A stretch of DNA of 64,000 nt from Solimonas fluminis (GTDB lineage: Bacteria; Pseudomonadota; Gammaproteobacteria; Nevskiales; Nevskiaceae), in the NCBI RefSeq assembly GCF_002930645.1, contig NZ_PSNW01000001.1, forward strand, positions 364,600-428,599, given 5' to 3'. The position numbers and the translations under genes were made by a program. The notes beneath the pieces were generated by a model. That model worked only from the letters and a program-made list of their open reading frames with translations. It was not told the origin of the DNA and did no database searches. Shown piece after piece: positions 1 to 64,000 of this stretch; within the stretch, counting starts at the first letter, position 1; each line of letters begins with the position of its first letter.

Positions 1-6
1 TTTTTT

Positions 7-28
7 AATGATACGGCGACCACCGAGA
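7..28. other. Illumina P5 adapter remnant (sequencing artefact)
   Basis: These 22 bases (beginning AATGATACGGCGACCACCGA) match the Illumina P5 flow-cell adapter exactly and then diverge from it. They follow a run of six T and lie 11 bases beyond the end of the first gene. This is library-adapter sequence left at an assembly end, not bacterial DNA. Positions 1 to about 39 should not be trusted as genome sequence. Confidence 0.93.
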
Positions 29-39
29 CAAGATGAACG

Positions 40-780
40 TCAGTAGGCCTTCTCGTCACCCTGCAGCGCCCGGAGCACGGTCAGGACGATGATCTTCAGG
101 TCCATCGTGAAGCTCACGGTACGGCAGTAGAAGGTATCGAAACGAATCCGATGGGTCATGTCGCGCACGCTGCGCGTCTCGCCGCGGCAACCTGAAACCT
201 GGGCCAGCCCGGTCACCCCCGGGCGCACGCGGTTGCGCAGGACATAACCCGGCACGACATCGGCGAAGACATGGTCCAGCTCGGCCACGTGCGGGCGCGG
301 GCCCACCACCGACATATCGCCCAGAAGCACGTTGATGAACTGGGGAAGTTCGTCGAAATTCGAGCGGCGCAGGAATGCGCCTACGCGGGTGATGCGCGGG
401 TCGTTCTTCTGCGCCTGCGCGAACCTTGCCTGGGGATCGTGCGTCATGGTCCGGAACTTCAGGCAGCTGAAGGTTTCGCCGTTCAGCCCGACGCGGCGCT
501 GGCGGAACAGGATGGGACCCCTGGAATCCAGGCGGATCGCCAGAGCGATCAAGGGAAAGAGCCAGATACCCACCAGCAGCAGGAAGGTAACCGAGAACAG
601 GATGTCAAAGGGCCGCTTGCCATAGCAGGCATACAGCCTCAGCGGCGACCGGACCTTCGTGTCGACCTCGTTGCTGGCACGATAGCGTTGCAGTTCCTTC
701 GTGCGCTTCAGCAGCAGCAAGGCTTCGGCTTCTGCCTGCACGGAAACCTCCGGGTGACTTCCCACGCTTGCGACCTCCAT
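40..780 (-). CDS. Undecaprenyl-phosphate sugar phosphotransferase (bacterial sugar transferase family)
   Basis: Predicted initiating glycosyltransferase of surface polysaccharide synthesis. It would transfer a sugar-1-phosphate from a nucleotide sugar to undecaprenyl phosphate at the inner membrane. The conserved domain starts with KRPFDILFSV, leading into a single hydrophobic hairpin segment, then the family blocks FRQRRVGLNGETFSCLKFRT, LRRSNFDELPQFINVLLGDM, SVVGPRP and RPGVTGLAQVSG. It is the short form with one N-terminal membrane segment rather than the long five-segment WbaP form. Start: the ATG at 780 has a GGGGAG ribosome site five bases upstream; in-frame ATGs at 798 and 825 and a TTG at 831 lack one. 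The gene ends 11 bases from adapter sequence, so anything downstream in its cluster is lost. The rhamnose operon at 4.9-8.3 kb fits the same envelope polysaccharide theme. The sugar transferred cannot be told. Confidence 0.9.
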   Translation of the reverse strand: MEVASVGSHPEVSVQAEAEALLLLKRTKELQRYRASNEVDTKVRSPLRLYACYGKRPFDILFSVTFLLLVGIWLFPLIALAIRLDSRGPILFRQRRVGLNGETFSCLKFRTMTHDPQARFAQAQKNDPRITRVGAFLRRSNFDELPQFINVLLGDMSVVGPRPHVAELDHVFADVVPGYVLRNRVRPGVTGLAQVSGCRGETRSVRDMTHRIRFDTFYCRTVSFTMDLKIIVLTVLRALQGDEKAY

Positions 781-1090
781 GGAATCTCCCCGGAACATTC
801 TGCTAGACGCCGGCTGGCTACTCATAGTCAATGCTCAGCAATTTTCTGAATTTCGGCGCAACACCAGCTTCCCTGCCAAGCGCCCTCCATACCCAACCCA
901 TCTCGCCAATAGGCGACGCAGCTTCCGGATCTGCTCTACGCACCCCTCAGGGGATGCGAATCATGCCTCGCAAAGATCCTTGCCGCAATGCAGCATGAAG
1001 CATGCCACTGAAAGATGGAAACAACTGTGACAAGCCTCTCAAGCCCTGAACAGACCTCAAAAGAGGGGCATTCCCCGGCTTCTGTCCAGG
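781..1090. other. Intergenic spacer, no gene seen
   Basis: About 310 bases between the sugar transferase start and the secF stop. Base composition is more AT-rich than in the neighbouring genes, as expected for a promoter region of the minus-strand sugar transferase. I see no convincing -35/-10 pair, no tRNA and no T-tailed hairpin. Short open frames here lack ribosome sites. Confidence 0.5.
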
Positions 1091-2020
1091 TCAGGGCATC
1101 TCGTCGATTTCCTTGTCCTGCGGGGGCAGCAGGTCCTCCCGGGAAACGCCCAGGGCAACGGCCAGGTTGGTGGAGATGTAGATGGACGAATAGGTGGCGA
1201 CGATCACGCCGAACAGCAGGGCCGCCGAGAAGCTATGCACCGTTGCCCCGCCCAGGGTCAGCAGGGCGATCAGCACCAGCGAGGTCGCGACGTGCGTGAT
1301 GATCGAGCGCAGCAGTGTCTGATTGACGGAAAGGTTAACAACATCAAGGACATCTGACCTTCTCTCGCCGATCAGATTCTCGCGCACGCGATCGAAGATG
1401 ACGATGGTTTCATTGTTCGAGTAGCCCATCAGCGCCAGGATGGCCGCCAGGGTGGTGATGTCGAACTCGATATCGAACAGGGCCAGGAAGCCCAGGACCA
1501 TGATGACGTCATGGACCACCGCCGCCACCGCGCCGACGGAGAACTTCCACTCGAAGCGGAACATGATGTAGACGGCGATGCCGATGAAGGCCACCAGCAA
1601 GGCCAGGCCGCCATCGTTGAACAGTTCCTCGCCTACCTGCGGGCCGACGAACTCGATGCGCCGCAGTTCGATCCCCTTGTCCTTGGCGTGCAGGGCGTTC
1701 AGCACCTGGCTGCTGACCTCGGCCGTGCTGGCTTCCTTGGCCGGCGGCAGGCGGATCAACAGGGCCGAGGCGCTGCCGAAGTGCTGCACCATGGCATTGT
1801 GATAGCCCGCCTCCCCCAGTTCCGAGCGGACTTCCTCGAGCTCGACCGGCTGGGGATAGGACACCTCCACCAGCACGCCGCCGGTGAAGTCGATGCCGAA
1901 ATTGAGGCCGTGGAAGGCGATCAGCAGGATCGCCACCACGGTCAGGATGCCCGACCCCCACAGCCCGGTCTTGCGCTGGGCCATGAAGTTGATGTTGGGT
2001 ACTTTGGCGAAGATTTTCAT
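1091..2020 (-). CDS. secF: Protein translocase subunit SecF
   Basis: SecF partners SecD to use proton-motive force during late steps of Sec-dependent export across the inner membrane. The 309-residue length is normal. The sequence shows an N-terminal membrane segment after a short cytoplasmic start, then the periplasmic first domain with the family signature GLNFGIDFTGGVLVEV. The C-terminal membrane bundle includes FRFEWKFSVGAVAAVVHDV, the DITTLAAILALMGYSNNETIVIFDRVREN block and SINQTL-like NLSVNQTLLRSI. It lies 27 bases downstream of secD and is surely in the same transcript as yajC-secD-secF. Confidence 0.98.
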   Translation of the reverse strand: MKIFAKVPNINFMAQRKTGLWGSGILTVVAILLIAFHGLNFGIDFTGGVLVEVSYPQPVELEEVRSELGEAGYHNAMVQHFGSASALLIRLPPAKEASTAEVSSQVLNALHAKDKGIELRRIEFVGPQVGEELFNDGGLALLVAFIGIAVYIMFRFEWKFSVGAVAAVVHDVIMVLGFLALFDIEFDITTLAAILALMGYSNNETIVIFDRVRENLIGERRSDVLDVVNLSVNQTLLRSIITHVATSLVLIALLTLGGATVHSFSAALLFGVIVATYSSIYISTNLAVALGVSREDLLPPQDKEIDEMP

Positions 2021-2047
2021 GACTCTGGATAACCTTTCAGGGCCCGA

Positions 2048-3901
2048 TCACCAGACCGGCACGTCCTTGAGGGGACGCTTGGCGAAGAACAGCTGGGCCA
2101 GCGCGCGCGAACCGACGATGGCGGTGAATTGCGAGCAGACGATGCCGATGGCCAGGGTGATGGCGAAGCCCTTGATGGGACCCGCGCCCAGCGCGAACAG
2201 CGTCATGGTGGCGATCAGTACCGTGATGTTGGCGTCGGCGATGGTCAGGAAGGCACGCTCGTAGCCCGCCTCGATCGCTGCGTGCGGCTTCATGCCGTTG
2301 CGCAGTTCTTCACGAATTCTCTCGTAAATCAGTACGTTGGCATCGACGGCGATACCCAGGTGCAGCACGATGCCGGCGATGCCGGGCATGGTCAGCGTAG
2401 CCTGGAGCAGCGACAGGATGGCCGCCACCAAGACGGTGTTCATCAGCAGCGCCGCGACCGCGAACAGGCCGAACACGCGGTAGTAGACCACCATGAACAG
2501 CGCCACCAGGGCCATGCCCAGCACGGCGGCGGCGATGCCGCGGCGGATATTGTCGGCGCCCAGGCTGGGGCCGACGGTGCGCTCCTCGACGATCTCGACC
2601 GGGGCCGCCAGGGCGCCGGCCTTCAGCAGCAGCGCCAGGTCGTGGGCCTCCTTGCTGGACAGGCCGGTGGTCTGGAAGCGCTTGCCGAACACGCCGCGGA
2701 TGCTGGCGATGGAGATGATCTCCTCGACGTCGCGGTGCTCGCGGATCGCCACGCCCTGGGCGTTGTAGTTGGTGACGACCTCGCGCTCCTTGAACAGCAC
2801 GGCCATCGGCTTGCCGACGTTGCGCTCGGTGAAGGCGAACATGCGCTTGGCTGCCGCGCCGTCCAGCACGACGCTGACCGCCGGGCCGCCCTGCTCGTCC
2901 ACCGTGGCGGCGGCGTCGACCAGGTTGTCGCCGCCGGCGATGATCTCGCGCTTGAGCAGCACCGGGCGGCGGTCCTCGCGGGTGTAGAACAGCTCGGTGC
3001 CGGCGGGGGTGATGCCGCTGGCCGCCGCGGAATAGGCATCGGCCTCGTCCACCGCGCGGTACTCCAGGGTCGCGGTGGCACCCAGCAGTTCCTTGACGCG
3101 GGTGGTGTCCTGCACGCCGGGCAGCTGCACGACGATGCGGTTGACGCCCTGGCGCTGCACCAGCGGTTCGGCCACGCCGAGCTGGTTCACGCGGCTGCGC
3201 AGGGTGGTGAGGTTCTGCTGGACGGCGAAGTCGACGATGCGCTTGGCTTCCTGCTGCGACAGGGCGATCTGCAGCTGGGTGGGGCTGTTGGCCGGCACCG
3301 TCAGGGCGTACTCGGGGAAGTTGCGCGCGATCAGCTTGCGCGCCTCGTCCAGGGTGGCGGCGTCGGCGAACTCCAGCACCGCGGCGCCGGAGGCCTCGCG
3401 ACGGCCGGTGTAGCGCACGTCTTCCTTGCGCAGGAAGGCCGGCACGTCGGTGATGATGCGCTGCACGGCCTTCTTGTTGACCTCGTCGAGGTCCACTTCC
3501 AGCAGGAAGTGCACACCGCCGCGCAGGTCCAGGCCCAGGTTCATGGGCTTGGCACCGATGGCGCGCAGCCAGCCGGGCGTCTTGGAGGCCGAACTCAGCG
3601 CCACCACGTAACCCCGTCCCAGTTCGCGCTTGAGCTGTTCCGAGGCCTGCAGCTGTGCGTCGGTGTCGGGCAGGCGGACCACCCAGTGGCCGTCCTCGAC
3701 GCCGCTCGCGATCGGGACCAGCTTCCGGGCCTCCAGGGCCTTGGCGACGATGTCGCCGAAATCCGCCGGTAGGGGATCGCCCGATTCCATCGTGACCTGC
3801 ACCGAGGGATCGTCGCCGTAGATGTTGGGCGCCGAATACAGCGCTCCGAACACCAGGGCCAGGACCAGGACGACATACTTCCAGCTTGCGTAAGGCTTCA
3901 T
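2048..3901 (-). CDS. secD: Protein translocase subunit SecD
   Basis: SecD is the large partner of SecF in the accessory SecDF-YajC translocon complex. At 617 residues it has the usual gammaproteobacterial length. It starts with one membrane segment (YVVLVLALVFGALYSAPNIYG), followed by the first periplasmic domain with the signature LGLDLRGGVHFLLEVD. The C-terminal six-segment bundle contains the conserved blocks RTVGPSLGADNIRRG, TLPGIAG-like TMPGIAGIVLHLGIAVDANVLIYERIREE and AFLTIADANITVLIA. The gene follows yajC by 105 bases, a spacer that carries two hairpins. Confidence 0.98.
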   Translation of the reverse strand: MKPYASWKYVVLVLALVFGALYSAPNIYGDDPSVQVTMESGDPLPADFGDIVAKALEARKLVPIASGVEDGHWVVRLPDTDAQLQASEQLKRELGRGYVVALSSASKTPGWLRAIGAKPMNLGLDLRGGVHFLLEVDLDEVNKKAVQRIITDVPAFLRKEDVRYTGRREASGAAVLEFADAATLDEARKLIARNFPEYALTVPANSPTQLQIALSQQEAKRIVDFAVQQNLTTLRSRVNQLGVAEPLVQRQGVNRIVVQLPGVQDTTRVKELLGATATLEYRAVDEADAYSAAASGITPAGTELFYTREDRRPVLLKREIIAGGDNLVDAAATVDEQGGPAVSVVLDGAAAKRMFAFTERNVGKPMAVLFKEREVVTNYNAQGVAIREHRDVEEIISIASIRGVFGKRFQTTGLSSKEAHDLALLLKAGALAAPVEIVEERTVGPSLGADNIRRGIAAAVLGMALVALFMVVYYRVFGLFAVAALLMNTVLVAAILSLLQATLTMPGIAGIVLHLGIAVDANVLIYERIREELRNGMKPHAAIEAGYERAFLTIADANITVLIATMTLFALGAGPIKGFAITLAIGIVCSQFTAIVGSRALAQLFFAKRPLKDVPVW

Positions 3902-3925
3902 GAGGCGGATCTCGCCAGGGATGGA

Positions 3926-3970
3926 CCCCTGCTTCCCGCAGGGGACGGCCCGGGGGCATCGCCCCCGGGC
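3926..3970. promoter_or_regulatory. Two tandem hairpins between yajC and secD
   Basis: CCCCTGC/GCAGGGG (3926-3932 with 3938-3944, five-base loop) is followed by an about 10-base GC stem, GCCCGGGGGC paired with GCCCCCGGGC, around 3948-3970. They lie in the yajC-secD spacer and lack a T-tract, so they may stabilise or process the yajC-secDF mRNA rather than terminate it. Role is inferred. Confidence 0.5.
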
Positions 3971-4006
3971 TCTCAGCCTCCAGAAATAGGAGGTTAAATC
4001 AGTTAC

Positions 4007-4336
4007 TTACAGGCTTTTCAGGGTGCCCTTGGGCAGTACGCTGGTGATGGCCTGCTTCTGGATCTTGACGCTCACGCCCTCGGCGATATCCACCGTCAGG
4101 TAGGCCTCGCCGATGCCGGAGACCCGGCCGGCCAGGCCGCCGCTGGCCACCACCTCATCGCCCTTGGCGATCTTGTCCAGCATCTGGCGGTGCTCCTTGG
4201 TGCGCTTCATCTGCGGACGGATCAGCAGGAAGTAGAACACCACGATCAGGACCATCAGCGGCGCGAACTGCATGACCAGGCTGGGCTGGGCCGCGGCCTG
4301 CTGGGCGTAGGCCGGCGAAACGAAGAAATCCAACAC
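4007..4336 (-). CDS. yajC: Preprotein translocase subunit YajC
   Basis: Small inner-membrane accessory subunit of the SecDF-YajC complex. The 109-residue protein has a short N-terminal stretch ending in AYAQ, one membrane segment (MVLIVVFYFLLIRPQMKR) and a cytoplasmic domain with the family block GDEVVASGGLAGRVSGIGE. It is the first gene of the yajC-secD-secF operon here. In many gammaproteobacteria tgt and queA lie just upstream of yajC; in this window they lie 22-26 kb away. Confidence 0.97.
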   Translation of the reverse strand: MLDFFVSPAYAQQAAAQPSLVMQFAPLMVLIVVFYFLLIRPQMKRTKEHRQMLDKIAKGDEVVASGGLAGRVSGIGEAYLTVDIAEGVSVKIQKQAITSVLPKGTLKSL

Positions 4337-4934
4337 GTAAAGCTCCGAAATTAGAATGATTCTTGAAAATCGAGCGGCGGATTATGCCACGAGCCGCTGC
4401 CGCTCAACCGCGCAATGTCCCCGGACCCCATTATCGATGAACCGTGCCCCTCCCCGATGGAGGCGGCGGCTCGGAATGACATCGCGCTTCAGATCGTTCA
4501 CGCCGGCATAAGTTCGGCGGATGTCTCCGCCACCCTTGGGCCTGGCACCCAACGGCGGCCCACCCTCATGGACTGCCGCTCCAGGCGCTTGCCGGCCGGC
4601 GGCGACGGCGGAAGAGGCCAGACACCCCGGAGGCCCTGCCGTCGCGTTCAGGGGGCACCCCGCCGCCGAGGCTTGCCGAAGCCATGGCCTCGGCGCGGAA
4701 TCGATCCGTCGCCGGGCACCGTGATTCCCCAAGTCCGCTGCTCCGGCAGGGCCCGGGCTCCGCGATGGACATCGAGGCCTCCTCATTTGCGAACCCGACC
4801 GCGGCTTCCAGGCTCCAGCCTTTTGTGCCCTGGGTCTCGCCCGCCGCTCCAGCCCCCCTTTTCGGAGAGGACTTGCAGAGGGTGTCTCCGGTATCCTTGT
4901 GCCGTGGTCTTCCATAGTCAAAATCCCCGAATCA
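4337..4934. other. Intergenic region between divergent yajC and rmlB, no supported gene
   Basis: About 600 bases between two divergent operons. Open frames exist on both strands (for example 4382-4984 minus), but their translations are rich in R/P/G with no domain, no ribosome site, and overlap each other in several frames, as expected by chance at this GC. The bases next to yajC (4337-4380) are AT-rich and probably hold its promoter. The last about 60 bases before rmlB probably hold that operon's promoter; I cannot assign boxes with confidence. Confidence 0.5.
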
Positions 4935-5987
4935 ATGAAACTCCTCATCACCGGTGGAGCCGGCTTCATCGGCTCTGCGCTCATCCGCTACCTGATTCGT
5001 GAAACCGAGCACGAGGTCGTCAACGTCGATTGCCTGACCTACGCGGCCCATCCGAGTTCGCTCGAGGAAACCACGGCCAGCCCGCGCTACCGTTTCGAGA
5101 AGATCGACATCCGTGACGCCGCCGCGCTGTCCAGGGCCTTCGCGACCCATCAGCCCGACGGGGTGATGCACCTGGCCGCCGAATCGCATGTGGACCGCTC
5201 CATCGACGGGCCGGCGGATTTCATCGACACCAACATCGTGGGCACTTTCCGCCTGCTCGAGACGGCGCTGGCCTACTGGCAGGCGCTGCCGGAACCGCGT
5301 CGCAGCGGTTTCCGCTTCCACCACATCTCCACCGACGAGGTCTATGGCTCGCTCGGAGAAGAGGGCTACTTCACCGAAACCACGCCCTACGCCCCCAACA
5401 GTCCGTATTCCGCCAGCAAGGCCAGTTCGGACCACCTCGTCCGCGCCTGGCATCACACCTACAAGCTGCCGGTCGTCATCACGAACTGCTCGAACAACTA
5501 CGGCCCCTTCCAGTTCCCGGAAAAGCTGATTCCCGTGGTGCTGCTCAATGCCCTGGAAGGCAAGCCCCTGCCCGTCTACGGCCAGGGGACCAACGTGCGC
5601 GACTGGCTGTACGTGGAGGATCATGCGCGCGCGCTGTGGACCGTATTCAGCCGCGGCGCCAACGGCGAGCAGTACAACATCGGCGGCCACAATGAAAAGC
5701 GCAACATCGACCTGGTGCGCCATCTCTGCGCGCTGCTCGATGAGCTGCGTCCGGACCCGGCCGGCCCGCATGAACGGCTGATCCGCTTCGTGGAGGACCG
5801 CAAGGGCCACGACCTGCGCTACGCCATCGACGCATCCAAGATCGAACGCGAGCTGGGCTGGAAGCCGCGGGAAACCTTCGAAACCGGCATCCGCAAGACC
5901 GTCCTGTGGTATCTGGAGCACCTTGACTGGTGCCGCATGGTCCAGGGCGCCCAAGGGCGTGAACGTCTCGGCCTGCGGAGGGCCTGA
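4935..5987 (+). CDS. rmlB: dTDP-glucose 4,6-dehydratase
   Basis: Second step of dTDP-L-rhamnose synthesis: NAD-dependent oxidation, dehydration and reduction of dTDP-glucose to the 4-keto-6-deoxy sugar. From the ATG at 4935 the 350-residue protein begins [20 protein letters not shown], the Rossmann GxxGxxG motif of extended SDRs. The catalytic region shows [19 protein letters not shown] (Thr, Asp and Glu of the active site) and [12 protein letters not shown] (YxxxK). Further family blocks are [14 protein letters not shown] and [13 protein letters not shown]. An upstream ATG at 4899 would add 12 residues unlike the family. It is the first gene of rmlB-A-C-D; rmlA follows after five bases. Confidence 0.98.
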
Positions 5988-5992
5988 ACAGC

Positions 5993-6868
5993 ATGAAGGG
6001 AATCATCCTCGCCGGCGGCAGCGGCACCCGCCTCTATCCCTCGACCACGGCCGTCTCCAAGCAGTTGCTGCCGGTCTACGACAAGCCGATGGTCTACTAT
6101 CCCTTGTGCACGCTGATGCTGGCGGGCATCCGGGACATCCTGATCATTTCCACGCCCCAGGACACGCCACGCTTCGAACAGCTCCTGGGCGATGGCAGCC
6201 AGTGGGGCATCCGCCTCAGCTATGCGGTACAGCCCAGCCCCGATGGCCTCGCCCAGGCCTTCCTCATCGGCGAGAGCTTCATCGACGGCGACGCCTGTGC
6301 GCTGGTCCTGGGAGACAACATCTTCCACGGCCATGACCTGGTCCATGCGCTGCAGCGGGCGGCCGGGCGGGAAAGCGGCGCGACGGTGTTCGCCTACGCG
6401 GTCAATGATCCGGAGCGCTATGGCGTCGTCGCGTTCGACTCCGCCGGCAAGGTGCTGTCCCTCGAGGAAAAGCCGAAGCAGCCCAAGTCCCGCTATGCGG
6501 TCACCGGCCTGTATTTCTATGACGCTAACGTCGTCGAGATGGCCAGGCGCGTGCGCCCATCCGCCCGCGGCGAGCTGGAGATCACCGACCTCAACGGCCT
6601 GTACCTGGAACAGGGAAGCCTGACTGTGGAGCTGATGGGCCGCGGCATGGCCTGGCTGGACACCGGCACCCACGACTCCCTGCTGGATGCGGCCGTTTTC
6701 ATCCAGACGCTGGAAAAGCGCCAGGGACTCAAGATCGCCGCTCCCGAGGAGGTCGCCTACCGGAGCGGATTCATCACGGCGGAGCAATTGCGCGCTCTCG
6801 CCAAGCCTCTGATCAAGAGCGGCTACGGCAACTATCTGATGCGCATTCTCGACGAGCAGGTGTTCTGA
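5993..6868 (+). CDS. rmlA: Glucose-1-phosphate thymidylyltransferase
   Basis: First step of the dTDP-L-rhamnose pathway: dTTP plus glucose-1-phosphate gives dTDP-glucose, normally feedback-inhibited by dTDP-rhamnose. The 291-residue length is typical of the short RmlA type. The nucleotidyltransferase signature [18 protein letters not shown] opens the protein, followed by [17 protein letters not shown], the metal-binding [13 protein letters not shown] block, [22 protein letters not shown] and the [14 protein letters not shown] block. It sits in the tight rmlB-A-C-D operon, six bases before rmlC. Confidence 0.98.
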
Positions 6869-6874
6869 AACCTC

Positions 6875-7423
6875 ATGCAAGCCATCCGCACTGCCCTGCC
6901 GGACGTCATCCTGCTCGAACCGAAAGTGTTCGGAGACGACCGTGGGTTCTTCATGGAAACGTTCAATGTCCAGACCTTCCAGCGCCTGACGGGCTGCGCA
7001 AAGCCCTTCGTGCAGGACAACCATTCGCGGTCCACGCGCGGGGTTTTGCGGGGCCTGCACTACCAACTCGGGGCACGCCCGCAGGACAAGCTGGTCCGCG
7101 CCGTCGCCGGCAGCATCCTCGATGTGGCGGTCGACATCCGGCGCGGCTCCCCCACTTTCGGCAAGTGGGTGGGTGAGATCCTGAGCGCGGAAAACAAGCG
7201 CCAGCTCTGGGTTCCCGTCGGTTTCGCACATGGATTCATCGTCCTGTCCGAAACAGCGGAAGTGCTTTACAAGGTCACCGACTACTACGACCCGCAGGGC
7301 GAGCGCGCGATCCGGTGGAACGATCCCGACATCGGGGTGGACTGGAGCTACCAGGGCGAACCCTTGCTGTCGGCCAAGGATGCCGTGGCCGCGGCATTCC
7401 GCGACGCCGAGGTGTTCCCGTGA
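6875..7423 (+). CDS. rmlC: dTDP-4-dehydrorhamnose 3,5-epimerase
   Basis: Cupin-fold epimerase that inverts C3 and C5 of dTDP-4-keto-6-deoxyglucose. The 182-residue protein shows the family blocks EPKVFGDDRGFFMETFN, DNHSRSTRGVLRGLHYQ (with the catalytic His), DKLVRAVAGSILDVAVDIR and VPVGFAHGFIVLSETAEVLYK, and ends with the usual YDPQGERAIRWNDPDIGVDW segment. Its stop overlaps the GTG start of rmlD by four bases (GTGA), which indicates translational coupling. Confidence 0.98.
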   Translation: MQAIRTALPDVILLEPKVFGDDRGFFMETFNVQTFQRLTGCAKPFVQDNHSRSTRGVLRGLHYQLGARPQDKLVRAVAGSILDVAVDIRRGSPTFGKWVGEILSAENKRQLWVPVGFAHGFIVLSETAEVLYKVTDYYDPQGERAIRWNDPDIGVDWSYQGEPLLSAKDAVAAAFRDAEVFP

Positions 7424-8298
7424 GCGTGGCGCCACGGCGGATTCTGGTGACGGGGACCACCGGCCAGCTTGGCCGCGCCCTGCGCGACAGCCTGCCCGCC
7501 GGAAGCCAATGGCTCGAGCCCGGTGCACGCCTCGACATCACCGACGAAGGCTTGGTATCGGCGACGATCGCCCGGCTCAAGCCCGACCTCGTCATCAACG
7601 CGGCGGCCTATACCGCGGTCGACAAGGCAGAGTCCGACGCGGCTTCCGCCTACCGGGTCAACCGCGACGGCCCCGCCTCTCTGGCCAGGGCGGCGAGAGA
7701 GGTCGGCGCTCGCTTGGTTCATGTCTCCACCGACTTCGTCTTCGATGGCGGCAAGGGGCGCCCCTACCTGCCGGAGGACCCCACGGCGCCCATCGGCGCC
7801 TATGGCAACAGCAAGCAGGCCGGCGACGAAGCCGTGCAGCAGATCCTGGGCCAGGATGCCCTGATCGTCCGTACCGCCTGGGTCTACTACCCGGGCGGCG
7901 CGAACTTCGTGCGCACCATGCTCCGGCTGATGCAGGAGCGGCCCGAGGTTCGTGTCGTGGCCGACCAGGTCGGCAGCCCCACCCATGCCGGGGGATTGGC
8001 CGAAGCCATCTGGCGACTCACCGAGGCCGGCGAAGGGGGGCTGCATCACTGGACCGACGCCGGGACTGCCAGTTGGTACGATTTCGCGCATGCCATCCGC
8101 GACCTCGGCATGCAGCAGCGGCCCGAAGCGGCCTGGGCAAGGCTGACCCCGATCCGCACCGAGGACTACCCGACCCCGGCGCGGCGCCCGTCGTACAGCG
8201 TATTGGACAAGACCTCCACCTGGGCGATCACCGGCGTTCCGCCCCATTGGCGCGACCGCCTGGCCGACCGCTTCGCACTGGGCCAGTACCTCGCCTGA
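7420..8298 (+). CDS. rmlD: dTDP-4-dehydrorhamnose reductase
   Basis: Last step of dTDP-L-rhamnose synthesis: NAD(P)H-dependent reduction of the 4-keto group. The start is taken as GTG at 7420, overlapping the rmlC stop, because the family motif RRILVTGTTGQLGRAL begins only four residues later; an in-frame ATG at 7315 would add 35 residues of rmlC-antiphase sequence. From this start the protein has 292 residues. It shows NAAAYTAVDKAESD, HVSTDFVFDG and the catalytic YGNSK (YxxxK), plus LIVRTAWVYYPGGANFVRTML. It closes the rmlBACD operon. Confidence 0.97.
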   Translation: MSVAPRRILVTGTTGQLGRALRDSLPAGSQWLEPGARLDITDEGLVSATIARLKPDLVINAAAYTAVDKAESDAASAYRVNRDGPASLARAAREVGARLVHVSTDFVFDGGKGRPYLPEDPTAPIGAYGNSKQAGDEAVQQILGQDALIVRTAWVYYPGGANFVRTMLRLMQERPEVRVVADQVGSPTHAGGLAEAIWRLTEAGEGGLHHWTDAGTASWYDFAHAIRDLGMQQRPEAAWARLTPIRTEDYPTPARRPSYSVLDKTSTWAITGVPPHWRDRLADRFALGQYLA

Positions 8299-8405
8299 CC
8301 CCATGGGGCAGGGCTTGGGGTAAAATTCGAGGCTCCCTTACCAGATGCCCTCGCCGGTTGCGGCGCGGTCGCAGCACCCATAACCGTTCCGAAAGAGTCC
8401 TGTCC

Positions 8406-10148
8406 ATGGCTACCTACAAGGCCCCCCTGCGCGAAATCAGCTTCGTCCTCAACAATGTCCTCAAGGCGGAGCGGCTGTCTCAGCTGCCGGGCCTGGAGGA
8501 AGCCACCCCGGAAACCCTGGGCGGCCTGATCGAGGAAGCAGCCAAGCTGATCCAGAACGAGCTGGCGCCGCTGAACGCCAAGTCCGACCAGCAGGGCTGC
8601 GTCTACTCGAACCACGAGGTGAAGGTGCCGGACGGCTTCAAGGAATTCTGGAAGTCCTACTCCGAGGCCGGCTGGATCGGCATCATGCAGAGCCAGGAGT
8701 ACGGTGGCGCCGGCCTGCCCTACACCCTGGGCAAGGTGATCGAGGAACTGCTGTGCTCGGCCAACGTGGCCTTCGCGCTGTACCCGGGCCTGACCCAGGG
8801 CTGCTTCGAGGCGATCGCCGCCAACGGTACCGACGAGCAGAAGCAGACCTACCTGCCCAAGCTGGCCACCGGCGAGTGGTCCGGCACCATGTGCATGACC
8901 GAGCCGCAGGCCGGCTCCGACCTGGCGGCGGTCAAGACCAAGGCCACCCCGCAGGCCGACGGCTCCTTCCTGCTGGAAGGCAGCAAGATCTTCATCACCT
9001 CGGGCGAGCATGGGATGGCGGACAACATCATCCACTTCACCCTCGCCCGCCTGCCGGACTCACCCCCGGGCATCAAGGGGCTGTCCACCTTCGTGGTGCC
9101 CAAGTATCTGGTCAACGCCGACGGATCGCTGGGCGAGCGCAACCCGGTCAAGGCCGTCTCCATCGAGCACAAGATGGGCATCAACGGTTCCTGCACCTGC
9201 ACCATGAGCTTCGAGAATGCCAAGGGCTGGATGATCGGCGCGCCGAACACCGGCATCCAGAACATGTTCGTGATGATGAACCTGGCGCGCATCATGGTGG
9301 GCTACCAGGGGCTGGGCCAGTGCGAGCTGGCCACCCAGAACGCCATCGCCTATGCACTGGACCGCAAGCAGGGCAAGGCCTTCAACGGCGGCGACGTGAT
9401 TGCCCATCATCCGGACGTGCGGCGCATGCTGCTGCAGATGAAGGCCGTCACCGAAGGCGCCCGCGTGCTGGCCTATGAAACCGCCCTGCACGTGGATGCC
9501 AGCCACCATGCCGCCGATCCGGCCGCCCGCGAAGAGGCCCAGGACTGGGTCGAGCTGGCCACCCCGCTGGTCAAGGCCTACTGCACCGACAGCGCGGTGG
9601 AACTGGGCTCCATGGCGATCCAGGTCTACGGCGGGCACGGCTTCATCAAGGAGCACGGCATCGAGCAGATCGTGCGCGACTCCAAGATCCTCTGCCTCTA
9701 CGAAGGCACCAACGGCATCCAAGCCATGGACCTGGTGCGCCGCAAGCTGATGCTCAATGGCGGCCGCCTGCCCAAGCGCTTCTTCGAAGCCGTGCGCAAG
9801 GATCTGGCCGACGCTCCGGACTTCATCGCCGGACCGCTGGCGACCGCCGTCGACGACCTGGAGAGCACCACCGCCTGGATCCAGCAGTCCTACAAGACCA
9901 GCCCGGATGACGGCGCCTTCGGCTGCGTGGACTTCCTGCGCGCCTTCTCGCTGACCTACCTGGGCTGGAACTGGCTGCGCATGACCCGTGCCGCGGATGC
10001 TACCGGCGACCAGCTGTTCGCCGACACCAAGCGGGCCACGGCGCAGTTCTTCGCCAGCCGCATGCTGTCGCAGGTGCCGGCACTGCTGGCCAACGTGCGC
10101 CAGAGCGCGGCGCCGCTGATGGCCTTCGACGTCGCCGGCTTGCAGTGA
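8406..10148 (+). CDS. Long-form acyl-CoA dehydrogenase (DmdC/FadE-like)
   Basis: FAD-dependent alpha,beta-dehydrogenation of an acyl-CoA. The ATG at 8406 gives a 580-residue protein, the length of the long family with an extra N-terminal segment and an Acyl-CoA_dh_C extension. An N-terminal region starting MATYKAPLREISFVLN typical of this subfamily is followed by the dehydrogenase core with the signature MCMTEPQAGSDLAAV, the SCTCTMSFENAKGWMIG middle domain, QVYGGHGFIKEHGIEQIVRD and LCLYEGTNGIQAMDL. The last block carries the probable catalytic base Glu. Homologues include 3-methylmercaptopropionyl-CoA dehydrogenase (DmdC) and long-chain FadE proteins. The substrate cannot be told. A continuous open frame reaches back to 7230 but that part is an rmlC/rmlD shadow. 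Confidence 0.95.
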   Translation: MATYKAPLREISFVLNNVLKAERLSQLPGLEEATPETLGGLIEEAAKLIQNELAPLNAKSDQQGCVYSNHEVKVPDGFKEFWKSYSEAGWIGIMQSQEYGGAGLPYTLGKVIEELLCSANVAFALYPGLTQGCFEAIAANGTDEQKQTYLPKLATGEWSGTMCMTEPQAGSDLAAVKTKATPQADGSFLLEGSKIFITSGEHGMADNIIHFTLARLPDSPPGIKGLSTFVVPKYLVNADGSLGERNPVKAVSIEHKMGINGSCTCTMSFENAKGWMIGAPNTGIQNMFVMMNLARIMVGYQGLGQCELATQNAIAYALDRKQGKAFNGGDVIAHHPDVRRMLLQMKAVTEGARVLAYETALHVDASHHAADPAAREEAQDWVELATPLVKAYCTDSAVELGSMAIQVYGGHGFIKEHGIEQIVRDSKILCLYEGTNGIQAMDLVRRKLMLNGGRLPKRFFEAVRKDLADAPDFIAGPLATAVDDLESTTAWIQQSYKTSPDDGAFGCVDFLRAFSLTYLGWNWLRMTRAADATGDQLFADTKRATAQFFASRMLSQVPALLANVRQSAAPLMAFDVAGLQ

Positions 10149-10200
10149 TCCGGGGCGCAGCCTAGGCTGCGCCAACTCCAAGGACCAAAGGGGATTGACG

Positions 10201-10677
10201 ATGAGCGTGTACGGATTCGAAGCCAAGACCATCGACGGCCAGAGCCAGTCGCTGGACGCCTACCGCGGCAAGGTGCTGCTGATCGTCAACGTCGCCAGCA
10301 AGTGCGGCTTCACGCCGCAGTACAAGGGCCTGGAAGAGGTCTACCGCCGGAACAAGGACAAGGGCCTGGCGGTGCTGGGCTTCCCCTGCGACCAGTTCGG
10401 CCACCAGGAGCCGGGCGACGAGAACGAGATCAAGAATTTCTGCTCGCTCTCCTATGACGTCAGCTTCCCGCTGTTCGCCAAGATCGACGTCAACGGCGAC
10501 AACGCCCACCCGCTCTACAAGTACCTGAAGACCGCCTCCCCGGGCATCCTCGGCACCGAGGGCATCAAGTGGAACTTCACCAAGTTCCTGGTCGACAGGA
10601 ACGGCAACGTGGTGAAGCGCTACGGTTCCATGGATACGCCGGAGAAGATCGAGAAGGACATCGCGGCGCTGCTCTGA
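10201..10677 (+). CDS. Glutathione peroxidase family protein (Cys type)
   Basis: Thiol peroxidase reducing hydrogen peroxide or lipid hydroperoxides, probably with thioredoxin or glutathione as donor. The 158-residue cytoplasmic protein has the peroxidatic-site block NVASKCGFTPQYKGLEEVY (Cys instead of selenocysteine), GFPCDQFGHQEPGDENEI (Gln) and WNFTKFLVDRNG (Trp), completing the family's catalytic triad. ATG 10201 is preferred over TTG 10195 because it matches the family N-terminus (MSVYGFEAKTIDG). It lies 52 bases after the acyl-CoA dehydrogenase and ends at a strong terminator, so it may be read with it or alone. Confidence 0.96.
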   Translation: MSVYGFEAKTIDGQSQSLDAYRGKVLLIVNVASKCGFTPQYKGLEEVYRRNKDKGLAVLGFPCDQFGHQEPGDENEIKNFCSLSYDVSFPLFAKIDVNGDNAHPLYKYLKTASPGILGTEGIKWNFTKFLVDRNGNVVKRYGSMDTPEKIEKDIAALL

Positions 10678-10699
10678 AATCTTGCGCAGCACTCCATTC

Positions 10700-10725
10700 A
10701 AGGCCCCCGAAAGGGGGCCTTTTTC
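10700..10725 (+). terminator. Rho-independent terminator after the peroxidase gene
   Basis: AAGGCCCCC, a short GAAA-type loop, then GGGGGCC followed by six T. This is a textbook intrinsic terminator 23 bases after the peroxidase stop. Confidence 0.95.
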
Positions 10726-11090
10726 GTGGGGCCGGCACAGCAAGGATGAAATTTTATTTGATAAATAAAAACACAAAAAATTGATCATTAATAAAAGGAT
10801 TTCAGGGATGAATCTCATTTTCCTGCCATGCACTCATCCTTCCTCAATGTCATTTTTCCATGTCAAAAAAGGCTGCATTAGAAATTTATATTCATCTACG
10901 TTCAACACAGATAATTCATCTGCTGAATCCTATACACTCCTGAAATCACGGAAAAATATCCATGACGAAAATGATTCTTCATCATGCTGAAAACTTCACT
11001 AATTTGACGATCATGGATAATAAAATAGAATAAGCGCCACTTTGTACCGTCAACTGGCGGTGCGCCATTCCTAGAACACATACAGGGAGA
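10726..11090. other. AT-rich region upstream of ggpPS; probable regulatory DNA
   Basis: About 365 bases whose GC content is far below that of the flanking genes. It contains A/T-runs such as ATAAATAAAAACACAAAAAA and ATCATTAATAAAAGG. Small frames (for example 10781-10990 plus, 69 codons) have no recognisable domain and no good ribosome site, so I do not call them. Given the downstream osmolyte gene, the region is a plausible site for a salt-responsive promoter or for silencing by an H-NS-like protein; that is inference. Confidence 0.5.
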
Positions 11091-11096
11091 ATGCGC

Positions 11097-13364
11097 ATGC
11101 TTCTGGCCACGGACCTGGACGGGACCTTCCTCGCCGGAACCCCCGAGGATCGTCTGCGTCTTTACCAGCTCGTCAGCCGTCACCCGGATATCCGCCTGGC
11201 CTATGTCACGGGGCGGGGCCTGGACTCGGTCCTGCCGCTGCTGGGGGACCCCGCCCTGCCCAAGCCGGACTACATCGTCTGCGACGTGGGCGCCACGGTC
11301 GTGGACGGCCGGACCCTGCAGCCGGTGGAGCCGCTGCAGAGCCGCATCGGCGCGCTATGGCCGGGGGACCAGGTGGTGGCCGGCGCGCTCGACCACTTCG
11401 GCCTGCGGCGCCAGGACGTGCCCCAGGAGCGCCGCTGCTCCTACTTCTGCGGCGAGTCGGCGATTACCGACGGACTGCAGCAGGCCGTCGGCGGCTTGGG
11501 CTGCGACCTGCTCTATTCCGCCGATCTCTACCTCGACGTGCTGCCCCGCGGGGTCAACAAAGGCAGCACCCTGATGGGGCTGATCGGTCACTTGGGCATC
11601 CCGCAGGATCGTGTGCTGGTCGCCGGAGACACCCTCAATGACCTGTCGATGTTCCAGCAGGGCTTCAAGGGTGTTTGCGTGGGCGATTCCGAGTCCTGGC
11701 TGCTGCAGGCAACCCAGGGCAATGCCCGGGTGCTGCACGCAGACGCTCACGGCTGCGGCGGCATCCTGGAAGCACTGGAGTACTTCGGCTTCATCGGCAA
11801 CGCCGGCATCGACGCGCATGCCAGTCCGGCGCCCGAAACCGGCCCCTCGGATCTGGTGATCGTCTATCACCGCCTGCCCTACGACGAGATCGTCGAGAAC
11901 GGCCGGGTCCGCCGGGTGGTGCCGCAGTCGCCGAACGGCATCATGCCGACGCTGCTGAGCTTCTTTGCCGATGGCCGCCGCGGCGCCTGGGTCGCTTGGG
12001 GCGTCAACGATCCCAAGCGCGGCCCCTTCGAGTCGCATACCCCGGTCGACCCGCTGCGCTATCCCAGGCTCACCGCCGCGCGGGTCGCACTGTCCAAGCA
12101 GGACGTCGACGTCTTCTATCGCCATTTCTCCAAGGAAGCGTTCTGGCCGACGCTCCACACCTTCTGGGAACGTGCGACCTTCCGCGAGGATCACTGGCAG
12201 GTGTTCCTGAAGATCAACCGCCTGTTCGCGGAACGCACCGCCGCCGAAGCCGCCGAGGGTGCCACGGTGTGGATCCACGACTACAACCTGTGGATGGTGC
12301 CGGCGACGCTGCGCGAACTGCGCCCGGACCTGAAGATCGCGTTCTTCCACCACACCTATTTCCCTTCCGCCGACGTCTTCAACGTCATCCCGTGGCGCCG
12401 CACCATTGTCGGCAGCCTGCTGCAATGCGATTACGTGGGCTTCCACATCCCGCGCCAGGTGGAGAACTTCGTCGACGTGGTGCGCGGGGCGGCGCCGGTG
12501 CGGGTGGTCGAACGCCGCAGCTGCGCGCCGCGCTTCGTCACCTATGGCTGTGCCGTGGGGCTGGAGAACTACAGCACCTGCATCGACGTCGGCGACCGCC
12601 GCATCCGCCTGGGCGCGCACCCGGTCGGCACCGATCTGGGCCGCATCGAGCAAGCCCTGTCGCGCACGCCCGTGCAGAAGCGGATGGCCGAACTGCGGCA
12701 GTCCCTCAACGGCCAGCGCCTGATCCTGTCGGTGGAGCGCCTGGACTACACCAAGGGCACGCTGGAAAAGCTGCGGGCCTTCGAGAAGCTGCTGGAGGAG
12801 CACCCGGAGCTGCTGGGCAAGGTCACGCTGATCACGATCTGCGTGCCCGCAGCCCAGGAGATGACCGTCTATCGCAACCTTCAGCATGGCATCGAGCAGG
12901 CCGTGGGCCGCATCAATGGCCGCTATTCGCGCGTGGGCTGGACCCCGGTGCAGTTCTTCTTCCGCAGCCTGCCCTTCGAGGAAGTGGTCGCCTATTACGC
13001 CATGGCCGATCTGATGTGGATCACGCCGCTGCGCGACGGCCTGAACCTGGTCGCAAAGGAATATGTCGCCACCCAGGGACTCAGCGGCGGCCGCGGCGTG
13101 CTGGTGCTATCGGAGTTCGCCGGCGCCGCCGCGGAACTCAAGGGCGCCATCCTGACGAACCCGCACGACGTGATGGACCTGAAGAACGGCTGCTACCTGG
13201 GCCTCAACATGGGCCGCGCCGAAGCCAGCGCACGCCTGCGTCAACTGTTCGACATCGTCAGCCACTACGACGTGCGGCGCTGGGGCGACGATTTCCTCGG
13301 CGCCACCCGGACCAAGGCGGCGCAGCCGGTACGCCGGATCGCCGCACTGGCTCCCCAGCGCTGA
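11097..13364 (+). CDS. ggpPS: Bifunctional glucosylglycerol-phosphate phosphatase-synthase
   Basis: Predicted to make the compatible solute glucosylglycerol from ADP-glucose and glycerol-3-phosphate in one protein. Residues 1 to about 240 form a HAD phosphatase: MLLATDLDGTFLAG (DxDGT), VTGRGL and the late motif VAGDTLNDLSMFQQG. Residues about 255-750 form a GT20 synthase: VWIHDYNLWMVPATLR, FFHHTYFPSADVFNVIPWR, SVERLDYTKG and the donor-site block RDGLNLVAKEYVA. The FPSADVFN and CVPAAQEMTVY variants resemble GgpS rather than trehalose-phosphate synthase OtsA, and the phosphatase-first fusion matches the GgpPS type described from Stenotrophomonas rhizophila. The ATG at 11097 sits six bases after AGGGAGA; ATG 11091 has no spacing. 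A trehalose or other glycosyl-phosphate product is the main alternative. The protein has 755 residues. Confidence 0.88.
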   Translation: MLLATDLDGTFLAGTPEDRLRLYQLVSRHPDIRLAYVTGRGLDSVLPLLGDPALPKPDYIVCDVGATVVDGRTLQPVEPLQSRIGALWPGDQVVAGALDHFGLRRQDVPQERRCSYFCGESAITDGLQQAVGGLGCDLLYSADLYLDVLPRGVNKGSTLMGLIGHLGIPQDRVLVAGDTLNDLSMFQQGFKGVCVGDSESWLLQATQGNARVLHADAHGCGGILEALEYFGFIGNAGIDAHASPAPETGPSDLVIVYHRLPYDEIVENGRVRRVVPQSPNGIMPTLLSFFADGRRGAWVAWGVNDPKRGPFESHTPVDPLRYPRLTAARVALSKQDVDVFYRHFSKEAFWPTLHTFWERATFREDHWQVFLKINRLFAERTAAEAAEGATVWIHDYNLWMVPATLRELRPDLKIAFFHHTYFPSADVFNVIPWRRTIVGSLLQCDYVGFHIPRQVENFVDVVRGAAPVRVVERRSCAPRFVTYGCAVGLENYSTCIDVGDRRIRLGAHPVGTDLGRIEQALSRTPVQKRMAELRQSLNGQRLILSVERLDYTKGTLEKLRAFEKLLEEHPELLGKVTLITICVPAAQEMTVYRNLQHGIEQAVGRINGRYSRVGWTPVQFFFRSLPFEEVVAYYAMADLMWITPLRDGLNLVAKEYVATQGLSGGRGVLVLSEFAGAAAELKGAILTNPHDVMDLKNGCYLGLNMGRAEASARLRQLFDIVSHYDVRRWGDDFLGATRTKAAQPVRRIAALAPQR

Positions 13365-13369
13365 ACGGC

Positions 13370-14248
13370 CTAGAGGCGCGCCGCCGCGAAGGTATCGCAG
13401 TTCCCGGGGTCGCCGGACTCGAAGCCGGCGCGGAACCAGCGCACGCGCTGCTCCGAGGTACCGTGGCTGAAGGCGTCGGGCACCACGTGGCCCTGGGCCT
13501 GCTTCTGCAGGCGATCGTCGCCGATCGCGGTGGCGGTGTTCAGGGCCTCCTCGACGTCGCCGCTCTCCAGCCACTGCAGCTTTTTTTCCGAACGGTTGGC
13601 CCAGACGCCGGCGAGGCAGTCCGCCTGCAGTTCCTGGCGCACCAGCAGGCCGCCATCACCCTGCACGTTCTGGCCGCGGCGGCGCGCCTCGTTGACCTTG
13701 GCGCTGACGCCGAGCAGCGTCTGCACGTGATGGCCCACCTCGTGGGCGATGACATAGGCATAGGCGAAGTCGCCGCCGCCGCCCAGGCGCTGCTGCATGT
13801 CCTGGAAGAAGGACATGTCCAGGTAGACCTGGTGATCGCCGGGGCAGTAGAACGGCCCCGACGCCGAGGTGGCGCTGCCGCAGGCCGAATCCACGCCGCC
13901 GGAGAACAGGATCAGCTTGGGCTGTTCGTACTGGCGGCCGGACTGCTGGAAGATTTCACCCCAGACCCGCTCGGTCTCGCCCAGGATGGCCCGCACGAAA
14001 TCGGCGGCCTCGTCGCTGGCGGGCGGCGCGGCACCCTCCTGCGCCGCCGGCGGGGCCATCCCCTCGGTCACCTGGGACACCAGGCCCAGCATCTCCAGCG
14101 GGTTCTTGCCCAGGATCAGGCTCAGCACCACGACCACGGCGATGCCACCCAGGCCGAGCTTGCCGCCGCCGCCGCCGAGCCCGCCGCGACGCCCCGAACC
14201 GCGGACATCCACCACGTTGTCGCTGCGCTGTCCGCCACGCCACTTCAT
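13370..14248 (-). CDS. Membrane-anchored neutral zinc metallopeptidase (YpfJ family)
   Basis: Predicted zinc metallopeptidase of the YpfJ/KPN_02809 family. The 292-residue protein begins MKWRGGQRSDNVVDVRG, as in the family, with a Gly-rich stretch and one membrane segment (LGGIAVVVVLSLILG). The catalytic domain shows FYCPGDHQVYLDMSFFQDM and the zincin motif AHEVGHHVQTLLG (HExxH), then RQELQADCLAGVWAN, whose Glu is a probable third ligand. An upstream in-frame ATG (14305) would add 19 residues outside the family. It converges with ggpPS, five bases apart. Physiological substrate is unknown. Confidence 0.93.
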   Translation of the reverse strand: MKWRGGQRSDNVVDVRGSGRRGGLGGGGGKLGLGGIAVVVVLSLILGKNPLEMLGLVSQVTEGMAPPAAQEGAAPPASDEAADFVRAILGETERVWGEIFQQSGRQYEQPKLILFSGGVDSACGSATSASGPFYCPGDHQVYLDMSFFQDMQQRLGGGGDFAYAYVIAHEVGHHVQTLLGVSAKVNEARRRGQNVQGDGGLLVRQELQADCLAGVWANRSEKKLQWLESGDVEEALNTATAIGDDRLQKQAQGHVVPDAFSHGTSEQRVRWFRAGFESGDPGNCDTFAAARL

Positions 14249-14312
14249 GCGCCACTCCTGTCGCTGCCTGCCGCGATCCTCCACTGCGGTGGCGGGCGGA
14301 CGCAAGTACGGC

Positions 14313-14960
14313 TCAGGCCGGCGCTTTCAGCACTTGGGCGAGCGCCGCATCCAGCAGCCGGGCTCTCGGCTTCCAGGGATACTCGGGAATCGTGACCAGC
14401 GAATGGCAGATGCCCAGCAGCGAGCACAGCAAGGCCTCGCCGAGCAGCTGCGGGTCGCCGACGTGAGCGGCGCCCTCGGCCTGGGCGGCCTGCACTAGCC
14501 GGCGGAACAGGTCGAAGCGCTCGACGATGGGCGAAGCCTCGACGTAGAGCTGCTCGCCCGGCTCGGCCTGGTCCTGGTTGAGGTAGACCATGCGGTAGCG
14601 CTCGGGATGGTCGCACCAGTAGTCGACGTAGACGGCGCAGGCGCGGCGCAGGCGCTGCTCCCCGCTGCCCTCGCCCGCGGCGCGCTCGATGCGGGCGAAC
14701 AGCTCGGCGAAGAAATCCTCCCAGATGTGCCGCAGCAGGTCGTTCTTGCTGCGGAAGTAGCCGTAGAGGCTCATGGTGCTGCAGCCGGCCTGCGCGGCGA
14801 TGCGCCGCATGCTGACGGCGGCGAAGCCTTCCAGCGCGAACAGGCCGCGGGCGGCGTCGATCACCCGGGCGCGGACCTCCTGCTCACGGTCGATGGAACG
14901 GCGCGGCCTGCCGCGCCCCCTACCCGCCCCCGCCTGCGCATCGCCGGTTTGACTCGCCAT
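14313..14960 (-). CDS. TetR family transcriptional regulator
   Basis: Predicted repressor of the divergent nitrilase-like/amine-oxidase operon. The 215-residue protein has an R/G-rich N-terminal tail, then the TetR helix-turn-helix block ARVIDAARGLFALEGFAAVS followed by AQAGCSTMSLYGYFRSKNDL, and a helical C-terminal ligand domain typical of the WHG/TetR_C_33 type (CAVYVDYWCDHPERYRMVYL). The start could also be ATG 14966, two codons upstream. The 51-base gap to the divergent gene carries a GTAC-rich palindrome, the likely operator. The ligand is unknown; an amine or amide would suit the neighbours. Confidence 0.94.
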   Translation of the reverse strand: MASQTGDAQAGAGRGRGRPRRSIDREQEVRARVIDAARGLFALEGFAAVSMRRIAAQAGCSTMSLYGYFRSKNDLLRHIWEDFFAELFARIERAAGEGSGEQRLRRACAVYVDYWCDHPERYRMVYLNQDQAEPGEQLYVEASPIVERFDLFRRLVQAAQAEGAAHVGDPQLLGEALLCSLLGICHSLVTIPEYPWKPRARLLDAALAQVLKAPA

Positions 14961-14974
14961 CCTCATCCGCCTTA

Positions 14975-14998
14975 TTTTTACGTACACGTACAATAAAT
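14975..14998. promoter_or_regulatory. Candidate TetR operator in the divergent promoter
   Basis: An AT-flanked palindromic core GTAC-AC-GTAC (14982-14991) lies between the divergent tetR and nitrilase-like genes, 15 bases upstream of one start and 22 of the other. TetR regulators normally bind such a site next to their own gene. Not a perfect long palindrome, so moderate confidence. Confidence 0.5.
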
Positions 14999-15011
14999 AA
15001 AGGATCGCTGG

Positions 15012-16514
15012 ATGATCAAGGGGAGGATTGCAAGAGGCGCGCTGCTGCTGGCCGCCGGCCTGCTGGGCGGCTGCGGCCAGAGCCGGGCACCCGTCCTGCC
15101 GGCGCCGCCGGCTGCCGAGCGGCCCAGCCTGGCGGAGTGCGCCGCGCTGCGACCGCCCCGCTGGCAGGCCGCCACGGGGCAGGCCCAGGCCGGCGCCCGG
15201 CTGCGCGCGGTGGCCCTGCAGTACAAGCAGGACATTCGCCACGTGGTGGATTACGCCGCCTTCCGCCGCAAGATGCGCTGCCTGATGGAGGAGCAGGTGG
15301 TGCCGGTGATGCAGCCCGGCCTGCCGACCCTGGTGGTGTTCAACGAAGACGCCGGACTGATGAGCATCGCCACCGGCACCCGCGGCGCCCTGGTGCGGGC
15401 CCAGGCGCAGACGCCGCTGCGCGCGCCTGCCGGCGATGCGCTGCCGCTGGGCATCCTCGGCGCGCTGGGACTGCTCAACACCGCCTACCTGCCGCAGGTG
15501 CTGGCCTACCAGCTGCGCTTTCCGCTCACCGATCCGCGCAAGCAGGTCTTTCTGGCGGCCACGGACACCTTCGCCCGCGCTTTCTCGCAGACCTTCTCCG
15601 ACATCGCGCGCGACTACGGCGTCTACGTGGTGGCCTCCAACAACCAGGCGCCCTACCGCACCTCGCGCGATCCGCTGGAGATCGCGCTGTTCAAGGACCC
15701 GGACCTCGCGGACGTGGACGAGGTCTACGTGGCCACCAGCAGCCACATCGCCAACGTCACCTTCCTCTGGGGGCCGCGCGACCTGCATCCGGAGGCCCCG
15801 CGCGGCGAGACCAACCTGCTGTTCGCCAACCAGAAGCTGCCGTTGACCGACATCGAGCTGAACGTGCTGGGCCTGGACGAGGGGCCGGCTACCGGCGAGG
15901 CGGGCCTGGCCAATGCCGCGGGAGTGGAGGTGGAAGGCTTCCGCCTGGGCTTCGCCACCTCCCTGCCCGCCTTCCAGTGGGGCTACCCCTACGGCGAGCG
16001 GCCGGAGGGCTTCGAGCCCTGCGCCGACATCGCCGCCCGCTACATGCCCTGCATGGACGCCCTGGGCGTGGACGTGGTGATCCAGGCCGAGGCCAACCCC
16101 GGGCGCTGGGCCGCCCACTACGCCGGCGGCTGGCAGCCGCTGGAGTGGATGAACAGCACCTGGCGCACGGTGGCAGAACCCAGTGTGGGCTTCCGCTACA
16201 ACATTACCGCGCACCTGGTCGGCAACCTGCTGGACCTGGCCTTCGACGGCCAGAGCGCCATTACTGAACGCAGGGCACAGGCGCCGCCGCGCCATTACGT
16301 CGGCAACCTCGAATTCGAACCCGGCGTGGACGTGGATTGGTACCAGGCCTTCCAGGGCGGCAAGCGCGAGTTCCTGGCGCTGGCGCCCTGGGTCACCGAC
16401 GACGCGCCGCGCGGCAGGCTGCTCGCCACCGGCGCCCAGCTCGCGCCCGGCAGCGGCGACGCGCTGGAAAACGACTATCTCGAAACCGCCGTCTGGGCCG
16501 ATCTGGTCCGCTGA
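15012..16514 (+). CDS. Nitrilase-like (carbon-nitrogen hydrolase fold) lipoprotein
   Basis: A 500-residue exported lipoprotein with lipobox LLGGC at residues 17-21, followed by a carbon-nitrogen hydrolase-like domain. Visible landmarks are LVVFNEDAG (Glu112, position of the catalytic Glu), NQKLPLTDIE (Lys275, position of the catalytic Lys) and FRLGFATSLPAF, where the family expects Cys in a GxAxC pattern but this gene has Ser317. A Cys-rich insertion (FEPCADIAARYMPCMDALG) follows and might supply another nucleophile. It is therefore uncertain whether the protein is an active amidase/nitrilase. It is divergent from tetR and 15 bases upstream of the Tat-exported amine oxidase, suggesting joint action on an amine or amide outside the cytoplasm. 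Confidence 0.8.
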   Translation: MIKGRIARGALLLAAGLLGGCGQSRAPVLPAPPAAERPSLAECAALRPPRWQAATGQAQAGARLRAVALQYKQDIRHVVDYAAFRRKMRCLMEEQVVPVMQPGLPTLVVFNEDAGLMSIATGTRGALVRAQAQTPLRAPAGDALPLGILGALGLLNTAYLPQVLAYQLRFPLTDPRKQVFLAATDTFARAFSQTFSDIARDYGVYVVASNNQAPYRTSRDPLEIALFKDPDLADVDEVYVATSSHIANVTFLWGPRDLHPEAPRGETNLLFANQKLPLTDIELNVLGLDEGPATGEAGLANAAGVEVEGFRLGFATSLPAFQWGYPYGERPEGFEPCADIAARYMPCMDALGVDVVIQAEANPGRWAAHYAGGWQPLEWMNSTWRTVAEPSVGFRYNITAHLVGNLLDLAFDGQSAITERRAQAPPRHYVGNLEFEPGVDVDWYQAFQGGKREFLALAPWVTDDAPRGRLLATGAQLAPGSGDALENDYLETAVWADLVR

Positions 16515-16529
16515 ATCCGGAAACCACTC

Positions 16530-18005
16530 ATGGACATCGAAAACCCCTCACGCCGCCGCCTGCTCGGCGGTGCCGCCGCCTTCGGTGCCGGTACGCTGCT
16601 GCCGGCGCTTGCCGAAGCCGCGCCGCCGCGCGCCGCCGGACGCCGCCACGAAACGGAGATCGCCATCGTCGGCGCCGGCCTGGCCGGCCTGGCGGCAGCG
16701 CGCAAGCTCGTGGCCGCCGGGCGCAAGGTACTGGTGGTCGAGGCACGCGACCGCGTCGGCGGCCGCACGCTGAACCACGCCGTCACCGCGCCGGGGGCGA
16801 AACCCGGCACCGTGGTGGAGGTCGGCGGGCAATGGGTGGGGCCGACGCAGGACCGCGTGCTGGCGCTGATCCGCGAGCTGGGCCTGTCCACCTTCAGGAC
16901 CTACAACAGCGGCAAGGCGGTCGACATCCGCGGCGGCGAGCGCTCGGAGTACGCCGGCCGCATCCCGCCGGGCACGATGGTCGGCTCGGTGGAGGCTCAG
17001 GTGGCGATCACCCGGCTCAACCGCATGGCGCGCGAGGTGCCGCTGGACCGGCCCTGGACCGCGCCGAAGGCCGCCGAGTGGGACAGCCAGACCTTCCAGA
17101 GCTGGATCGACCGCAACCTCTTCACCGATGACAGCAAGGCCCTGCTGCAGCTCGCGGTGGAAGCCGTGTTCTCGGCGCATCCGCGCGACCTGTCGCTGCT
17201 CGGCGTGTTGTTCTACATCCACTCCGGCGGCAGCCTGGAGATGCTGCTCAACACCGAAGGCGGCGCGCAGGAAGCCCGCATCGTCGGCGGCTCGCAGCGC
17301 ATCGCGCTGGCGATGGCCGCAGCGCTGGGCGAGCGCGTGCTGCTGGACTCGCCGGTCATGCGCATCGAACACGGCGAGCAGGGCGTGACGCTGCTCGGCG
17401 ACGGCTTCGAGGTGCAGGCGCAACGCGCCATCGTCGCGATCCCGCCAACGCTGGCCGGGCGCATCCGCTACGCGCCGGCACTCGACGGCCTGCGCGACCA
17501 GCTGACACAGCGCCTGCCGATGGGCACCGTGGTCAAGGTGCAGTGCGTCTACCCCAAGCCCTTCTGGCGCGAGGCTGGCCTCAACGGCCAGGCGACCGGC
17601 GACGTGGGCCCGGTGAAACTCAGCTTCGACAACTCGCCGCCCGACGGCCATATCGGCGTGCTGATGGGCTTCATCGAAGGCTCCGACGGCCGCGCGGCAC
17701 TGCGCCAGACGCGCGAGCAGCGACGCCAGGGAACCATCGACAGCTTCGTGCGCTTCTTCGGCGAGCAGGCCCGAAAGCCGCTGGAATACATCGAGCAGAA
17801 CTGGGCCTCCGAGGAATGGACCCGCGGCTGCTACGCCGGCATCTTCCCGCCGGGCGTGTGGCTGGACTACGGCGAGGCGTTGCGCGCGCCGGTCGGCCGG
17901 CTGCACTGGGCCGGCACGGAGACCGCGGAGGTGTGGAACGGCTACTTCGACGGCGCGATCCGCTCGGGCGAGCGGGCGGCGAATGAAATCACAACGCCTG
18001 CTTGA
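16530..18005 (+). CDS. Tat-exported flavin monoamine oxidase family protein
   Basis: FAD-dependent oxidase of amines (aldehyde, ammonia and peroxide as products). The 491-residue protein starts with a twin-arginine signal (SRRRLLGGAAAFGAG), then the dinucleotide-binding block IAIVGAGLAGLAAARKL and VVEARDRVGGRTLNH, a VEVGGQWVGPTQDR block, and the C-terminal FAD-contact segment LHWAGTETAEVWNGYFDGAIRSGERAA. The order and motifs match monoamine oxidase/putrescine oxidase-like proteins. It forms a two-gene operon with the nitrilase-like lipoprotein, probably under the adjacent TetR. Substrate unknown. Confidence 0.93.
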   Translation: MDIENPSRRRLLGGAAAFGAGTLLPALAEAAPPRAAGRRHETEIAIVGAGLAGLAAARKLVAAGRKVLVVEARDRVGGRTLNHAVTAPGAKPGTVVEVGGQWVGPTQDRVLALIRELGLSTFRTYNSGKAVDIRGGERSEYAGRIPPGTMVGSVEAQVAITRLNRMAREVPLDRPWTAPKAAEWDSQTFQSWIDRNLFTDDSKALLQLAVEAVFSAHPRDLSLLGVLFYIHSGGSLEMLLNTEGGAQEARIVGGSQRIALAMAAALGERVLLDSPVMRIEHGEQGVTLLGDGFEVQAQRAIVAIPPTLAGRIRYAPALDGLRDQLTQRLPMGTVVKVQCVYPKPFWREAGLNGQATGDVGPVKLSFDNSPPDGHIGVLMGFIEGSDGRAALRQTREQRRQGTIDSFVRFFGEQARKPLEYIEQNWASEEWTRGCYAGIFPPGVWLDYGEALRAPVGRLHWAGTETAEVWNGYFDGAIRSGERAANEITTPA

Positions 18006-18198
18006 TTCCCATTACCGTCCTCCTCGCGCTTTCAGGGGAACGCCCACGAAGGCGCTTGAAGATTGAGGCCACACATCCGTACGCAAGGATGCGCTCTCAT
18101 GTGCGTAGCAGAAGCCGTTGCGCTGCAACATGACACCTGAGTCACTTTGACGATAGTTACAAGGGGGTTAACACTAAAGACGTACATCCACTACATCT

Positions 18199-18217
18199 GG
18201 GATTCGAACGGAATCCC
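18199..18217 (+). other. Hairpin upstream of the STAND gene
   Basis: GGGATTC and GAATCCC form a 7-base perfect stem with a 5-base loop, 39 bases before the start of the large NTPase gene. The rest of the 250-base gap (18006-18255) is a transition from high to lower GC and shows no gene. The hairpin could act in the 5' leader; no T-tract follows. Confidence 0.45.
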
Positions 18218-18255
18218 GAACCTGCCGATCGCTCTCGCCGAGGATTGATATAAAT

Positions 18256-21200
18256 ATGTCCACACAATCTTCCCCCGAAAATACTGCGGAGAACTGGAAT
18301 TTTGCGCGTAGCTTTCCCGAAATTCCGCACCCGTTTGTGGACAGATCAAACTATGTTGAGACTATTGCTCAAATGTTGTCCGGCGACGCTCATGTAGTCC
18401 TTCTGGAAGGCGATGAGGGAACTGGAGCAACAACCATTGCGGCTCAATTCTCGCGATCAAAGGGAAATCAAACATTTTCTTTGTTCATAAAGCCCGTTAG
18501 TCGATTCTCTTACAGCCTCGATTACCTCAGGCTTGTACTGGCAGAGCAAATACATTGGCACTTAACGGGCCAAGTGTTTGATCGAGACGTCGTTGATCAA
18601 AGTGAATATGACTTACTTCTGCTTCGTCTTCGAAGGAAAGCGGGTGGAAAGCCCTTTGTATTTGTTATTGATGGGCTACACCAAATACCCAGGGACGGCT
18701 CCATAAATCCAGGACAAATACTGCTTGATCTACTGCCTGTTGGAATTGATAAATTTAGATTTCTCATAGTGGGCAACAGTGAGATATTTACCAAGCCCTT
18801 GAAAAATATAAATATTAAAACATTTCAGCTTGTTAGATGGACTCTACCTGAAACCCAGCTATACCTTAGCGATTTGGATATTTCGGAAGTAGACGCCAAT
18901 TCAATATTTCGCGTCTGCTCTGGAATAGCGGGTCGTATTGCGTCGATTAAGAGATTGTTGCAGAGCGGCCTATCGCTCGACAGCATTTTAAATAACGATC
19001 TTCCAAAGTATCTTTCCTTTATAAAGCTAGAAGTTGACGCTGCAGAGTCACTGACCATCGAGCAAAAAAGAGCCCTAGCCATACTTGCTTATGCTAGACA
19101 CGAGATCAATCATGATGAGCTATTGGCAATATCAGGATGTAACGAACTTGATATCCAGAAAATTCTGTCAGCATGTAACTTCATAACGTTATCTTCAGGA
19201 TCCAATCTTGTTTCATTTATTTCAGAGCCGCACAGGAAGATGACGGAATCAGCGTTGTCTTCATTAAAGAATGAAACAATAGCTAGACAGATAGAATTTC
19301 TTTTAAGGGACCCTACAAGCTCTGTTTCGGTGAGATTTCTCCCCACTTACTACAAACAGGCGAATGAACTGCGCGCAATATTGCAACTTCTCTCAACTGA
19401 GCATTATGAGCAACTGCTGAAGACAACACAGTCTCTAGCTGCTCTCCGCACCAGAGCGGAGCTCGGAGTAAAGACTGCTGTTGAGTTAAAAGAAACCGCA
19501 GATGTATTTAAATTTGCTCTGCAAAGGAGCATTTTTTATGCGGTTTCTAATTTTTCATCACTAAAATCTGAGGTAGGAGCGCTAGTTGCCCTAGGGCAAC
19601 CACAGAGAGCACTAGAACTGGCCAATCGCTCAGCTTCTCAAGAAAGTCGATTAGGCTTGGTTGCAGCCTATGCCAATCGCCTCAAAAAAAAGCAAGGAAC
19701 GATAGACCCTATAGTCGTTAAATACCTCCGTGAACTTGCCGAAAACGTCGATTTTGCAGATGTGGATTCTGCGGCCGCAGTAGCGGCGGATGTGCTTTCC
19801 GCGGACCCTGATTTGGCAATGACTATTATAGATAGGGCCAGCCAAAAGAGCGCACAGCCATCTCATGCTGAAAAAGCGCTAGTTCATCTGTCTTTGTCAG
19901 CTTCATTCGAAAAATCTCCAGATGCTGGAGAGGTGGCCGAAAAAGTTAGCAAAAGAATTTCTGACGAAGAAGTTTCGAGATTGATTTCTAGCGTTGCTGC
20001 ATTTTCTTCTGGATTGTCTCCTTCGGAAATAATTAGCTCAACTCAGAAAATGGGCATCACGCAGAGAATTCACTTTCTGCGCACATTAGTAAGTTCGCAG
20101 CCCAAGACGCCAGGCGCGCTTGATTTAGTTGAGCATGGCTTAGACCAAATCGTAAAGGAAGCATCTTACTCACCAAAGTCAAGAGACCTCGCCGACCTAT
20201 CCAGCCCCTTGCCTTTCATTCTTGATGACATATCTCGACTCGAAGCGTTGGTTAGTCGCTTCGACGCGCAAATGGGCTTGATAAAAGACAGGGCTGTCTC
20301 TAGCGATGTGGCCATCCTGCAGATGAACCTGGCACGCGCCGAGCAACGCTATGACACAGAAAGGAGCTGCGCTCGCATTGAACAAATTTATTATGAAGTA
20401 GCTTCTCAGACAGAGGCGGAAGTAAAGCTCAGATGCCTAGCTGTTCTTCTGCAGTCCCTATCCGTGATGGATTCTCAAGGGACACTGGAGTCGAAGTTTC
20501 ATTACAAGCAAATGATCAGCTCAGATTTAGCTGAAGTTCTAAATCAAGTCCTAGAAAATTCGGCAAAGCAATTTGAGGTTACAGAAGGCCCCCTTCGAGC
20601 AATTGCGGCGTTTGATCCGAAAATGGCAATCAGCATTGCCCGCCGACTTAATACAGATGAACGACGCCAGATAGCACTTGGGGTGGTGGCTAGGTGCATT
20701 TCGACGCACGTCCATTCTGAAGAAGGGAGGGCGCATATTGAAGAATGCTTGTCTGGAATTTCCAATGCAGCTGAGCTTGACGAGGTTCTCCTAAGCATTA
20801 GTCGAGTGCTTAGCGAGAGTGTCGATAAGCTTTCTTGGACTGCCTGGTCGGAGGAAATGCTTTCCAGAGTGGCGGACGATCGAGTCGCTGCCAAATGCTT
20901 GCTTTACGTAACAAAGGCAAAAATTTCGCAAAAGAAGCCTATAGATGTACAAGCCTTTGAGAATCAATTAAAAGACTATGTCTTATCTGTAGACTCGTTG
21001 ATTGATAAGGCAGATCTGTACTTTCGAGCAGCAGAAGAAATTGCCTCTCACGATGCAGAGAGAGCTTTCTCGCTATACGAGCTGGCTCTCGATCAGAAGC
21101 GCCAGTGTGCATTCGGCTCTCGAGAAACCGAGAACGTGATTCGCGCTTGCCTTTCTTTGTTGTCTAGAGCATTTCGCCCGATTATCAAAGCAGGCCTATT

Positions 21201-23151
21201 TAATTCAGACCTTCTTGATCGATATTCCAGGCTCATAGATCAGCTTCCATCTCTCGCGCTACGTACATCGTTTTACTCTGAATTGGCAACAAAAGCCTGG
21301 TGTGTTGGGAAGAAAGATCTCTGCTCACAAATAGTAAATCGATTCTGTCGACCAGCCATTTCGGGAAATAATCCCGTAGCAGTCAATAAGTCTCTCATCG
21401 CAACTGCATTTCAGGCATTACTTTGTACGCATGCAGATTCTGCACTTGACTTGATCTCTAAGTTCGAGCGATCCGAGCGAGATGAACTCCTGTATGGCGG
21501 CGCACTTTTGATAATTAGCAAGCTCACCTCATCAGAGCCAACAAGAGGCAATGAGATTGAAAAGACCAAAATGACTCATGAAGAGGTTCTCGATGTCATA
21601 AAGATAATATCTTGCATTGAGACCGATTCTCTTCTGTATTTTCTAATGAGGCAACTTGTTAAAACGATTGCATCAAAGGAAAACAGGAACGTCTTCACCA
21701 ATCAACAAAAAGCTGACTATGCATCAAAGCTTCAGTCACTAATATCCAAAAAGCTTCCCGATAAACTTAACATATCTCATCCGGGTTTCGAGATAGCTGC
21801 ACTAGCCCTTATCGCTCAACTCCGCCAAGCAGGCGTTCAGGACTGGAGCACAATAAAGAAGCGCATAGATCAAATAGAGAATATCGCTGACCGAGCGTTG
21901 GTGAAGATGAACATAGTGGAGGCAATGCCTTCGAAATTTCGTGATATTCAGCTGGATCTGCTCAAAGAGGCGCTGTCCGATACTCATAGAATCCCCACCG
22001 TCGTAGACAAGGTAGGGAGGCTGGAAATTTATGCTCGCGTGGCATCGGAGAAATCACTAGCCCCTGTAAAGTCGATCGTAGAAAATGCGGTAGCGCTGAC
22101 CTGTGACGTTCGCGACCAAGGGCAGGCCGCCGCATATAGACGGTCACTGATTGATTTGGCCGATCGAATCGAATCCGGATTTTCGGAAAAGCTAGCTGAC
22201 TTTATAGACGACGATCCAGCCAGGATGGCAGCAAAGGAGGAGCTTCGAAAAGAGGCGAAAGTTGCGAGAATTAAGCGTGATCTTATACAGCGTGGCTCCG
22301 TGGAGATTTCCGAGGATAAAATAGGCTATCTCCCGGCTGCGGCATGGAGAAATGTCTGCGCACTACATGCTGGGAGATTGGAGCCACAACCTCCTGATCA
22401 ACTTCTCAAATATGTTGTGGCCGCAGGATCCCTAGACATTCATGCTGCGTACCCAGTACTTTCTTGGCATCTTGAGAATTGCGCAAGGCGATTTAGCACC
22501 CCAGCTGAAGTAGAGAGGATGATCGTTCCGTTAGCAGAAGCTTTGCTACTCTCTTCTGAAATGGCCGTTTCAATCATCGCAAAAACTCCTGGCCGCTGGG
22601 GCGCCAGGGCGGAGGTCCCGGATGCAGGTTTCAATAGCACCTACGTCGTGCGCCCAGATACAAGAGACGCTGCACTGCTATTTGTACGAACCTGGCTGCG
22701 CAGGAATGCCAAAGGTTACTTGAAGTTCTGCGACCCATACTTCAGCCCAGATGACGTGGGGCTTTTCCGGCTTGTGCTCTCGGAATGCCCCGATTTCAGC
22801 ATAAAGGTCTTAACTAGCAAGTCAGAGTTAGAAAAGAAGCAAGCTCTTCTTGCAGATGCTTTTCTTGCGCAATGGCGTCTAGAGTGTGACCAGGAGATGC
22901 CGGAAGTTGAAGTGATAGCAATATCAAACGAGCAAGGTCAGGGGTTGGTTCATGATCGATGGCTACTTACCGAAGGTGCAGGCTTAAGATTTGGAACATC
23001 GTTTAACTCTCTTGGAATGCAGAAACTCTCTGAGTTATCTGAGATGGACGGGCCAACTGCAGCAACTTATGAGCGAGAAGTTGATCAGTTTCTGCAGAAG
23101 AGAAGAATCGTAAATGGCACACGCATTCACTATTTATCGTTTACTTTGTAA
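18256..23151 (+). CDS. Giant STAND-like NTPase with helical repeats and C-terminal PLD-like domain; putative defence protein
   Basis: A single 1631-residue protein of unknown function. Residues about 25-330 look like a STAND/NACHT-type NTPase: a PFVDRSNYVETI lead-in, a P-loop-like GDEGTGATT at 52-60 (Ala58 where Lys is expected), Walker-B-like FVFVIDGLHQIP at 134-145, then helical and winged-helix-like segments. Residues about 330-1440 are almost all amphipathic helices with TPR/HEAT-like character (for example LGQPQRALELANRS, DAERAFSLYELALDQK). The C-terminus carries DPYF (1493) and HDRWLLTE-x6-GTSFN (1566-1584), exactly the spacing of the phospholipase D HxKx4Dx6GSxxN motif with K-to-R, D-to-E and S-to-T. 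GC is much lower than around it (mid-40s by eye), with AGA, ATA and TTA codons frequent, so recent acquisition is likely. A sensor (repeats), switch (NTPase), effector (PLD-like) layout fits antiphage STAND proteins; function is inference. No partner gene is adjacent. Confidence 0.85.
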   Translation: MSTQSSPENTAENWNFARSFPEIPHPFVDRSNYVETIAQMLSGDAHVVLLEGDEGTGATTIAAQFSRSKGNQTFSLFIKPVSRFSYSLDYLRLVLAEQIHWHLTGQVFDRDVVDQSEYDLLLLRLRRKAGGKPFVFVIDGLHQIPRDGSINPGQILLDLLPVGIDKFRFLIVGNSEIFTKPLKNINIKTFQLVRWTLPETQLYLSDLDISEVDANSIFRVCSGIAGRIASIKRLLQSGLSLDSILNNDLPKYLSFIKLEVDAAESLTIEQKRALAILAYARHEINHDELLAISGCNELDIQKILSACNFITLSSGSNLVSFISEPHRKMTESALSSLKNETIARQIEFLLRDPTSSVSVRFLPTYYKQANELRAILQLLSTEHYEQLLKTTQSLAALRTRAELGVKTAVELKETADVFKFALQRSIFYAVSNFSSLKSEVGALVALGQPQRALELANRSASQESRLGLVAAYANRLKKKQGTIDPIVVKYLRELAENVDFADVDSAAAVAADVLSADPDLAMTIIDRASQKSAQPSHAEKALVHLSLSASFEKSPDAGEVAEKVSKRISDEEVSRLISSVAAFSSGLSPSEIISSTQKMGITQRIHFLRTLVSSQPKTPGALDLVEHGLDQIVKEASYSPKSRDLADLSSPLPFILDDISRLEALVSRFDAQMGLIKDRAVSSDVAILQMNLARAEQRYDTERSCARIEQIYYEVASQTEAEVKLRCLAVLLQSLSVMDSQGTLESKFHYKQMISSDLAEVLNQVLENSAKQFEVTEGPLRAIAAFDPKMAISIARRLNTDERRQIALGVVARCISTHVHSEEGRAHIEECLSGISNAAELDEVLLSISRVLSESVDKLSWTAWSEEMLSRVADDRVAAKCLLYVTKAKISQKKPIDVQAFENQLKDYVLSVDSLIDKADLYFRAAEEIASHDAERAFSLYELALDQKRQCAFGSRETENVIRACLSLLSRAFRPIIKAGLFNSDLLDRYSRLIDQLPSLALRTSFYSELATKAWCVGKKDLCSQIVNRFCRPAISGNNPVAVNKSLIATAFQALLCTHADSALDLISKFERSERDELLYGGALLIISKLTSSEPTRGNEIEKTKMTHEEVLDVIKIISCIETDSLLYFLMRQLVKTIASKENRNVFTNQQKADYASKLQSLISKKLPDKLNISHPGFEIAALALIAQLRQAGVQDWSTIKKRIDQIENIADRALVKMNIVEAMPSKFRDIQLDLLKEALSDTHRIPTVVDKVGRLEIYARVASEKSLAPVKSIVENAVALTCDVRDQGQAAAYRRSLIDLADRIESGFSEKLADFIDDDPARMAAKEELRKEAKVARIKRDLIQRGSVEISEDKIGYLPAAAWRNVCALHAGRLEPQPPDQLLKYVVAAGSLDIHAAYPVLSWHLENCARRFSTPAEVERMIVPLAEALLLSSEMAVSIIAKTPGRWGARAEVPDAGFNSTYVVRPDTRDAALLFVRTWLRRNAKGYLKFCDPYFSPDDVGLFRLVLSECPDFSIKVLTSKSELEKKQALLADAFLAQWRLECDQEMPEVEVIAISNEQGQGLVHDRWLLTEGAGLRFGTSFNSLGMQKLSELSEMDGPTAATYEREVDQFLQKRRIVNGTRIHYLSFTL

Positions 23152-23199
23152 TTTTTCAGCTGCTTGTTCTTAATTTTTTGGCTTATCTAAGTTGTTGAG

Positions 23200-24468
23200 C
23201 TATAGAAGAAAATTCCGCCAGTTGCCCTGCCCGGCGTAGCCACCCGGGAAGACCTGCTCAATGTCCGCCAGGTTGACGCCCAGGCGCTTGACCAGGATCT
23301 CGGCCAGCACGGCGCGGAAGTCGGTGGTGGGCTCGAGGTCTTCGTTCTGGAACAGCGCCTGCGGCGACAGGCCGGGCCACCGGCCGTGCACGCGGCCTCC
23401 GAGCACGCCGCCGCCCATCACCAGCATCGACGAGGCGGTGCCGTGGTCGGTGCCGCCGAAGTTCTCGCGGGCCTTGCGGCCGAACTCGGTCATGGTGACG
23501 ACGGTGACCTTGTCCATCAGGTTGCCGAGGTCGGTGTGGAAGGCGACCAGAGCATTGGCGAAGTTGGGCAGCGAGACGGCGTGGCGGCTGGCCTGCACGA
23601 CATGGGTGTCCCAGTCGTCTTCCGAATTCACGGTGACCACGCGCGGCGACATGCCGGCGCGGATCGCCTGCGCGGCCACGCGCAGGCCGTTGCCCAGCGC
23701 GGTGCCGGGATAGGCCGCGGTGGGAGCCGGCGGCGGGGTCTCGGTGAGCGCACGCATGCCCTGCGCCAGGCGGCGGGTGGTGTCGCCCGGAGGGCCGGCC
23801 AGCTCGGCCACGGCCTCGATCAGGGCGGTGACGGCGATGCCCATGGTGGAGCCATGGTCCAGGTCGGCGAAGTCGCGCACGGCGATGGCGCCGGGGTAGC
23901 CCTGCAGGCTCGCCGGGATCGAGTTCTCCGCGGCGATCGCGTTCCAGACGTTCTCGGTGGCCGGCGTGCGCAGCATGGCGCGGCCGAGCCAGCCGCCGGT
24001 GACGCCGGCGCGCGCGCCGGCTTCCGCCAGGGTCTGGGCGTAGAAGTGCGAGCGGTCGCGCGAGTCCAGCGGAATCCAGCCGGTGGCGGTGACGAAGCCC
24101 AGGCGGCCGGCGTCGTAAAGCGGCTTGAGGGCGTTCAGGCCGGGGTTCAGGCCGAAGAAGCCGTCCAGCACCACCGGGTTGGTGACCTTGAGGTTGGGAC
24201 GCAGGACGGCGTAGTCCGGGTCGCCATAGGGGACCAGCATGTTGATCCAGTCGGCGGCGAAGCGCTGGAACACCACGACCAGGGTGTGATCGTTCGCGGG
24301 CGCCGCGGCCGCCGCGGTGCGAGCGGCGGCGGGAGCGGCGGCAGGCGCAACGGAGGCCGCGGCGGCAGGCGCAACGGAGGCCGCGGCGGCCGACGGCGGG
24401 TTTGGCGCCGCGGCCGGCTTGGCGGCAGGCAGCAGGTTGCCGAGGGTGGTACGCAGATTGAGCGGCAT
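23200..24468 (-). CDS. DUF1501 family protein
   Basis: Sulfatase/phosphatase-fold family of unknown function, nearly always encoded beside DUF1800. The 422-residue protein shows LVVVFQRFAADWINMLVPYGDPDY, DSRDRSHFYAQTLAEAG, VVTVNSEDDWDTH, VTMTEFGRKARENFGGTDHGTASSMLVMGG and GRWPGLSPQALFQNEDLEPTTDFR, all family landmarks including likely metal ligands. Unusually, the N-terminus has no twin-arginine signal; it has MPLNLRTTLGNLLP followed by an Ala/Pro-rich low-complexity segment of about 45 residues that contains a 24-base tandem duplication. Start at 24468 lies five bases after the DUF1800 stop, so the two are co-translated. It ends 48 bases from the convergent STAND gene. Confidence 0.93.
   Translation of the reverse strand: MPLNLRTTLGNLLPAAKPAAAPNPPSAAAASVAPAAAASVAPAAAPAAARTAAAAAPANDHTLVVVFQRFAADWINMLVPYGDPDYAVLRPNLKVTNPVVLDGFFGLNPGLNALKPLYDAGRLGFVTATGWIPLDSRDRSHFYAQTLAEAGARAGVTGGWLGRAMLRTPATENVWNAIAAENSIPASLQGYPGAIAVRDFADLDHGSTMGIAVTALIEAVAELAGPPGDTTRRLAQGMRALTETPPPAPTAAYPGTALGNGLRVAAQAIRAGMSPRVVTVNSEDDWDTHVVQASRHAVSLPNFANALVAFHTDLGNLMDKVTVVTMTEFGRKARENFGGTDHGTASSMLVMGGGVLGGRVHGRWPGLSPQALFQNEDLEPTTDFRAVLAEILVKRLGVNLADIEQVFPGGYAGQGNWRNFLL
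24341..24388. repeat. Two-copy 24-base tandem repeat inside the DUF1501 gene
   Basis: GCAGGCGCAACGGAGGCCGC plus GGCG is present twice in a row (24341-24364 and 24365-24388). It encodes the AAASVAPA-type repeats of the Ala/Pro linker. In-frame (8 codons), so copy number can change without breaking the gene. Confidence 0.9.
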
Positions 24469-24473
24469 GGGGA

Positions 24474-26051
24474 TTACCTCAGCAGGAACCACGGCGAAGC
24501 CAGCAGGGCAAAGACCAGGCCCTTGACGCGGCGCTCCAGGGTGGCGGCGTCCATCACCGCATCGGGCGAGGCTTCCTGGGCGACGAAGGAAACGGCCAGC
24601 GCATGCACCGAAGCCGGCAGCTTCTGGAACAGCAGGTTGGCGACGGCGTTCTCCACCGCCTGGCGCGGGGTCTTGGCGCGCGTGACGTTGCCGGCGACCG
24701 ACTGGCCGCCCTGCAGCAGGATCAGAGGCCGCGCCAGGATGTAGCTGTAGCTGACGCCCTCCACCAGCTTCACCAGGTACTTCTGCTGGTAGAGCATGCT
24801 GTTGGTGTTGCCCCAGTAGTCGGCCGTGTCCGGATAGCCGTTGGGCGCCGCCCACATGAAGGGCGCATGGCCGGCCTTGCCCAGCGAGGTGAACAGCAGG
24901 CCGGCGGGGTTGGCGATGGGGATGCCGAACAGGTCGATGCCCAGCAGATGGTCCACGCGGTTGATGCCGCAGGCGCGCAGCGCGCCGATCATGGCGTCCT
25001 GCGGGCGCTTGAGCTTGGCGCCGGCGCTGGCGGCGAACTCCGGGGAGTTCAGGATCTGCCGCAGCATGGACTTGATGTCGCCGCCGGTGGCGGTGAACGT
25101 GGCCGCCACGGCATTGACCAGCGAGGCCGGCGGGTTGTCGGAGACGAAGCGGCCGCAGAGCTTGCCGGCGATGTGCTTCGCGGTGGCCGGGTGGGCCAGG
25201 ATCAGGTCCAGGGCACGGTCGATCTCGGCCTGGCCGCCGCCGGCGGGGAAGTTCTGGCCGAGGAAGGTCTTCTGGCCGGTGTCGTGCTGCGCGGCATTGA
25301 ACTGCACGGTGCCGTAGAGCGCGACGCTCAGCGGAAGGTCGCTGATATAGCCCAGGCCGCTGAGGATGCGCGCCAGGGCCTTCATGTCGGCCTCGCTGTA
25401 GTTGCCCTTGCCCATGGTGTGGAGCTCGAGCAGTTCGCGCGCGTAGTTCTCGTTGATCTGGCCTTTGCGGTTCAGCCAGTTGTCGAGGTAGTGCAGCATG
25501 TCGGCGCTGCGCACCGTCTTCTTCAGCAGCGTCTTGAAGTTGCCCATCGCATGGGGCCGGATCGCCGCGCGGTCGAAGTCGATCTTCAGCGGCACCGGGT
25601 TCTTGCGGATGTAGGTGTTGAAATGGTCGTTCCAGAAATCGACCATCACCTCGAACAGTTGCGCGGTGGAGAACAGCGCCTTGTAGAGCGCTGCGCTCTG
25701 CAGGTCCAGGATGTGGCCCTCCGGGTTGCCGCCGGTGAGCGAGGTCAGGTAGATGCCGGCACCGGCGGTGTCGATGCGCGGATACAGCGCCGCGGCCAGC
25801 AAGCCGGTGGGCAGGTCGCGCGCCGCCAGCTGCTCCTCGATGTAGGCGGCGCGGCCGATCCTGCGGACGCGGGCCAGCGCGGTGTCGGTGGGACCAAAGC
25901 TGATGCGGCGCAGCAGGTGCAGGTCCTGATCCGTGCCGGCGACCTCGGCCGGCGTCATGGCATGGGCCTGCTGCCAGAAGCCGCCCAGCAATCCGGCGGC
26001 CGAGGTGTACCCCGCCGCCTCGAGGAAGGCGCGGCGATTCATCGTGAGCAT
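24474..26051 (-). CDS. DUF1800 family protein, Tat-exported
   Basis: Function unknown; the family is exported and paired with DUF1501. The 525-residue protein starts MLTMNRRAFLEAAGYTSAAGLLGG, a twin-arginine-like signal, followed by LHLLRRISFGPTDTALARVR, the family block MVDFWNDHFNTYIRK, NYARELLELHTMGKGNYSEAD, and HPATAKHIAGKLCGRFVSDNPP. The start at 26051 has GGGAG seven bases upstream; ATG 26042 (MNRRAF) is an alternative. The downstream partner DUF1501 follows at five bases. DUF1800-DUF1501 pairs are common in environmental bacteria and might act on exported polysaccharide or protein, but no role is proven. Confidence 0.95.
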   Translation of the reverse strand: MLTMNRRAFLEAAGYTSAAGLLGGFWQQAHAMTPAEVAGTDQDLHLLRRISFGPTDTALARVRRIGRAAYIEEQLAARDLPTGLLAAALYPRIDTAGAGIYLTSLTGGNPEGHILDLQSAALYKALFSTAQLFEVMVDFWNDHFNTYIRKNPVPLKIDFDRAAIRPHAMGNFKTLLKKTVRSADMLHYLDNWLNRKGQINENYARELLELHTMGKGNYSEADMKALARILSGLGYISDLPLSVALYGTVQFNAAQHDTGQKTFLGQNFPAGGGQAEIDRALDLILAHPATAKHIAGKLCGRFVSDNPPASLVNAVAATFTATGGDIKSMLRQILNSPEFAASAGAKLKRPQDAMIGALRACGINRVDHLLGIDLFGIPIANPAGLLFTSLGKAGHAPFMWAAPNGYPDTADYWGNTNSMLYQQKYLVKLVEGVSYSYILARPLILLQGGQSVAGNVTRAKTPRQAVENAVANLLFQKLPASVHALAVSFVAQEASPDAVMDAATLERRVKGLVFALLASPWFLLR

Positions 26052-26399
26052 TCGAAAACTCCCTGCGCTTGGCGGGCCAGGATTGGCTGCCGGATCGCGC
26101 CCCATGGATAGCCTACCCAGCCCCGGGCAAGGCCGATGTCGGATTTTGACCTGTGGCCGTGAACGAAAGGCGAGCGCCCCGGCGTACTCAGTGCATGGGC
26201 AGTTCCGCCACTTCTGCTGACGTCAAGAAAACGACGCCCTGTCGCACCCTAGGGGGAAAACCACTACACCGCAAGCCATTGATTAAAAATTACTTAATAA
26301 AATGACTATCGGGTCAATAGAAGTATTGTGCGTTGCAACATACTGACCGTTTTGTTAGCCTTGTTGCACTGCAGCAACCAGCCTACAAGGAGGCACAGC
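26052..26399. other. Intergenic region with AT-rich promoter-like stretch, no gene seen
   Basis: About 350 bases between the divergent DUF1800 and small secreted protein genes. Positions 26281-26325 are AT-rich (ATTAAAAATTACTTAATAAAATG) and probably hold the promoter of the plus-strand small gene. No RNA gene or terminator was recognised. Confidence 0.45.
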
Positions 26400-26642
26400 A
26401 TGAAGACCCGACTGACGACTGCCGCGGTGCTCGCCGCACTGCTGGTGGCACCCCTCACCCAGGCCGGCGACCAGGTCCAGGACCTCGACCGCGATCTGAC
26501 CCGGGCGGCTCGCGCTTCCGCCGTCGAGTCGCGCATCCAGCAGCAGATGTCGCTGATCGACCTGGCGCTGGCCGCCTCGATGAGCGGCTTCAGCCTGCCG
26601 CAGGCCGCCACCACCGGCGGCCTGGCGATCGCGGCCCGCTAA
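26400..26642 (+). CDS. Small secreted protein of unknown function
   Basis: An 80-residue protein with a clear signal peptide (MKTRLTTAAVLAALLVAPLTQAG, cleavage expected after TQA) and a strong AAGGAGG ribosome site at the right distance. The mature part of about 57 residues is helical: charged DQVQDLDRDLTRAARASAVESRI, then LIDLALAASMSGFSLPQAA. I do not recognise a family. It has its own AT-rich promoter region and converges with tgt ten bases downstream. Confidence 0.75.
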   Translation: MKTRLTTAAVLAALLVAPLTQAGDQVQDLDRDLTRAARASAVESRIQQQMSLIDLALAASMSGFSLPQAATTGGLAIAAR

Positions 26643-26651
26643 CCCGGCCTG

Positions 26652-28312
<1,661 letters not shown>

Positions 28313-28398
28313 GCTTTCACCCGGCGCTCCCGGCAAGCGGGAGGCCGGTCGGCGGGCGGAGGGGGCGCGGGGGAGCCGACGTTCCCCGGTCCGGTCGC

Positions 28399-28404
28399 TA
28401 TAAT
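28399..28404 (+). promoter_or_regulatory. -10 box of the tRNA-Leu promoter
   Basis: A perfect TATAAT 14 bases before the tRNA, followed by a GC-rich discriminator (GCGCGCCCCTG), the pattern of stringently controlled stable-RNA promoters. No good -35 box is seen at 16-18 bases upstream. Confidence 0.6.
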
Positions 28405-28418
28405 GCGCGCCCCTGCCT

Positions 28419-28506
28419 GCCCGGGTGGCGGAATCGGTAGACGCAGCAGACTCAAAATCTGCCATGGCAACCCCATATGAGAGTTCGAGTCTCTCCCCGG
28501 GCACCA
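28419..28506 (+). tRNA. tRNA-Leu, anticodon CAA
   Basis: Class II tRNA: acceptor arms GCCCGGG and CCCGGGC pair perfectly, discriminator A, and CCA is encoded. The D-arm region GGCGGAATCGGTAGACGC is typical of tRNA-Leu. The anticodon arm is GCAGA-CTCAAAA-TCTGC, giving anticodon CAA. A long variable arm (TGGCAACCCCA) and a GAGAGTTCGAGTCTCTC T-arm complete it. Length 88. It reads UUG codons. Confidence 0.97.
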
Positions 28507-28553
28507 GTCATACATCCAGCAGACGCCCTCTGCCCAGATAGCGAACCATCCAG

Positions 28554-30395
28554 ATGCCCAACTACCGTTCCCGCACCAGCACCTTCGGGCGCAACATGGC
28601 CGGTGCCCGCGCCCTCTGGCGTGCCACCGGCATGAAGGACGCGGACTTCAAGAAGCCCATCATCGCGGTCGCCAATTCCTTCACGCAGTTCGTGCCCGGC
28701 CACGTGCACCTGAAGGACCTCGGCCAGCTGGTGATCGAGGAGATCGAGAAGGCCGGCGGGGTGGGCAAGGAGTTCAACACCATCGCGGTCGATGACGGCA
28801 TCGCGATGGGCCACGACGGCATGCTCTACAGCCTGCCCTCGCGCGACATCATCGCGGACAGCGTCGAGTACATGTGCAATGCGCACACCGCCGACGCCCT
28901 GGTCTGCATCTCCAACTGCGACAAGATCACCCCCGGCATGCTGATGGCGGCACTGCGCCTGAACATCCCCGTGGTGTTCGTCTCCGGCGGTCCCATGGAG
29001 GCCGGCAAGACCAAGCTCGCCGGCAAGGAAGTGGCGCTGGACCTGGTGGACGCCATGGTCGCCGCGGCCGACGACAAGGTCTCCGACGAGGACGTGGACA
29101 AGATCGAGCGCTCGGCCTGCCCCACCTGCGGCTCCTGCTCGGGCATGTTCACCGCCAACTCGATGAACTGCCTGACCGAAGCCCTGGGCCTGTCGCTGCC
29201 GGGCAACGGCTCGCTGGTGGCCACGCATGCCGACCGCGAGCAGCTGTTCCGCCGCGCCGGCCGCACCATCGTCGAGCTGACCCAGCGCTATTACCGGGAC
29301 GGCGACGAAAGCGCCCTGCCGCGCAACATCGCCAACAAGGCGGCGTTCGACAACGCGATGTCGCTGGACATCGCCATGGGCGGCTCGACCAACACCGTGC
29401 TGCACCTGCTGGCGGCCGCGCAGGAAGGCGGCGTGGACTTCACGATGCGCGACATCGACCGGCTCTCTCGCAAGGTGCCCAACCTCTGCAAGGTCGCCCC
29501 TTCCAGCCATCACCACCTCGAGGACGTGCACCGCGCTGGCGGCGTGATGGCGATCCTGGGCGAGCTGGACCGCGCGCAGCTGCTCGACACCAGCGCCCCG
29601 ACCGTGCACAGCCCGACGCTGGCCCAGGCCCTGGAGCGCTGGGACATCCAGCGCACGCAGGACCCGCAGGTGCAGGAGTTCTTCCGCGCCGGACCGGCCG
29701 GCATCCCGACGCAGAAGGCCTTCTCGCAGAGCTGCCGTTACGACACGCTGGACCTGGACCGCCAGAAAGGCTGCATCCGCAGCCGCGAGCATGCCTACAG
29801 CCAGGACGGCGGCCTCGCCGTGCTGTTCGGCAACCTCGCCGAGCGCGGCTGCATCGTCAAGACCGCGGGCGTGGACGCCAGCATCCTGAAGTTCACCGGT
29901 CCCGCCATCGTGCTGGAAAGCCAGGACGCGGCCGTGGATGCGATCCTCAAGGGCCAGGTCAAGGCCGGCGAGGTCGTGATCATCCGCTACGAGGGTCCGC
30001 GCGGCGGCCCCGGCATGCAGGAGATGCTGTACCCCACGAGCTACCTGAAGTCCAAGGGCCTGGGCAAGCTCTGCGCACTGATCACCGACGGCCGCTTCTC
30101 CGGCGGCACCGCGGGCCTGTCGATCGGCCACGTTTCTCCGGAAGCCGCCGAGGGCGGCAACATCGGCCTGATCGAGACCGGCGACCGCATCGTCATCGAC
30201 ATCCCCGACCGCATCGTGCGCATCGACGTCGGCGACGAGGAACTGGCGCGCCGCCGCCAAGCCCAGGCCGCCAAGGGCTGGAAGCCGGCGCTGCCGCGGC
30301 CGCGCAAGGTCAGCGCCGCGCTGCGCGCCTACGCTAAGCTGGTGACCAGCGCCGACAAGGGCGCGGTGCGCAACGTGGACCTGCTGGGAGACTGA
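28554..30395 (+). CDS. ilvD: Dihydroxy-acid dehydratase
   Basis: Iron-sulfur enzyme of branched-chain amino acid synthesis: dehydrates 2,3-dihydroxy-isovalerate and -methylvalerate to the keto acids. The 613-residue length matches the long gammaproteobacterial form. It begins [22 protein letters not shown], with cluster cysteines in [10 protein letters not shown] and [19 protein letters not shown], then [23 protein letters not shown] and the C-terminal [22 protein letters not shown] block that binds the substrate. It starts 48 bases after the tRNA-Leu gene, so read-through from the tRNA promoter is possible. Confidence 0.98.
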
Positions 30396-30415
30396 GCCCC
30401 CGGGGCCCCGGCGCG

Positions 30416-31435
30416 ATGCGCAAGTCGGATTTCCACTATGAGCTGCCGGAAGAGCTGATCGCCCAGCATCCGGCGGCGCGGCGCTCGGCCAGCCGCCTGC
30501 TGCACCTGCAGCCCGGCGGCGGCCTGGCCGACCGCCAGGTGCGCGAGCTGCCGGAGCTGCTGCGGCCGGACGACCTGCTGGTGTTCAACGACACCCGCGT
30601 GATCCCGGCGCGCTTGTTCGGGCGCAAGCCCAGCGGCGGCAAGGTGGAAATCCTGGTCGAGCGGGTGCTGGACGAGCAGGACTTCATGGCCCAGCTCGGC
30701 GTCAGCAAGAAGCCGCAGGCCGGCGGGCTGATCGAGGTCGGCGAGGACCGGCTGACCGTGCTGGGACGCGACGAGGACCTGTTCCGCCTGCGCTACGACG
30801 GCCCGGGCGCGGTGATGGATTTCCTGCAGCGCGCCGGCCGCCTGCCGCTGCCGCCCTACATCACCCACGTGCCCGACGGCGAGGACGCCGAGCGCTACCA
30901 GACCGTGTTCGCGCAGAACCCCGGGGCCGTCGCCGCGCCGACCGCCGGCCTGCACTTCGACGAGGAGTTGCTGGCGGCGCTGCGGGCGCGAGGCCTGCGC
31001 ACGGCGACCCTGACCCTGCACGTGGGCGCCGGCACCTTCCAGCCGCTGCGCGTGGACGACCTCAGCCAGCACCGCATGCACAGCGAGCGCTATGCGCTCT
31101 CCCCTGACCTGGTCCAGGCCATCGCCGACACCCGCGCCCGCGGCGGCCGCGTGGTGGCGGTGGGCACCACGGTGACGCGCGCGCTGGAGTCCGCGGCGGT
31201 GCAGAACGGCCTGCAGCCCGGCGAGGGAGAGACGCGGCTGTTCATCACGCCGGGCTACCGCTTCGCGGTGGTGGACGCTCTTCTGACCAATTTCCACCTG
31301 CCGGAGAGCACGCTGATGATGCTGGTCAGCGCCTTCGGCGGCTACGAGCGCCTGATGGCGGCCTACCGTCACGCGGTGGCGCAACGCTACCGCTTCTTCA
31401 GCTACGGCGACGCGATGCTGATCGACAACGGTTGA
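30416..31435 (+). CDS. queA: S-adenosylmethionine:tRNA ribosyltransferase-isomerase
   Basis: Uses the ribosyl part of SAM to convert preQ1-tRNA to epoxyqueuosine-tRNA. The 339-residue protein shows the family opening [86 protein letters not shown] and [23 protein letters not shown]. It starts 20 bases after ilvD and could be read with it. It completes the queuosine step that follows tgt. Confidence 0.98.
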
Positions 31436-31506
31436 GGCAGGCTCCGCTCTCGCGGAAGCCTTTCCAACCCTGTCCGTCATGCCTTGCCTGTTCGCCCGGA
31501 GCGGCT

Positions 31507-32889
31507 TCAGGCGTGCTCGTGCCAGACCGCCTGCTTCAGGTGCTGGGCATTGCGCAGGCGGGTATGGGCCTCGACGTAGCGCCAGTTGGCACCGCTCTGC
31601 GCCAGCAGGCTGCCGGCGTCGCGGATCGGCTTGACGCTGTCGTTGCGCGCCTGCGGCGAGCGCGCCGTCAGCTCGAATTCGTCGATCAGGGTCAGCTCCC
31701 GCGAGGGCTGCAGCTCCGGCGTGTCCACCGCCCAGGCCTGGGCCTTGATGCTGCGGCCTTCCACGGCGTATTCGATGAAGCTGTAGCGCAGGTGCTGCGC
31801 GGCACTCCAGGCGCTCTGGCCGCTGAAGCTGCGGATGCCGACGCCGCCTCCGCCGCCGCAGACCTGCACGTAGCCGCCCTCGCGCGGCTGGCCGAAGGCC
31901 ATGGCGTGCGAACGCTGGTATTCGTGGTCGTGCCCGACCAGCAGCAGGTCCACGCCGTAGCGCAGCAGGATGTTCTCCTCCAGCAGCACCAGCGTCGGGT
32001 TGTTGGGGCTGCGCCCCTCCTCGTCGGTCCAGAGGGTGAAGTGCTGGACGAAGGCGATGAAGTCGATCTCGCCGCGGGCGCGGCGCAGCGAAGCCTGGGC
32101 CAGGGTGGTCTCCAGCCACAGCAGCTCCGCCAGCAGCGTGCCGTCGGCCACGAAGGCGCCGCCGGTGGAGATGACGAACTGCACGTTGTTGAGAACGTAG
32201 CTGTAGTAGCGGCCGTTGCCCGGCTGCGACAGGCGGGTCTTGTAGGCCGAGCCGTTGCCGTCCTTCTCCTCGTGGTTGCCGGCGGCGCAGAGCACCGGCA
32301 CGGAGGCGCTGAGATGCTCCAGCTGGTTGAACCAGTCGTCCCAGACCGGCTGGTCGCCGTTGGCATAGGACAGGTCGCCGGCGATCAGCACGAAGTCCAC
32401 CCCGCGGCTCAGGATGCCCTCGCGCACCAGGCGCGAGAACCCGCTGAGGCCGTGGTCGCCGAAGTGGGCAAAGCGGAAGGCGCCGCGCGGCATGGGCTTG
32501 AGCGTGTAAGTGGCCGACAGGGAGTCGCCGCCGTGGCGCACGCGGTACTGCAGCGGCTTCCCGGGATCGTAGCCGCCGAGTTCCGCACGATGCGTCAGGA
32601 CGTCGATGTCGTAGGCCTGGGAGGCCACGGCACGGACGGTCTGGCTGAAATGGCCCTGGCCGAACTCCACCACGCCTTCCGGTGCGTTGAGCCCGTCGGT
32701 GAACCAGGTGATGGCACGGCTGCCGTGCGGATCGCCGGTCCAGCTCGCATGCAGGCCGCGGGCGATGTTCCTGCTGCCGCCCGGCGGCGTCTGGCCGCCG
32801 TTGGCGTAGGAAGAGGAGCTGCCGCAACCCGGCAGCCAGGGGGCCAGCAGCAGCGGGGCGCCGGCCTTGAGGAGATCGCGTCGCTTCAT
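31507..32889 (-). CDS. Exported purple-acid-phosphatase-like metallophosphoesterase
   Basis: Predicted envelope phosphatase with a dinuclear metal centre. The 460-residue protein has KRRDLLKAG at the N-terminus (Tat-like) and a lipobox-like LPGC, so it may be a Tat-exported lipoprotein. A fibronectin-like N-terminal domain typical of purple acid phosphatases precedes the catalytic domain with the metal motifs FGDHG, AGDLSYANG, AGNHEE, VQHFTLW and GHDHEYQRS. It follows the GH31 gene by seven bases in the same direction, so the two are co-transcribed. Substrate unknown. Confidence 0.92.
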   Translation of the reverse strand: MKRRDLLKAGAPLLLAPWLPGCGSSSSYANGGQTPPGGSRNIARGLHASWTGDPHGSRAITWFTDGLNAPEGVVEFGQGHFSQTVRAVASQAYDIDVLTHRAELGGYDPGKPLQYRVRHGGDSLSATYTLKPMPRGAFRFAHFGDHGLSGFSRLVREGILSRGVDFVLIAGDLSYANGDQPVWDDWFNQLEHLSASVPVLCAAGNHEEKDGNGSAYKTRLSQPGNGRYYSYVLNNVQFVISTGGAFVADGTLLAELLWLETTLAQASLRRARGEIDFIAFVQHFTLWTDEEGRSPNNPTLVLLEENILLRYGVDLLLVGHDHEYQRSHAMAFGQPREGGYVQVCGGGGGVGIRSFSGQSAWSAAQHLRYSFIEYAVEGRSIKAQAWAVDTPELQPSRELTLIDEFELTARSPQARNDSVKPIRDAGSLLAQSGANWRYVEAHTRLRNAQHLKQAVWHEHA

Positions 32890-32896
32890 CGTGGAA

Positions 32897-35074
32897 TCAC
32901 TCGGGTAGTTCGGCGGCGGAGACGCCGGGCGGTAGCCGTGCGCCCTCGCGCACGAACAGCGGCACCTGATCCAGCGGCGCCAGCACCGGGATGCGGCGCG
33001 GGCCTTCCTGCACGGCGCCGGTCCAGAAATTGACCCAGCGGCCCGGCGGGATGAACACCATGCGCAGCCCGGCCGGCAGGCCGCCCTCCAGCAGCGTGGT
33101 CACCGGCGCCACCAGCAGATCGGGGCCGAACAGGTACTGGTCGTCGGCCTGCAGGGCCAGCGGCTCCTCGGGATATTCGTAGGGCATGGGCCGCACGATG
33201 GGCACGCCCTCGGTCACCGCCAGGCGTGCGGCGGCATCGATGTAGGGGACCAGCCGGTCGTGCAGGACTGCGTAGCGGCGATAGACCTGCACGCTGCGCT
33301 CGCTGACCCACCAGGGCGGCACCGGGGTCTGCATCACCGGAGAGAAGGCGCCGAGCTGGGTCCAGCGGATATAGAGGCTCTCGCCCGGCGTCAGCAACGG
33401 AAAGCCGGCGGCGGATTCGCCCATGTCCTGGCGCAGGCCGGCGTAGCCCCCGATGTCGGAGCCGTTGTAGGGAAAGCCGCTGACCGAAAGCGACAGCAGG
33501 GAGCGCAGCGCCTGGGTCAGGCCCAGCTCGCCGAAGAAGCTGCCGTTGTCCGCCGCCCAGTGGCCGGCCCAGCGGCCGGAGCCGTTCCAGCCGCCGCGGG
33601 CGAAGATCGCGAAATCGCCGCCGGGGCGCTCGGCCTGGAAGGCTTCGAAGATCGCGCGGTGGTAGCGATCGACGTAGGCATTGTGGTTGATCCGGTTGGG
33701 CAGGCCGTTGTGCCAGGCCGCGCCCTCCGAGAGGTCTTCCTCGCCGCGATCCACCTTCACGCCGTCGATGCCGCGGCGGATCAGGCGGCGCAGGCCGTCC
33801 TGCCACCAGGCCACGGCGTCCGGGTGGGTGAAATCCAGGTGCGGGTCGATGCCGCGCGCCGGGTAGTAGGTGGCGTCGTTGCCGTCCGGACGCGAGCCTT
33901 CCACCACCCAGCCCTTGCCGCGCGCCAGGATCTCGTAATCGCCCGTGACGAAGGGCGACAGCCAGACCATGAAGCGCACGCCCTGGTCGCGAACCTCGCG
34001 GATCAGCGCATCCGGATCCTCGAAGCGCTCGGGGTCGAAGTCGAAGCTGGCCTTGCCGGCGTCCCAGGGATTGTCGAGCCAGACCGCGCCCAGCGGGATG
34101 TCGCGCTCGCGCATGCCGTTGACCAAACGGCGCACGGTATCGGTGGTGGTGTCGGAGTCCTGCCAGACCATGGGGCGCCACATCCAGGACGGCGGCGTCC
34201 ACCGCGGACGACCGGCGCGCGCGGTATGCGCGCCGAGGATGTCGCGCGGACGGCCGCGGTACAGCACCAGCTCCAGCGTGTCGGTCTCCTGGGCGATGCG
34301 CAGGGCATCGTCGCGTTCGGCACTCTCGGCGAAGTTGATCTCGCCGCGCGCGTCGGATGGGCTCCAGGCACCCCAGCCGCAGGGGCACCAGAAGAAGCTG
34401 GCGGCGATCTCATTGGTGGACGTGGCGCGGTTGGAGCGCGGACCGTGGCTGATCCACAGCGGCAGGCTGCTGCCGCGCAGATCGAAGGACGAGAAGCGCT
34501 GCCCGCCGCCGTAGTAGTGCTGCGATTCGGGGCTGTCCCAGGCGGTGGAGACCGCCTGCACGGCCGGCGCATGCGGGCGGAAGCGCAGCTCCAGCGCGCC
34601 GTCCGTGGCGAATCGGTAGCGCAGGCTGGCGCCGGCACCGTCCGTGGTCCGCGCCTCGATCTCCAGGACATCTCCGGCCAGGCGCCAGCGGTCCAGGCCG
34701 GTGACGCGCTGCCAGCCTGCGGCGGTCAGGTAGGACAACGGGCGGTAGGACAGCTCGGGCAGGCCGGGATAGGCCTGGTCGATGCCATCCTGCTTGTCGT
34801 TGAAGCGCTCGTAGTCCGGATTGGCGCTGGAATCCGCGCCGCGAGCCTCGGCATCGCGCAGCAGCGTGCCTCGTGCGTCGCGCCATTGGCTACTCCAGCC
34901 TTCGCGGGAGAAGCGCAGCTCGCTGCGGCCGTCGCCGACGATCAGTTCACCGCCCTGCTCCACCGCCGTGAGTACGGCGCCGGAACTGCCGGAGGCGGAT
35001 TCCGGCCGCGAGGACTGGCAGGCAGCCGATGCCAGCATGGCGAACAGCACAGCCCCCAAGCCCCAGCCCCGCAT
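32897..35074 (-). CDS. Glycoside hydrolase family 31 lipoprotein
   Basis: Predicted exported alpha-glycosidase (alpha-glucosidase, alpha-xylosidase or related). The 725-residue protein has a signal peptide with lipobox SAAC. After an N-terminal beta-domain (YYGGGQRFSSFDLRGSSLPLW is the substrate-contact block) comes the (beta/alpha)8 barrel. It shows RPRWTPPSWMWRPMVWQ, PLGAVWLDNPWDAGKASFDFD, the nucleophile block GIDGVKVDRGEED, and GRWAGHWAADN with the probable acid/base Asp. SGFPYNGSDIGGYAG and the C-terminal beta-domain follow. It is upstream of the phosphatase gene. The exact linkage cannot be told from sequence alone. Confidence 0.93.
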   Translation of the reverse strand: MRGWGLGAVLFAMLASAACQSSRPESASGSSGAVLTAVEQGGELIVGDGRSELRFSREGWSSQWRDARGTLLRDAEARGADSSANPDYERFNDKQDGIDQAYPGLPELSYRPLSYLTAAGWQRVTGLDRWRLAGDVLEIEARTTDGAGASLRYRFATDGALELRFRPHAPAVQAVSTAWDSPESQHYYGGGQRFSSFDLRGSSLPLWISHGPRSNRATSTNEIAASFFWCPCGWGAWSPSDARGEINFAESAERDDALRIAQETDTLELVLYRGRPRDILGAHTARAGRPRWTPPSWMWRPMVWQDSDTTTDTVRRLVNGMRERDIPLGAVWLDNPWDAGKASFDFDPERFEDPDALIREVRDQGVRFMVWLSPFVTGDYEILARGKGWVVEGSRPDGNDATYYPARGIDPHLDFTHPDAVAWWQDGLRRLIRRGIDGVKVDRGEEDLSEGAAWHNGLPNRINHNAYVDRYHRAIFEAFQAERPGGDFAIFARGGWNGSGRWAGHWAADNGSFFGELGLTQALRSLLSLSVSGFPYNGSDIGGYAGLRQDMGESAAGFPLLTPGESLYIRWTQLGAFSPVMQTPVPPWWVSERSVQVYRRYAVLHDRLVPYIDAAARLAVTEGVPIVRPMPYEYPEEPLALQADDQYLFGPDLLVAPVTTLLEGGLPAGLRMVFIPPGRWVNFWTGAVQEGPRRIPVLAPLDQVPLFVREGARLPPGVSAAELPE

Positions 35075-35164
35075 GGCGTCTCCCGGATCGAAGCGGGCAA
35101 CGCTAGGGCGGCTGTTTGACAGTACCGTGACCGCGGCGCCCGGAGGGCGCCGATGGGGATGGAT

Positions 35165-35704
35165 TTACCAGCGCATCATCGGCATGGGGCTCCAGGGCCG
35201 GGTCAGCAGGCGCCGCCCGGTGAGCCGCACCAGGCGCCAGTGGAACCCCGCGTCCGGCAGCGCCGCCTTCACCGCGCGGCGGAAATCCGCCGACACGCCG
35301 TAGCCCAGAAAGCCGAACAGCACATCGATCCAGTCGGCACGCCGCAGAGCCTCGACCGGGCCGGGATGCGCGCCGCGCCAGGGCGTGATCTTGTGGTGCT
35401 GCTGGATCATGGCATCGATCCACTCCACGTCGAGGTCGGGCGCCCGCAGCGCCACCCACTCGCGCATCCGCTTGGAGGAGGGATCCAGGTAATCCCAGGT
35501 GCCATCGGTCCAGATGCCGATGTCGTGGAAGGCCAGCGCCACGGCGGCGTGGCGCTGCTCTTCCTCGTCCGGCGTACGCTGCCAGCAGTAGTAGTTGAAG
35601 ACGCGCAGGCAATGATTGCGGTATGCCACGGCGTCACCGCCGAGCGCTTCCGCGTGTTCCTGCAACAGTGAATCAAGCACGGCGTGCTGCAGGATGGGCT
35701 GCAT
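35165..35704 (-). CDS. HD-domain protein
   Basis: A 179-residue cytoplasmic protein with HD-superfamily landmarks: an N-terminal YRNHCLRVFNYYCW helix with the first His, then ALAFHDIGIWTDGTWDYL with the HD pair, and IDAMIQQHHKITPWRG with further His. The order H...HD...H fits a small metal-dependent phosphohydrolase related to (p)ppGpp or nucleotide hydrolases, but substrate is unknown. The stop of the upstream esterase gene lies about seven bases before its ATG, so they form one transcript. Confidence 0.88.
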   Translation of the reverse strand: MQPILQHAVLDSLLQEHAEALGGDAVAYRNHCLRVFNYYCWQRTPDEEEQRHAAVALAFHDIGIWTDGTWDYLDPSSKRMREWVALRAPDLDVEWIDAMIQQHHKITPWRGAHPGPVEALRRADWIDVLFGFLGYGVSADFRRAVKAALPDAGFHWRLVRLTGRRLLTRPWSPMPMMRW

Positions 35705-35711
35705 ACGTTCC

Positions 35712-36761
35712 CTATAGGTGTGCGTCGCGCAGGAAATCCCAGATTTCCTGTGTCGCGTCCATGTCCTGGCTGGTGGTGCCGATCAACGGCACCGGCAGAT
35801 ACTGCCAGCCCCCGGGCCAAGCATGGCCGCCGCCGGTGACGGTGTAAAGCCGGACCTCGCTGCCACTGCTGCAGCTGCTGTTGGCCTGCAGCGCGACCGT
35901 GGTGCCGTCGTTGGCGATGTCCGGCAGCGCCGAACTGAGGGTCTGGGCGGGATTGCAGCCGTTGCGACCAAGCCAGAAGGAGAAGGCCTGGGGCACGGAG
36001 CGCACGCCGATGCGGCCGCCGTTGTACGGCACGATGGGATCGCGGCTGCCGGCCACCAGCATCAGCGGCCGCGGAGACACGGGAGCGCAGGCGCTCTCCA
36101 GGCCGCCGGTCAGGCTGCCGGCCACGATGCCGAAGCCCGCGATGCGGTCGCTCAGCTCGCAGGCCAGCCGCATGGTCATGAAGCTGCCGTTGGACAGGCC
36201 GGCGGCGTAGACGCGCTGCGGGTCGATGGAGAAGTTGGCCTGCAACTGGGCGATCACCGCCGCTGCAAACCCGACGTCGTCATAGCCCTTGGGACGCGCG
36301 GGATCATCGTCCCAGACACCGTCCACGGAAGCCGGCATCACCGCCCACACGCCCTCGGCCGCCACCAGGTCGGCCACCTCGGTGAGGTTGGCCTGGTTCT
36401 CGGCGGTGCCGCCGTTGCCGTGGAACAGCAGCAGGACCGGAGCGCCGGCGGCGGCCGGCTCGGGCCGGACGACGACGAAGCGGCGGGTACGGCCGTTGTG
36501 CTGGAACGTCGCGTCGAAGGCCGCGGTACCGGCGGCCAGGACCAGGTTGTTGCCCTGCAGCCGGATGACGACATGATCCAGGTAGGGCGGCGTGAGCTGC
36601 GTGGCCCCGACCAGCAGAGGATCCAGGGCTTCGGTGGTGCCGCCAGCCAGGGTCCCGACCGTAGCGGTCGTGCGGCTCAGCAGGGTTTCGAGGAATCCGG
36701 CCGCCTGGGCCGGAAGGATGCAAGCGGACAGCAGCAAACCACACCAGTGATGACGACGCAT
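35712..36761 (-). CDS. Secreted PHB-depolymerase-family esterase
   Basis: Predicted secreted serine esterase of the poly(3-hydroxybutyrate) depolymerase/LpqC type. The 349-residue protein has a signal peptide (MRRHHWCGLLLSACILPAQAAG), then an N-terminal region followed by the alpha/beta hydrolase domain. It shows VLLLFHGNGGTAENQ (oxyanion loop), VYAAGLSNGSFMTMRLACELSDR (nucleophile GLSNGS), VAGSRDPIVPYNGG (Asp) and TGGGHAWPGG (His). GGGAGG lies about five bases upstream of the ATG. Substrate may be a polyester, feruloyl or acetyl ester. It is the first gene of a pair with the HD protein. Confidence 0.93.
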   Translation of the reverse strand: MRRHHWCGLLLSACILPAQAAGFLETLLSRTTATVGTLAGGTTEALDPLLVGATQLTPPYLDHVVIRLQGNNLVLAAGTAAFDATFQHNGRTRRFVVVRPEPAAAGAPVLLLFHGNGGTAENQANLTEVADLVAAEGVWAVMPASVDGVWDDDPARPKGYDDVGFAAAVIAQLQANFSIDPQRVYAAGLSNGSFMTMRLACELSDRIAGFGIVAGSLTGGLESACAPVSPRPLMLVAGSRDPIVPYNGGRIGVRSVPQAFSFWLGRNGCNPAQTLSSALPDIANDGTTVALQANSSCSSGSEVRLYTVTGGGHAWPGGWQYLPVPLIGTTSQDMDATQEIWDFLRDAHL

Positions 36762-36862
36762 GATGACCTCCCTGTCACGAACGACGAACCCCCGGCGACC
36801 GGCAACATGTCCCGGGCTCCATGGCCGATCATAGTCCCGTCCGGGGCGGCTGTCTGCCTCGC

Positions 36863-38089
36863 TCAGCCGGCCCGGTAGCGCCAGAGCGCCCGTGCGCCGC
36901 CCTCCGGCCGGTTTTCCAGCCGCAGTTCCCAGCCGTAGCGCTCGGCCAGCACCCGGGCGATGTAGAGGCCCATGCCGGAACCGCCGTCGCGGGCGCGGAA
37001 CCCGGGCTCGAACAGTTGCGGCAAGGCGTCCGGCGGCACGCCGGGGCCCTCGTCGTCCACGGTGACGCAGCCGTCGGCCATGCGCACCCACACCTGCCCC
37101 GCGGCGGAAGCCTGCAGGGCATTGCGGAACAGGTTGGTGAATACCACGCGCACGGCGCCGGGCGGCGCCACGAGCACATCGGGCAGCAGCTGCCAGTGCA
37201 CGCGCGCGGCGGCCGCCTCGTCCAGATGCGGTTCGGCTGCTTCCGGCAGCAGTTCGTCCAGGCGGTTCTCCTTCAGCGGCGGCGACTCGCGCGTGCGCGA
37301 CAGCGCCAGCAATGCATCGAGGATTTCGCGCATGTCGCGCGCACCGCGCTCCAGGCGCTGCAACGGCCTCAGCACCGCGGCATCGCCACGCTCGCGCATC
37401 AGTTCGGCCGAGGCGGAAATCACCATCAGCGGGCCGCGCAGCTCGTGGCTCGCGGCGGCGGAGAAGGCGCGCTCGCGCTCGATCAGCCGCTCGATGTCCT
37501 CCAGGCGGCGGTTGAGCGTGCTGACCACCAGGTCGAGCTCCTCGTCGGCGCGCGGCACCGAGATGCGCAGGTGCCGCTGGCTGGGATCCAGGGCGCGCAC
37601 CTGTTCGAGCAGTTCGTGATACGGCTTGAGTACCCGGTCGGCCGTGCGGTCCGCCGCGATCCAGGTGCCGAGGAACACCAGCAGGGCGGTGATGGACACC
37701 CCGAGCCAGAGCCAGGACTCGCGCTGCTCGACGAACGCCACCGGATACGCCAGGTAGGCGGCGTCGCCGGGCGTGACCCGCCGCATGTAGACGCAGTAGG
37801 GCTCGCCGCCGATGTCCACCGGCTCGGTGATGCCCTCGGGCAGCCCCCGGAGTTCCGCCGGCAAGGGGCCGCCCCGCGCAGGCCGGAAGTACTTGAGCGC
37901 GGACGCCTGCTGCTCCGGCGGCTCCGGCGCGATGTCCGCCTCGAGCATGGCGTCCATCTGCTGCGCCAGCATGTCGTTGATGGCGGCATCCTCGATGGCC
38001 TCGTCGGCGACGTAGAGCGCGCCTGCGCCGAGCAGCGCCGCCGCCACCGACAGGCCCAGCACGATGCGGCGGACGCGTTGGCGCAGCAT
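36863..38089 (-). CDS. Sensor histidine kinase
   Basis: Two-component sensor of 408 residues: membrane segment 1 near residues 10-28, a periplasmic sensor of about 115 residues, membrane segment 2 (WLWLGVSITALLVFLGTWIAA), a HAMP-like linker, then the kinase. The H box is FSAAASHELRGPLMVI, the N box TNLFRNALQAS, and the ATP lid blocks VDDEGPGVP and GGSGMGLYIAR. Its partner response regulator ends two bases upstream. The operon order is DUF4382 lipoprotein - regulator - kinase. The signal is unknown; the adjacent lipoprotein could be part of signal perception or the output. Confidence 0.95.
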   Translation of the reverse strand: MLRQRVRRIVLGLSVAAALLGAGALYVADEAIEDAAINDMLAQQMDAMLEADIAPEPPEQQASALKYFRPARGGPLPAELRGLPEGITEPVDIGGEPYCVYMRRVTPGDAAYLAYPVAFVEQRESWLWLGVSITALLVFLGTWIAADRTADRVLKPYHELLEQVRALDPSQRHLRISVPRADEELDLVVSTLNRRLEDIERLIERERAFSAAASHELRGPLMVISASAELMRERGDAAVLRPLQRLERGARDMREILDALLALSRTRESPPLKENRLDELLPEAAEPHLDEAAAARVHWQLLPDVLVAPPGAVRVVFTNLFRNALQASAAGQVWVRMADGCVTVDDEGPGVPPDALPQLFEPGFRARDGGSGMGLYIARVLAERYGWELRLENRPEGGARALWRYRAG

Positions 38090-38091
38090 GG

Positions 38092-38778
38092 CTAGGAACT
38101 GCCTTCGATGTCGGCCAGGCGATAGCCGATGCTGCGGTAGGTATGCAGCAGCTTGCGCGGCTGGTCGCGGTCGATCGCCTCGCGCAGCTTGTGCATGTGG
38201 GCGCGCAGGAAGTCCTGGTCCGGCGGCTGGTCGCCCCAGAGCAGGTACTCCAGTTCCTCGCGGGGCACGATCCGGTGCGCGTTGCGCAGCAGGTGCTCCA
38301 GCAGCTTGCCCAGGGTCGGCGACAGCGGGATCAGCCGCCCCGCCCGACGCAGCTCGCGGGTGCGCGTGTCCAGCACCAGGTCGCCGGCGGTGAGCTGCGG
38401 CGTGGCCACGCGGTTGCTGGCGCGGCGGTGCAAGGCGGTCAGGCGCGCATAGAGCTCCGCCAGTTCGAAAGGCTTGACCAGGTAGTCGTCCGCCCCTGCA
38501 TCGAAGCCGGCGACCTTGTCGGGCAGCGTATCCAGCGCGGTCAGCATCAGCACGGGCGCGCTCAGGCCATGCTCGCCGCGCAACCGGGCACAGAGCGTGG
38601 CGCCGTCCATGCGCGGCAGCAGGCGGTCCAGCACCAGCACGTCGTAGGTCTCCTGGGTGGCCAGGCGCAAGGCGGCGAGGCCATCCCGGGCGTAGTCCAC
38701 GGAATGACCACGCTGCTCCAGGTACTCGCCGACCGACTCGGCGATGTCCGCATGATCCTCGACGATCAGGACGCGCAC
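38092..38778 (-). CDS. OmpR/PhoB-type response regulator
   Basis: DNA-binding response regulator of 228 residues. The receiver shows VRVLIVEDHADIAESV (acidic pocket), LVLDRLLPRMDG (phospho-acceptor Asp) and DYLVKPFELAEL (Lys). The winged-helix output domain ends in RSIGYRLADIE. The start is a GTG at 38778, since upstream sequence belongs to the DUF4382 gene; the gap between them is seven bases. It pairs with the kinase two bases downstream. Confidence 0.95.
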   Translation of the reverse strand: MRVLIVEDHADIAESVGEYLEQRGHSVDYARDGLAALRLATQETYDVLVLDRLLPRMDGATLCARLRGEHGLSAPVLMLTALDTLPDKVAGFDAGADDYLVKPFELAELYARLTALHRRASNRVATPQLTAGDLVLDTRTRELRRAGRLIPLSPTLGKLLEHLLRNAHRIVPREELEYLLWGDQPPDQDFLRAHMHKLREAIDRDQPRKLLHTYRSIGYRLADIEGSS

Positions 38779-38785
38779 GGCCGGC

Positions 38786-39655
38786 CTAGAAATCGCGCGT
38801 GGTCGTACCGCCTTCCTCGATATCGACGAGGAAGGCATCGCGGAACACCAGGGTGTCCTGGCGGGTGAAGGGATCGTCCAGGTCCGCCTTGCAGGTGTAG
38901 GCCACCGTGTAGCGCCCGGCGGGCAGGCCGCGGAAGCGGTAGCTGAAATCGCCCTCGTCGCCGGGTCGCACAACACTGGCCGATACCAGGGGCGAGTCGG
39001 TCACGTCGGCGGCGTAGTCGGTGAGCTGGTTGCGCCGGTCGTCCCGGTACAGGTACATGGCAAAGCCTTCTTCCTCGCTGCCGGCACAGCCGCCGCCCTG
39101 GACGTAGTCCTCGTCGACCTGGCCCACCAGCGTGCCCAGATCGCCGGAGCGCCCCGCGGTGGCCACCTGGCGCAGGCGGTAGAGATTGTCCGGCTGGGTC
39201 TGGCGCGAGAAGGAGAAGCGCAGGTCCAGGACCGCCAGCAGCGTCTCGGTCTCGTCATCGTCGTCCGACAGCTGGATGTCGATGTCGGCCCCCGGCTGCA
39301 GATCGCTCACACGGATCGGGAATTCGCCGTCGTCGGTCTCGATCTCGGCGCCGCGCTCGTCGAAGACCAGGCGCAACTTGCGATAGCGGGCGGATGGCAC
39401 TTCCTCGCCGCCGACCAGGCTCAGCAGTTCGCTGCCCTGGAAGTCCAGCAGGTTGACCAGGCGGTCATCGGTCTCGATGCGGCGGGTGCCGCCCGCCTCG
39501 TCCTGCAGTTCCACTGCCCTGATGCGGACGCTGATGCGCTCGGCATCGACCGGCCGGTTGACCGTGGCCAGGTCGATATCCAGCGAGGACTCGCAGGCCG
39601 CCAGGCCCAGGGCCAGAGGCAGCAGGGACAGGCGCAGCAGGGTCGCGTTCTTCAT
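38786..39655 (-). CDS. DUF4382 lipoprotein (paralogue 1)
   Basis: A 289-residue predicted lipoprotein (lipobox LAAC) with an N-terminal DUF4382-type beta-domain. The mature protein starts CESSLDIDLATVNRPVDAER and continues with VELQDEAGG, LLSLVGGEEVPSARYRKLRLVF and the acidic segment IQLSDDDDETETLLAVLDLRFSF. A C-terminal carboxypeptidase-regulatory-like beta-domain has SYRFRGLPAGRYTVAYTCKADLDDP. It is the first gene of an operon with a response regulator and kinase. A second gene at 41018-41896 shares the same layout and many of these blocks. Function of the family is unknown. Confidence 0.9.
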   Translation of the reverse strand: MKNATLLRLSLLPLALGLAACESSLDIDLATVNRPVDAERISVRIRAVELQDEAGGTRRIETDDRLVNLLDFQGSELLSLVGGEEVPSARYRKLRLVFDERGAEIETDDGEFPIRVSDLQPGADIDIQLSDDDDETETLLAVLDLRFSFSRQTQPDNLYRLRQVATAGRSGDLGTLVGQVDEDYVQGGGCAGSEEEGFAMYLYRDDRRNQLTDYAADVTDSPLVSASVVRPGDEGDFSYRFRGLPAGRYTVAYTCKADLDDPFTRQDTLVFRDAFLVDIEEGGTTTRDF

Positions 39656-39795
39656 GTCCACGAGTGTAGCGGCCGGCGGGAGTTCAGTCATTTTGAAGGA
39701 CCCCTTCAGGAAATTCCGGTTTTTCCGGTGCCGATGCCCGCCTATGCTGCAGGCCGCAGTCATCCCGAGCCGACACACAATCCCAAGGAGAACCC

Positions 39796-40407
39796 ATGAA
39801 ACTGTACTTTGCCCCCGGCGCCTGCTCCCTCTCCCCGCATATCGTGCTGCATGAGGCCGGCCTTGCCGCCCAGACCGAGAAGGTGGACCTGGCCAGCAAG
39901 AAGACCGCCTCGGGAGCCGATTTCACCCAGGTGAACCCCAAGGGCTACGTCCCCGCCCTGCAACTGGACGACGGCACCGTGCTGACCGAGGGTCCGGCCA
40001 TCGTCCAGTACCTGGCCGACCAGCGTCCGGCCGCCCGCCTGGCGCCCGAGAACGGTACGCTGCAGCGCTACCAGCTGCAGGAACTGCTGAACTTCATCAG
40101 CACCGAGATCCACAAGAGCTACAGCCCGCTGTTCAAGCCGAACAGCACCCCGGAGATGAAGCAGGCCTTCATCGATCTGCTGCAGCGCCGCTACGACACG
40201 GTGGAGCAGATGCTGAGCGGCCGCCAGTACATCGCCGGCGACCAGTTCACCGTGGCCGACGCCTATCTCTTCACCGTGACCGGCTGGAGCCGCGTGCTGA
40301 AGATCGACCTGCTGTCCTCGCGCCCGAACCTGGCGGCGTACATGGAGCGGGTGGGCGGAAGGCCGGCGGTGCAGAGCGCGATGCGGGCTGAAGGCTTGAT
40401 CAAGTGA
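39796..40407 (+). CDS. Glutathione S-transferase (beta class)
   Basis: Cytoplasmic enzyme conjugating glutathione to electrophiles or acting as a thiol reductase. The 203-residue protein begins MKLYFAPGACSLSPHIVLHEAGL, the bacterial beta-class signature including the active-site Cys10, then VNPKGYVPALQLDDGTVLTEGPAIVQYLAD (glutathione site with Val-Pro and Glu) and an all-helical C-terminal domain ending YMERVGGRPAVQSAMRAEGL. AAGGAG lies just upstream. It sits between, and opposite to, the two DUF4382 modules. Confidence 0.97.
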   Translation: MKLYFAPGACSLSPHIVLHEAGLAAQTEKVDLASKKTASGADFTQVNPKGYVPALQLDDGTVLTEGPAIVQYLADQRPAARLAPENGTLQRYQLQELLNFISTEIHKSYSPLFKPNSTPEMKQAFIDLLQRRYDTVEQMLSGRQYIAGDQFTVADAYLFTVTGWSRVLKIDLLSSRPNLAAYMERVGGRPAVQSAMRAEGLIK

Positions 40408-40506
40408 GGTGAGCAGCCGAGAGGGCGGTGATCCCAGCGAGGTTTACCCCTCTCGGCAACTGCTCCTGCGCTGCCCTCCCTTGCGCATCCATGCCCTGTC
40501 CCCTAT

Positions 40507-40529
40507 CCCTCTCCCGCAACGGGAGAGGG
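40507..40529. repeat. Intergenic palindromic repeat, copy 1
   Basis: CCCTCTCCCG-CAA-CGGGAGAGGG: a perfect 10-base stem and 3-base loop between convergent genes. A close relative occurs at 55051-55072. Elements with this core are dispersed between genes in many Xanthomonadales-related genomes; here it may also act as a terminator. Confidence 0.75.
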
Positions 40530-40539
40530 ATTTCAGGGT

Positions 40540-41007
40540 TCAGAACGCCGGCGGCGGCATCAACTCCTGATCCTGCAGCACGCCGTTGCCGTCCGCATCC
40601 ATCCGCGTGAAGGCCTCGTCGGCCTGGGCCTGGACCTCGGAGAGCTCCAGCAATCCGTCGCCGTTGGCATCGCGCGGTGCCGGCGGCGGCGTGCCCTGGG
40701 CCCGCACCAGGGCCGGCGCGGACTTCAGGCGGTCCTGAGGGATCGCCTGGCCGCCGGGGCCGTCCAGGCGCAGCACGAAGCGCCGCGGCAGGAACTGCCT
40801 CTGCTCGGCGGCGTCGAGGTAGCCGTCGGAATTGCGGTCAGCCGCGCGGAAGCGGGCGGCGGCGCCTTCGCGCCATTCGGCCCGGTCCACCTGGCCATCC
40901 TCGTTGTAGTCCGCCGGCAGCGGCGGCTGCGCCAGGGCGCCGGCGGAAAGCAGCATGAGGGCCAGCATCAGCAGGCCGGATCCGATGGACAGCTTGATGG
41001 TGGGCAT
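40540..41007 (-). CDS. Secreted EF-hand protein
   Basis: A 155-residue protein with a signal peptide (LLMLALMLLSAGALAQ) and four EF-hand-like calcium loops: DYNEDGQVDRAEW, DRNSDGYLDAAEQ, DANGDGLLELSEV and DADGNGVLQDQEL. Each has the DxDxDG pattern with a Glu or near-equivalent at position 12. The protein therefore probably binds calcium in the periplasm. It is encoded ten bases after the second DUF4382 lipoprotein gene. No enzymatic domain is seen; a sensor or buffer role is inference. Confidence 0.9.
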   Translation of the reverse strand: MPTIKLSIGSGLLMLALMLLSAGALAQPPLPADYNEDGQVDRAEWREGAAARFRAADRNSDGYLDAAEQRQFLPRRFVLRLDGPGGQAIPQDRLKSAPALVRAQGTPPPAPRDANGDGLLELSEVQAQADEAFTRMDADGNGVLQDQELMPPPAF

Positions 41008-41017
41008 GGGGTCGCTC

Positions 41018-41896
41018 CTATTCGGCGGTGAAGGCGATGCTGCGGGTCTCGCCCGCGTCGACGGTGACATTGCGGCGCTGCTGGAAATCCAGGTCGTTCA
41101 CGACTGCCGGCTGCTCGTTGTCGGCATTGCAGGTCAGCGCCAGGGTGTAGTCGCCCTCCGGCAGGAAGGCGAAACGGTAGCGGTAGCCTCCGTCGCCGTC
41201 GTCGTAGACCGCCGTGGCCGACACCGGCTGCGTGCCGCTGACGCGGCTGCGGGCGTAGTCCACCGGGGTGACGCCGGTCCCCTCGTAGGCATAGACGCTG
41301 ACCCCGCGCAGCAGGCTACGCCCCTGGCGGCAGTCGGCGTCTTCCACCAGGGCGTTGGCGACCTTGCCGGACACTTCACCCGCATCCTCCGGATCCAGGG
41401 CCCGCAGGACCGGGGCCAGGGCATAGTTGCCGTAGGTGGAAAGCTGGTCGTCCAGGGAGAAGCGCAGTTCCAGGTCCAGCAGCAGGCTGGCCTCGTCGTC
41501 GTCGCCGACGTCCAGGTCCAGGTCGGCGAACTCCTGGGTCTCGGGCGGCACCACCGGCACCTGGCTGCCGTCGCTGCGGCCGACGTAGGAGCCGTCCTCC
41601 GCGAAGACCAGGTGGGCCCCGACGTAGCGGGCGGCGGGAACCTCCTCGCCCTCCACCAGTCTCAGCGTCGAGCCGTTGCGGTACTGCAGCAGGTCGACCT
41701 CGCGGTCGAGGTCGAGCGTCACGCGGTTTCCGTCCTCCCTGAGCAGCTGGATGCCGGTCAGGTGCAGCACCACGGACTCGGCCCCGTCGATCGGGCCATC
41801 GGTCAGGTCGACATCGAGCTGGGCTTCGCAGGCGGCCAGCAGCGGCAGGCAGGCCAGCAGGGGGATACAGCGTTGCAGCGGCAGGTTGACGGGCAT
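41018..41896 (-). CDS. DUF4382 lipoprotein (paralogue 2)
   Basis: A 292-residue predicted lipoprotein (lipobox LAAC). The mature part CEAQLDVDLTDGPIDGAESVVLHL, LRLVEGEEVPAARYVGAHLVF, the acidic DLDLDVGDDDEASLLLDLELRFSL and YRYRFAFLPEGDYTLALTCNADNE match paralogue 1 (38786-39655) block for block. It heads a two-gene operon with the EF-hand protein and is divergent from an OmpR-type regulator/kinase pair. The recurrent link to two-component systems suggests shared regulation or signalling. Family function is unknown. Confidence 0.9.
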   Translation of the reverse strand: MPVNLPLQRCIPLLACLPLLAACEAQLDVDLTDGPIDGAESVVLHLTGIQLLREDGNRVTLDLDREVDLLQYRNGSTLRLVEGEEVPAARYVGAHLVFAEDGSYVGRSDGSQVPVVPPETQEFADLDLDVGDDDEASLLLDLELRFSLDDQLSTYGNYALAPVLRALDPEDAGEVSGKVANALVEDADCRQGRSLLRGVSVYAYEGTGVTPVDYARSRVSGTQPVSATAVYDDGDGGYRYRFAFLPEGDYTLALTCNADNEQPAVVNDLDFQQRRNVTVDAGETRSIAFTAE

Positions 41897-42045
41897 TCGG
41901 CGGGGGTCTTCAGGAAACTGGGGCGAAGGTATCGGCCACCGCCTGCCCGGGTCCGCCCCGCATTTGTCGCAATTCGTATCAGGCTGTATCCGGCTCCGGC
42001 AAAACCCTTTTTCCCATTCCATTGCGTACTTAGGCTGGTCCGACC

Positions 42046-42774
42046 ATGTCCATGAACCCCAAAGTCCTGCTGGTCGACGACGACGAGCGCCTGCGCAACC
42101 TGATCGCCGGATTCCTGGTGAAGCACGGCATCGATGCCGAGGGCGTCGGCACCGCCGCTTCCGCCCAGCGCTACATCCAGCGCGAATCCTATGACCTGGT
42201 GGTGCTGGACCTGATGCTGCCCGACGGCGACGGCATCGCCCTGTGCCGCCGCCTGCGCGAGCTGGCGCCCTCGACGCCGGTGATCATGCTGTCGGCGCGC
42301 GGCGACGACGTGGACCGCATCATCGGCCTGGAGGTCGGCGCCGACGACTACCTCGGCAAGCCCTGCAACCCGCGCGAGCTGGTGGCCCGCATCCACTCGG
42401 TGCTGCGGCGCACGCGGCAGCGCGGCATGCCGGGGCTTCCCGCCACCCGCGAAACGCTGCGCTTCGGCGAGTTCGAGCTGGACCTGTGGAGCCGCGTGCT
42501 GAAGCGCGAGGGTGTCCCGGTACGGCTCACCACCGGCGAGTACCAGTTACTGGAGGCACTGGCGCTGAACGCCCGGCGCGTGCTGGGTCGCGACGAGCTG
42601 CACCGCATGGTTTCCGGCAACCGCGGCGAGACCCTGTCCCGCTCCATCGACCTGCTGGTGTCGCGGTTGCGCCGCATCCTCGAGCCGGACGCCGCCGAGC
42701 CGCGCTACATCCAGACGGTCTGGGGCCGCGGCTACATCTTCGTGCCCGACCATACGGCGGTGACGGCACCGTGA
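42046..42774 (+). CDS. OmpR-family response regulator
   Basis: DNA-binding response regulator of 242 residues: receiver with VLLVDDDERLRNLI, LVVLDLMLPDGDG (phospho-Asp), IMLSARGDD and DYLGKPCNPREL, then a winged-helix domain with LTTGEYQLLEALALNARRVLGRDEL and RYIQTVWGRGYIFV. It resembles OmpR more than PhoB. It overlaps the following kinase gene by four bases (GTGA), and is divergent from the DUF4382/EF-hand operon with about 150 bases between, the likely target promoter region. Confidence 0.96.
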   Translation: MSMNPKVLLVDDDERLRNLIAGFLVKHGIDAEGVGTAASAQRYIQRESYDLVVLDLMLPDGDGIALCRRLRELAPSTPVIMLSARGDDVDRIIGLEVGADDYLGKPCNPRELVARIHSVLRRTRQRGMPGLPATRETLRFGEFELDLWSRVLKREGVPVRLTTGEYQLLEALALNARRVLGRDELHRMVSGNRGETLSRSIDLLVSRLRRILEPDAAEPRYIQTVWGRGYIFVPDHTAVTAP

Positions 42775-44009
42775 AGGTCAGCCTGCGCAACTGGGTGGGG
42801 CTGATCGTGGCGGCGGCGCTGCTCGCCAGCCCCCTGCTCAACTTCGCTCTGCTGCGCCTGTTCCCGCCGCCGGACGACCTGCTGTTCCGCACCCTGCCCG
42901 GCCCTCCTCCGCCGCCACCCGGCGAGGAACCGTCGCGGCCTGCGGTGCCAGCCGCCGGCGTGACGAGCATGGCCCGCGTGGGTTTCGTCGGCGCTGCGGG
43001 GGGAGGCAGCCTGCTGGGCCTGCCGGCCACCCGTTTCGAGACGCCGCTGCGCACGCGCGTGGAGGTGCTGCGCAGCGACGCGGGCGAGCCGGGCGCACCG
43101 CCCGTGGTGCGGCGCTTCAGCGGCGTGGTCTCGCCGGAACACGAGGCGGCGATCAAGGCGATGCGGCGCCACTTCACGCTGATCAACCTCGCCACCATCG
43201 GCATCCTGATGCTGGCGGCGGTGCTGCTGCTGTCGCTGTTGCTGCGCCGGCCGGTCCGGCGCCTGCTCGAGGGCATCGGCGACATCGAGCGCGGCGCCGC
43301 CCCATCCACCCCTCCCAGCGGCCCGCGCGAGTTCCGGCAGATCGGCGAGGCGCTGCGGCGCATGAGCGTGAAGCTGCGCGGCAGCCTGCGCGAACGCGAA
43401 CTGATGCTGGCCGGCCTGTCGCACGACATCCGCTCGCCGCTGGCGCGGCTGCAGGCGGCGATCGAACTGCATGCCTCCGACCATCCGGGCGACTTCCGGC
43501 CGATGATGGCCGACATCCGCGACATCGACCACATCGTGCACCAGTGCATCGACTTCGTGCGCGACGGGCAGGACGAGCCGCTGGAGAGCCTGGAACTGGA
43601 TGCCCTGGTGCGCACGGCCCTGCAGCGCCACGAGGGCCTGCAACTGGACCTGGCCTGCGGCGGGCTTCAGGTCGGCGCCCGCCGGCTGGGCCTGCTGCGC
43701 CTGATCCGCAACCTGGCCGACAACGCCCTCACCCACGGCCTGGCGCCGGTGCGCGTGGCCACGCGGCGCGACGGCGATGCCCTGCGCCTGAGCGTGGAGG
43801 ATCACGGGCGCGGCATCGATCCGGGGGAATGGCAACGCCTGATCGAACCCTTCGAGCGGGGCAACCGCGCCCGCGACGGCCGCGGTGCCGGCCTGGGCCT
43901 GGCGATCGTCCAGCGCGTGGCCTCCGCGCATGGCGCCCGGGTGGAACTGCGCGAGCGCCGCGGCGATCGCCCGTTCGCGGTGGAACTGTGCCTGCCGCTG
44001 ACCGCGTGA
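42771..44009 (+). CDS. Sensor histidine kinase (EnvZ-like layout)
   Basis: Sensor kinase of 412 residues from the GTG at 42771, overlapping the regulator stop. Membrane segments at about residues 10-28 and 132-157 enclose a periplasmic domain of about 100 residues with a Pro-rich tract (PGPPPPPPGEE). A HAMP domain (RRPVRRLLEGIGDIERG) follows, then the H box MLAGLSHDIRSPLARLQ, N box LIRNLADNALTHG and ATP-lid blocks VEDHGRGID and GRGAGLGLAIVQR. It is paired with the upstream OmpR-type regulator. Signal unknown. Confidence 0.95.
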   Translation: MKVSLRNWVGLIVAAALLASPLLNFALLRLFPPPDDLLFRTLPGPPPPPPGEEPSRPAVPAAGVTSMARVGFVGAAGGGSLLGLPATRFETPLRTRVEVLRSDAGEPGAPPVVRRFSGVVSPEHEAAIKAMRRHFTLINLATIGILMLAAVLLLSLLLRRPVRRLLEGIGDIERGAAPSTPPSGPREFRQIGEALRRMSVKLRGSLRERELMLAGLSHDIRSPLARLQAAIELHASDHPGDFRPMMADIRDIDHIVHQCIDFVRDGQDEPLESLELDALVRTALQRHEGLQLDLACGGLQVGARRLGLLRLIRNLADNALTHGLAPVRVATRRDGDALRLSVEDHGRGIDPGEWQRLIEPFERGNRARDGRGAGLGLAIVQRVASAHGARVELRERRGDRPFAVELCLPLTA

Positions 44010-44101
44010 AAGACTTGGATACGTTTTCATACAAAGCCTTGCAGCCGTAGCGCCGCCGCCCGGGAAATCATGGAGCTCCCCTATTTCCCTGGAGATACCC
44101 G

Positions 44102-45298
44102 ATGTCGGCGACCCCGTCCGCGCGCGGCCTGCGCCCTGCCGTACCCGCCCTGCTGCTGTTGCTGCCGGCCCTGCTGGCGGGCTGCGGAGGCGGTGGCGGC
44201 GGCGATGACGATCCCGACCTGATCGAGGCCTTCGGGCTCTATGGCCAGGCCGACTACGAGGGCAGCGCCCCCAACCGCGGCGCCACCACGGCCAGCAACA
44301 CCCTGGCCCAGCCGCTGGGCAACGTCGCCAGCGACGGCACCCGCCTGTTCATCGCCGACACGGCCAACAACCGCATCCTCGGGTTTGCCGCCGTGCCCAC
44401 CACGCCGGCCACGGCCGCCAGCTTCGTCCTGGGCCAGTCCAGCGCCACTGCCAACACGCCGGCCACGGCGCGCGACCGCCTGGCCCTGCCCGGCGCCGTC
44501 TTCACCGGCGAGGGCAAGCTGGTGGTGGCCGACTCCGGCAACAACCGCGTGCTGATCTGGAACACGATCCCCGATTCCGCCGGCGACCTGCCCGACGTGG
44601 TCGTGGGCCAGACGGATTTCGTCTCCTCCACCTCCGGCACCAGCGCCACGAACCTGGCCTTCCCGACCGCGGCCGTGATCGCCAACGGACGGCTGGTGGT
44701 GGCGGACCAGAACAACAACCGCGTGCTGGTCTGGAACAGCGTACCCACCGCCAACGGCGCCGCCGCGGACCTGGTGCTGGGCCAGCCGGGCTTCACCACG
44801 CGCGAGGCCGACGACGAAGCCGACGAGATGAACAAGCCCGCCGGCCTCTGGAGCGACGGCTTCCGCCTGCTGGTGACGGACTCGGGCAACAACCGGGTGC
44901 TGTACTGGGCGCTGTTCCCGCAGCAGTCCAGCGCCGACGCCGACTACGTCATGGGCCAGAGCGGCTTCAGCCGCTCCTCGGCGGGCAGCTCGGCTTCGAC
45001 GCTGCGCGCTCCCTTCGGCGTCGGCTCCGACGGCACCCGCATCTACGTGGCGGACTCCGGCAACAACCGCGTGCTGCGCTACAACGCCTTCCCGCTGGAA
45101 AACGGGCTGGCCGCGAGCGAGGTCTACGGCCAGGAGAGCTTCACCTCGGTGACGGCCAACGACGCGGACCAGGACGGCGACAGCGACGACACGCCGGCCA
45201 GCACCACGCTGAGCGGCGCATCCGGCGCCTTCATCTACGGTGGCGTGCTCTACGTCAGCGACCGCAACAACAACCGCATCCTGTTCTTCCCGCAGTGA
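44102..45298 (+). CDS. NHL-repeat lipoprotein
   Basis: A 398-residue exported lipoprotein: signal peptide with lipobox LLAGC, a Gly/Asp tract (GGGGGGDDD), then a beta-propeller built from NHL-type repeats. Recurrent units read GTRLFIADTANNRILGF, GKLVVADSGNNRVLIW, GRLVVADQNNNRVLVW, FRLLVTDSGNNRVLYW, TRIYVADSGNNRVLRY and LYVSDRNNNRILFF, about six blades. Such propellers usually bind partners or sugars and are sometimes lyase-like; no active site is evident. The stop overlaps the next gene's GTG start. Confidence 0.9.
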   Translation: MSATPSARGLRPAVPALLLLLPALLAGCGGGGGGDDDPDLIEAFGLYGQADYEGSAPNRGATTASNTLAQPLGNVASDGTRLFIADTANNRILGFAAVPTTPATAASFVLGQSSATANTPATARDRLALPGAVFTGEGKLVVADSGNNRVLIWNTIPDSAGDLPDVVVGQTDFVSSTSGTSATNLAFPTAAVIANGRLVVADQNNNRVLVWNSVPTANGAAADLVLGQPGFTTREADDEADEMNKPAGLWSDGFRLLVTDSGNNRVLYWALFPQQSSADADYVMGQSGFSRSSAGSSASTLRAPFGVGSDGTRIYVADSGNNRVLRYNAFPLENGLAASEVYGQESFTSVTANDADQDGDSDDTPASTTLSGASGAFIYGGVLYVSDRNNNRILFFPQ

Positions 45299-46563
45299 AG
45301 CGTTCCGCAATGAGGACGGCGGCGGCTCCGGCCGCCGCCGCGCTCCTGGCGCTGGCAGCCTGCTCCGGCGGCGTCGGTGACGGCCGGCGCCCGGTGAAGA
45401 TCCAGGTGACGTCTGTCTACGGCGGCGATTCGCTGGACAGCTACGAGTGCGCGGCCGTGCAGCTGACGGCCGTGGCGACCTTCAGCGGCGAGGGCGAGGA
45501 CACGTTCGAGGCGGTGTCGGAACGCAGCACCTGGACCAGCAACGACACCGGCGTGGCGATCGTCAGCAACGGCGACATCCCGATCCCGGGCGCCACCGGG
45601 CTGTACTACGCCCAGGGCACCGTGATCGTGCTGCGGCCCGGCTCGGCGACCATCACCGCGGACTATGCCGGCCTGCGCGCGCAGTACGGCATCAGCGCCA
45701 CCTCCATCGGCGACCTGAGCATCACGCCCGCTCTCACGCGCATGGCGCCGGAGACCAGCCAGAAATTCAAGCTGGAGACGACGACCGCGGAAAGCAGCGT
45801 GGCGCTGGACCTGACCAGCGTGGCGGCCTGGAGCGTGGTCACGGCCGGAGCCCCGGTCGGCATCAGCGGCTCGACGCTGCAGGCCCTGACCGGTCCGGTG
45901 GACACCCCCTTCGTCCTGGAGGCCTCGCTGCCGCTCTGCGGCCGCGCGATACGCCGGGAACTGCAGCTGGGGCCGCTGCGCGAGCTGCAGCTCTCCTACG
46001 AGCAGGCCCCGGGTGTCGTGCTGCCCCTGGGGTACAGCGAGTACGTCGGCATCCTCGGGCTGTTCGAGGATGCCTCGGCACCGCCGCAGGAACTGGCTGC
46101 CCAGGTGACCGGCGAACTGCTGGAGGGTGACGAAGCCGGCTACAGCGAGTCGGCCGATACGGCGGGCCGCCTGATCAAGCCGCTGCAGGCGGATGAGCCT
46201 CTGCGGTTCCGCTACACCCTGGAATCCGCCGGGCTGTCCGTGGACACGCGGCCGATCGAGGCCCGCGACCTCGACCTGATGGCCCTGCGCCTGTCGACCG
46301 ACGACGCGGAGCTGGAGCTGCGGGACAGCCTGCAGGCCCAGGCCCATGGCCTGTTCAGCGACGGCATCGAGCGGCCGATCCGGCACGACCTGAGCTGGAG
46401 CAGCCGCGATACCAGCGTCGCCACCGTGGGCGCGGGCATCGAGGGCGGCAAGATCACGGCCACGAGCCTGGAAGGCGACACCGTGATCGACGCAGCGGCC
46501 AACGACCTCAGCGGACTCGACGCCGAGATCGCGGTACATACCTATCGCAAGAGGCCGGAATGA
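45295..46563 (+). CDS. Lipoprotein with Ig-like (BIG2-type) domains
   Basis: A 422-residue predicted lipoprotein (lipobox LAAC; mature CSGGVGDGRRPVKIQV). Beta-rich segments such as STWTSNDTGVAIVSNGDI followed by GTVIVLRPGSATITADYAGL, and near the C-terminus LSWSSRDTSVATVGAGIEGG with GDTVIDAAANDLSGLDAEI, are typical bacterial Ig-like group 2 patterns, so at least two such domains. The GTG start at 45295 overlaps the upstream stop; ATG 45310 is an alternative. It is translationally coupled to the NHL-repeat lipoprotein, suggesting one surface complex. Function unknown. Confidence 0.85.
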   Translation: MKRSAMRTAAAPAAAALLALAACSGGVGDGRRPVKIQVTSVYGGDSLDSYECAAVQLTAVATFSGEGEDTFEAVSERSTWTSNDTGVAIVSNGDIPIPGATGLYYAQGTVIVLRPGSATITADYAGLRAQYGISATSIGDLSITPALTRMAPETSQKFKLETTTAESSVALDLTSVAAWSVVTAGAPVGISGSTLQALTGPVDTPFVLEASLPLCGRAIRRELQLGPLRELQLSYEQAPGVVLPLGYSEYVGILGLFEDASAPPQELAAQVTGELLEGDEAGYSESADTAGRLIKPLQADEPLRFRYTLESAGLSVDTRPIEARDLDLMALRLSTDDAELELRDSLQAQAHGLFSDGIERPIRHDLSWSSRDTSVATVGAGIEGGKITATSLEGDTVIDAAANDLSGLDAEIAVHTYRKRPE

Positions 46564-46591
46564 AACAAGGGCGGCCATGGCCGCCCTTGTT
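46564..46591. terminator. 28-base perfect palindrome, bidirectional terminator
   Basis: A perfect inverted repeat centred on CCATGG with arms AACAAGGGCGGCCA and TGGCCGCCCTTGTT, located exactly between two convergent genes (stop at 46563, stop at 46610). Position and symmetry fit a shared terminator, though the T-runs are short. Confidence 0.75.
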
Positions 46592-46609
46592 CATTCCGGC
46601 ACCGTCCGC

Positions 46610-48025
46610 TCAGGAGGCGGAGCGCTTCCTCTTCGTGCCGCCGGCCTGCGGCGGCATCGCGGCTGCCAGGGCTTCCTCCATCTCGTTCAGCGCGTCGCCG
46701 GTGTAGACCGCCAGCTTCTGCAGGCTGGGGATCGAGTCGCGGCAGCCGGTGAAGCCGACCGCGACGCGGTCGCAGTAACCGACCAGGGTGATGTTCAGGG
46801 CGTAGCCGTCGAACAGGATCGACATCGGGTACATCGCCTCCAGCTGCGCGCCGCGAAGGTACAGCGGCACCTTGGAGGCGACGACGTTGGAGACGGTGAC
46901 GTTGAAGAACGGCGGCACCTTGGACAGGACGCCCGCCATCTGGCCCAGCAGCAGCGGCGACAAGCCCATCATCGTGAACTGCTCCAGGGCCGTCGGCGAC
47001 AGGCCCAGCAGCTGCTGCTTGGTGACGCTGGTGACCCGATGGATGCGCTGCAGGCGCTTGAGCGGGTCGGTCTGGTCGGTGCCGAAGGGGCAGACGAAGC
47101 CGGCCACGGCATTGCCGCCGCCCTTGCCTTCCGGCCGCGGCAGGGCCACCGGGACGGAGGCCAGCAGGGACTTTTCCGGCAGGGCCCCGTTTTCCAGCAG
47201 GTAGCGGCGGATGGCGCCGCCGCAGATCGCCAGGGACACGTCGTTGACGGTGGTGCCGGTGGCGCTGCTGATGGCCTTGATGCGCTTGAGGTCCAGCAAC
47301 TGGGTGCCGAGGCGGCGCTGCTGGCTGATCGCCTGGTTGAGCAGGCTGCGCGGCGTGGTCAGCGCGGCGCGGGTCCCGCCCTCCAGGCCGGGGGCGCTCA
47401 TCTCCCGCAGCACCTTGATCAGCTCCGGCAGGGTGCGGATCTGGTGGCCGGCGACCTTGAAGGGCTTGGCCAGCCGTGTCTTCCAGGACCTGGGACGCGC
47501 CGGCTCGGCCGCCGCCTGTGCCATGGGCCGGCCGGGACCGCTCATGTCGGTCGGGTCCTCGCTGAGCCAGCTGCGCACCATCTTCATGCCGCCCATGCCG
47601 TCGATGGCGCAGTGGTGGGCCTTGAAGTAGATCGCGAAGCGGCGGTTCTCCAGTCCCTCGATCAGGTGGGCCTCCCACAGCGGACGGCTCAGGTCCAGGG
47701 GATGGGAATGCAGGCGGGCCACCAGCACGCCCAGCTCGCGCTCGCCGCCCGGGTACGGCAGGGCCGAGTGGCGGATGTGGTAATCGATGTCGATGTCGGC
47801 CTTGACCCAAGCCGGGGCCAGCTTCGACATCCGGCCACGGGCCAGCTTGCAGTCGAAGGGGTGTGGCATGAAGGGCACGGTGCGCATGTGCTGCAGCAGG
47901 TCCCGCAGGAAGTCCGGGGAGGCGTTGTCCGGTAGCCTGAAGGTCAGCAGGCCCCCCACGTGCATCGGGGTGCGCTTGGATTCCATGCGCAGGAAAGATG
48001 CGTCGACCGGACTCAGGTACTGCAT
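46610..48025 (-). CDS. Wax ester synthase/diacylglycerol acyltransferase
   Basis: Bifunctional WS/DGAT that esterifies fatty alcohols or diacylglycerol with acyl-CoA to store wax esters or triacylglycerol at the inner membrane. The 471-residue protein shows LSPVDASFLRMES, HSHPLDLSRPLWEAHLIEGL (PLWE), the catalytic FKAHHCAIDGMGGM (HHxxxDG), TVNDVSLAICGGAIRRYL, and FFNVTVSNVVASKVPLYLRGAQLEAMYPMSIL. A Lys/Arg-rich tail ends the protein. It suggests neutral lipid storage, in line with the lipid-degrading genes around. It is divergent from the DUF1302 gene. Confidence 0.96.
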   Translation of the reverse strand: MQYLSPVDASFLRMESKRTPMHVGGLLTFRLPDNASPDFLRDLLQHMRTVPFMPHPFDCKLARGRMSKLAPAWVKADIDIDYHIRHSALPYPGGERELGVLVARLHSHPLDLSRPLWEAHLIEGLENRRFAIYFKAHHCAIDGMGGMKMVRSWLSEDPTDMSGPGRPMAQAAAEPARPRSWKTRLAKPFKVAGHQIRTLPELIKVLREMSAPGLEGGTRAALTTPRSLLNQAISQQRRLGTQLLDLKRIKAISSATGTTVNDVSLAICGGAIRRYLLENGALPEKSLLASVPVALPRPEGKGGGNAVAGFVCPFGTDQTDPLKRLQRIHRVTSVTKQQLLGLSPTALEQFTMMGLSPLLLGQMAGVLSKVPPFFNVTVSNVVASKVPLYLRGAQLEAMYPMSILFDGYALNITLVGYCDRVAVGFTGCRDSIPSLQKLAVYTGDALNEMEEALAAAMPPQAGGTKRKRSAS

Positions 48026-48220
48026 GCGGGCTCTCCCCCGGATTGTCGTTATCGTGTGCCGCTGAGGCGACGTTCAAGATGCACGATTTCCGGGCGCCCC
48101 GCCATACCCGCCTTGCGGGAGACACCCCTAATCTTTTCGGGTGAGGCTAGGCTCAGTCCGGGCCTCTACGGTAGCGTCTGCATTATTCCTAAATAAAAAG
48201 TGTGCTGAGGGGAGAATCTG

Positions 48221-50158
48221 ATGGCGAAGCAGGGGTTGGAGGGCGTTCGTACGCGCTGGACCTATGGTCCGAAGCTGCTGGCGGTGTTCCTGGGTGGTGC
48301 TGTGGTCCCGGCCTGGGCCGGTTCCTTCGACTTCCTCGGGCTCGAGGGCCAGTACCAGGTGCAGGCGGCCTACTCCGCCGCGATGCGCCTCCACGACCCG
48401 GACGACCGCATCATGAACACCGCCCCGGCATCCTCGATCCCCCTGCCGGACTACCTGAAGCTGCCGGAGTCGAACAACTACGACGACGGCGACCGCAACT
48501 TCAAGAAGCACTCGCTGGTGAACAATCGCCTGTCGCTGCTCGGCGAGATCCAGCTGAACTATGGCGACTACGGCCTGCTGGTGCGCGGCGACGCCTTCTA
48601 CGACGACGTCTACCACCGCAGCAACGACAACGACTCGCCGCCGCCGGACCAGCCGGGCGCGACGATCAACAAGACCGAGCTGCCCACCAACCGTTTCAGC
48701 GACGCCGCCGAGTACTACGACGGCCAGCGCGCGCGCCTGCTGGACGCCTACGTCTACGGAAGCTGGTACCTGACCGACGAAGCCGCGCTGAACCTGCGCG
48801 TGGGCCGCCACATCGCCGCCTGGGGCGAAAGCCTGTTCTTCGCCGGCATCGCGCTGGCCCAGTCCCCGGCGGACGCCACCAAGGCCACCGTGCCGGGCGC
48901 GGACGTCAAGAGCATCCTGCTGCCGGTCAACCAGGTGTCGATGCAGCTGGCGCTGAACGACAAGCTGACGATCCTCGGCCAGTACAAGCTGGAGTACAAG
49001 CCGACCGAGCTGAACCCGGTGGGCGAGTTCTTCTCGGTGGCCGACGTGGTCGGCCCGGGCGCCGAGTTCATCTACGGCATCGACAACCCGCTGTACCTGT
49101 CGCAGCTCAACGACGTCAACCTGCTGTCCGACGACGTGCCCGAGGCGATCGACCTGATCAACCGCCTGCTGCTGCCCAACGTCACGGCCCTGACGCCCAT
49201 CTACGGCGCCCTGGGCGGCATCCTGGCTCGCCTGGATCCCAACATCACCGATGTGTTCATCCCGGACCTCGAAGCGCTCCAGCCGGCCGGCACCCCGCGC
49301 TACATCAACGTGCAGCGCGGGCCGGACGTCCGGCCGAGCGACCATGGCCAGTACGGCGTGGGCATCAAGTACCAGGTCACGCCGAACACCAACCTGGGCC
49401 TCTATCACCTGCGCTACCACAACACCACCCCGGCGCCGGTGCAGAACTACGGCTATGCCCTGCTGCTGCCCTCGCCGGTTCCGGGCGGCCCCGACATCAC
49501 CACCGAGCAGCTGGGCCTGCAGGTGCCGGTGACCTACAACGTGCACTACTTCGACGGCATCCACATGTCGGCGATGAGCTTCTCCACCGCCCTGTTCGGC
49601 GCCAACGTCGGCGGCGAGCTGATCTACCGTGACGGCGTGGACGTGCTGGTGGACGTGGACGGTGGCCTGCTGGGTCCGGTGCCCACGCCGGTGCGCGCCA
49701 AGGTCGGCCAGGTCAACGTCAACGCCCTGTACGTGATCGGTCCCCAGTACTTCTGGGATGCCCTCACGGTGGTCTCGGACTTCGGCTACAACTGGGTCAT
49801 CGACCGCGACGAGGGCTGCGGCCCGACCAGCTGCTCCGACAAGCTGACCTACAGCAAGGAAGCGGCGGCCTACTCCTTCCTGTTCATCTTCGACCGCAAG
49901 AACATCTTCAACGGCTGGGATCTGCAGGTGCCCGTCACCCACTCCAAGACGGTGCTGGGGCAGTCCTCGCTGCTGTCCGGCTTCGGCTCGCAGATGGGCG
50001 AGGACGACTGGCGCGCCAGCATCGGCTTCAACTTCACCTACCTGCAGAAGATCACGCTGGGCGTGAGCTACAGCGGCTACTACGGCACGCCGCACTTCAA
50101 GACCAACCCCTATGCCGACCGCGACAACGTCGGCTTCACCGCAAAGTACAACTTCTAA
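48221..50158 (+). CDS. DUF1302 family outer-membrane protein
   Basis: Predicted outer-membrane beta-barrel protein of 645 residues, a family usually found with DUF1329 in degraders of hydrophobic compounds and thought to act in their uptake or export. It has a signal peptide (LLAVFLGGAVVPAWAG) and the family blocks NFKKHSLVNNRLSLLGEIQLNYG, DAYVYGSWYL, LRVGRHIAAWGESLFFAGIA and LGQYKLEYKPTELNPVGEFF. Alternating hydrophobic strands run to a C-terminal aromatic residue (GFTAKYNF), as in outer-membrane barrels. A GGGGAGA ribosome site precedes the ATG. Its likely DUF1329 partner is at 52161-53534. The flavin reductase gene follows after nine bases. Confidence 0.92.
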   Translation: MAKQGLEGVRTRWTYGPKLLAVFLGGAVVPAWAGSFDFLGLEGQYQVQAAYSAAMRLHDPDDRIMNTAPASSIPLPDYLKLPESNNYDDGDRNFKKHSLVNNRLSLLGEIQLNYGDYGLLVRGDAFYDDVYHRSNDNDSPPPDQPGATINKTELPTNRFSDAAEYYDGQRARLLDAYVYGSWYLTDEAALNLRVGRHIAAWGESLFFAGIALAQSPADATKATVPGADVKSILLPVNQVSMQLALNDKLTILGQYKLEYKPTELNPVGEFFSVADVVGPGAEFIYGIDNPLYLSQLNDVNLLSDDVPEAIDLINRLLLPNVTALTPIYGALGGILARLDPNITDVFIPDLEALQPAGTPRYINVQRGPDVRPSDHGQYGVGIKYQVTPNTNLGLYHLRYHNTTPAPVQNYGYALLLPSPVPGGPDITTEQLGLQVPVTYNVHYFDGIHMSAMSFSTALFGANVGGELIYRDGVDVLVDVDGGLLGPVPTPVRAKVGQVNVNALYVIGPQYFWDALTVVSDFGYNWVIDRDEGCGPTSCSDKLTYSKEAAAYSFLFIFDRKNIFNGWDLQVPVTHSKTVLGQSSLLSGFGSQMGEDDWRASIGFNFTYLQKITLGVSYSGYYGTPHFKTNPYADRDNVGFTAKYNF

Positions 50159-50167
50159 CGAGTACGG

Positions 50168-51175
50168 ATGACCCAGCCAGCCCCCCTGGATCCGCAGGAG
50201 TTCCGCAAGGCCCTCGGCACCTTCGCCACCGGCGTCACCATCATCACCACCCGCGCGCCGGACGGCTCGCAGGTGGGGCTGACGGCGAACAGCTTCAACT
50301 CGGTTTCTCTGAATCCGCCGCTGGTGCTGTGGAGCCTGGCGAACAACTCGCTGAGCCTGGAGGCTTTCCAGAAGGCCGAGAACTGGGCGGTGCATGTGCT
50401 GGCCGCAGACCAGGAGCCGCTGTCGACCCGCTTCGCCAAGCGGGGCATCGACAAGTTCGCGGGCATCGACATCGAGCAGGGCCTGGGCGAGGTTCCGCTG
50501 CTGCGCGGCTGCAACGCGCGATTCCAGTGCCGCACGGCTTTCCAGTACGAGGGCGGCGACCACGTCATCTTCGTCGGCGAGGTGCTGGCCTTCGACCGCG
50601 CCGAGAACGCGCCGCTGGTGTTCCACAGCGGCCGCTACGCACATGCGGCCCACAAGGGCGGCAACCAGCCGCGCAATCCGGCGCTGGCGGGCAGCTTCAA
50701 CGAGGACTTCCTCGGCTACCTGCTGGGCCGCAGCCACTTCCAGTTCTTCAGCCAGATCCGCAAGGCCCTGGCCGAGGAGAACCTGAGCGACGAGGAGTTC
50801 TACCTGCTCTCGACGCTGACGCTGAAGCGCATCATGAGCGCCGACGAACTCGACAATGGCATGTCCAGCGTGCTGGGGGAGCACAGCGACGCCGCCGCCG
50901 GCGCACTGATCCGCCGTGGCCTGGCGCGCTCGGTCGGCGGCACCACGGACGCGGAGGGCCCTGCCTTCCAGCTCACCAACGAGGGCAGCGCCCTGGCCCT
51001 GCGCCTGATCTCCGCCGCCAAGGCGGTGGAGTCTCAGCTGCTGGAGCGCCTGGCTCCGGGCGAGGCCGCCATGCTCAAGACCCTGCTGCACCGCCTGCTG
51101 GGAGCGATCGATCCCGGCTCGGGCCTGCTGTGGCAGACGCCGGACGCCAAGGCGGCGGTACCGACCGGCGCCTGA
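50168..51175 (+). CDS. Flavin reductase fused to a MarR-like domain
   Basis: Predicted NAD(P)H:flavin reductase supplying reduced flavin to a monooxygenase. Residues 1 to about 165 are a flavin-reductase-like split barrel (FRKALGTFATGVTIIT, VGLTANSFNSVSLNPPLVLWSL, CRTAFQYEGGDHVIFVGEVLAF, PLVFHSGRYAH). Residues about 200-320 resemble a MarR winged helix (LSDEEFYLLSTLTL, SVLGEHSDAAAGALIRRGL, FQLTNEGSALA). The same layout occurs in the reductase C1 of p-hydroxyphenylacetate 3-hydroxylase, where the MarR-like part lets the aromatic substrate control the reductase. Length is 335 residues. No oxygenase component is encoded next to it; it follows DUF1302 and ends at a terminator. Confidence 0.9.
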   Translation: MTQPAPLDPQEFRKALGTFATGVTIITTRAPDGSQVGLTANSFNSVSLNPPLVLWSLANNSLSLEAFQKAENWAVHVLAADQEPLSTRFAKRGIDKFAGIDIEQGLGEVPLLRGCNARFQCRTAFQYEGGDHVIFVGEVLAFDRAENAPLVFHSGRYAHAAHKGGNQPRNPALAGSFNEDFLGYLLGRSHFQFFSQIRKALAEENLSDEEFYLLSTLTLKRIMSADELDNGMSSVLGEHSDAAAGALIRRGLARSVGGTTDAEGPAFQLTNEGSALALRLISAAKAVESQLLERLAPGEAAMLKTLLHRLLGAIDPGSGLLWQTPDAKAAVPTGA

Positions 51176-51189
51176 CCGGGAGCGACCGG

Positions 51190-51224
51190 CAACAAAAAAG
51201 CCCGCATCGCGGGCTTTTTTGTTG
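51190..51224. terminator. Bidirectional intrinsic terminator
   Basis: CAACAAAAAAGCCCGC-atc-GCGGGCTTTTTTGTTG: GC stem flanked by A-run and T-run, between convergent flavin reductase and SDR genes. Works in both directions. Confidence 0.96.
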
Positions 51225-51235
51225 AAGCGGCCGGT

Positions 51236-52096
51236 CTACTTCGCGGCCGGGATCTTGAAGGTCATGCGCATGATGGATTCGAGCTGGCTGTCGGAGAACA
51301 GCCGGCGCATCACGCCCATGGGCTTGACGTCCTTGCCCAGCAGTTCCATGGGCTTCCACTTCTTCTTGGCCAGGATCTCCAGCGTACCCTGCAGGGCCTG
51401 CTCGGGGCTGCTGCCGGTCTTCTCGAGCATGTCGGGCAGCACCTTGCACATCACGCTCTTGAGCGGCTCGTAGACCTTCTGGATCTCGGCCGGCTGCTCG
51501 CCCCAGGTCTTGAGGGTGTTGGCATGGGAGTTGGCGGACATCGCCGTGAGCACGCCGCCCGGGATGATGGAGGTGACCTGGATGCCCAGCGGCGCCAGCT
51601 CGTGGCGCAGCGTCAGCGTCATGCCGTGGATGGCGTGCTTGGTCATGTTGTACGCGCCGGCGCCGACCGGGTTGGCGATGATGGCCCCCGAGCTGTAGTT
51701 GGCGATGCGCGAGCCCGGCGCGTTCTTGCGCAGCAGGGGCAGGAAGGCCTGGATCACGCGCAGCTGGCCGAACATGTTGATGTTGAACAGGCGCTCCACC
51801 GCGGCCAGGTCGGCGCCCTCGACGACGCCGACGCCGACATTGGCGACGCCCGCCACGTTCATCAGCAGGTCCAGGCCCTGGCCGTCCAGTTCGCGGGTGA
51901 CGAACTCGGCGCTGGCGCGCACGGATTCGGTCTTGGAGACGTCCTGGTCGACGACGACGATGTTGCCCTCGGTCTTCAGGTCGGTGGGCGCGCCGGGGAG
52001 CACGCCGGCGAACACCTTCCAGCCCTGCCCGGCGAGCGCCTTGGTGAGCAGGTTGGCCTGGCCGACGTTGGCGCCGGTGATGAATGCGGTCTTCAT
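51236..52096 (-). CDS. Short-chain dehydrogenase/reductase
   Basis: NAD(P)-dependent oxidoreductase of 286 residues. The cofactor motif is atypical at its end (FITGANVGQAN instead of TGxxxGIG), followed by LLMNVAGVANVG (NAG-like), IANYSSGAIIANPVGAGAYNMTKHA (catalytic Ser, Tyr and Lys) and SIIPGGVLTAM. The C-terminal extension (about 80 residues, KKKWKPMELLG) is longer than in classical SDRs. Substrate unknown; a hydroxysteroid or hydroxyacyl compound would fit the neighbours. It converges with the flavin reductase gene. Confidence 0.93.
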   Translation of the reverse strand: MKTAFITGANVGQANLLTKALAGQGWKVFAGVLPGAPTDLKTEGNIVVVDQDVSKTESVRASAEFVTRELDGQGLDLLMNVAGVANVGVGVVEGADLAAVERLFNINMFGQLRVIQAFLPLLRKNAPGSRIANYSSGAIIANPVGAGAYNMTKHAIHGMTLTLRHELAPLGIQVTSIIPGGVLTAMSANSHANTLKTWGEQPAEIQKVYEPLKSVMCKVLPDMLEKTGSSPEQALQGTLEILAKKKWKPMELLGKDVKPMGVMRRLFSDSQLESIMRMTFKIPAAK

Positions 52097-52111
52097 GTTT
52101 TCGGTCCTTGG

Positions 52112-52141
52112 AAAAAAACAGGGCGGCTTTTCAGCCGCCCC
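52112..52141 (-). terminator. Terminator of the DUF1329 gene
   Basis: On the minus strand GGGGCGGCTGAAAAGCCGCC is followed by a CTG and seven T. It lies 20 bases after the DUF1329 stop and just before the SDR start, separating the two transcripts. Confidence 0.9.
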
Positions 52142-52160
52142 GGTTCGACGATGCGAGCCT

Positions 52161-53534
52161 TCAGTGGCCGCCGCGGGCGGCCGCTTCCGGCGTGAACATG
52201 GCCGGGGTCAGCGGCACGTTGATGCGCCACCAGTCCTTGCCGCGCTCGTTGGTCAGGTAGCCGGCCTCGTAGGCGCCGGAGGTCAGGTCGTGATAGATCG
52301 ACGCGCCGCGGTGCCAGGTGGCGGATTCCTGCGAGTAGAAGTAGTTCACGAAGGCGACGCGCCAGAGCTGGCCGCGGCCGTCCTGGTTGTCGGCCCAGAG
52401 GGCGATCCAGGAGTCTTCGTCCGCATACAGCGTGCGCTTGGAGTAGATGTGGCGCATGCCGGACTTCAGCGAGCCTTCCACCACCCAGACGCGATGCAGC
52501 TCATAGCGCACGTAGTCGGGATTCACGGTGTTCGGCTTGATGATGTCCGAGTACTTCAGGGCCGGGTCGTTGATCTTGAAGTTGTGGTACGGGACGTACA
52601 CTTCCTTCTTGCCGACCAGCTTCCAGGTGTAGCGCTCCGGGGAGCCGTTGAAGACGTAGTCGTCGTCGACGGTGCGCAGGCCGGCGGGCGGAACCGGGTA
52701 GTCGCAGCAGACTTCCGGCGCCTGGCGCACGCGGCGGATGCCGGGCTGGTACTGCCAGGACTGCGTGGCGTCGTTGCTGAAGTTGTTCGGCTGGTAGCCG
52801 ACGGCGACGAAGCCCTTGTCACGCTCCGGCAGCAGGTAGCCGGTGTAGAAGTAGGCATTGATCTTGTCGGTGTACGAGCCGCGCTTGGCCGGGTTGTTGC
52901 CCGGGTTCATGGTCATGAACTTGTTGCGGCCCCAGGCAATGCTGCCGTTGGCGTAGACGTCGGCGATGTCGCAGACGGCCTGTTCGGTGTAGGCGCGATG
53001 CGGGTTGATGATGTTCCACACCGCTTCCGAGCCGTTGGTCGGGAACGGGAACGGGATGGCGCCGCTGATGCCGGTGGTGCCCAGGCCGTCGTCGACCACC
53101 TCGGCGGTGACGGCGTTCTTCTTGACCGTGTCGCAGACCCAGGGCTTGTGCCCGAAGTCGCGGTGGCTCTGGTACACGTTCATCTTGTAGGACTGCGGAT
53201 ACTTCTTGAACAGGGCCTTCTGGCCCTCGGTCAGCTTGTCCGCGTACTTGCTGTAGTTCTGCGCCGTGATGGTGAACAGCGGCTTCTCGTCCTTGTAGGG
53301 GCCCGGCTCATAGCCGTAGGGCTTGGTCTGGCCCGGCCAGGTGCCCACCCACTTGCCGCTGTACTCGGGAATGGTTCCGTCCTTGTTGGCGGCCTTCTCG
53401 GCACCCATGCAGGTGAACTTGGGACCAGCCAGCTCGGCAGCCTTTTCGGCCGAGACCTTGGCGGAAGCGCTCTGGGCCGACAGGCCGGCCATCGTGGCCA
53501 GCAGGAACGACGCCAGTACGGGTTTGAATTTCAT
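52161..53534 (-). CDS. DUF1329 family exported protein
   Basis: Exported protein of 457 residues with a LolB-like fold in its family; commonly linked with DUF1302 and implicated in handling hydrophobic compounds. Signal peptide LASFLLATMAGLSAQSASA, then KFTCMGAEKAANKDGTIPEYSGKW, TGISGAIPFPFP, AVWNIINPHR, GIRRVRQAPEVCCDYPVPPAG, YERYTW-like PERYTWKLVGKKEVYVPYHNF and YELHRVWVVEGSLKSGMRHIYSKRTLY. Two adjacent Cys (VCCD) are typical of nothing I know. It is on the opposite strand from its presumed DUF1302 partner, with the SDR and flavin reductase between. Confidence 0.93.
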   Translation of the reverse strand: MKFKPVLASFLLATMAGLSAQSASAKVSAEKAAELAGPKFTCMGAEKAANKDGTIPEYSGKWVGTWPGQTKPYGYEPGPYKDEKPLFTITAQNYSKYADKLTEGQKALFKKYPQSYKMNVYQSHRDFGHKPWVCDTVKKNAVTAEVVDDGLGTTGISGAIPFPFPTNGSEAVWNIINPHRAYTEQAVCDIADVYANGSIAWGRNKFMTMNPGNNPAKRGSYTDKINAYFYTGYLLPERDKGFVAVGYQPNNFSNDATQSWQYQPGIRRVRQAPEVCCDYPVPPAGLRTVDDDYVFNGSPERYTWKLVGKKEVYVPYHNFKINDPALKYSDIIKPNTVNPDYVRYELHRVWVVEGSLKSGMRHIYSKRTLYADEDSWIALWADNQDGRGQLWRVAFVNYFYSQESATWHRGASIYHDLTSGAYEAGYLTNERGKDWWRINVPLTPAMFTPEAAARGGH

Positions 53535-53782
53535 CCAATATCCTCCAGATAACGCGGGGAACGTTTCGTCCCCTTCGAGTTCGTGTCAGCCCGGGTACAG
53601 CCACTCGAATCATAGTTCGTAGTGCTGCGCCATGTTATTGCACACCCCTTTTTGTGCCTCGTCCGAACCGACTACTTCTGCACTGCAACATGGCACCGGG
53701 GTGGCGGCCTGACATCGGACTGCCATCCCCTGGCCGGCGTTCCCGCTTGCATCCGCGCCACGGCTGGGCGAGCCTGCCGGCC

Positions 53783-54703
53783 ATGAGCCTGATCCTCCCC
53801 GACGACCATGGCGGTCCGCTGACGCAGCGGATCGAAGCCTCCACCGCCACCCTGGGCGAAGGCATGCGCATCGCGCGCGCCCTGCCCACGCGCCAGCGCC
53901 GCCTCGTCGGCGCCTGGTGCTTCCTGGACCACTTCGGCCCCACCGATGTCTCGACCGGCAAGGGCATGCGCGTAGGCCCGCACCCGCATATCGGCCTGCA
54001 GACGGTGACCTGGCTGCTGGAAGGCGAGATCCTGCATCGCGACAGCCTCGGCAGCCTCTGCCCGATCAAGCCCGGCCAGCTCAACCTGATGACTGCCGGC
54101 CGCGGCATCTGCCATTCCGAGGAGTCGCCGGTCCCCCGGCCCGCCGGCATGCATGGCGCGCAGTTCTGGATCGCCCTGCCCGAGGCGCGCCGCCACGGCG
54201 AGCCTGCCTTCGCCCATCACCCCCAGTTGCCGCAGGTACAGCGCGACGGCTTCCGGGTCAGCGTGCTGGCCGGCACCGCCCTGGGCGAACGCTCCCCCGC
54301 CGAGATCCACACGCCACTGGTGGGCCTGGAGCTGCGCAGCACGGACGCGGCGGGAACGCAGTTCCCGCTCGACCCGGGCTTCGAGTACGCCGCGCTGGTA
54401 CTGCAGGGCAGCGTGAAGGTACGCGACGAAATCCTGGCCCCCGGCACCCTGCTCTACCTCGGCCAGGGCTGCGACTCCCTGGCCCTGCGCTGCGATGCGC
54501 CCGCGGTGATGCTGCTGATCGGCGGCGAGCCGATGCAGGAGGCACCGCTGATGTGGTGGAACTTCGTGGCGCGGACCAAGGACGAGCTGACGCAGGCCTG
54601 CCGCGACTGGAATGCGCAGGCGGAGTACTTCGGGAAGGTAACGGGATATGACGGCGCGCGGCTGGTGGCGCCATTGCCGCCTTGGGCGATTCAAGGCGCT
54701 TAG
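53783..54703 (+). CDS. Pirin family protein
   Basis: Bicupin metalloprotein of 306 residues; bacterial pirins act as quercetinases or regulators. The metal-binding block is HPHIGLQTVTWLLEGEILHRDSLG with further ligands in ICHSEES, and SLCPIKPGQLNLMTAGRG is a family landmark. The ATG at 53783 matches the family start; in-frame sequence back to 53654 is not conserved-looking. It is divergent from DUF1329 with about 250 bases between. A large hairpin overlaps its last codons. Confidence 0.93.
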   Translation: MSLILPDDHGGPLTQRIEASTATLGEGMRIARALPTRQRRLVGAWCFLDHFGPTDVSTGKGMRVGPHPHIGLQTVTWLLEGEILHRDSLGSLCPIKPGQLNLMTAGRGICHSEESPVPRPAGMHGAQFWIALPEARRHGEPAFAHHPQLPQVQRDGFRVSVLAGTALGERSPAEIHTPLVGLELRSTDAAGTQFPLDPGFEYAALVLQGSVKVRDEILAPGTLLYLGQGCDSLALRCDAPAVMLLIGGEPMQEAPLMWWNFVARTKDELTQACRDWNAQAEYFGKVTGYDGARLVAPLPPWAIQGA

Positions 54704-54805
54704 ACAATGCCTAAATGGCATTGTCTGCCTTGAATCGCGGGCGGCCATGGAATGTTTGGCCCCGCTGAGGCATGACCCCATGTCATGCCGAAGTAAGCCA
54801 AACAT
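54686..54805. repeat. Set of nested inverted repeats after the pirin gene
   Basis: First hairpin: GCGATTCAAGGC, a 4-base bulge, then AGACAATGCC, loop TAAAT, GGCATTGTCT, GCCTTGAATCGC (54686-54738), a 22-base-pair stem that includes the pirin stop codon. Second: ATGTTTGGC (54752-54760) pairs with GCCAAACAT (54797-54805), enclosing GGCATGAC/GTCATGCC (54769-54776 with 54782-54789). No T-tract. The region could be a structured RNA, a transcription end or a small mobile-repeat remnant. Confidence 0.8.
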
Positions 54806-55075
54806 GCCCCGGGGATCCATCAGATCGCTGCTGTCCCGCCATGGATGGCGCCCCGCTGTAGTGCTTTCAGCGCTGCCGCGGCGTACCGTGATGGCTCTTG
54901 CCCCGCGGGCGGCTTCACGGCATTCGTGATCATGCGGCAGCGGAACTCTGCCACCGATGGCGACCCGAAGAATGCATTCACCCTTCGACAGGCTCGGGGC
55001 GAACGGTTGCGCTGACGCTGCCGCCCTGCACAGAAACCCTCTCCCCTGCCCCTCTCCCGCAGGCGGGCGAGGGAA
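54806..55075. repeat. Gene-free spacer with palindromic repeat, copy 2
   Basis: No gene is seen in this about 270-base stretch between convergent genes. It contains CCCTTCGACAGGCTCGGGGC (54981 onward) and the hairpin CCTCTCCCGC-A-GGCGGGCGAGG (55051-55072), related to the element at 40507-40529. Both are of the type dispersed between genes in Xanthomonadales-related genomes. The hairpin abuts the stop of the amidohydrolase gene and may act as its terminator. Confidence 0.6.
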
Positions 55076-56470
55076 TCAAATCCGTGACGCAGAAATCAGC
55101 CGGCCTTCTCTCCAGCATGCCCTCACCTCCACCTGCGCCAGCGCGTTGCGCGCCACGCCCCAGGGCTGCGTCAGCAGGCACAGGTCCGCCGCCGCTCCCA
55201 CCGCCAGCTTCGGTGCCGCAGTGCCCGGCGCCTCCAGCGGCGAGGTGAACAGCGCCAGCGCCTGCTCCGGCGTCAAGGCCTCCCTTCCCGCCACCGGTTG
55301 TCCCGCGGCCGTCCGCCGCTGCACCGCGGCATCCATCGCTGCCCAGGGATCGGCATCGCCGTAGGGAGCGTCGGAGCTGCCGGCGAGGCGGATGCCGCGA
55401 TCCAGGATGCCACGCAGGCGATACAGCCAGGGCTGGTCGATCGCCTCCACGTCGCGCAGGTAGGCATCGCCGCGCGTGGCGATGAAGCCGGGCTGCGTCA
55501 CCACGGCGAGCCGCAGCTCGGCGACCTGCTCCAGCAGCTCCGGCGGACAGACCGAGGCGTGCTCGATGCGGTCGCCCTGACGGACGCCGGCTTCCTGCAG
55601 CGCCGCCAGGGCAAAGGCGAGATCCACGCGGCTGACGCAGTGGAAGGCGACGCCGCGGCCGGCGGCATGCGCGGCGCGGATATCGGCGCACAGCACATCG
55701 AAGTCCGGCAGTTCATGATCGTGCAGGTGGAACTTGCGTTCGCCGCGCTGCAATCCAGGCCGGTCCGCCGCCGCATCGAGCCCGGCGTTGCCCATCACGC
55801 GCAACGACTGCAGGAGATCGCCGCGCTGCTGCGCCTCGGCGAATGCCGTCCAGGCCGCCATGTCGTTGTCATGGCTGGTATCGCAAAGGCCAGTGACGCC
55901 GCGGCTGGCGAACCAGCGGCTGACCTCGCCCAGCGCGGGACGGCGGCCGCCGATGCGCGCACGCAGCCAGGCATCCGCATCGTAGAGACGCCCCGTGGCC
56001 CGTCCCTCGCGGCGCTCCAGGGGATCATCGGCAGACTCCTCGACCAAGGCCAATGCGGCGGAGTTCAGCAGCCAGAGCCGGCCGCTGCGATGCTGCAGGC
56101 GCAATGGGCGCTCCGGCACGGCAAGGTCGAGCCAGGAGCGGTCGACGTCGCCGGCCACCGACTCGTGGTAGCCGACGCCGCGCAGCCATTCTCCCGGCGC
56201 CCCCGCGATATCGGCCTTGCGCAGGGCTTCGGCCAGCGCGTCGGCACCAGCCACGGCCGGCGGGCCGCAATCCACCGAGGCACGCGCGGCGGCCAGGGCA
56301 TGCAGATGCAGGTGGTGATCCCTGAGCCCCGGCAGCAGGACGCCACCGGCGGCATCGAGCACCGGCTCGCCGGGCTCGGCTGGCAAGCCCTCGGATATCT
56401 CGGCGATGCGGCCTTCGCGCAGGCGCAGATCCACGCGCAGGCCATCCAGTTCGGCGCGGCGGATCAGCAT
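55076..56470 (-). CDS. YtcJ-like amidohydrolase
   Basis: Metal-dependent hydrolase of the amidohydrolase superfamily, YtcJ-like branch, 464 residues. It starts MLIRRAELDGLRVDLRLREGRIAEI, with the barrel metal motif LLPGLRDHHLHLHALA (HxH), a central FHLHDHELPDFD region, VAFHCVSRVDLA, DRIEHASVCPPE (His) and RLAGSSDAPYGDADPWAAM (catalytic Asp), and ends with the usual LAVGAAADLCLL beta-domain. The start overlaps the CoA transferase stop by seven bases. It is the last gene of the minus-strand catabolic run. Substrate unknown. Confidence 0.9.
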   Translation of the reverse strand: MLIRRAELDGLRVDLRLREGRIAEISEGLPAEPGEPVLDAAGGVLLPGLRDHHLHLHALAAARASVDCGPPAVAGADALAEALRKADIAGAPGEWLRGVGYHESVAGDVDRSWLDLAVPERPLRLQHRSGRLWLLNSAALALVEESADDPLERREGRATGRLYDADAWLRARIGGRRPALGEVSRWFASRGVTGLCDTSHDNDMAAWTAFAEAQQRGDLLQSLRVMGNAGLDAAADRPGLQRGERKFHLHDHELPDFDVLCADIRAAHAAGRGVAFHCVSRVDLAFALAALQEAGVRQGDRIEHASVCPPELLEQVAELRLAVVTQPGFIATRGDAYLRDVEAIDQPWLYRLRGILDRGIRLAGSSDAPYGDADPWAAMDAAVQRRTAAGQPVAGREALTPEQALALFTSPLEAPGTAAPKLAVGAAADLCLLTQPWGVARNALAQVEVRACWREGRLISASRI

Positions 56471-57801
56471 GCGGCCCACTCCGCGATCACTTCGGCAGTG
56501 TGGGCGCCAAGCGCGGGCGCAGCACCGATGGGGATGCGGGCCTGCGGCATGCGGGCACCGCCATCGGCCATGGCGCGCCCGGTCCACTCGCGCTGGCGCG
56601 CACGCAGGACTTCATCGCCATCCGGCAGATCGAATTGCAGGCAGTGGCGCACCACGTCGCGCAGCGCCAGGGACACCAGCCTGCCGCCACCCGCCTGCCA
56701 GCCCGCCCAGGCCGCCAGCGCGGCATGGAGGCCCGTGAGCGGATCGGCGATGGCGTCGCCGACGATCAGCGCCTGCCCGGTGACTCGATGCAGGGTGTCG
56801 CTGAGTCCTGCCGCCACCGCGGCATCGTCGCCATAGGCGATCCACTGCTCCTGCGGATCGCCACGGCCGTAGCCGCTGAGGCTGATCCAGGTCAGGCCGT
56901 GTTCGCGCGCGAGGGCCTCCGCGTCGAAGCCCATCTGCCGCAGCGCACGCGGGCGCGAGGCTTCGATGACGATGTCGGCGGCCGTCATGAGGCGGCGCAA
57001 CTGCGCCCGGCCCTCGCCGCTGCGCAGGTCCAGCGCCACGCTGCGCTTGCCGGCGTTCATCAGGTCGAAGAAGGCCGGCGGGCCGTTGCGCGCACCGTCG
57101 GGGCGCTGGGTGCTTTCCAGCTTCACCACGTCCGCGCCAAGCCGCTGCAGCAGGTGTCCGCAGAGGGGTCCGGCCCAGAGCGAGGAGAGGTCGAGGACGC
57201 GAGGCGCACGCTCGCGCACGTCGGACGCCCGCGCCGTGAATCCACGCAGCCAGGGGCGGTCCTCCCGCTCCGGCTGCGCATCGGCCAGCGCCAGCCCGAG
57301 CAGGCGCCCCTGCTCGATCAGCGGCCCCACCGGGCGCTCGCAGACGGCCGCAGCCAGGCCCTCCCAATCCGGCGCCGGTTCCATCTCCAGCCAGGCGGGC
57401 AGCAGCTCCCAGTCGTCGTCGCGAGCCAGGTTCAGGGCGAACCAGCCGTCGGCGGCCTGCAGCAGTCGGCAGGCCCCGCCGGGGGAGGCCGCCCCCTGGC
57501 GCCGATGGCCCGCGATGGCCGCGCGCTCGGCCAGCAGCGCCGCGGCATCGATGCCGTCGAGGGCACCTGCCGGGGCGAGTGCCGACAACGCGGCCAAGGT
57601 ACCGTCGGCACAGGCGGCCAGCGGCGCGGGAAACATCAGGGGGGCATCGGGCGTGCCGGTCAGCGCCATCAGGCCGCTGCGCGACCAGCGCAGGGCGGGA
57701 TGCTCCGCGGGCACGGCCAGCGGCGCGTGTGCCGGCCGGCCCAGCTGGGCCAGCAGGCGTTCGGCATAGGCCACTGCAACGGAGTCATCGCGCTCGGACA
57801 T
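56464..57801 (-). CDS. CaiB/BaiF (class III) CoA transferase, two-part layout
   Basis: Predicted CoA transferase of 445 residues. The typical class III core starts only at about residue 200 (VLDLSSLWAGPLCGHLLQRLGADVVKLES), followed by FFDLMNAGKRSVALDLRSGEGR, DIVIEASRPRALRQMGFD and GDAIADPLTGLHAALAAWAGW, whose Asp lies where the family's catalytic Asp is found. The first 190 residues also contain a segment like the middle of a CaiB protein (SGLMALTGTPDAPLMFPAPLAACADGTLAAL), so this may be a rearranged or partly duplicated CoA transferase. It lies between the SRPBCC and amidohydrolase genes in the catabolic run, where it could activate an acid with CoA from another acyl-CoA. Confidence 0.88.
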   Translation of the reverse strand: MSERDDSVAVAYAERLLAQLGRPAHAPLAVPAEHPALRWSRSGLMALTGTPDAPLMFPAPLAACADGTLAALSALAPAGALDGIDAAALLAERAAIAGHRRQGAASPGGACRLLQAADGWFALNLARDDDWELLPAWLEMEPAPDWEGLAAAVCERPVGPLIEQGRLLGLALADAQPEREDRPWLRGFTARASDVRERAPRVLDLSSLWAGPLCGHLLQRLGADVVKLESTQRPDGARNGPPAFFDLMNAGKRSVALDLRSGEGRAQLRRLMTAADIVIEASRPRALRQMGFDAEALAREHGLTWISLSGYGRGDPQEQWIAYGDDAAVAAGLSDTLHRVTGQALIVGDAIADPLTGLHAALAAWAGWQAGGGRLVSLALRDVVRHCLQFDLPDGDEVLRARQREWTGRAMADGGARMPQARIPIGAAPALGAHTAEVIAEWAAC

Positions 57802-57851
57802 GGCGCGCAGTACAGCAGACGCGGCGCGGCGGCGCTACGCGGGCAAGCGGC

Positions 57852-58307
57852 TCAGGCGGCCTTGCGCTGCCGGGCCAGTTCCTCGGCGCGCTTCTGCAGG
57901 GCCGCGGTCATGCCGGCGAAGCCGGCCTGCAGCTTGCCGCCCAGCAGGCCCACCACGACCGGATGCAGCCAGCCCTTGAGGTGGAAGTAGGAACGGTAGC
58001 GCGTACGGCCGGGACCGATGGCCTCGACGTCGTGCGAGCGCTGGCTCGACAGGGCGTTCAGCGGCACCGGCTTCATGCGGTAGGCGAAGCGCTTGCCCGG
58101 CACGAACTCGGTGACCCACTCGCGCTGGGCTTGCGGCCTGGCCAGCAGCTTGACCTGCATGTCGATGGGATCGCCCGGCTTGAACGAGGTCTGCAGCTCG
58201 ACCTGGAAGGGGTTCCATTCGGGGTAGCGCGCGACGTCCGTGATCACTTCCCAGACCACGTCGGCAGGGGCGGCGATCTCGATGACTTTTTCGATGACGA
58301 AGGGCAT
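57852..58307 (-). CDS. SRPBCC (polyketide-cyclase/START-like) family protein
   Basis: A 151-residue protein of the SRPBCC helix-grip fold, which binds hydrophobic ligands. Family features: MPFVIEKVIEIAAPADVVWEVITDVARYPEWNPF at the N-terminus (the W..dl..Wp.W pattern), then a set of beta-strands and a long C-terminal helix. No catalytic residues can be assigned. It is nine bases downstream of the acyl-CoA ligase stop and may carry the hydrophobic substrate or product. Confidence 0.92.
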   Translation of the reverse strand: MPFVIEKVIEIAAPADVVWEVITDVARYPEWNPFQVELQTSFKPGDPIDMQVKLLARPQAQREWVTEFVPGKRFAYRMKPVPLNALSSQRSHDVEAIGPGRTRYRSYFHLKGWLHPVVVGLLGGKLQAGFAGMTAALQKRAEELARQRKAA

Positions 58308-58316
58308 TTATGGATC

Positions 58317-59819
58317 TCAGGCGGCTTTCTGCACGAATTCCTGGCGGATGATGCGGCGCAGGACCTTGCCCAGTTCGTTGTAGGGCAGCGCATCCTTGAA
58401 CACGATGGCCTGCGGCACGCGCGAGGAGCGCAGCTTGTTCTTCACCAGTTCCTGCAGCTCGGCGACGCTGGCGCTGGCGCCGGCCTTGAGCACGACGGCG
58501 GCGGCGACACCCTCGCCCCACTGCTCGTCGGGCATGGCGACCACGGCGACGTCGGCCACGGCCGGGTGGCCCAGCAGCACGTCCTCGATCTCGCCCGGGG
58601 AGATGTTCTCGCCGCCGCGCACGATCACGTCATCGGCACGGCCGTCGAGGAAGAGGTAGCCCTCGGCGTCGAGGTAGCCGCGATCCTTGGTCGGGAACCA
58701 GCCGTCGGCGTCGAGCTGGCTGCCCAGCGACAGGTACTCGCCGGAGACCTGCGGGCCGCGCACGAAGACCAGGCCCGCTTCCTCGGGGCCCAGCACCTTG
58801 CCGGACTCGTCGCGGATCTCGATCTCGACCGCACCGGGCTTGCCCACGGAAGCGAGGCGGCGCTGCACGGCGGGATCGCTGCTGGCGGCGGCGGCGCGGT
58901 GGTCGTCCGGGCCCAGCACGGCGATGGTGGAACTGGTCTCGGTCAGGCCGTAGGCATTGGTGAAATCCACCGTCGGAAACAGCTGCATGGCCTTGGCGAT
59001 GGTGGAGAGCGGCATCTTGCCGCCACCATAGGCCAGGGCGCGCAGTGCCGGCAGGTTCGGCTGCGTGCCGCTGTCGACGAGGTGATCGACGATGCGCTGC
59101 AGCATCGTGGGCACCAGGAAGGCGTTGCTGACGCTGTTCTCGCGACAGGCGTCGAGCCAGGCGGCAGCCTCGAAGTTCTCCATCTGCACCATGCGGCGGC
59201 AGGCGTAGGTGGAGCTGAGCACCGCCGAGATGCCGGCGATGTGGTACGGCGGCACGGTGACGACGATGGCGTCGTCCTCCTCGGCCGCGGCGAATTCCAC
59301 GGTGCCGACGATGTAGGACATCAGGTTCTCGTGACGCAGGATCGCGGCCTTGGGCTCGCCGGTGGTGCCGCTGGTGAACAGCTGCACGGCGATGGCGCGC
59401 GGATCCTCGGCCGGCTGCGGCAGTTCGTCGCCGCCTTCGGGCAGGGCCAGGAACGCGGCGCGGTCGATCACCTCGATGTCGGCGCGCTTCTCGATCCTGC
59501 CGCTGAAGTCGGCGCTGGTGACCAGCACCGCCGGGGCGACGCGCGCCAGCAGCTTGTTGATCTCGGCCGGCGTCAGGCGGTAGTTGAGCGGCACGTAGGG
59601 AATGCCGGCGTAGGCGGCGCCGAACAGGGCCACGGGGGCGGCCGGACTGTTGACGTCCAGCAGGGCCACGTAGGCCGCGCCGCTGGCCTTGAAGCGGCGC
59701 GCGGCGCGCCAGGCTGCCTCGCGCAGCTCGGCATAGGTGTAGCGCTGGCCGCCGGAGACGACGCCGATGCGGTCGCCGAAGGCTTCGGCGGCCATGTCGA
59801 GGATGGTGGAGATGTTCAT
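58317..59819 (-). CDS. AMP-dependent acyl-CoA synthetase
   Basis: ATP-dependent acyl-CoA ligase of 500 residues: activates a carboxylic acid via an acyl-adenylate. Landmarks are the P-loop-like LFTSGTTGEPKAAILRHEN, VPPYHIAGISAVL, NAYGLTETSSTIAVLG, the hinge block WFPTKDRGYLDAEGYLFLDGRADDVIVRGGENISPGEIEDVLLGHP and the late catalytic Lys in LPYNELGKVLRRIIR. The substrate pocket cannot be read, but context (Ltp2-like thiolase homologue, DUF35) suggests a steroid-, terpenoid- or aromatic-type acid. It precedes the SRPBCC gene by nine bases. Confidence 0.96.
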   Translation of the reverse strand: MNISTILDMAAEAFGDRIGVVSGGQRYTYAELREAAWRAARRFKASGAAYVALLDVNSPAAPVALFGAAYAGIPYVPLNYRLTPAEINKLLARVAPAVLVTSADFSGRIEKRADIEVIDRAAFLALPEGGDELPQPAEDPRAIAVQLFTSGTTGEPKAAILRHENLMSYIVGTVEFAAAEEDDAIVVTVPPYHIAGISAVLSSTYACRRMVQMENFEAAAWLDACRENSVSNAFLVPTMLQRIVDHLVDSGTQPNLPALRALAYGGGKMPLSTIAKAMQLFPTVDFTNAYGLTETSSTIAVLGPDDHRAAAASSDPAVQRRLASVGKPGAVEIEIRDESGKVLGPEEAGLVFVRGPQVSGEYLSLGSQLDADGWFPTKDRGYLDAEGYLFLDGRADDVIVRGGENISPGEIEDVLLGHPAVADVAVVAMPDEQWGEGVAAAVVLKAGASASVAELQELVKNKLRSSRVPQAIVFKDALPYNELGKVLRRIIRQEFVQKAA

Positions 59820-59826
59820 GGGAAGC

Positions 59827-59927
59827 CGGGAATCGGGAATCGGGAATGGGGAATCGATAAAGACGGGGTCATGGGAAATGCGAACCTGTGGCTTCTACGA
59901 TTCCCGATTCCCCACTCCCGATTCCCG
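59827..59927. repeat. Inverted repeat built of GGGAATC-type units
   Basis: The left arm (59827-59856) has four GGGAAT/GGGGAAT units (CGGGAATCGGGAATCGGGAA then TGGGGAATCG). The right arm (59898-59927) is its near reverse complement, with about 41 bases between. Such GGGAATCGGGAATGGGGAATC elements are widespread between genes in Xanthomonadaceae-type genomes. It separates the ligase gene from the small unknown gene and may terminate or attenuate the operon. Confidence 0.85.
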
Positions 59928-59932
59928 TCTTT

Positions 59933-60250
59933 TCAGTCCGAAGACGGCAGCTGCTTGGCCTGCTTGATCTCCAGCGCGGTGCCGTCCAGCGACAGCGTGC
60001 CCTTGCCGCCCTTGGTGCAGAGCAGCTCCAGGGACTCGTCGGCATTGACGTAGCGCTTGCCGATCAGGGTCTCGCCGGACAGGGCCGGGTCCAGCGCGCC
60101 GCCGGCCGGGGCGGCCGTCGTGGCACCCACCATGTCGGCGCCGCCGCAGCGCAGCTCGAACTCACCGGCCGGGGCCTTGACCACCATCACCTGGGTGTCG
60201 CAGACCGTGCTCTTGAAGCGAGCGCCTGCCTTGAGTGCCGTCTTTGCCAT
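59933..60250 (-). CDS. Small conserved-looking protein of unknown function
   Basis: A 105-residue cytoplasmic protein starting MAKTALKAGARFKSTVCDTQ, with three cysteines (in STVCDTQ, ELRCGGAD and ELLCTKGGKG). The pattern of V-rich strands, CGG and the C-terminal GTLSLDGTALEIKQAKQL suggests a small beta-fold that might bind a metal or ligand. I do not recognise a named family. It sits in the catabolic run between the acyl-CoA ligase and the alpha/beta hydrolase with a 146-base gap upstream, where a separate promoter is possible. Confidence 0.8.
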   Translation of the reverse strand: MAKTALKAGARFKSTVCDTQVMVVKAPAGEFELRCGGADMVGATTAAPAGGALDPALSGETLIGKRYVNADESLELLCTKGGKGTLSLDGTALEIKQAKQLPSSD

Positions 60251-60396
60251 CTTTGTCTCCAGCGTCAATCCGTTATGCGAATACAGGGGGGCCCGCCAGC
60301 GGCGGCCGATAGGGGTGAACTTTAGTCCAGCGGCGGGGAGAGTACCCCGTCCACTTGAGTGAGTCCGGCTTACCGCCCGGACGGTCCCGGCGGCCT

Positions 60397-61410
60397 TCAG
60401 CCGCCGGCGCGCTCGGACTGGATTTCCACCACGGCGCGGATCCACAGCGACAGGCGCTCGAACAGGCCGTCGCGCGAGGGGAACAGGAAATGGCTGTGGC
60501 CGGCTTCCTTGAGGATGTGCAGGGTCACGTCGCGCGACTTGTGGAAGGCCGCGGGAATCTGGTGGGTGGGGCCGGCCATGTCGCGCTCGCCCAGGCCCAG
60601 GAAGATCGGCACCTCGATCTGCGCCGCCTCGGGGGCGACGTTGCCCGGCAGCATCGACATGAAGGCCGGCACCGGCAGCAGGGGGCCGCGGGCCGCCTTG
60701 ATCGCCTCCACCGCGCGCGGGTCGGCGTTGCCGCCGGCGTAGATGGCATTGGACTGGCCATTGGCGCGGATGACGGGATAGGGCTCCACGAACATCTTCT
60801 TCGCCAGGCGCGGCAGCTGCGCGCGCACCGCGGCAGGGTCTGCCGCCAGCTCGCGCGCCTCGGGCGGCAGGTATTCCGGCAGGCCGCGGGTGGAGAAGCC
60901 CAGCAGCACGATGCCGGCGTGCTGCTTCGCATGGGCCTGCTGCAGCACGGTCATCATCGCGCCCATGGAGTGGCCCACCCCCAGGCTCAGCAGGTGCGGC
61001 AGGCGCGGGATGCCCGGGACGAGGCTGCCCTCGCGCAGGCGGCGCAGCACCACGTCGGTGGCCTGGCTGTTGGCCCGGGCCAGCAGGTCGGCGGTCAGCA
61101 GGTAGCCGTCCTCGGGGCGGTCGCTGTCGCCCATGCCGAGATGGTCCATGGTGACGACGATGAAGCCGCGCGCGCTCATCTGGCGCGCGAAACTGAAGCT
61201 GCCGTCGCCGTCCGGGGGCACCAGGTCGTAGTAGCGGCGGTTCATGCCGCCGCCGGGCAGGCAGACCAGCACCACCGGCGGCGAACGCAGGCTGCGGAAA
61301 TCCGGCGTGTGCACGTCCACGGCGATGCGCGCGGACGGCAGCTCCGGCAGCTCGATGCCGGACTCGACGCGCAGGCTGGCGCCGTACTCGGAATGGGTCA
61401 GCATGGTCAT
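60397..61410 (-). CDS. Alpha/beta hydrolase
   Basis: Serine hydrolase of 337 residues. The fold landmarks are VVLVCLPGGGMNRRYYDL (oxyanion loop), VTMDHLGMGDSDRP, the nucleophile elbow LGVGHSMGAMMTVL (GHSMG), FLGLGERDMAGPTH (acid) and ILKEAGHSHFLFPSR (catalytic His). ATG 61410 is the first in frame after the Rieske stop (11 bases); 61404 is an alternative. In its operon it may hydrolyse an ester, lactone or thioester intermediate. Substrate unknown. Confidence 0.93.
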   Translation of the reverse strand: MTMLTHSEYGASLRVESGIELPELPSARIAVDVHTPDFRSLRSPPVVLVCLPGGGMNRRYYDLVPPDGDGSFSFARQMSARGFIVVTMDHLGMGDSDRPEDGYLLTADLLARANSQATDVVLRRLREGSLVPGIPRLPHLLSLGVGHSMGAMMTVLQQAHAKQHAGIVLLGFSTRGLPEYLPPEARELAADPAAVRAQLPRLAKKMFVEPYPVIRANGQSNAIYAGGNADPRAVEAIKAARGPLLPVPAFMSMLPGNVAPEAAQIEVPIFLGLGERDMAGPTHQIPAAFHKSRDVTLHILKEAGHSHFLFPSRDGLFERLSLWIRAVVEIQSERAGG

Positions 61411-61421
61411 CTGTCGGGAAC

Positions 61422-61787
61422 TCAGGCTTCGAGGTAGAGCTTGCCGTCCGCCTCGGTCACGTTGAAGGTCTTCAGCGGCGCCGGCTTGCGGCCGGCGGCG
61501 ACCAGGGCGCGGCTCCAGGCCGGCAGCGGCAGCCCGGCCACGGAATTGACCCAATCCAGGTTCTCGCCGGTGCAGGCGTCGAAGCGCGAGCCATGCCAGG
61601 GACAGCGGATGGTGCCATGCTCGACCCTGCCACGCGTCATCGGCAGGTTGAAGTGCGGACAGCGGTTCTCGACGGCGCAGGCACGCCCCGCCACCCGCGT
61701 CAGCAGCAGCGAGCGCCCCTCGGCGCTCACCGCATGCAGCCGTCCCTCCTGGACCTCCCCCGAGGCTGCCAGTTCGACACGACTCAT
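61422..61787 (-). CDS. Rieske [2Fe-2S] ferredoxin-like protein
   Basis: A 121-residue protein consisting of a Rieske domain: ENRCPHFNLPMTRG and TIRCPWHGSRFD provide the two Cys and two His ligands (CxH...CxxH), followed by GLPLPAWSRALV. The size fits an electron carrier of a ring-hydroxylating or other oxygenase rather than a catalytic subunit. No large oxygenase subunit is encoded next to it. It lies between the thiolase homologue and alpha/beta hydrolase genes with tight spacing. Confidence 0.94.
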   Translation of the reverse strand: MSRVELAASGEVQEGRLHAVSAEGRSLLLTRVAGRACAVENRCPHFNLPMTRGRVEHGTIRCPWHGSRFDACTGENLDWVNSVAGLPLPAWSRALVAAGRKPAPLKTFNVTEADGKLYLEA

Positions 61788-61823
61788 CGCACCGCTCCCT
61801 GCGGGCCCTGCCCGCCCCAAAGC

Positions 61824-62990
61824 TCAGTCGACGCTGAGGACCGCTCCCGCCATGCCGGAGGACACCAGCACGTTGGTGACGCTCTTCACCTGGTTGACCG
61901 AGGTGCCGCGGATCTGGCGCACGCCCTCGGCCATGCTGTTCATGCCGTGAATATACGCCTCTCCGAGCAGGCCGCCATGGGTGTTCGTCGGCAGGATGCC
62001 GTCGATGGCCAGCGCCCCGGACTTGACGAAGTCCTTGCCCTCGCCCGGCTTGCAGAAACCGAAGCCTTCCAGCTGCAGCAGCACGTGCGGCGTGAAGGCG
62101 TCATAGATCATCGCCGCCTGCATGTCCTTGGGCCCGAGGCCCACCATGTCCCACAGGCGCCCGGCCACGCCCTGCGCCTCGGGCATCACGGTGAGGTCTT
62201 CGTGGTAGTAGTTGGAGATCACTTCCACGTTGTAGGGGATCGACTGCGTGGCACCGAGGATGCGCACCGGCTTCTGCTTGAGGTCGCGCGCGCGCTCCAG
62301 GCTGGTGACCAGGATGGCCTGGCCGCCGTCGCTTTCCTGGCAGCAGTCCAGCATGCGCAGCAGCGGCTCCATGATCCACTTGGAGTTCTGGTGGTCTTCC
62401 AGGGTGATCGGCTTGTTGTAGAACCAGGCCTTGGGATTGGTGGCGGCGTACTGGCGCTGCTGCACCGAGATCAGGCCCAGGTCGCGGTTGGTGACGCCGT
62501 ACTTGTGCATGTAGCGCTGCGCCTGCAGCGCGCCCCAGCTGGCCGGGGTCATGGCGCCGAAGGGCACGCACCACAGCAGCGAGCCGGTGCCGTTGCCCGA
62601 CTGGTAGTTGGTGGTGTTGGTCGGGTTCTGGCCGAAGCGGTACTGGCTGCGCTCGTTCATCGCGCGCCAGATCAGCACGTTCTTGCACAGGCCGGCGTTG
62701 ACCATCGCCATGGCCTGGTAGATGGTGCCGGCCGCGGCGGCGCCGCCGCCGGGAATGCGGGTGGTATAGGCCAGGTCCTTCACGCCCAGGCAACGCGCGA
62801 GCATCATCTCGTCGCTGTTGTCGATGGTGAAGGTGATCATGCCGTCGATGTCGTGCGGGCTGATGCCGGCGTCGTCGCAGGCGGCCTTGGCGCACTCGGC
62901 GGCCAGCTGCAGCTCGCTGCGGCCGGATTCCTTGGAAAATTCGGTGGCGCCGATGCCGGCGATGGCGGCTTCGGTGAATTGGCGTGCCAT
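61824..62990 (-). CDS. Thiolase-fold lipid-transfer-like protein (Ltp2/SCP-X type)
   Basis: A 388-residue thiolase-fold protein of the lipid-transfer type. It begins FTEAAIAGIGATEFSKESGRS and has RIPGGGAAAAGTIYQAMAMV (residues 78-97), where true thiolases carry their nucleophilic Cys; here none is present. Further blocks are AMIYDAFTPHVLLQLEGFGF and LPTNTHGGLLGEAYIHGMNSMAEG. In steroid side-chain degradation such Cys-less proteins (Ltp2) act as retro-aldolases together with a DUF35 partner; here the DUF35 gene ends ten bases upstream. Aldol cleavage of a branched acyl-CoA is the best prediction; the exact substrate is open. Confidence 0.92.
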   Translation of the reverse strand: MARQFTEAAIAGIGATEFSKESGRSELQLAAECAKAACDDAGISPHDIDGMITFTIDNSDEMMLARCLGVKDLAYTTRIPGGGAAAAGTIYQAMAMVNAGLCKNVLIWRAMNERSQYRFGQNPTNTTNYQSGNGTGSLLWCVPFGAMTPASWGALQAQRYMHKYGVTNRDLGLISVQQRQYAATNPKAWFYNKPITLEDHQNSKWIMEPLLRMLDCCQESDGGQAILVTSLERARDLKQKPVRILGATQSIPYNVEVISNYYHEDLTVMPEAQGVAGRLWDMVGLGPKDMQAAMIYDAFTPHVLLQLEGFGFCKPGEGKDFVKSGALAIDGILPTNTHGGLLGEAYIHGMNSMAEGVRQIRGTSVNQVKSVTNVLVSSGMAGAVLSVD

Positions 62991-63000
62991 GTCGGGTCCC

Positions 63001-63441
63001 TTACTTCTTGACGGGCCGGAACACCGGCACCTTGTGGTTGTTCATCGTGGGCTCGAAGGTGACTTCGACCGGCATGTCCTGCACCACCTCGTCGTAGGCC
63101 ACGCCGACGACGTTGGAGACGAAGCGGGTGCCTTCCTCCAGCTCGATCACGGCGATGATCGGGGCTTCCTTGAAGCCGAACGGAGGCGGATGGCGGGCGA
63201 TGGCCCAGGAATGCACCTTGCCCTTGCCGGACAGGGGCACTTCCTCGCGCTTCAGGCTGAAGCACTTGGGGCACATCGGCCGGGGCGGGAAGCGGAACTC
63301 GCCGCAGTCGCCGCACTTCTGGCCGAGGAACAGCTCCTTGTCGGCGCCCTCCCAGAAGAACTTGGCGTCGAGCGTGACGATCGGCGGGATGCGGGTGGGC
63401 TTGGGTGCGGCGGGCGCCGCAGGCTGTTCTGGCGTGCTCAT
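63001..63441 (-). CDS. Zn-ribbon OB-fold protein (DUF35)
   Basis: A 146-residue acyl-CoA-associated protein: Pro/Ala-rich start, then the rubredoxin-like zinc ribbon GQKCGDCGEFRFPPRPMCPKC (two CxxC), then an OB-fold (KGKVHSWAIARHPPPFGF, IIAVIELEEGTRFVSNVVG). DUF35 proteins pair with thiolase-like enzymes such as the Ltp2 aldolase or archaeal HMG-CoA/thiolase complexes. It directly precedes the thiolase homologue gene and is probably its obligate partner. Confidence 0.95.
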   Translation of the reverse strand: MSTPEQPAAPAAPKPTRIPPIVTLDAKFFWEGADKELFLGQKCGDCGEFRFPPRPMCPKCFSLKREEVPLSGKGKVHSWAIARHPPPFGFKEAPIIAVIELEEGTRFVSNVVGVAYDEVVQDMPVEVTFEPTMNNHKVPVFRPVKK

Positions 63442-63514
63442 GAGTCCCCTCAGGTTTGCATGGACCTTACAGGGGGTAAAGCTTGGGGGGCCTGCCTCAA
63501 ATGGGTGAGGACAC

Positions 63515-63577
63515 CCCGTAGCAGCCCGCTTGCTGGCGACGCTGGCCTTGCAGTCGCCAGCAAGCGGGCTCCTACAG
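63515..63577. repeat. REP-like palindrome
   Basis: AGCCCGCTTGCTGGCGAC (63523-63540) and its exact reverse complement (63553-63570) form an 18-base stem with a 12-base loop, flanked by CCGTAG and CCTACAGG. The core GTAGGAGCCCGCTTGCTGGC on the opposite strand resembles REP elements of Pseudomonas and Xanthomonadales. It lies between the tetR and DUF35 genes. Confidence 0.85.
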
Positions 63578-63595
63578 GGCAAGAAGCTGCGGCAA

Positions 63596-64000
63596 TCAGG
63601 GCTCCTTGAGCATCGCCAGCACGGTCTGCTGGATGCGCTGCAGGTAGCGGGGCGTATTGCGCACCTTCTGCTCGAACACCCGCTCGATGGTCAGGCCGGT
63701 CAGGAAGCAGTGGGCGAAGGTCAGGACCTCGCGTGCGCGGGCCTCGTCCAGCCTGACGTCGGCGAAGATCTCGCGCAGCGACACCAGGGGATCGCGGCTG
63801 AAGCGGTCCTCCCAGTTGGGCGGCGCCTCCTCGTGGAAGCCGCGGGTGGCGAGCAGGATCTCCAGCATCGCCAGGTAGGCGTCGTCCTGGTAGTGCGCCC
63901 ACATGGTCTCGAGGAAGCCCTCCACCCGCTGGGCCAGCGAACCTGCCCGCAGGGCCGGATCGGCCATGCGCTGGGCGAAGCGCTCGTGGGCCAGGTTCAT
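63596..64000 (-). CDS. TetR family regulator, C-terminal part (truncated by window edge)
   Basis: The open frame runs off the right edge; only the last 134 codons are seen and the ATG at the very edge need not be the true start. The visible part is an all-helical ligand domain (LAQRVEGFLETMWAHYQDDAYLAMLEILLATRG, VLTFAHCFLTGLTIERVF) typical of the TetR family; no DNA-binding domain is visible. It lies first in the minus-strand direction, ahead of the DUF35-thiolase operon, and is the likely repressor of it. Confidence 0.75.
   Translation of the reverse strand: MNLAHERFAQRMADPALRAGSLAQRVEGFLETMWAHYQDDAYLAMLEILLATRGFHEEAPPNWEDRFSRDPLVSLREIFADVRLDEARAREVLTFAHCFLTGLTIERVFEQKVRNTPRYLQRIQQTVLAMLKEP

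What the first reader, a model, noticed from the sequence alone, without database searches (positions are those of the whole stretch)
55076..64000. Ten-gene catabolic operon around a Cys-less Ltp2-like thiolase homologue and DUF35
TetR (partial), DUF35, Ltp2/SCP-X-type protein, Rieske ferredoxin-like, alpha/beta hydrolase, small Cys protein, acyl-CoA ligase, SRPBCC, CoA transferase and amidohydrolase are co-directional. Ltp2-DUF35 pairs are known retro-aldolases in steroid side-chain breakdown, so the operon probably activates and shortens a branched steroid-, terpenoid- or aromatic acid. The gene combination with amidohydrolase and SRPBCC is not one I recognise.
Basis: partly seen in the sequence, partly recalled or inferred. 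Interest (0 to 1): 0.65.

Follow-up and report, generated by a model that had tools for sequence, protein, structure and literature searches.

The report
Steroid-degradation operon with hydratase-free aldolase pair
The ten genes are real and form the side-branch of a bacterial steroid-eating pathway shared across one order of soil and water bacteria; the carbon-cutting enzyme pair belongs to a known family but has lost its usual partner enzyme and one active-site residue, and it travels with an unnamed small protein that pairs with an acid-activating enzyme.

Summary
Ten co-directional minus-strand genes (55076-64246) encode TetR, a stand-alone DUF35 protein, an Ltp2 homologue, a Rieske protein, an alpha/beta hydrolase, an unnamed 105-aa protein, an acyl-CoA ligase, SRPBCC, a CaiB-type CoA-transferase and an amidohydrolase. 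The Ltp2 homologue is 55% identical to crystallised T. curvata Ltp2. The thiolase nucleophilic Cys position is Gly, and both catalytic Tyr are kept. The oxyanion His of YDHF is Ala in every Nevskiales copy.

Steroid role: across 85 genomes of the order, the Ltp2 gene occurs in 44, and 43 of those carry an HsaC orthologue; none of the other 41 does (p=1e-23). In five relatives the operon directly follows the HsaC-IpdAB C/D-ring cluster. The gene preceding TetR resembles 3-oxosteroid 1-dehydrogenase.

Differences from the textbook igr operon: DUF35 is not fused to a MaoC hydratase. ChsH1 is missing from the Ltp2-positive genomes apart from one weak hit. Instead the pair sits with a tandem CaiB gene and the small-protein/ligase and CoA-transferase/amidohydrolase pairs. 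Those pairs recur on Rhodococcus and Sphingobium plasmids, and in one genome without IpdA, so they are not steroid-exclusive. Verdict: new variant of a known kind; the exact reaction is inferred.

The parts
63596..64000 (-). TetR regulator (C-terminal part in window; full gene to 64246 = L009:2196-2846)
   Evidence: Pfam TetR_N 9.6e-11; coordinates
63001..63441 (-). stand-alone DUF35 protein (zf-ChsH2 + OB fold, Cys4 zinc ribbon CGDC...CPKC), aldolase partner subunit
   Evidence: (6ok1_B 4e-25)
61824..62990 (-). Ltp2-type retro-aldolase (thiolase fold), YDAF motif, both catalytic Tyr kept, no nucleophilic Cys
   Evidence: (6ok1_A 1.8e-131)
61422..61787 (-). Rieske ferredoxin-like protein, intact CPH..CPWH motif; lineage-specific
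   Evidence: truncated remnants in L011 and L032
60397..61404 (-). alpha/beta hydrolase (GHSMG)
   Evidence: conserved after LTP2 in nearly all syntenic loci
59933..60250 (-). unnamed 105-aa conserved beta protein, nearly always next to an acyl-CoA ligase
   Evidence: no Pfam/NCBIfam; alignment A1; AF2 pLDDT 91.8 with no PDB fold match
58317..59819 (-). acyl-CoA ligase (TSGTTGEPK)
57852..58307 (-). SRPBCC protein (Polyketide_cyc2)
56464..57801 (-). type III CoA-transferase-like protein; residues 198-395 match the CaiB N-terminal half, Asp349/Asp353 invariant; N-terminal 200 aa unusual
55076..56470 (-). Amidohydro_3 metal-dependent hydrolase, overlaps the CoA-transferase gene by 7 bp
52161..53534 (-). 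DUF1329 protein, part of the same cluster in several relatives
51236..52096 (-). SDR, follows DUF1329 in this genome and relatives

Best explanation
The operon is a displaced piece of the Nevskiales aerobic (9,10-seco) steroid catabolic cluster and handles the side-chain acid. Proposed working: the ligase (with its small partner) makes the CoA thioester of a steroid carboxylic acid; general or cluster-borne acyl-CoA dehydrogenases and a hydratase, or a hydroxylase, yield a beta-hydroxyacyl-CoA; the Ltp2-DUF35 pair then breaks the bond by retro-aldol chemistry (first Tyr as base on the beta-hydroxyl, second Tyr as acid to the enolate), releasing propionyl-CoA (or a related short acyl-CoA) and a ring ketone that enters the KstD/KshA/HsaC/IpdAB route. 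CoA-transferase, amidohydrolase and alpha/beta hydrolase would recycle CoA or trim conjugates and intermediates. Shown: family, active-site residues, synteny and co-occurrence with steroid ring genes. Inferred: substrate, order of steps, roles of the accessory proteins.
For: Ltp2 and DUF35 both hit the T. curvata Ltp2-ChsH2(DUF35) aldolase as best solved relative; 55% identity, tree places it inside the Ltp2 clade (86/99) with the Nevskiales copies as one clade (100/99). Tyr of YD-F and Tyr of GEAY kept; nucleophile Cys is Gly (residue roles from PMC12329534). LTP2 vs HsaC orthologue over 85 genomes: 43 both, 1 LTP2 only (a fragmented MAG), 0 HsaC only, p=1.3e-23; nine genera are split, with both genes gained or lost together; 21 genomes have both on one contig within 22-87 kb. 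In five genomes the order runs HsaC-IpdA-IpdB-...-CaiB2-DUF35-LTP2-hydrolase-small-ligase(-SRPBCC-CoAT-AMIDO)-P450-DUF1329. This genome has IpdA (6co6, 1.5e-77), KshA (4qdc, 1e-111) and a KstD-like gene two genes upstream of DUF35 (7p18 3-oxosteroid 1-dehydrogenase, 551 bits).
Against: No substrate or expression data. ChsH1, the usual hydratase partner, is not found in LTP2-positive Nevskiales apart from one weak hit, and no ChsE1/E2-ChsH1/H2 set lies beside LTP2 here, so how the beta-hydroxyacyl-CoA arises is open. The oxyanion His is Ala. The small-ligase and CoAT-amidohydrolase pairs occur in a genome without IpdA and in non-steroid plasmid contexts, so their roles need not be steroid-specific.
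Confidence: 0.66

Rival explanations
1. The operon degrades another branched or cyclic acid (terpenoid, alkyl-aromatic or cyclic ketone acid) and its co-occurrence with HsaC reflects one shared catabolic lifestyle rather than one pathway.
For: Small-ligase and CoAT-amidohydrolase pairs sit on Rhodococcus (R. opacus, DK17) and Sphingobium plasmids among P450, ACAD, CaiB and thiolase genes without HsaC/IpdAB in the stretches shown, and in G343, which lacks IpdA.
Against: LTP2 itself tracks HsaC almost one-to-one over 85 genomes and is physically joined to the C/D-ring cluster in relatives; three non-Nevskiales proteobacteria with 50-57% LTP2 also have IpdA; KstD-like gene upstream.
Confidence: 0.2
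2. The Ltp2-DUF35 pair no longer does the canonical propionyl-CoA release but cleaves a different bond (for example a C/D-ring intermediate, or a hydroxylase-made beta-hydroxy thioester), which explains the missing hydratase and the changed oxyanion residue.
For: ChsH1 essentially absent from LTP2-positive genomes; YDAF/YEAF in all Nevskiales copies with the full motif; location downstream of the C/D-ring genes.
Against: YDAF also occurs in two Acidimicrobiia whose full igr set (ChsH1, split ChsH2, ACADs) is present, so Ala there is compatible with the canonical reaction; other MaoC hydratases exist in the adjoining cluster; a Shy-type hydratase was not searched across the order.
Confidence: 0.25
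3. The ten genes are not one transcription unit; TetR ends the upstream KstD/PQQ unit and the small-ligase and hydrolase groups have their own promoters.
For: Gaps of 154, 146 and 113 bp; in L013 and L038 the small-ligase pair lies about 8 kb from LTP2-hydrolase.
Against: Same order and direction in most Nevskiales; no sigma70-like promoter or better-than-chance terminator inside.
Confidence: 0.35

Closest known systems
Ltp2-ChsH2(DUF35) steroid C3-side-chain aldolase (T. curvata, M. tuberculosis igr operon; PDB 6ok1)
   Same: Fold family, DUF35 partner next door, both catalytic Tyr, no nucleophilic Cys, 55% identity
   Different: DUF35 is stand-alone, not fused to MaoC; YDHF is YDAF; ChsE1E2/ChsH1H2 genes are not beside it
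Sal-Shy bile-acid C5-side-chain aldolase (C. testosteroni, PDB 9myr; PMC12329534)
   Same: Thiolase-fold aldolase with DUF35 partner, Gly at the thiolase nucleophile
   Different: Sal uses YDCY with catalytic Cys and a Gln where this protein has Tyr; weaker match (152 vs 442 bits); Cys3His1 zinc site vs four Cys here
KstR2-type HIP (C/D-ring) steroid gene cluster (HsaC/IpdAB/IpdC/EchA20; PMC5380842)
   Same: Homologous set present on contig C29 of this genome and joined to this operon in relatives
   Different: As I know it, the described cluster does not include the small-ligase, CaiB2 or CoAT-amidohydrolase genes
R. opacus pRop44186_a 30-kb catabolic cluster (uncharacterised)
   Same: Small protein + ligase, zinc-ribbon DUF35 + lipid-transfer protein, two adjacent CaiB genes, CoAT + amidohydrolase, P450
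   Different: Its Ltp homologue is only 39% identical with a YDCF motif; no steroid ring genes in the stretch

Membership tests
Ltp2 steroid aldolase family | sequence family (PRK07855 / TcLtp2) above curated cut-off | tested here: met
   538 bits vs cut-off 469; 6ok1 1.8e-131; tree
Ltp2 steroid aldolase family | thiolase nucleophilic Cys absent | tested here: met
   NNNCS of true thiolases aligns to PGGGA
Ltp2 steroid aldolase family | catalytic Tyr pair (TcLtp2 Tyr294, Tyr344) | tested here: met
   YDAF and GEAY
Ltp2 steroid aldolase family | oxyanion His of YDHF | tested here: not met
   Ala in all Nevskiales copies with the motif, YDAF or YEAF; a supporting rather than essential residue (14-fold effect, PMC12329534), so it marks a variant, not exclusion
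Ltp2 steroid aldolase family | DUF35 partner with zinc ribbon | tested here: met
   adjacent DUF35, 6ok1_B 4.4e-25; Cys4 motif in the Nevskiales copies
Ltp2 steroid aldolase family | retro-aldol activity on steroid-CoA | not testable with these tools
   needs enzyme assay
igr-type side-chain operon | ChsH2 as MaoC-DUF35 fusion | tested here: not met
   DUF35 proteins of 139-151 aa in Nevskiales
igr-type side-chain operon | ChsH1 and ChsE1E2 beside Ltp2 | tested here: not met
   not in operon; ChsH1 query finds none in the LTP2-positive genomes except a weak hit in G032; ChsE1E2 not searched genome-wide
[quoted passage not shown]
   HsaC scores below NCBIfam's equivalog cut-off (270 vs 450 bits)
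type III (CaiB/BaiF) CoA-transferase | complete fold with catalytic Asp | tested here: inconclusive
   N-half of the CaiB fold found with invariant Asp, rest of fold not matched

The most novel reading that the evidence does not exclude
A gammaproteobacterial clade of Ltp2-DUF35 aldolases has been uncoupled from its hydratase complex and retuned (YDHF to YDAF) to cleave a steroid thioester produced by another route, working together with a previously unnamed 100-aa protein family that is the regular partner of an acyl-CoA ligase and with a rearranged CaiB enzyme.
Probability: 0.25. Interest if true: 0.6.

Novelty: new variant of a known kind. Interest (0 to 1): 0.45.

Why it matters
It ties a conserved but unexplained gene set of the whole order Nevskiales to steroid breakdown and gives a concrete test of whether Ltp2-DUF35 aldolases can act without the MaoC hydratase they are normally complexed with. 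It also flags an unnamed protein family that sits next to an acyl-CoA ligase in Gamma- and Alphaproteobacteria and Actinomycetota. Steroid side-chain aldolases are of use in making steroid drug precursors.

Tried and rejected
Natural-rubber lead (Solimonas/Nevskiales rubber oxygenases, PMC10837239): no link to this operon found. Metal-site idea for the 'small Cys protein': Cys17 and Cys78 vary to Ser/Ala among homologues, only Cys35 is invariant, so a conserved three-Cys site is rejected. CYP125 identity for the cluster P450: best PDB matches are other P450s, CYP125 variants rank low. Strict rule 'YDAF goes with loss of hydratase': rejected, because L037/L043 have YDAF with ChsH1 and a split ChsH2. 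Circular permutation of the CoA-transferase: only a weak profile hit (E 0.01, probability 4%) of its N-terminal part to the CaiB C-half, left open. Foldseek for the small protein: nothing below E 1. Literature searches found no description of this operon in Solimonas; Hydrocarboniphaga had been predicted a steroid degrader (PMC4810484).
Full report
Observation. The ten ORFs were re-derived with start codons and gaps. They lie on the minus strand in the order TetR (63596-64246), DUF35, Ltp2 homologue, Rieske, alpha/beta hydrolase, 105-aa protein, acyl-CoA ligase, SRPBCC, CoA-transferase, amidohydrolase (ending at 55076). Upstream of TetR and packed against it are a KstD-like FAD enzyme, a PQQ dehydrogenase and a DUF1302 protein; downstream, beyond a divergent pirin-like gene, are DUF1329 and an SDR. 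The organism is a Solimonas-like member of Nevskiales, with Ltp2 97% identical to Solimonas sp. SE-A11.

The aldolase pair. Ltp2 and DUF35 both have the T. curvata Ltp2-ChsH2(DUF35) complex, 6ok1, as their best solved relative. Alignment with true thiolases of the same genome shows the nucleophile Cys replaced by Gly and the GHP position replaced by Tyr. According to PMC12329534, TcLtp2 uses Tyr294 (YDHF) as base, Tyr344 as acid, and His296 as part of the oxyanion hole, where replacement costs 14-fold. The two Tyr are present here; the His is Ala (YDAF, or YEAF) in every Nevskiales copy with the full motif, while most actinobacterial copies and three other proteobacterial ones have YDHF. In a maximum-likelihood tree the Nevskiales copies form one clade (100/99), sister to a YDHF copy from another gammaproteobacterium, G206 (100/97), inside the Ltp2 group.

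Conservation. In Nevskiales loci the core DUF35-LTP2-hydrolase-small-ligase, mostly with SRPBCC-CoAT-amidohydrolase, is syntenic. The Rieske gene is not part of the core: the two nearest relatives keep only a 49-aa remnant and other genera lack it.

Link to steroids. Over the 85 held genomes of the order, LTP2 (E<=1e-100) is in 44 and the HsaC orthologue (long match, E<1e-75) in 43 of those and in none of the other 41; Fisher p=1.3e-23. Genomes are related, so this p is not a count of independent events, but nine genera are split and in each both genes come and go together, and many of the negatives are at least 90% complete. In 21 genomes both genes share a contig at 22-87 kb. Reading five of these shows one co-directional cluster: HsaC-IpdA-IpdB-EchA20-IpdC-hydratase-ACADs-thiolase-SDR-ACADs-SDR-MaoC-thiolase-BNR-MMPL-CaiB2-DUF35-LTP2-hydrolase-small-ligase-(SRPBCC-CoAT-amidohydrolase)-P450-DUF2505-DUF1329-SDR-aldehyde dehydrogenase, with gaps in single genomes. 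In Solimonas the cluster is split between contigs C29 and C1; KshA and a P450 65% identical to the cluster one lie on C31. IpdA and KshA identities rest on solved structures; IpdB, IpdC and EchA20 are named by position and family. The KstD-like protein's best solved match is 3-oxosteroid 1-dehydrogenase 7p18.

Where it departs from the textbook. In canonical igr-type operons, also seen here in G166, G388, Novosphingobium ES2-1 and Vibrio alfacsensis, Ltp2 sits with ChsH1, a MaoC-DUF35 fusion and acyl-CoA dehydrogenases. In Nevskiales DUF35 is a separate 139-151 aa protein, and a ChsH1 query finds no match in LTP2-positive genomes except one weak hit in G032, while finding weak homologues in six LTP2-negative ones. 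G206 shows the same association (CaiB2-DUF35-LTP2 plus small-CoAT-amidohydrolase) with YDHF. YDAF arose independently in two Acidimicrobiia with a split ChsH2 and a retained hydratase, so YDAF does not by itself mean loss of the hydratase step. Whether a Shy-type hydratase or another MaoC protein serves Nevskiales was not settled.

Accessory modules. The 105-aa protein has no Pfam or NCBIfam match, a confident beta model (pLDDT 91.8) and no PDB fold match. It lies beside an acyl-CoA ligase in nearly all Nevskiales loci, in a second copy of this genome (C15), in G343 and on Rhodococcus and Sphingobium plasmids. Exceptions: L017, where the ligase is not found next to it, and G206, where no ligase match was seen in the stretch read. 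The CoA-transferase carries the N-half of the CaiB fold with invariant Asp residues and an unusual N-terminal region, and pairs with the amidohydrolase on the same plasmids. G343 has small-ligase-x-CoAT-amidohydrolase without IpdA. These modules are therefore general catabolic parts recruited here.

Mechanism and limits. The best-supported account is ligase activation followed by retro-aldol shortening of a steroid side chain feeding the ring pathway. Steroid involvement I hold at about 0.9; the specific propionyl-releasing reaction at about 0.55. No expression, growth or enzyme data were available.

Judgement. It is a new variant of a known system, with moderate interest.

Noticed in passing
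L009:2828-8421 (just upstream of window end): DUF1302 - PQQ-dependent dehydrogenase - KstD-like FAD enzyme - TetR tightly packed; best PDB match of the FAD enzyme is 3-oxosteroid 1-dehydrogenase 7p18.
   Followed up: partly
window 48221-51175: Second DUF1302 protein followed by a two-domain flavin reductase resembling HsaB / p-hydroxyphenylacetate hydroxylase reductase; possibly more steroid genes.
   Followed up: partly
L009:10052-16571: Adenylylsulfate kinase and a separate group of DUF1214 (two copies), sulfotransferase, SDR and EthD-like genes; may indicate sulfated substrate handling.
   Followed up: no
L011:11206-11358 and L032:9457-9642: Truncated remnants of the Rieske gene in close relatives, intact only in this genome.
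   Followed up: yes
window about 59817-59850: Short tandem repeats TTCCCGATTCCCGATTCCCGG directly before the ligase gene.
   Followed up: no
L110:9332-32811 (Rhodococcus opacus pRop44186_a): Uncharacterised catabolic cluster with the same set of small protein, ligase, Ltp, DUF35, CaiB pair, CoA-transferase and amidohydrolase but a YDCF-type Ltp.
   Followed up: partly
L037 and L043: Acidimicrobiia igr-type operons in which ChsH2 is split into separate MaoC and DUF35 genes and Ltp2 carries YDAF, parallel to Nevskiales.
   Followed up: partly
L059:1462-20000 and L049 (own contig C11): Another catabolic cluster: Rieske oxygenase, ACADs, P450, DUF35 + thiolase-like (YDGF) and the start of an amidohydrolase_2-like gene.
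   Followed up: no
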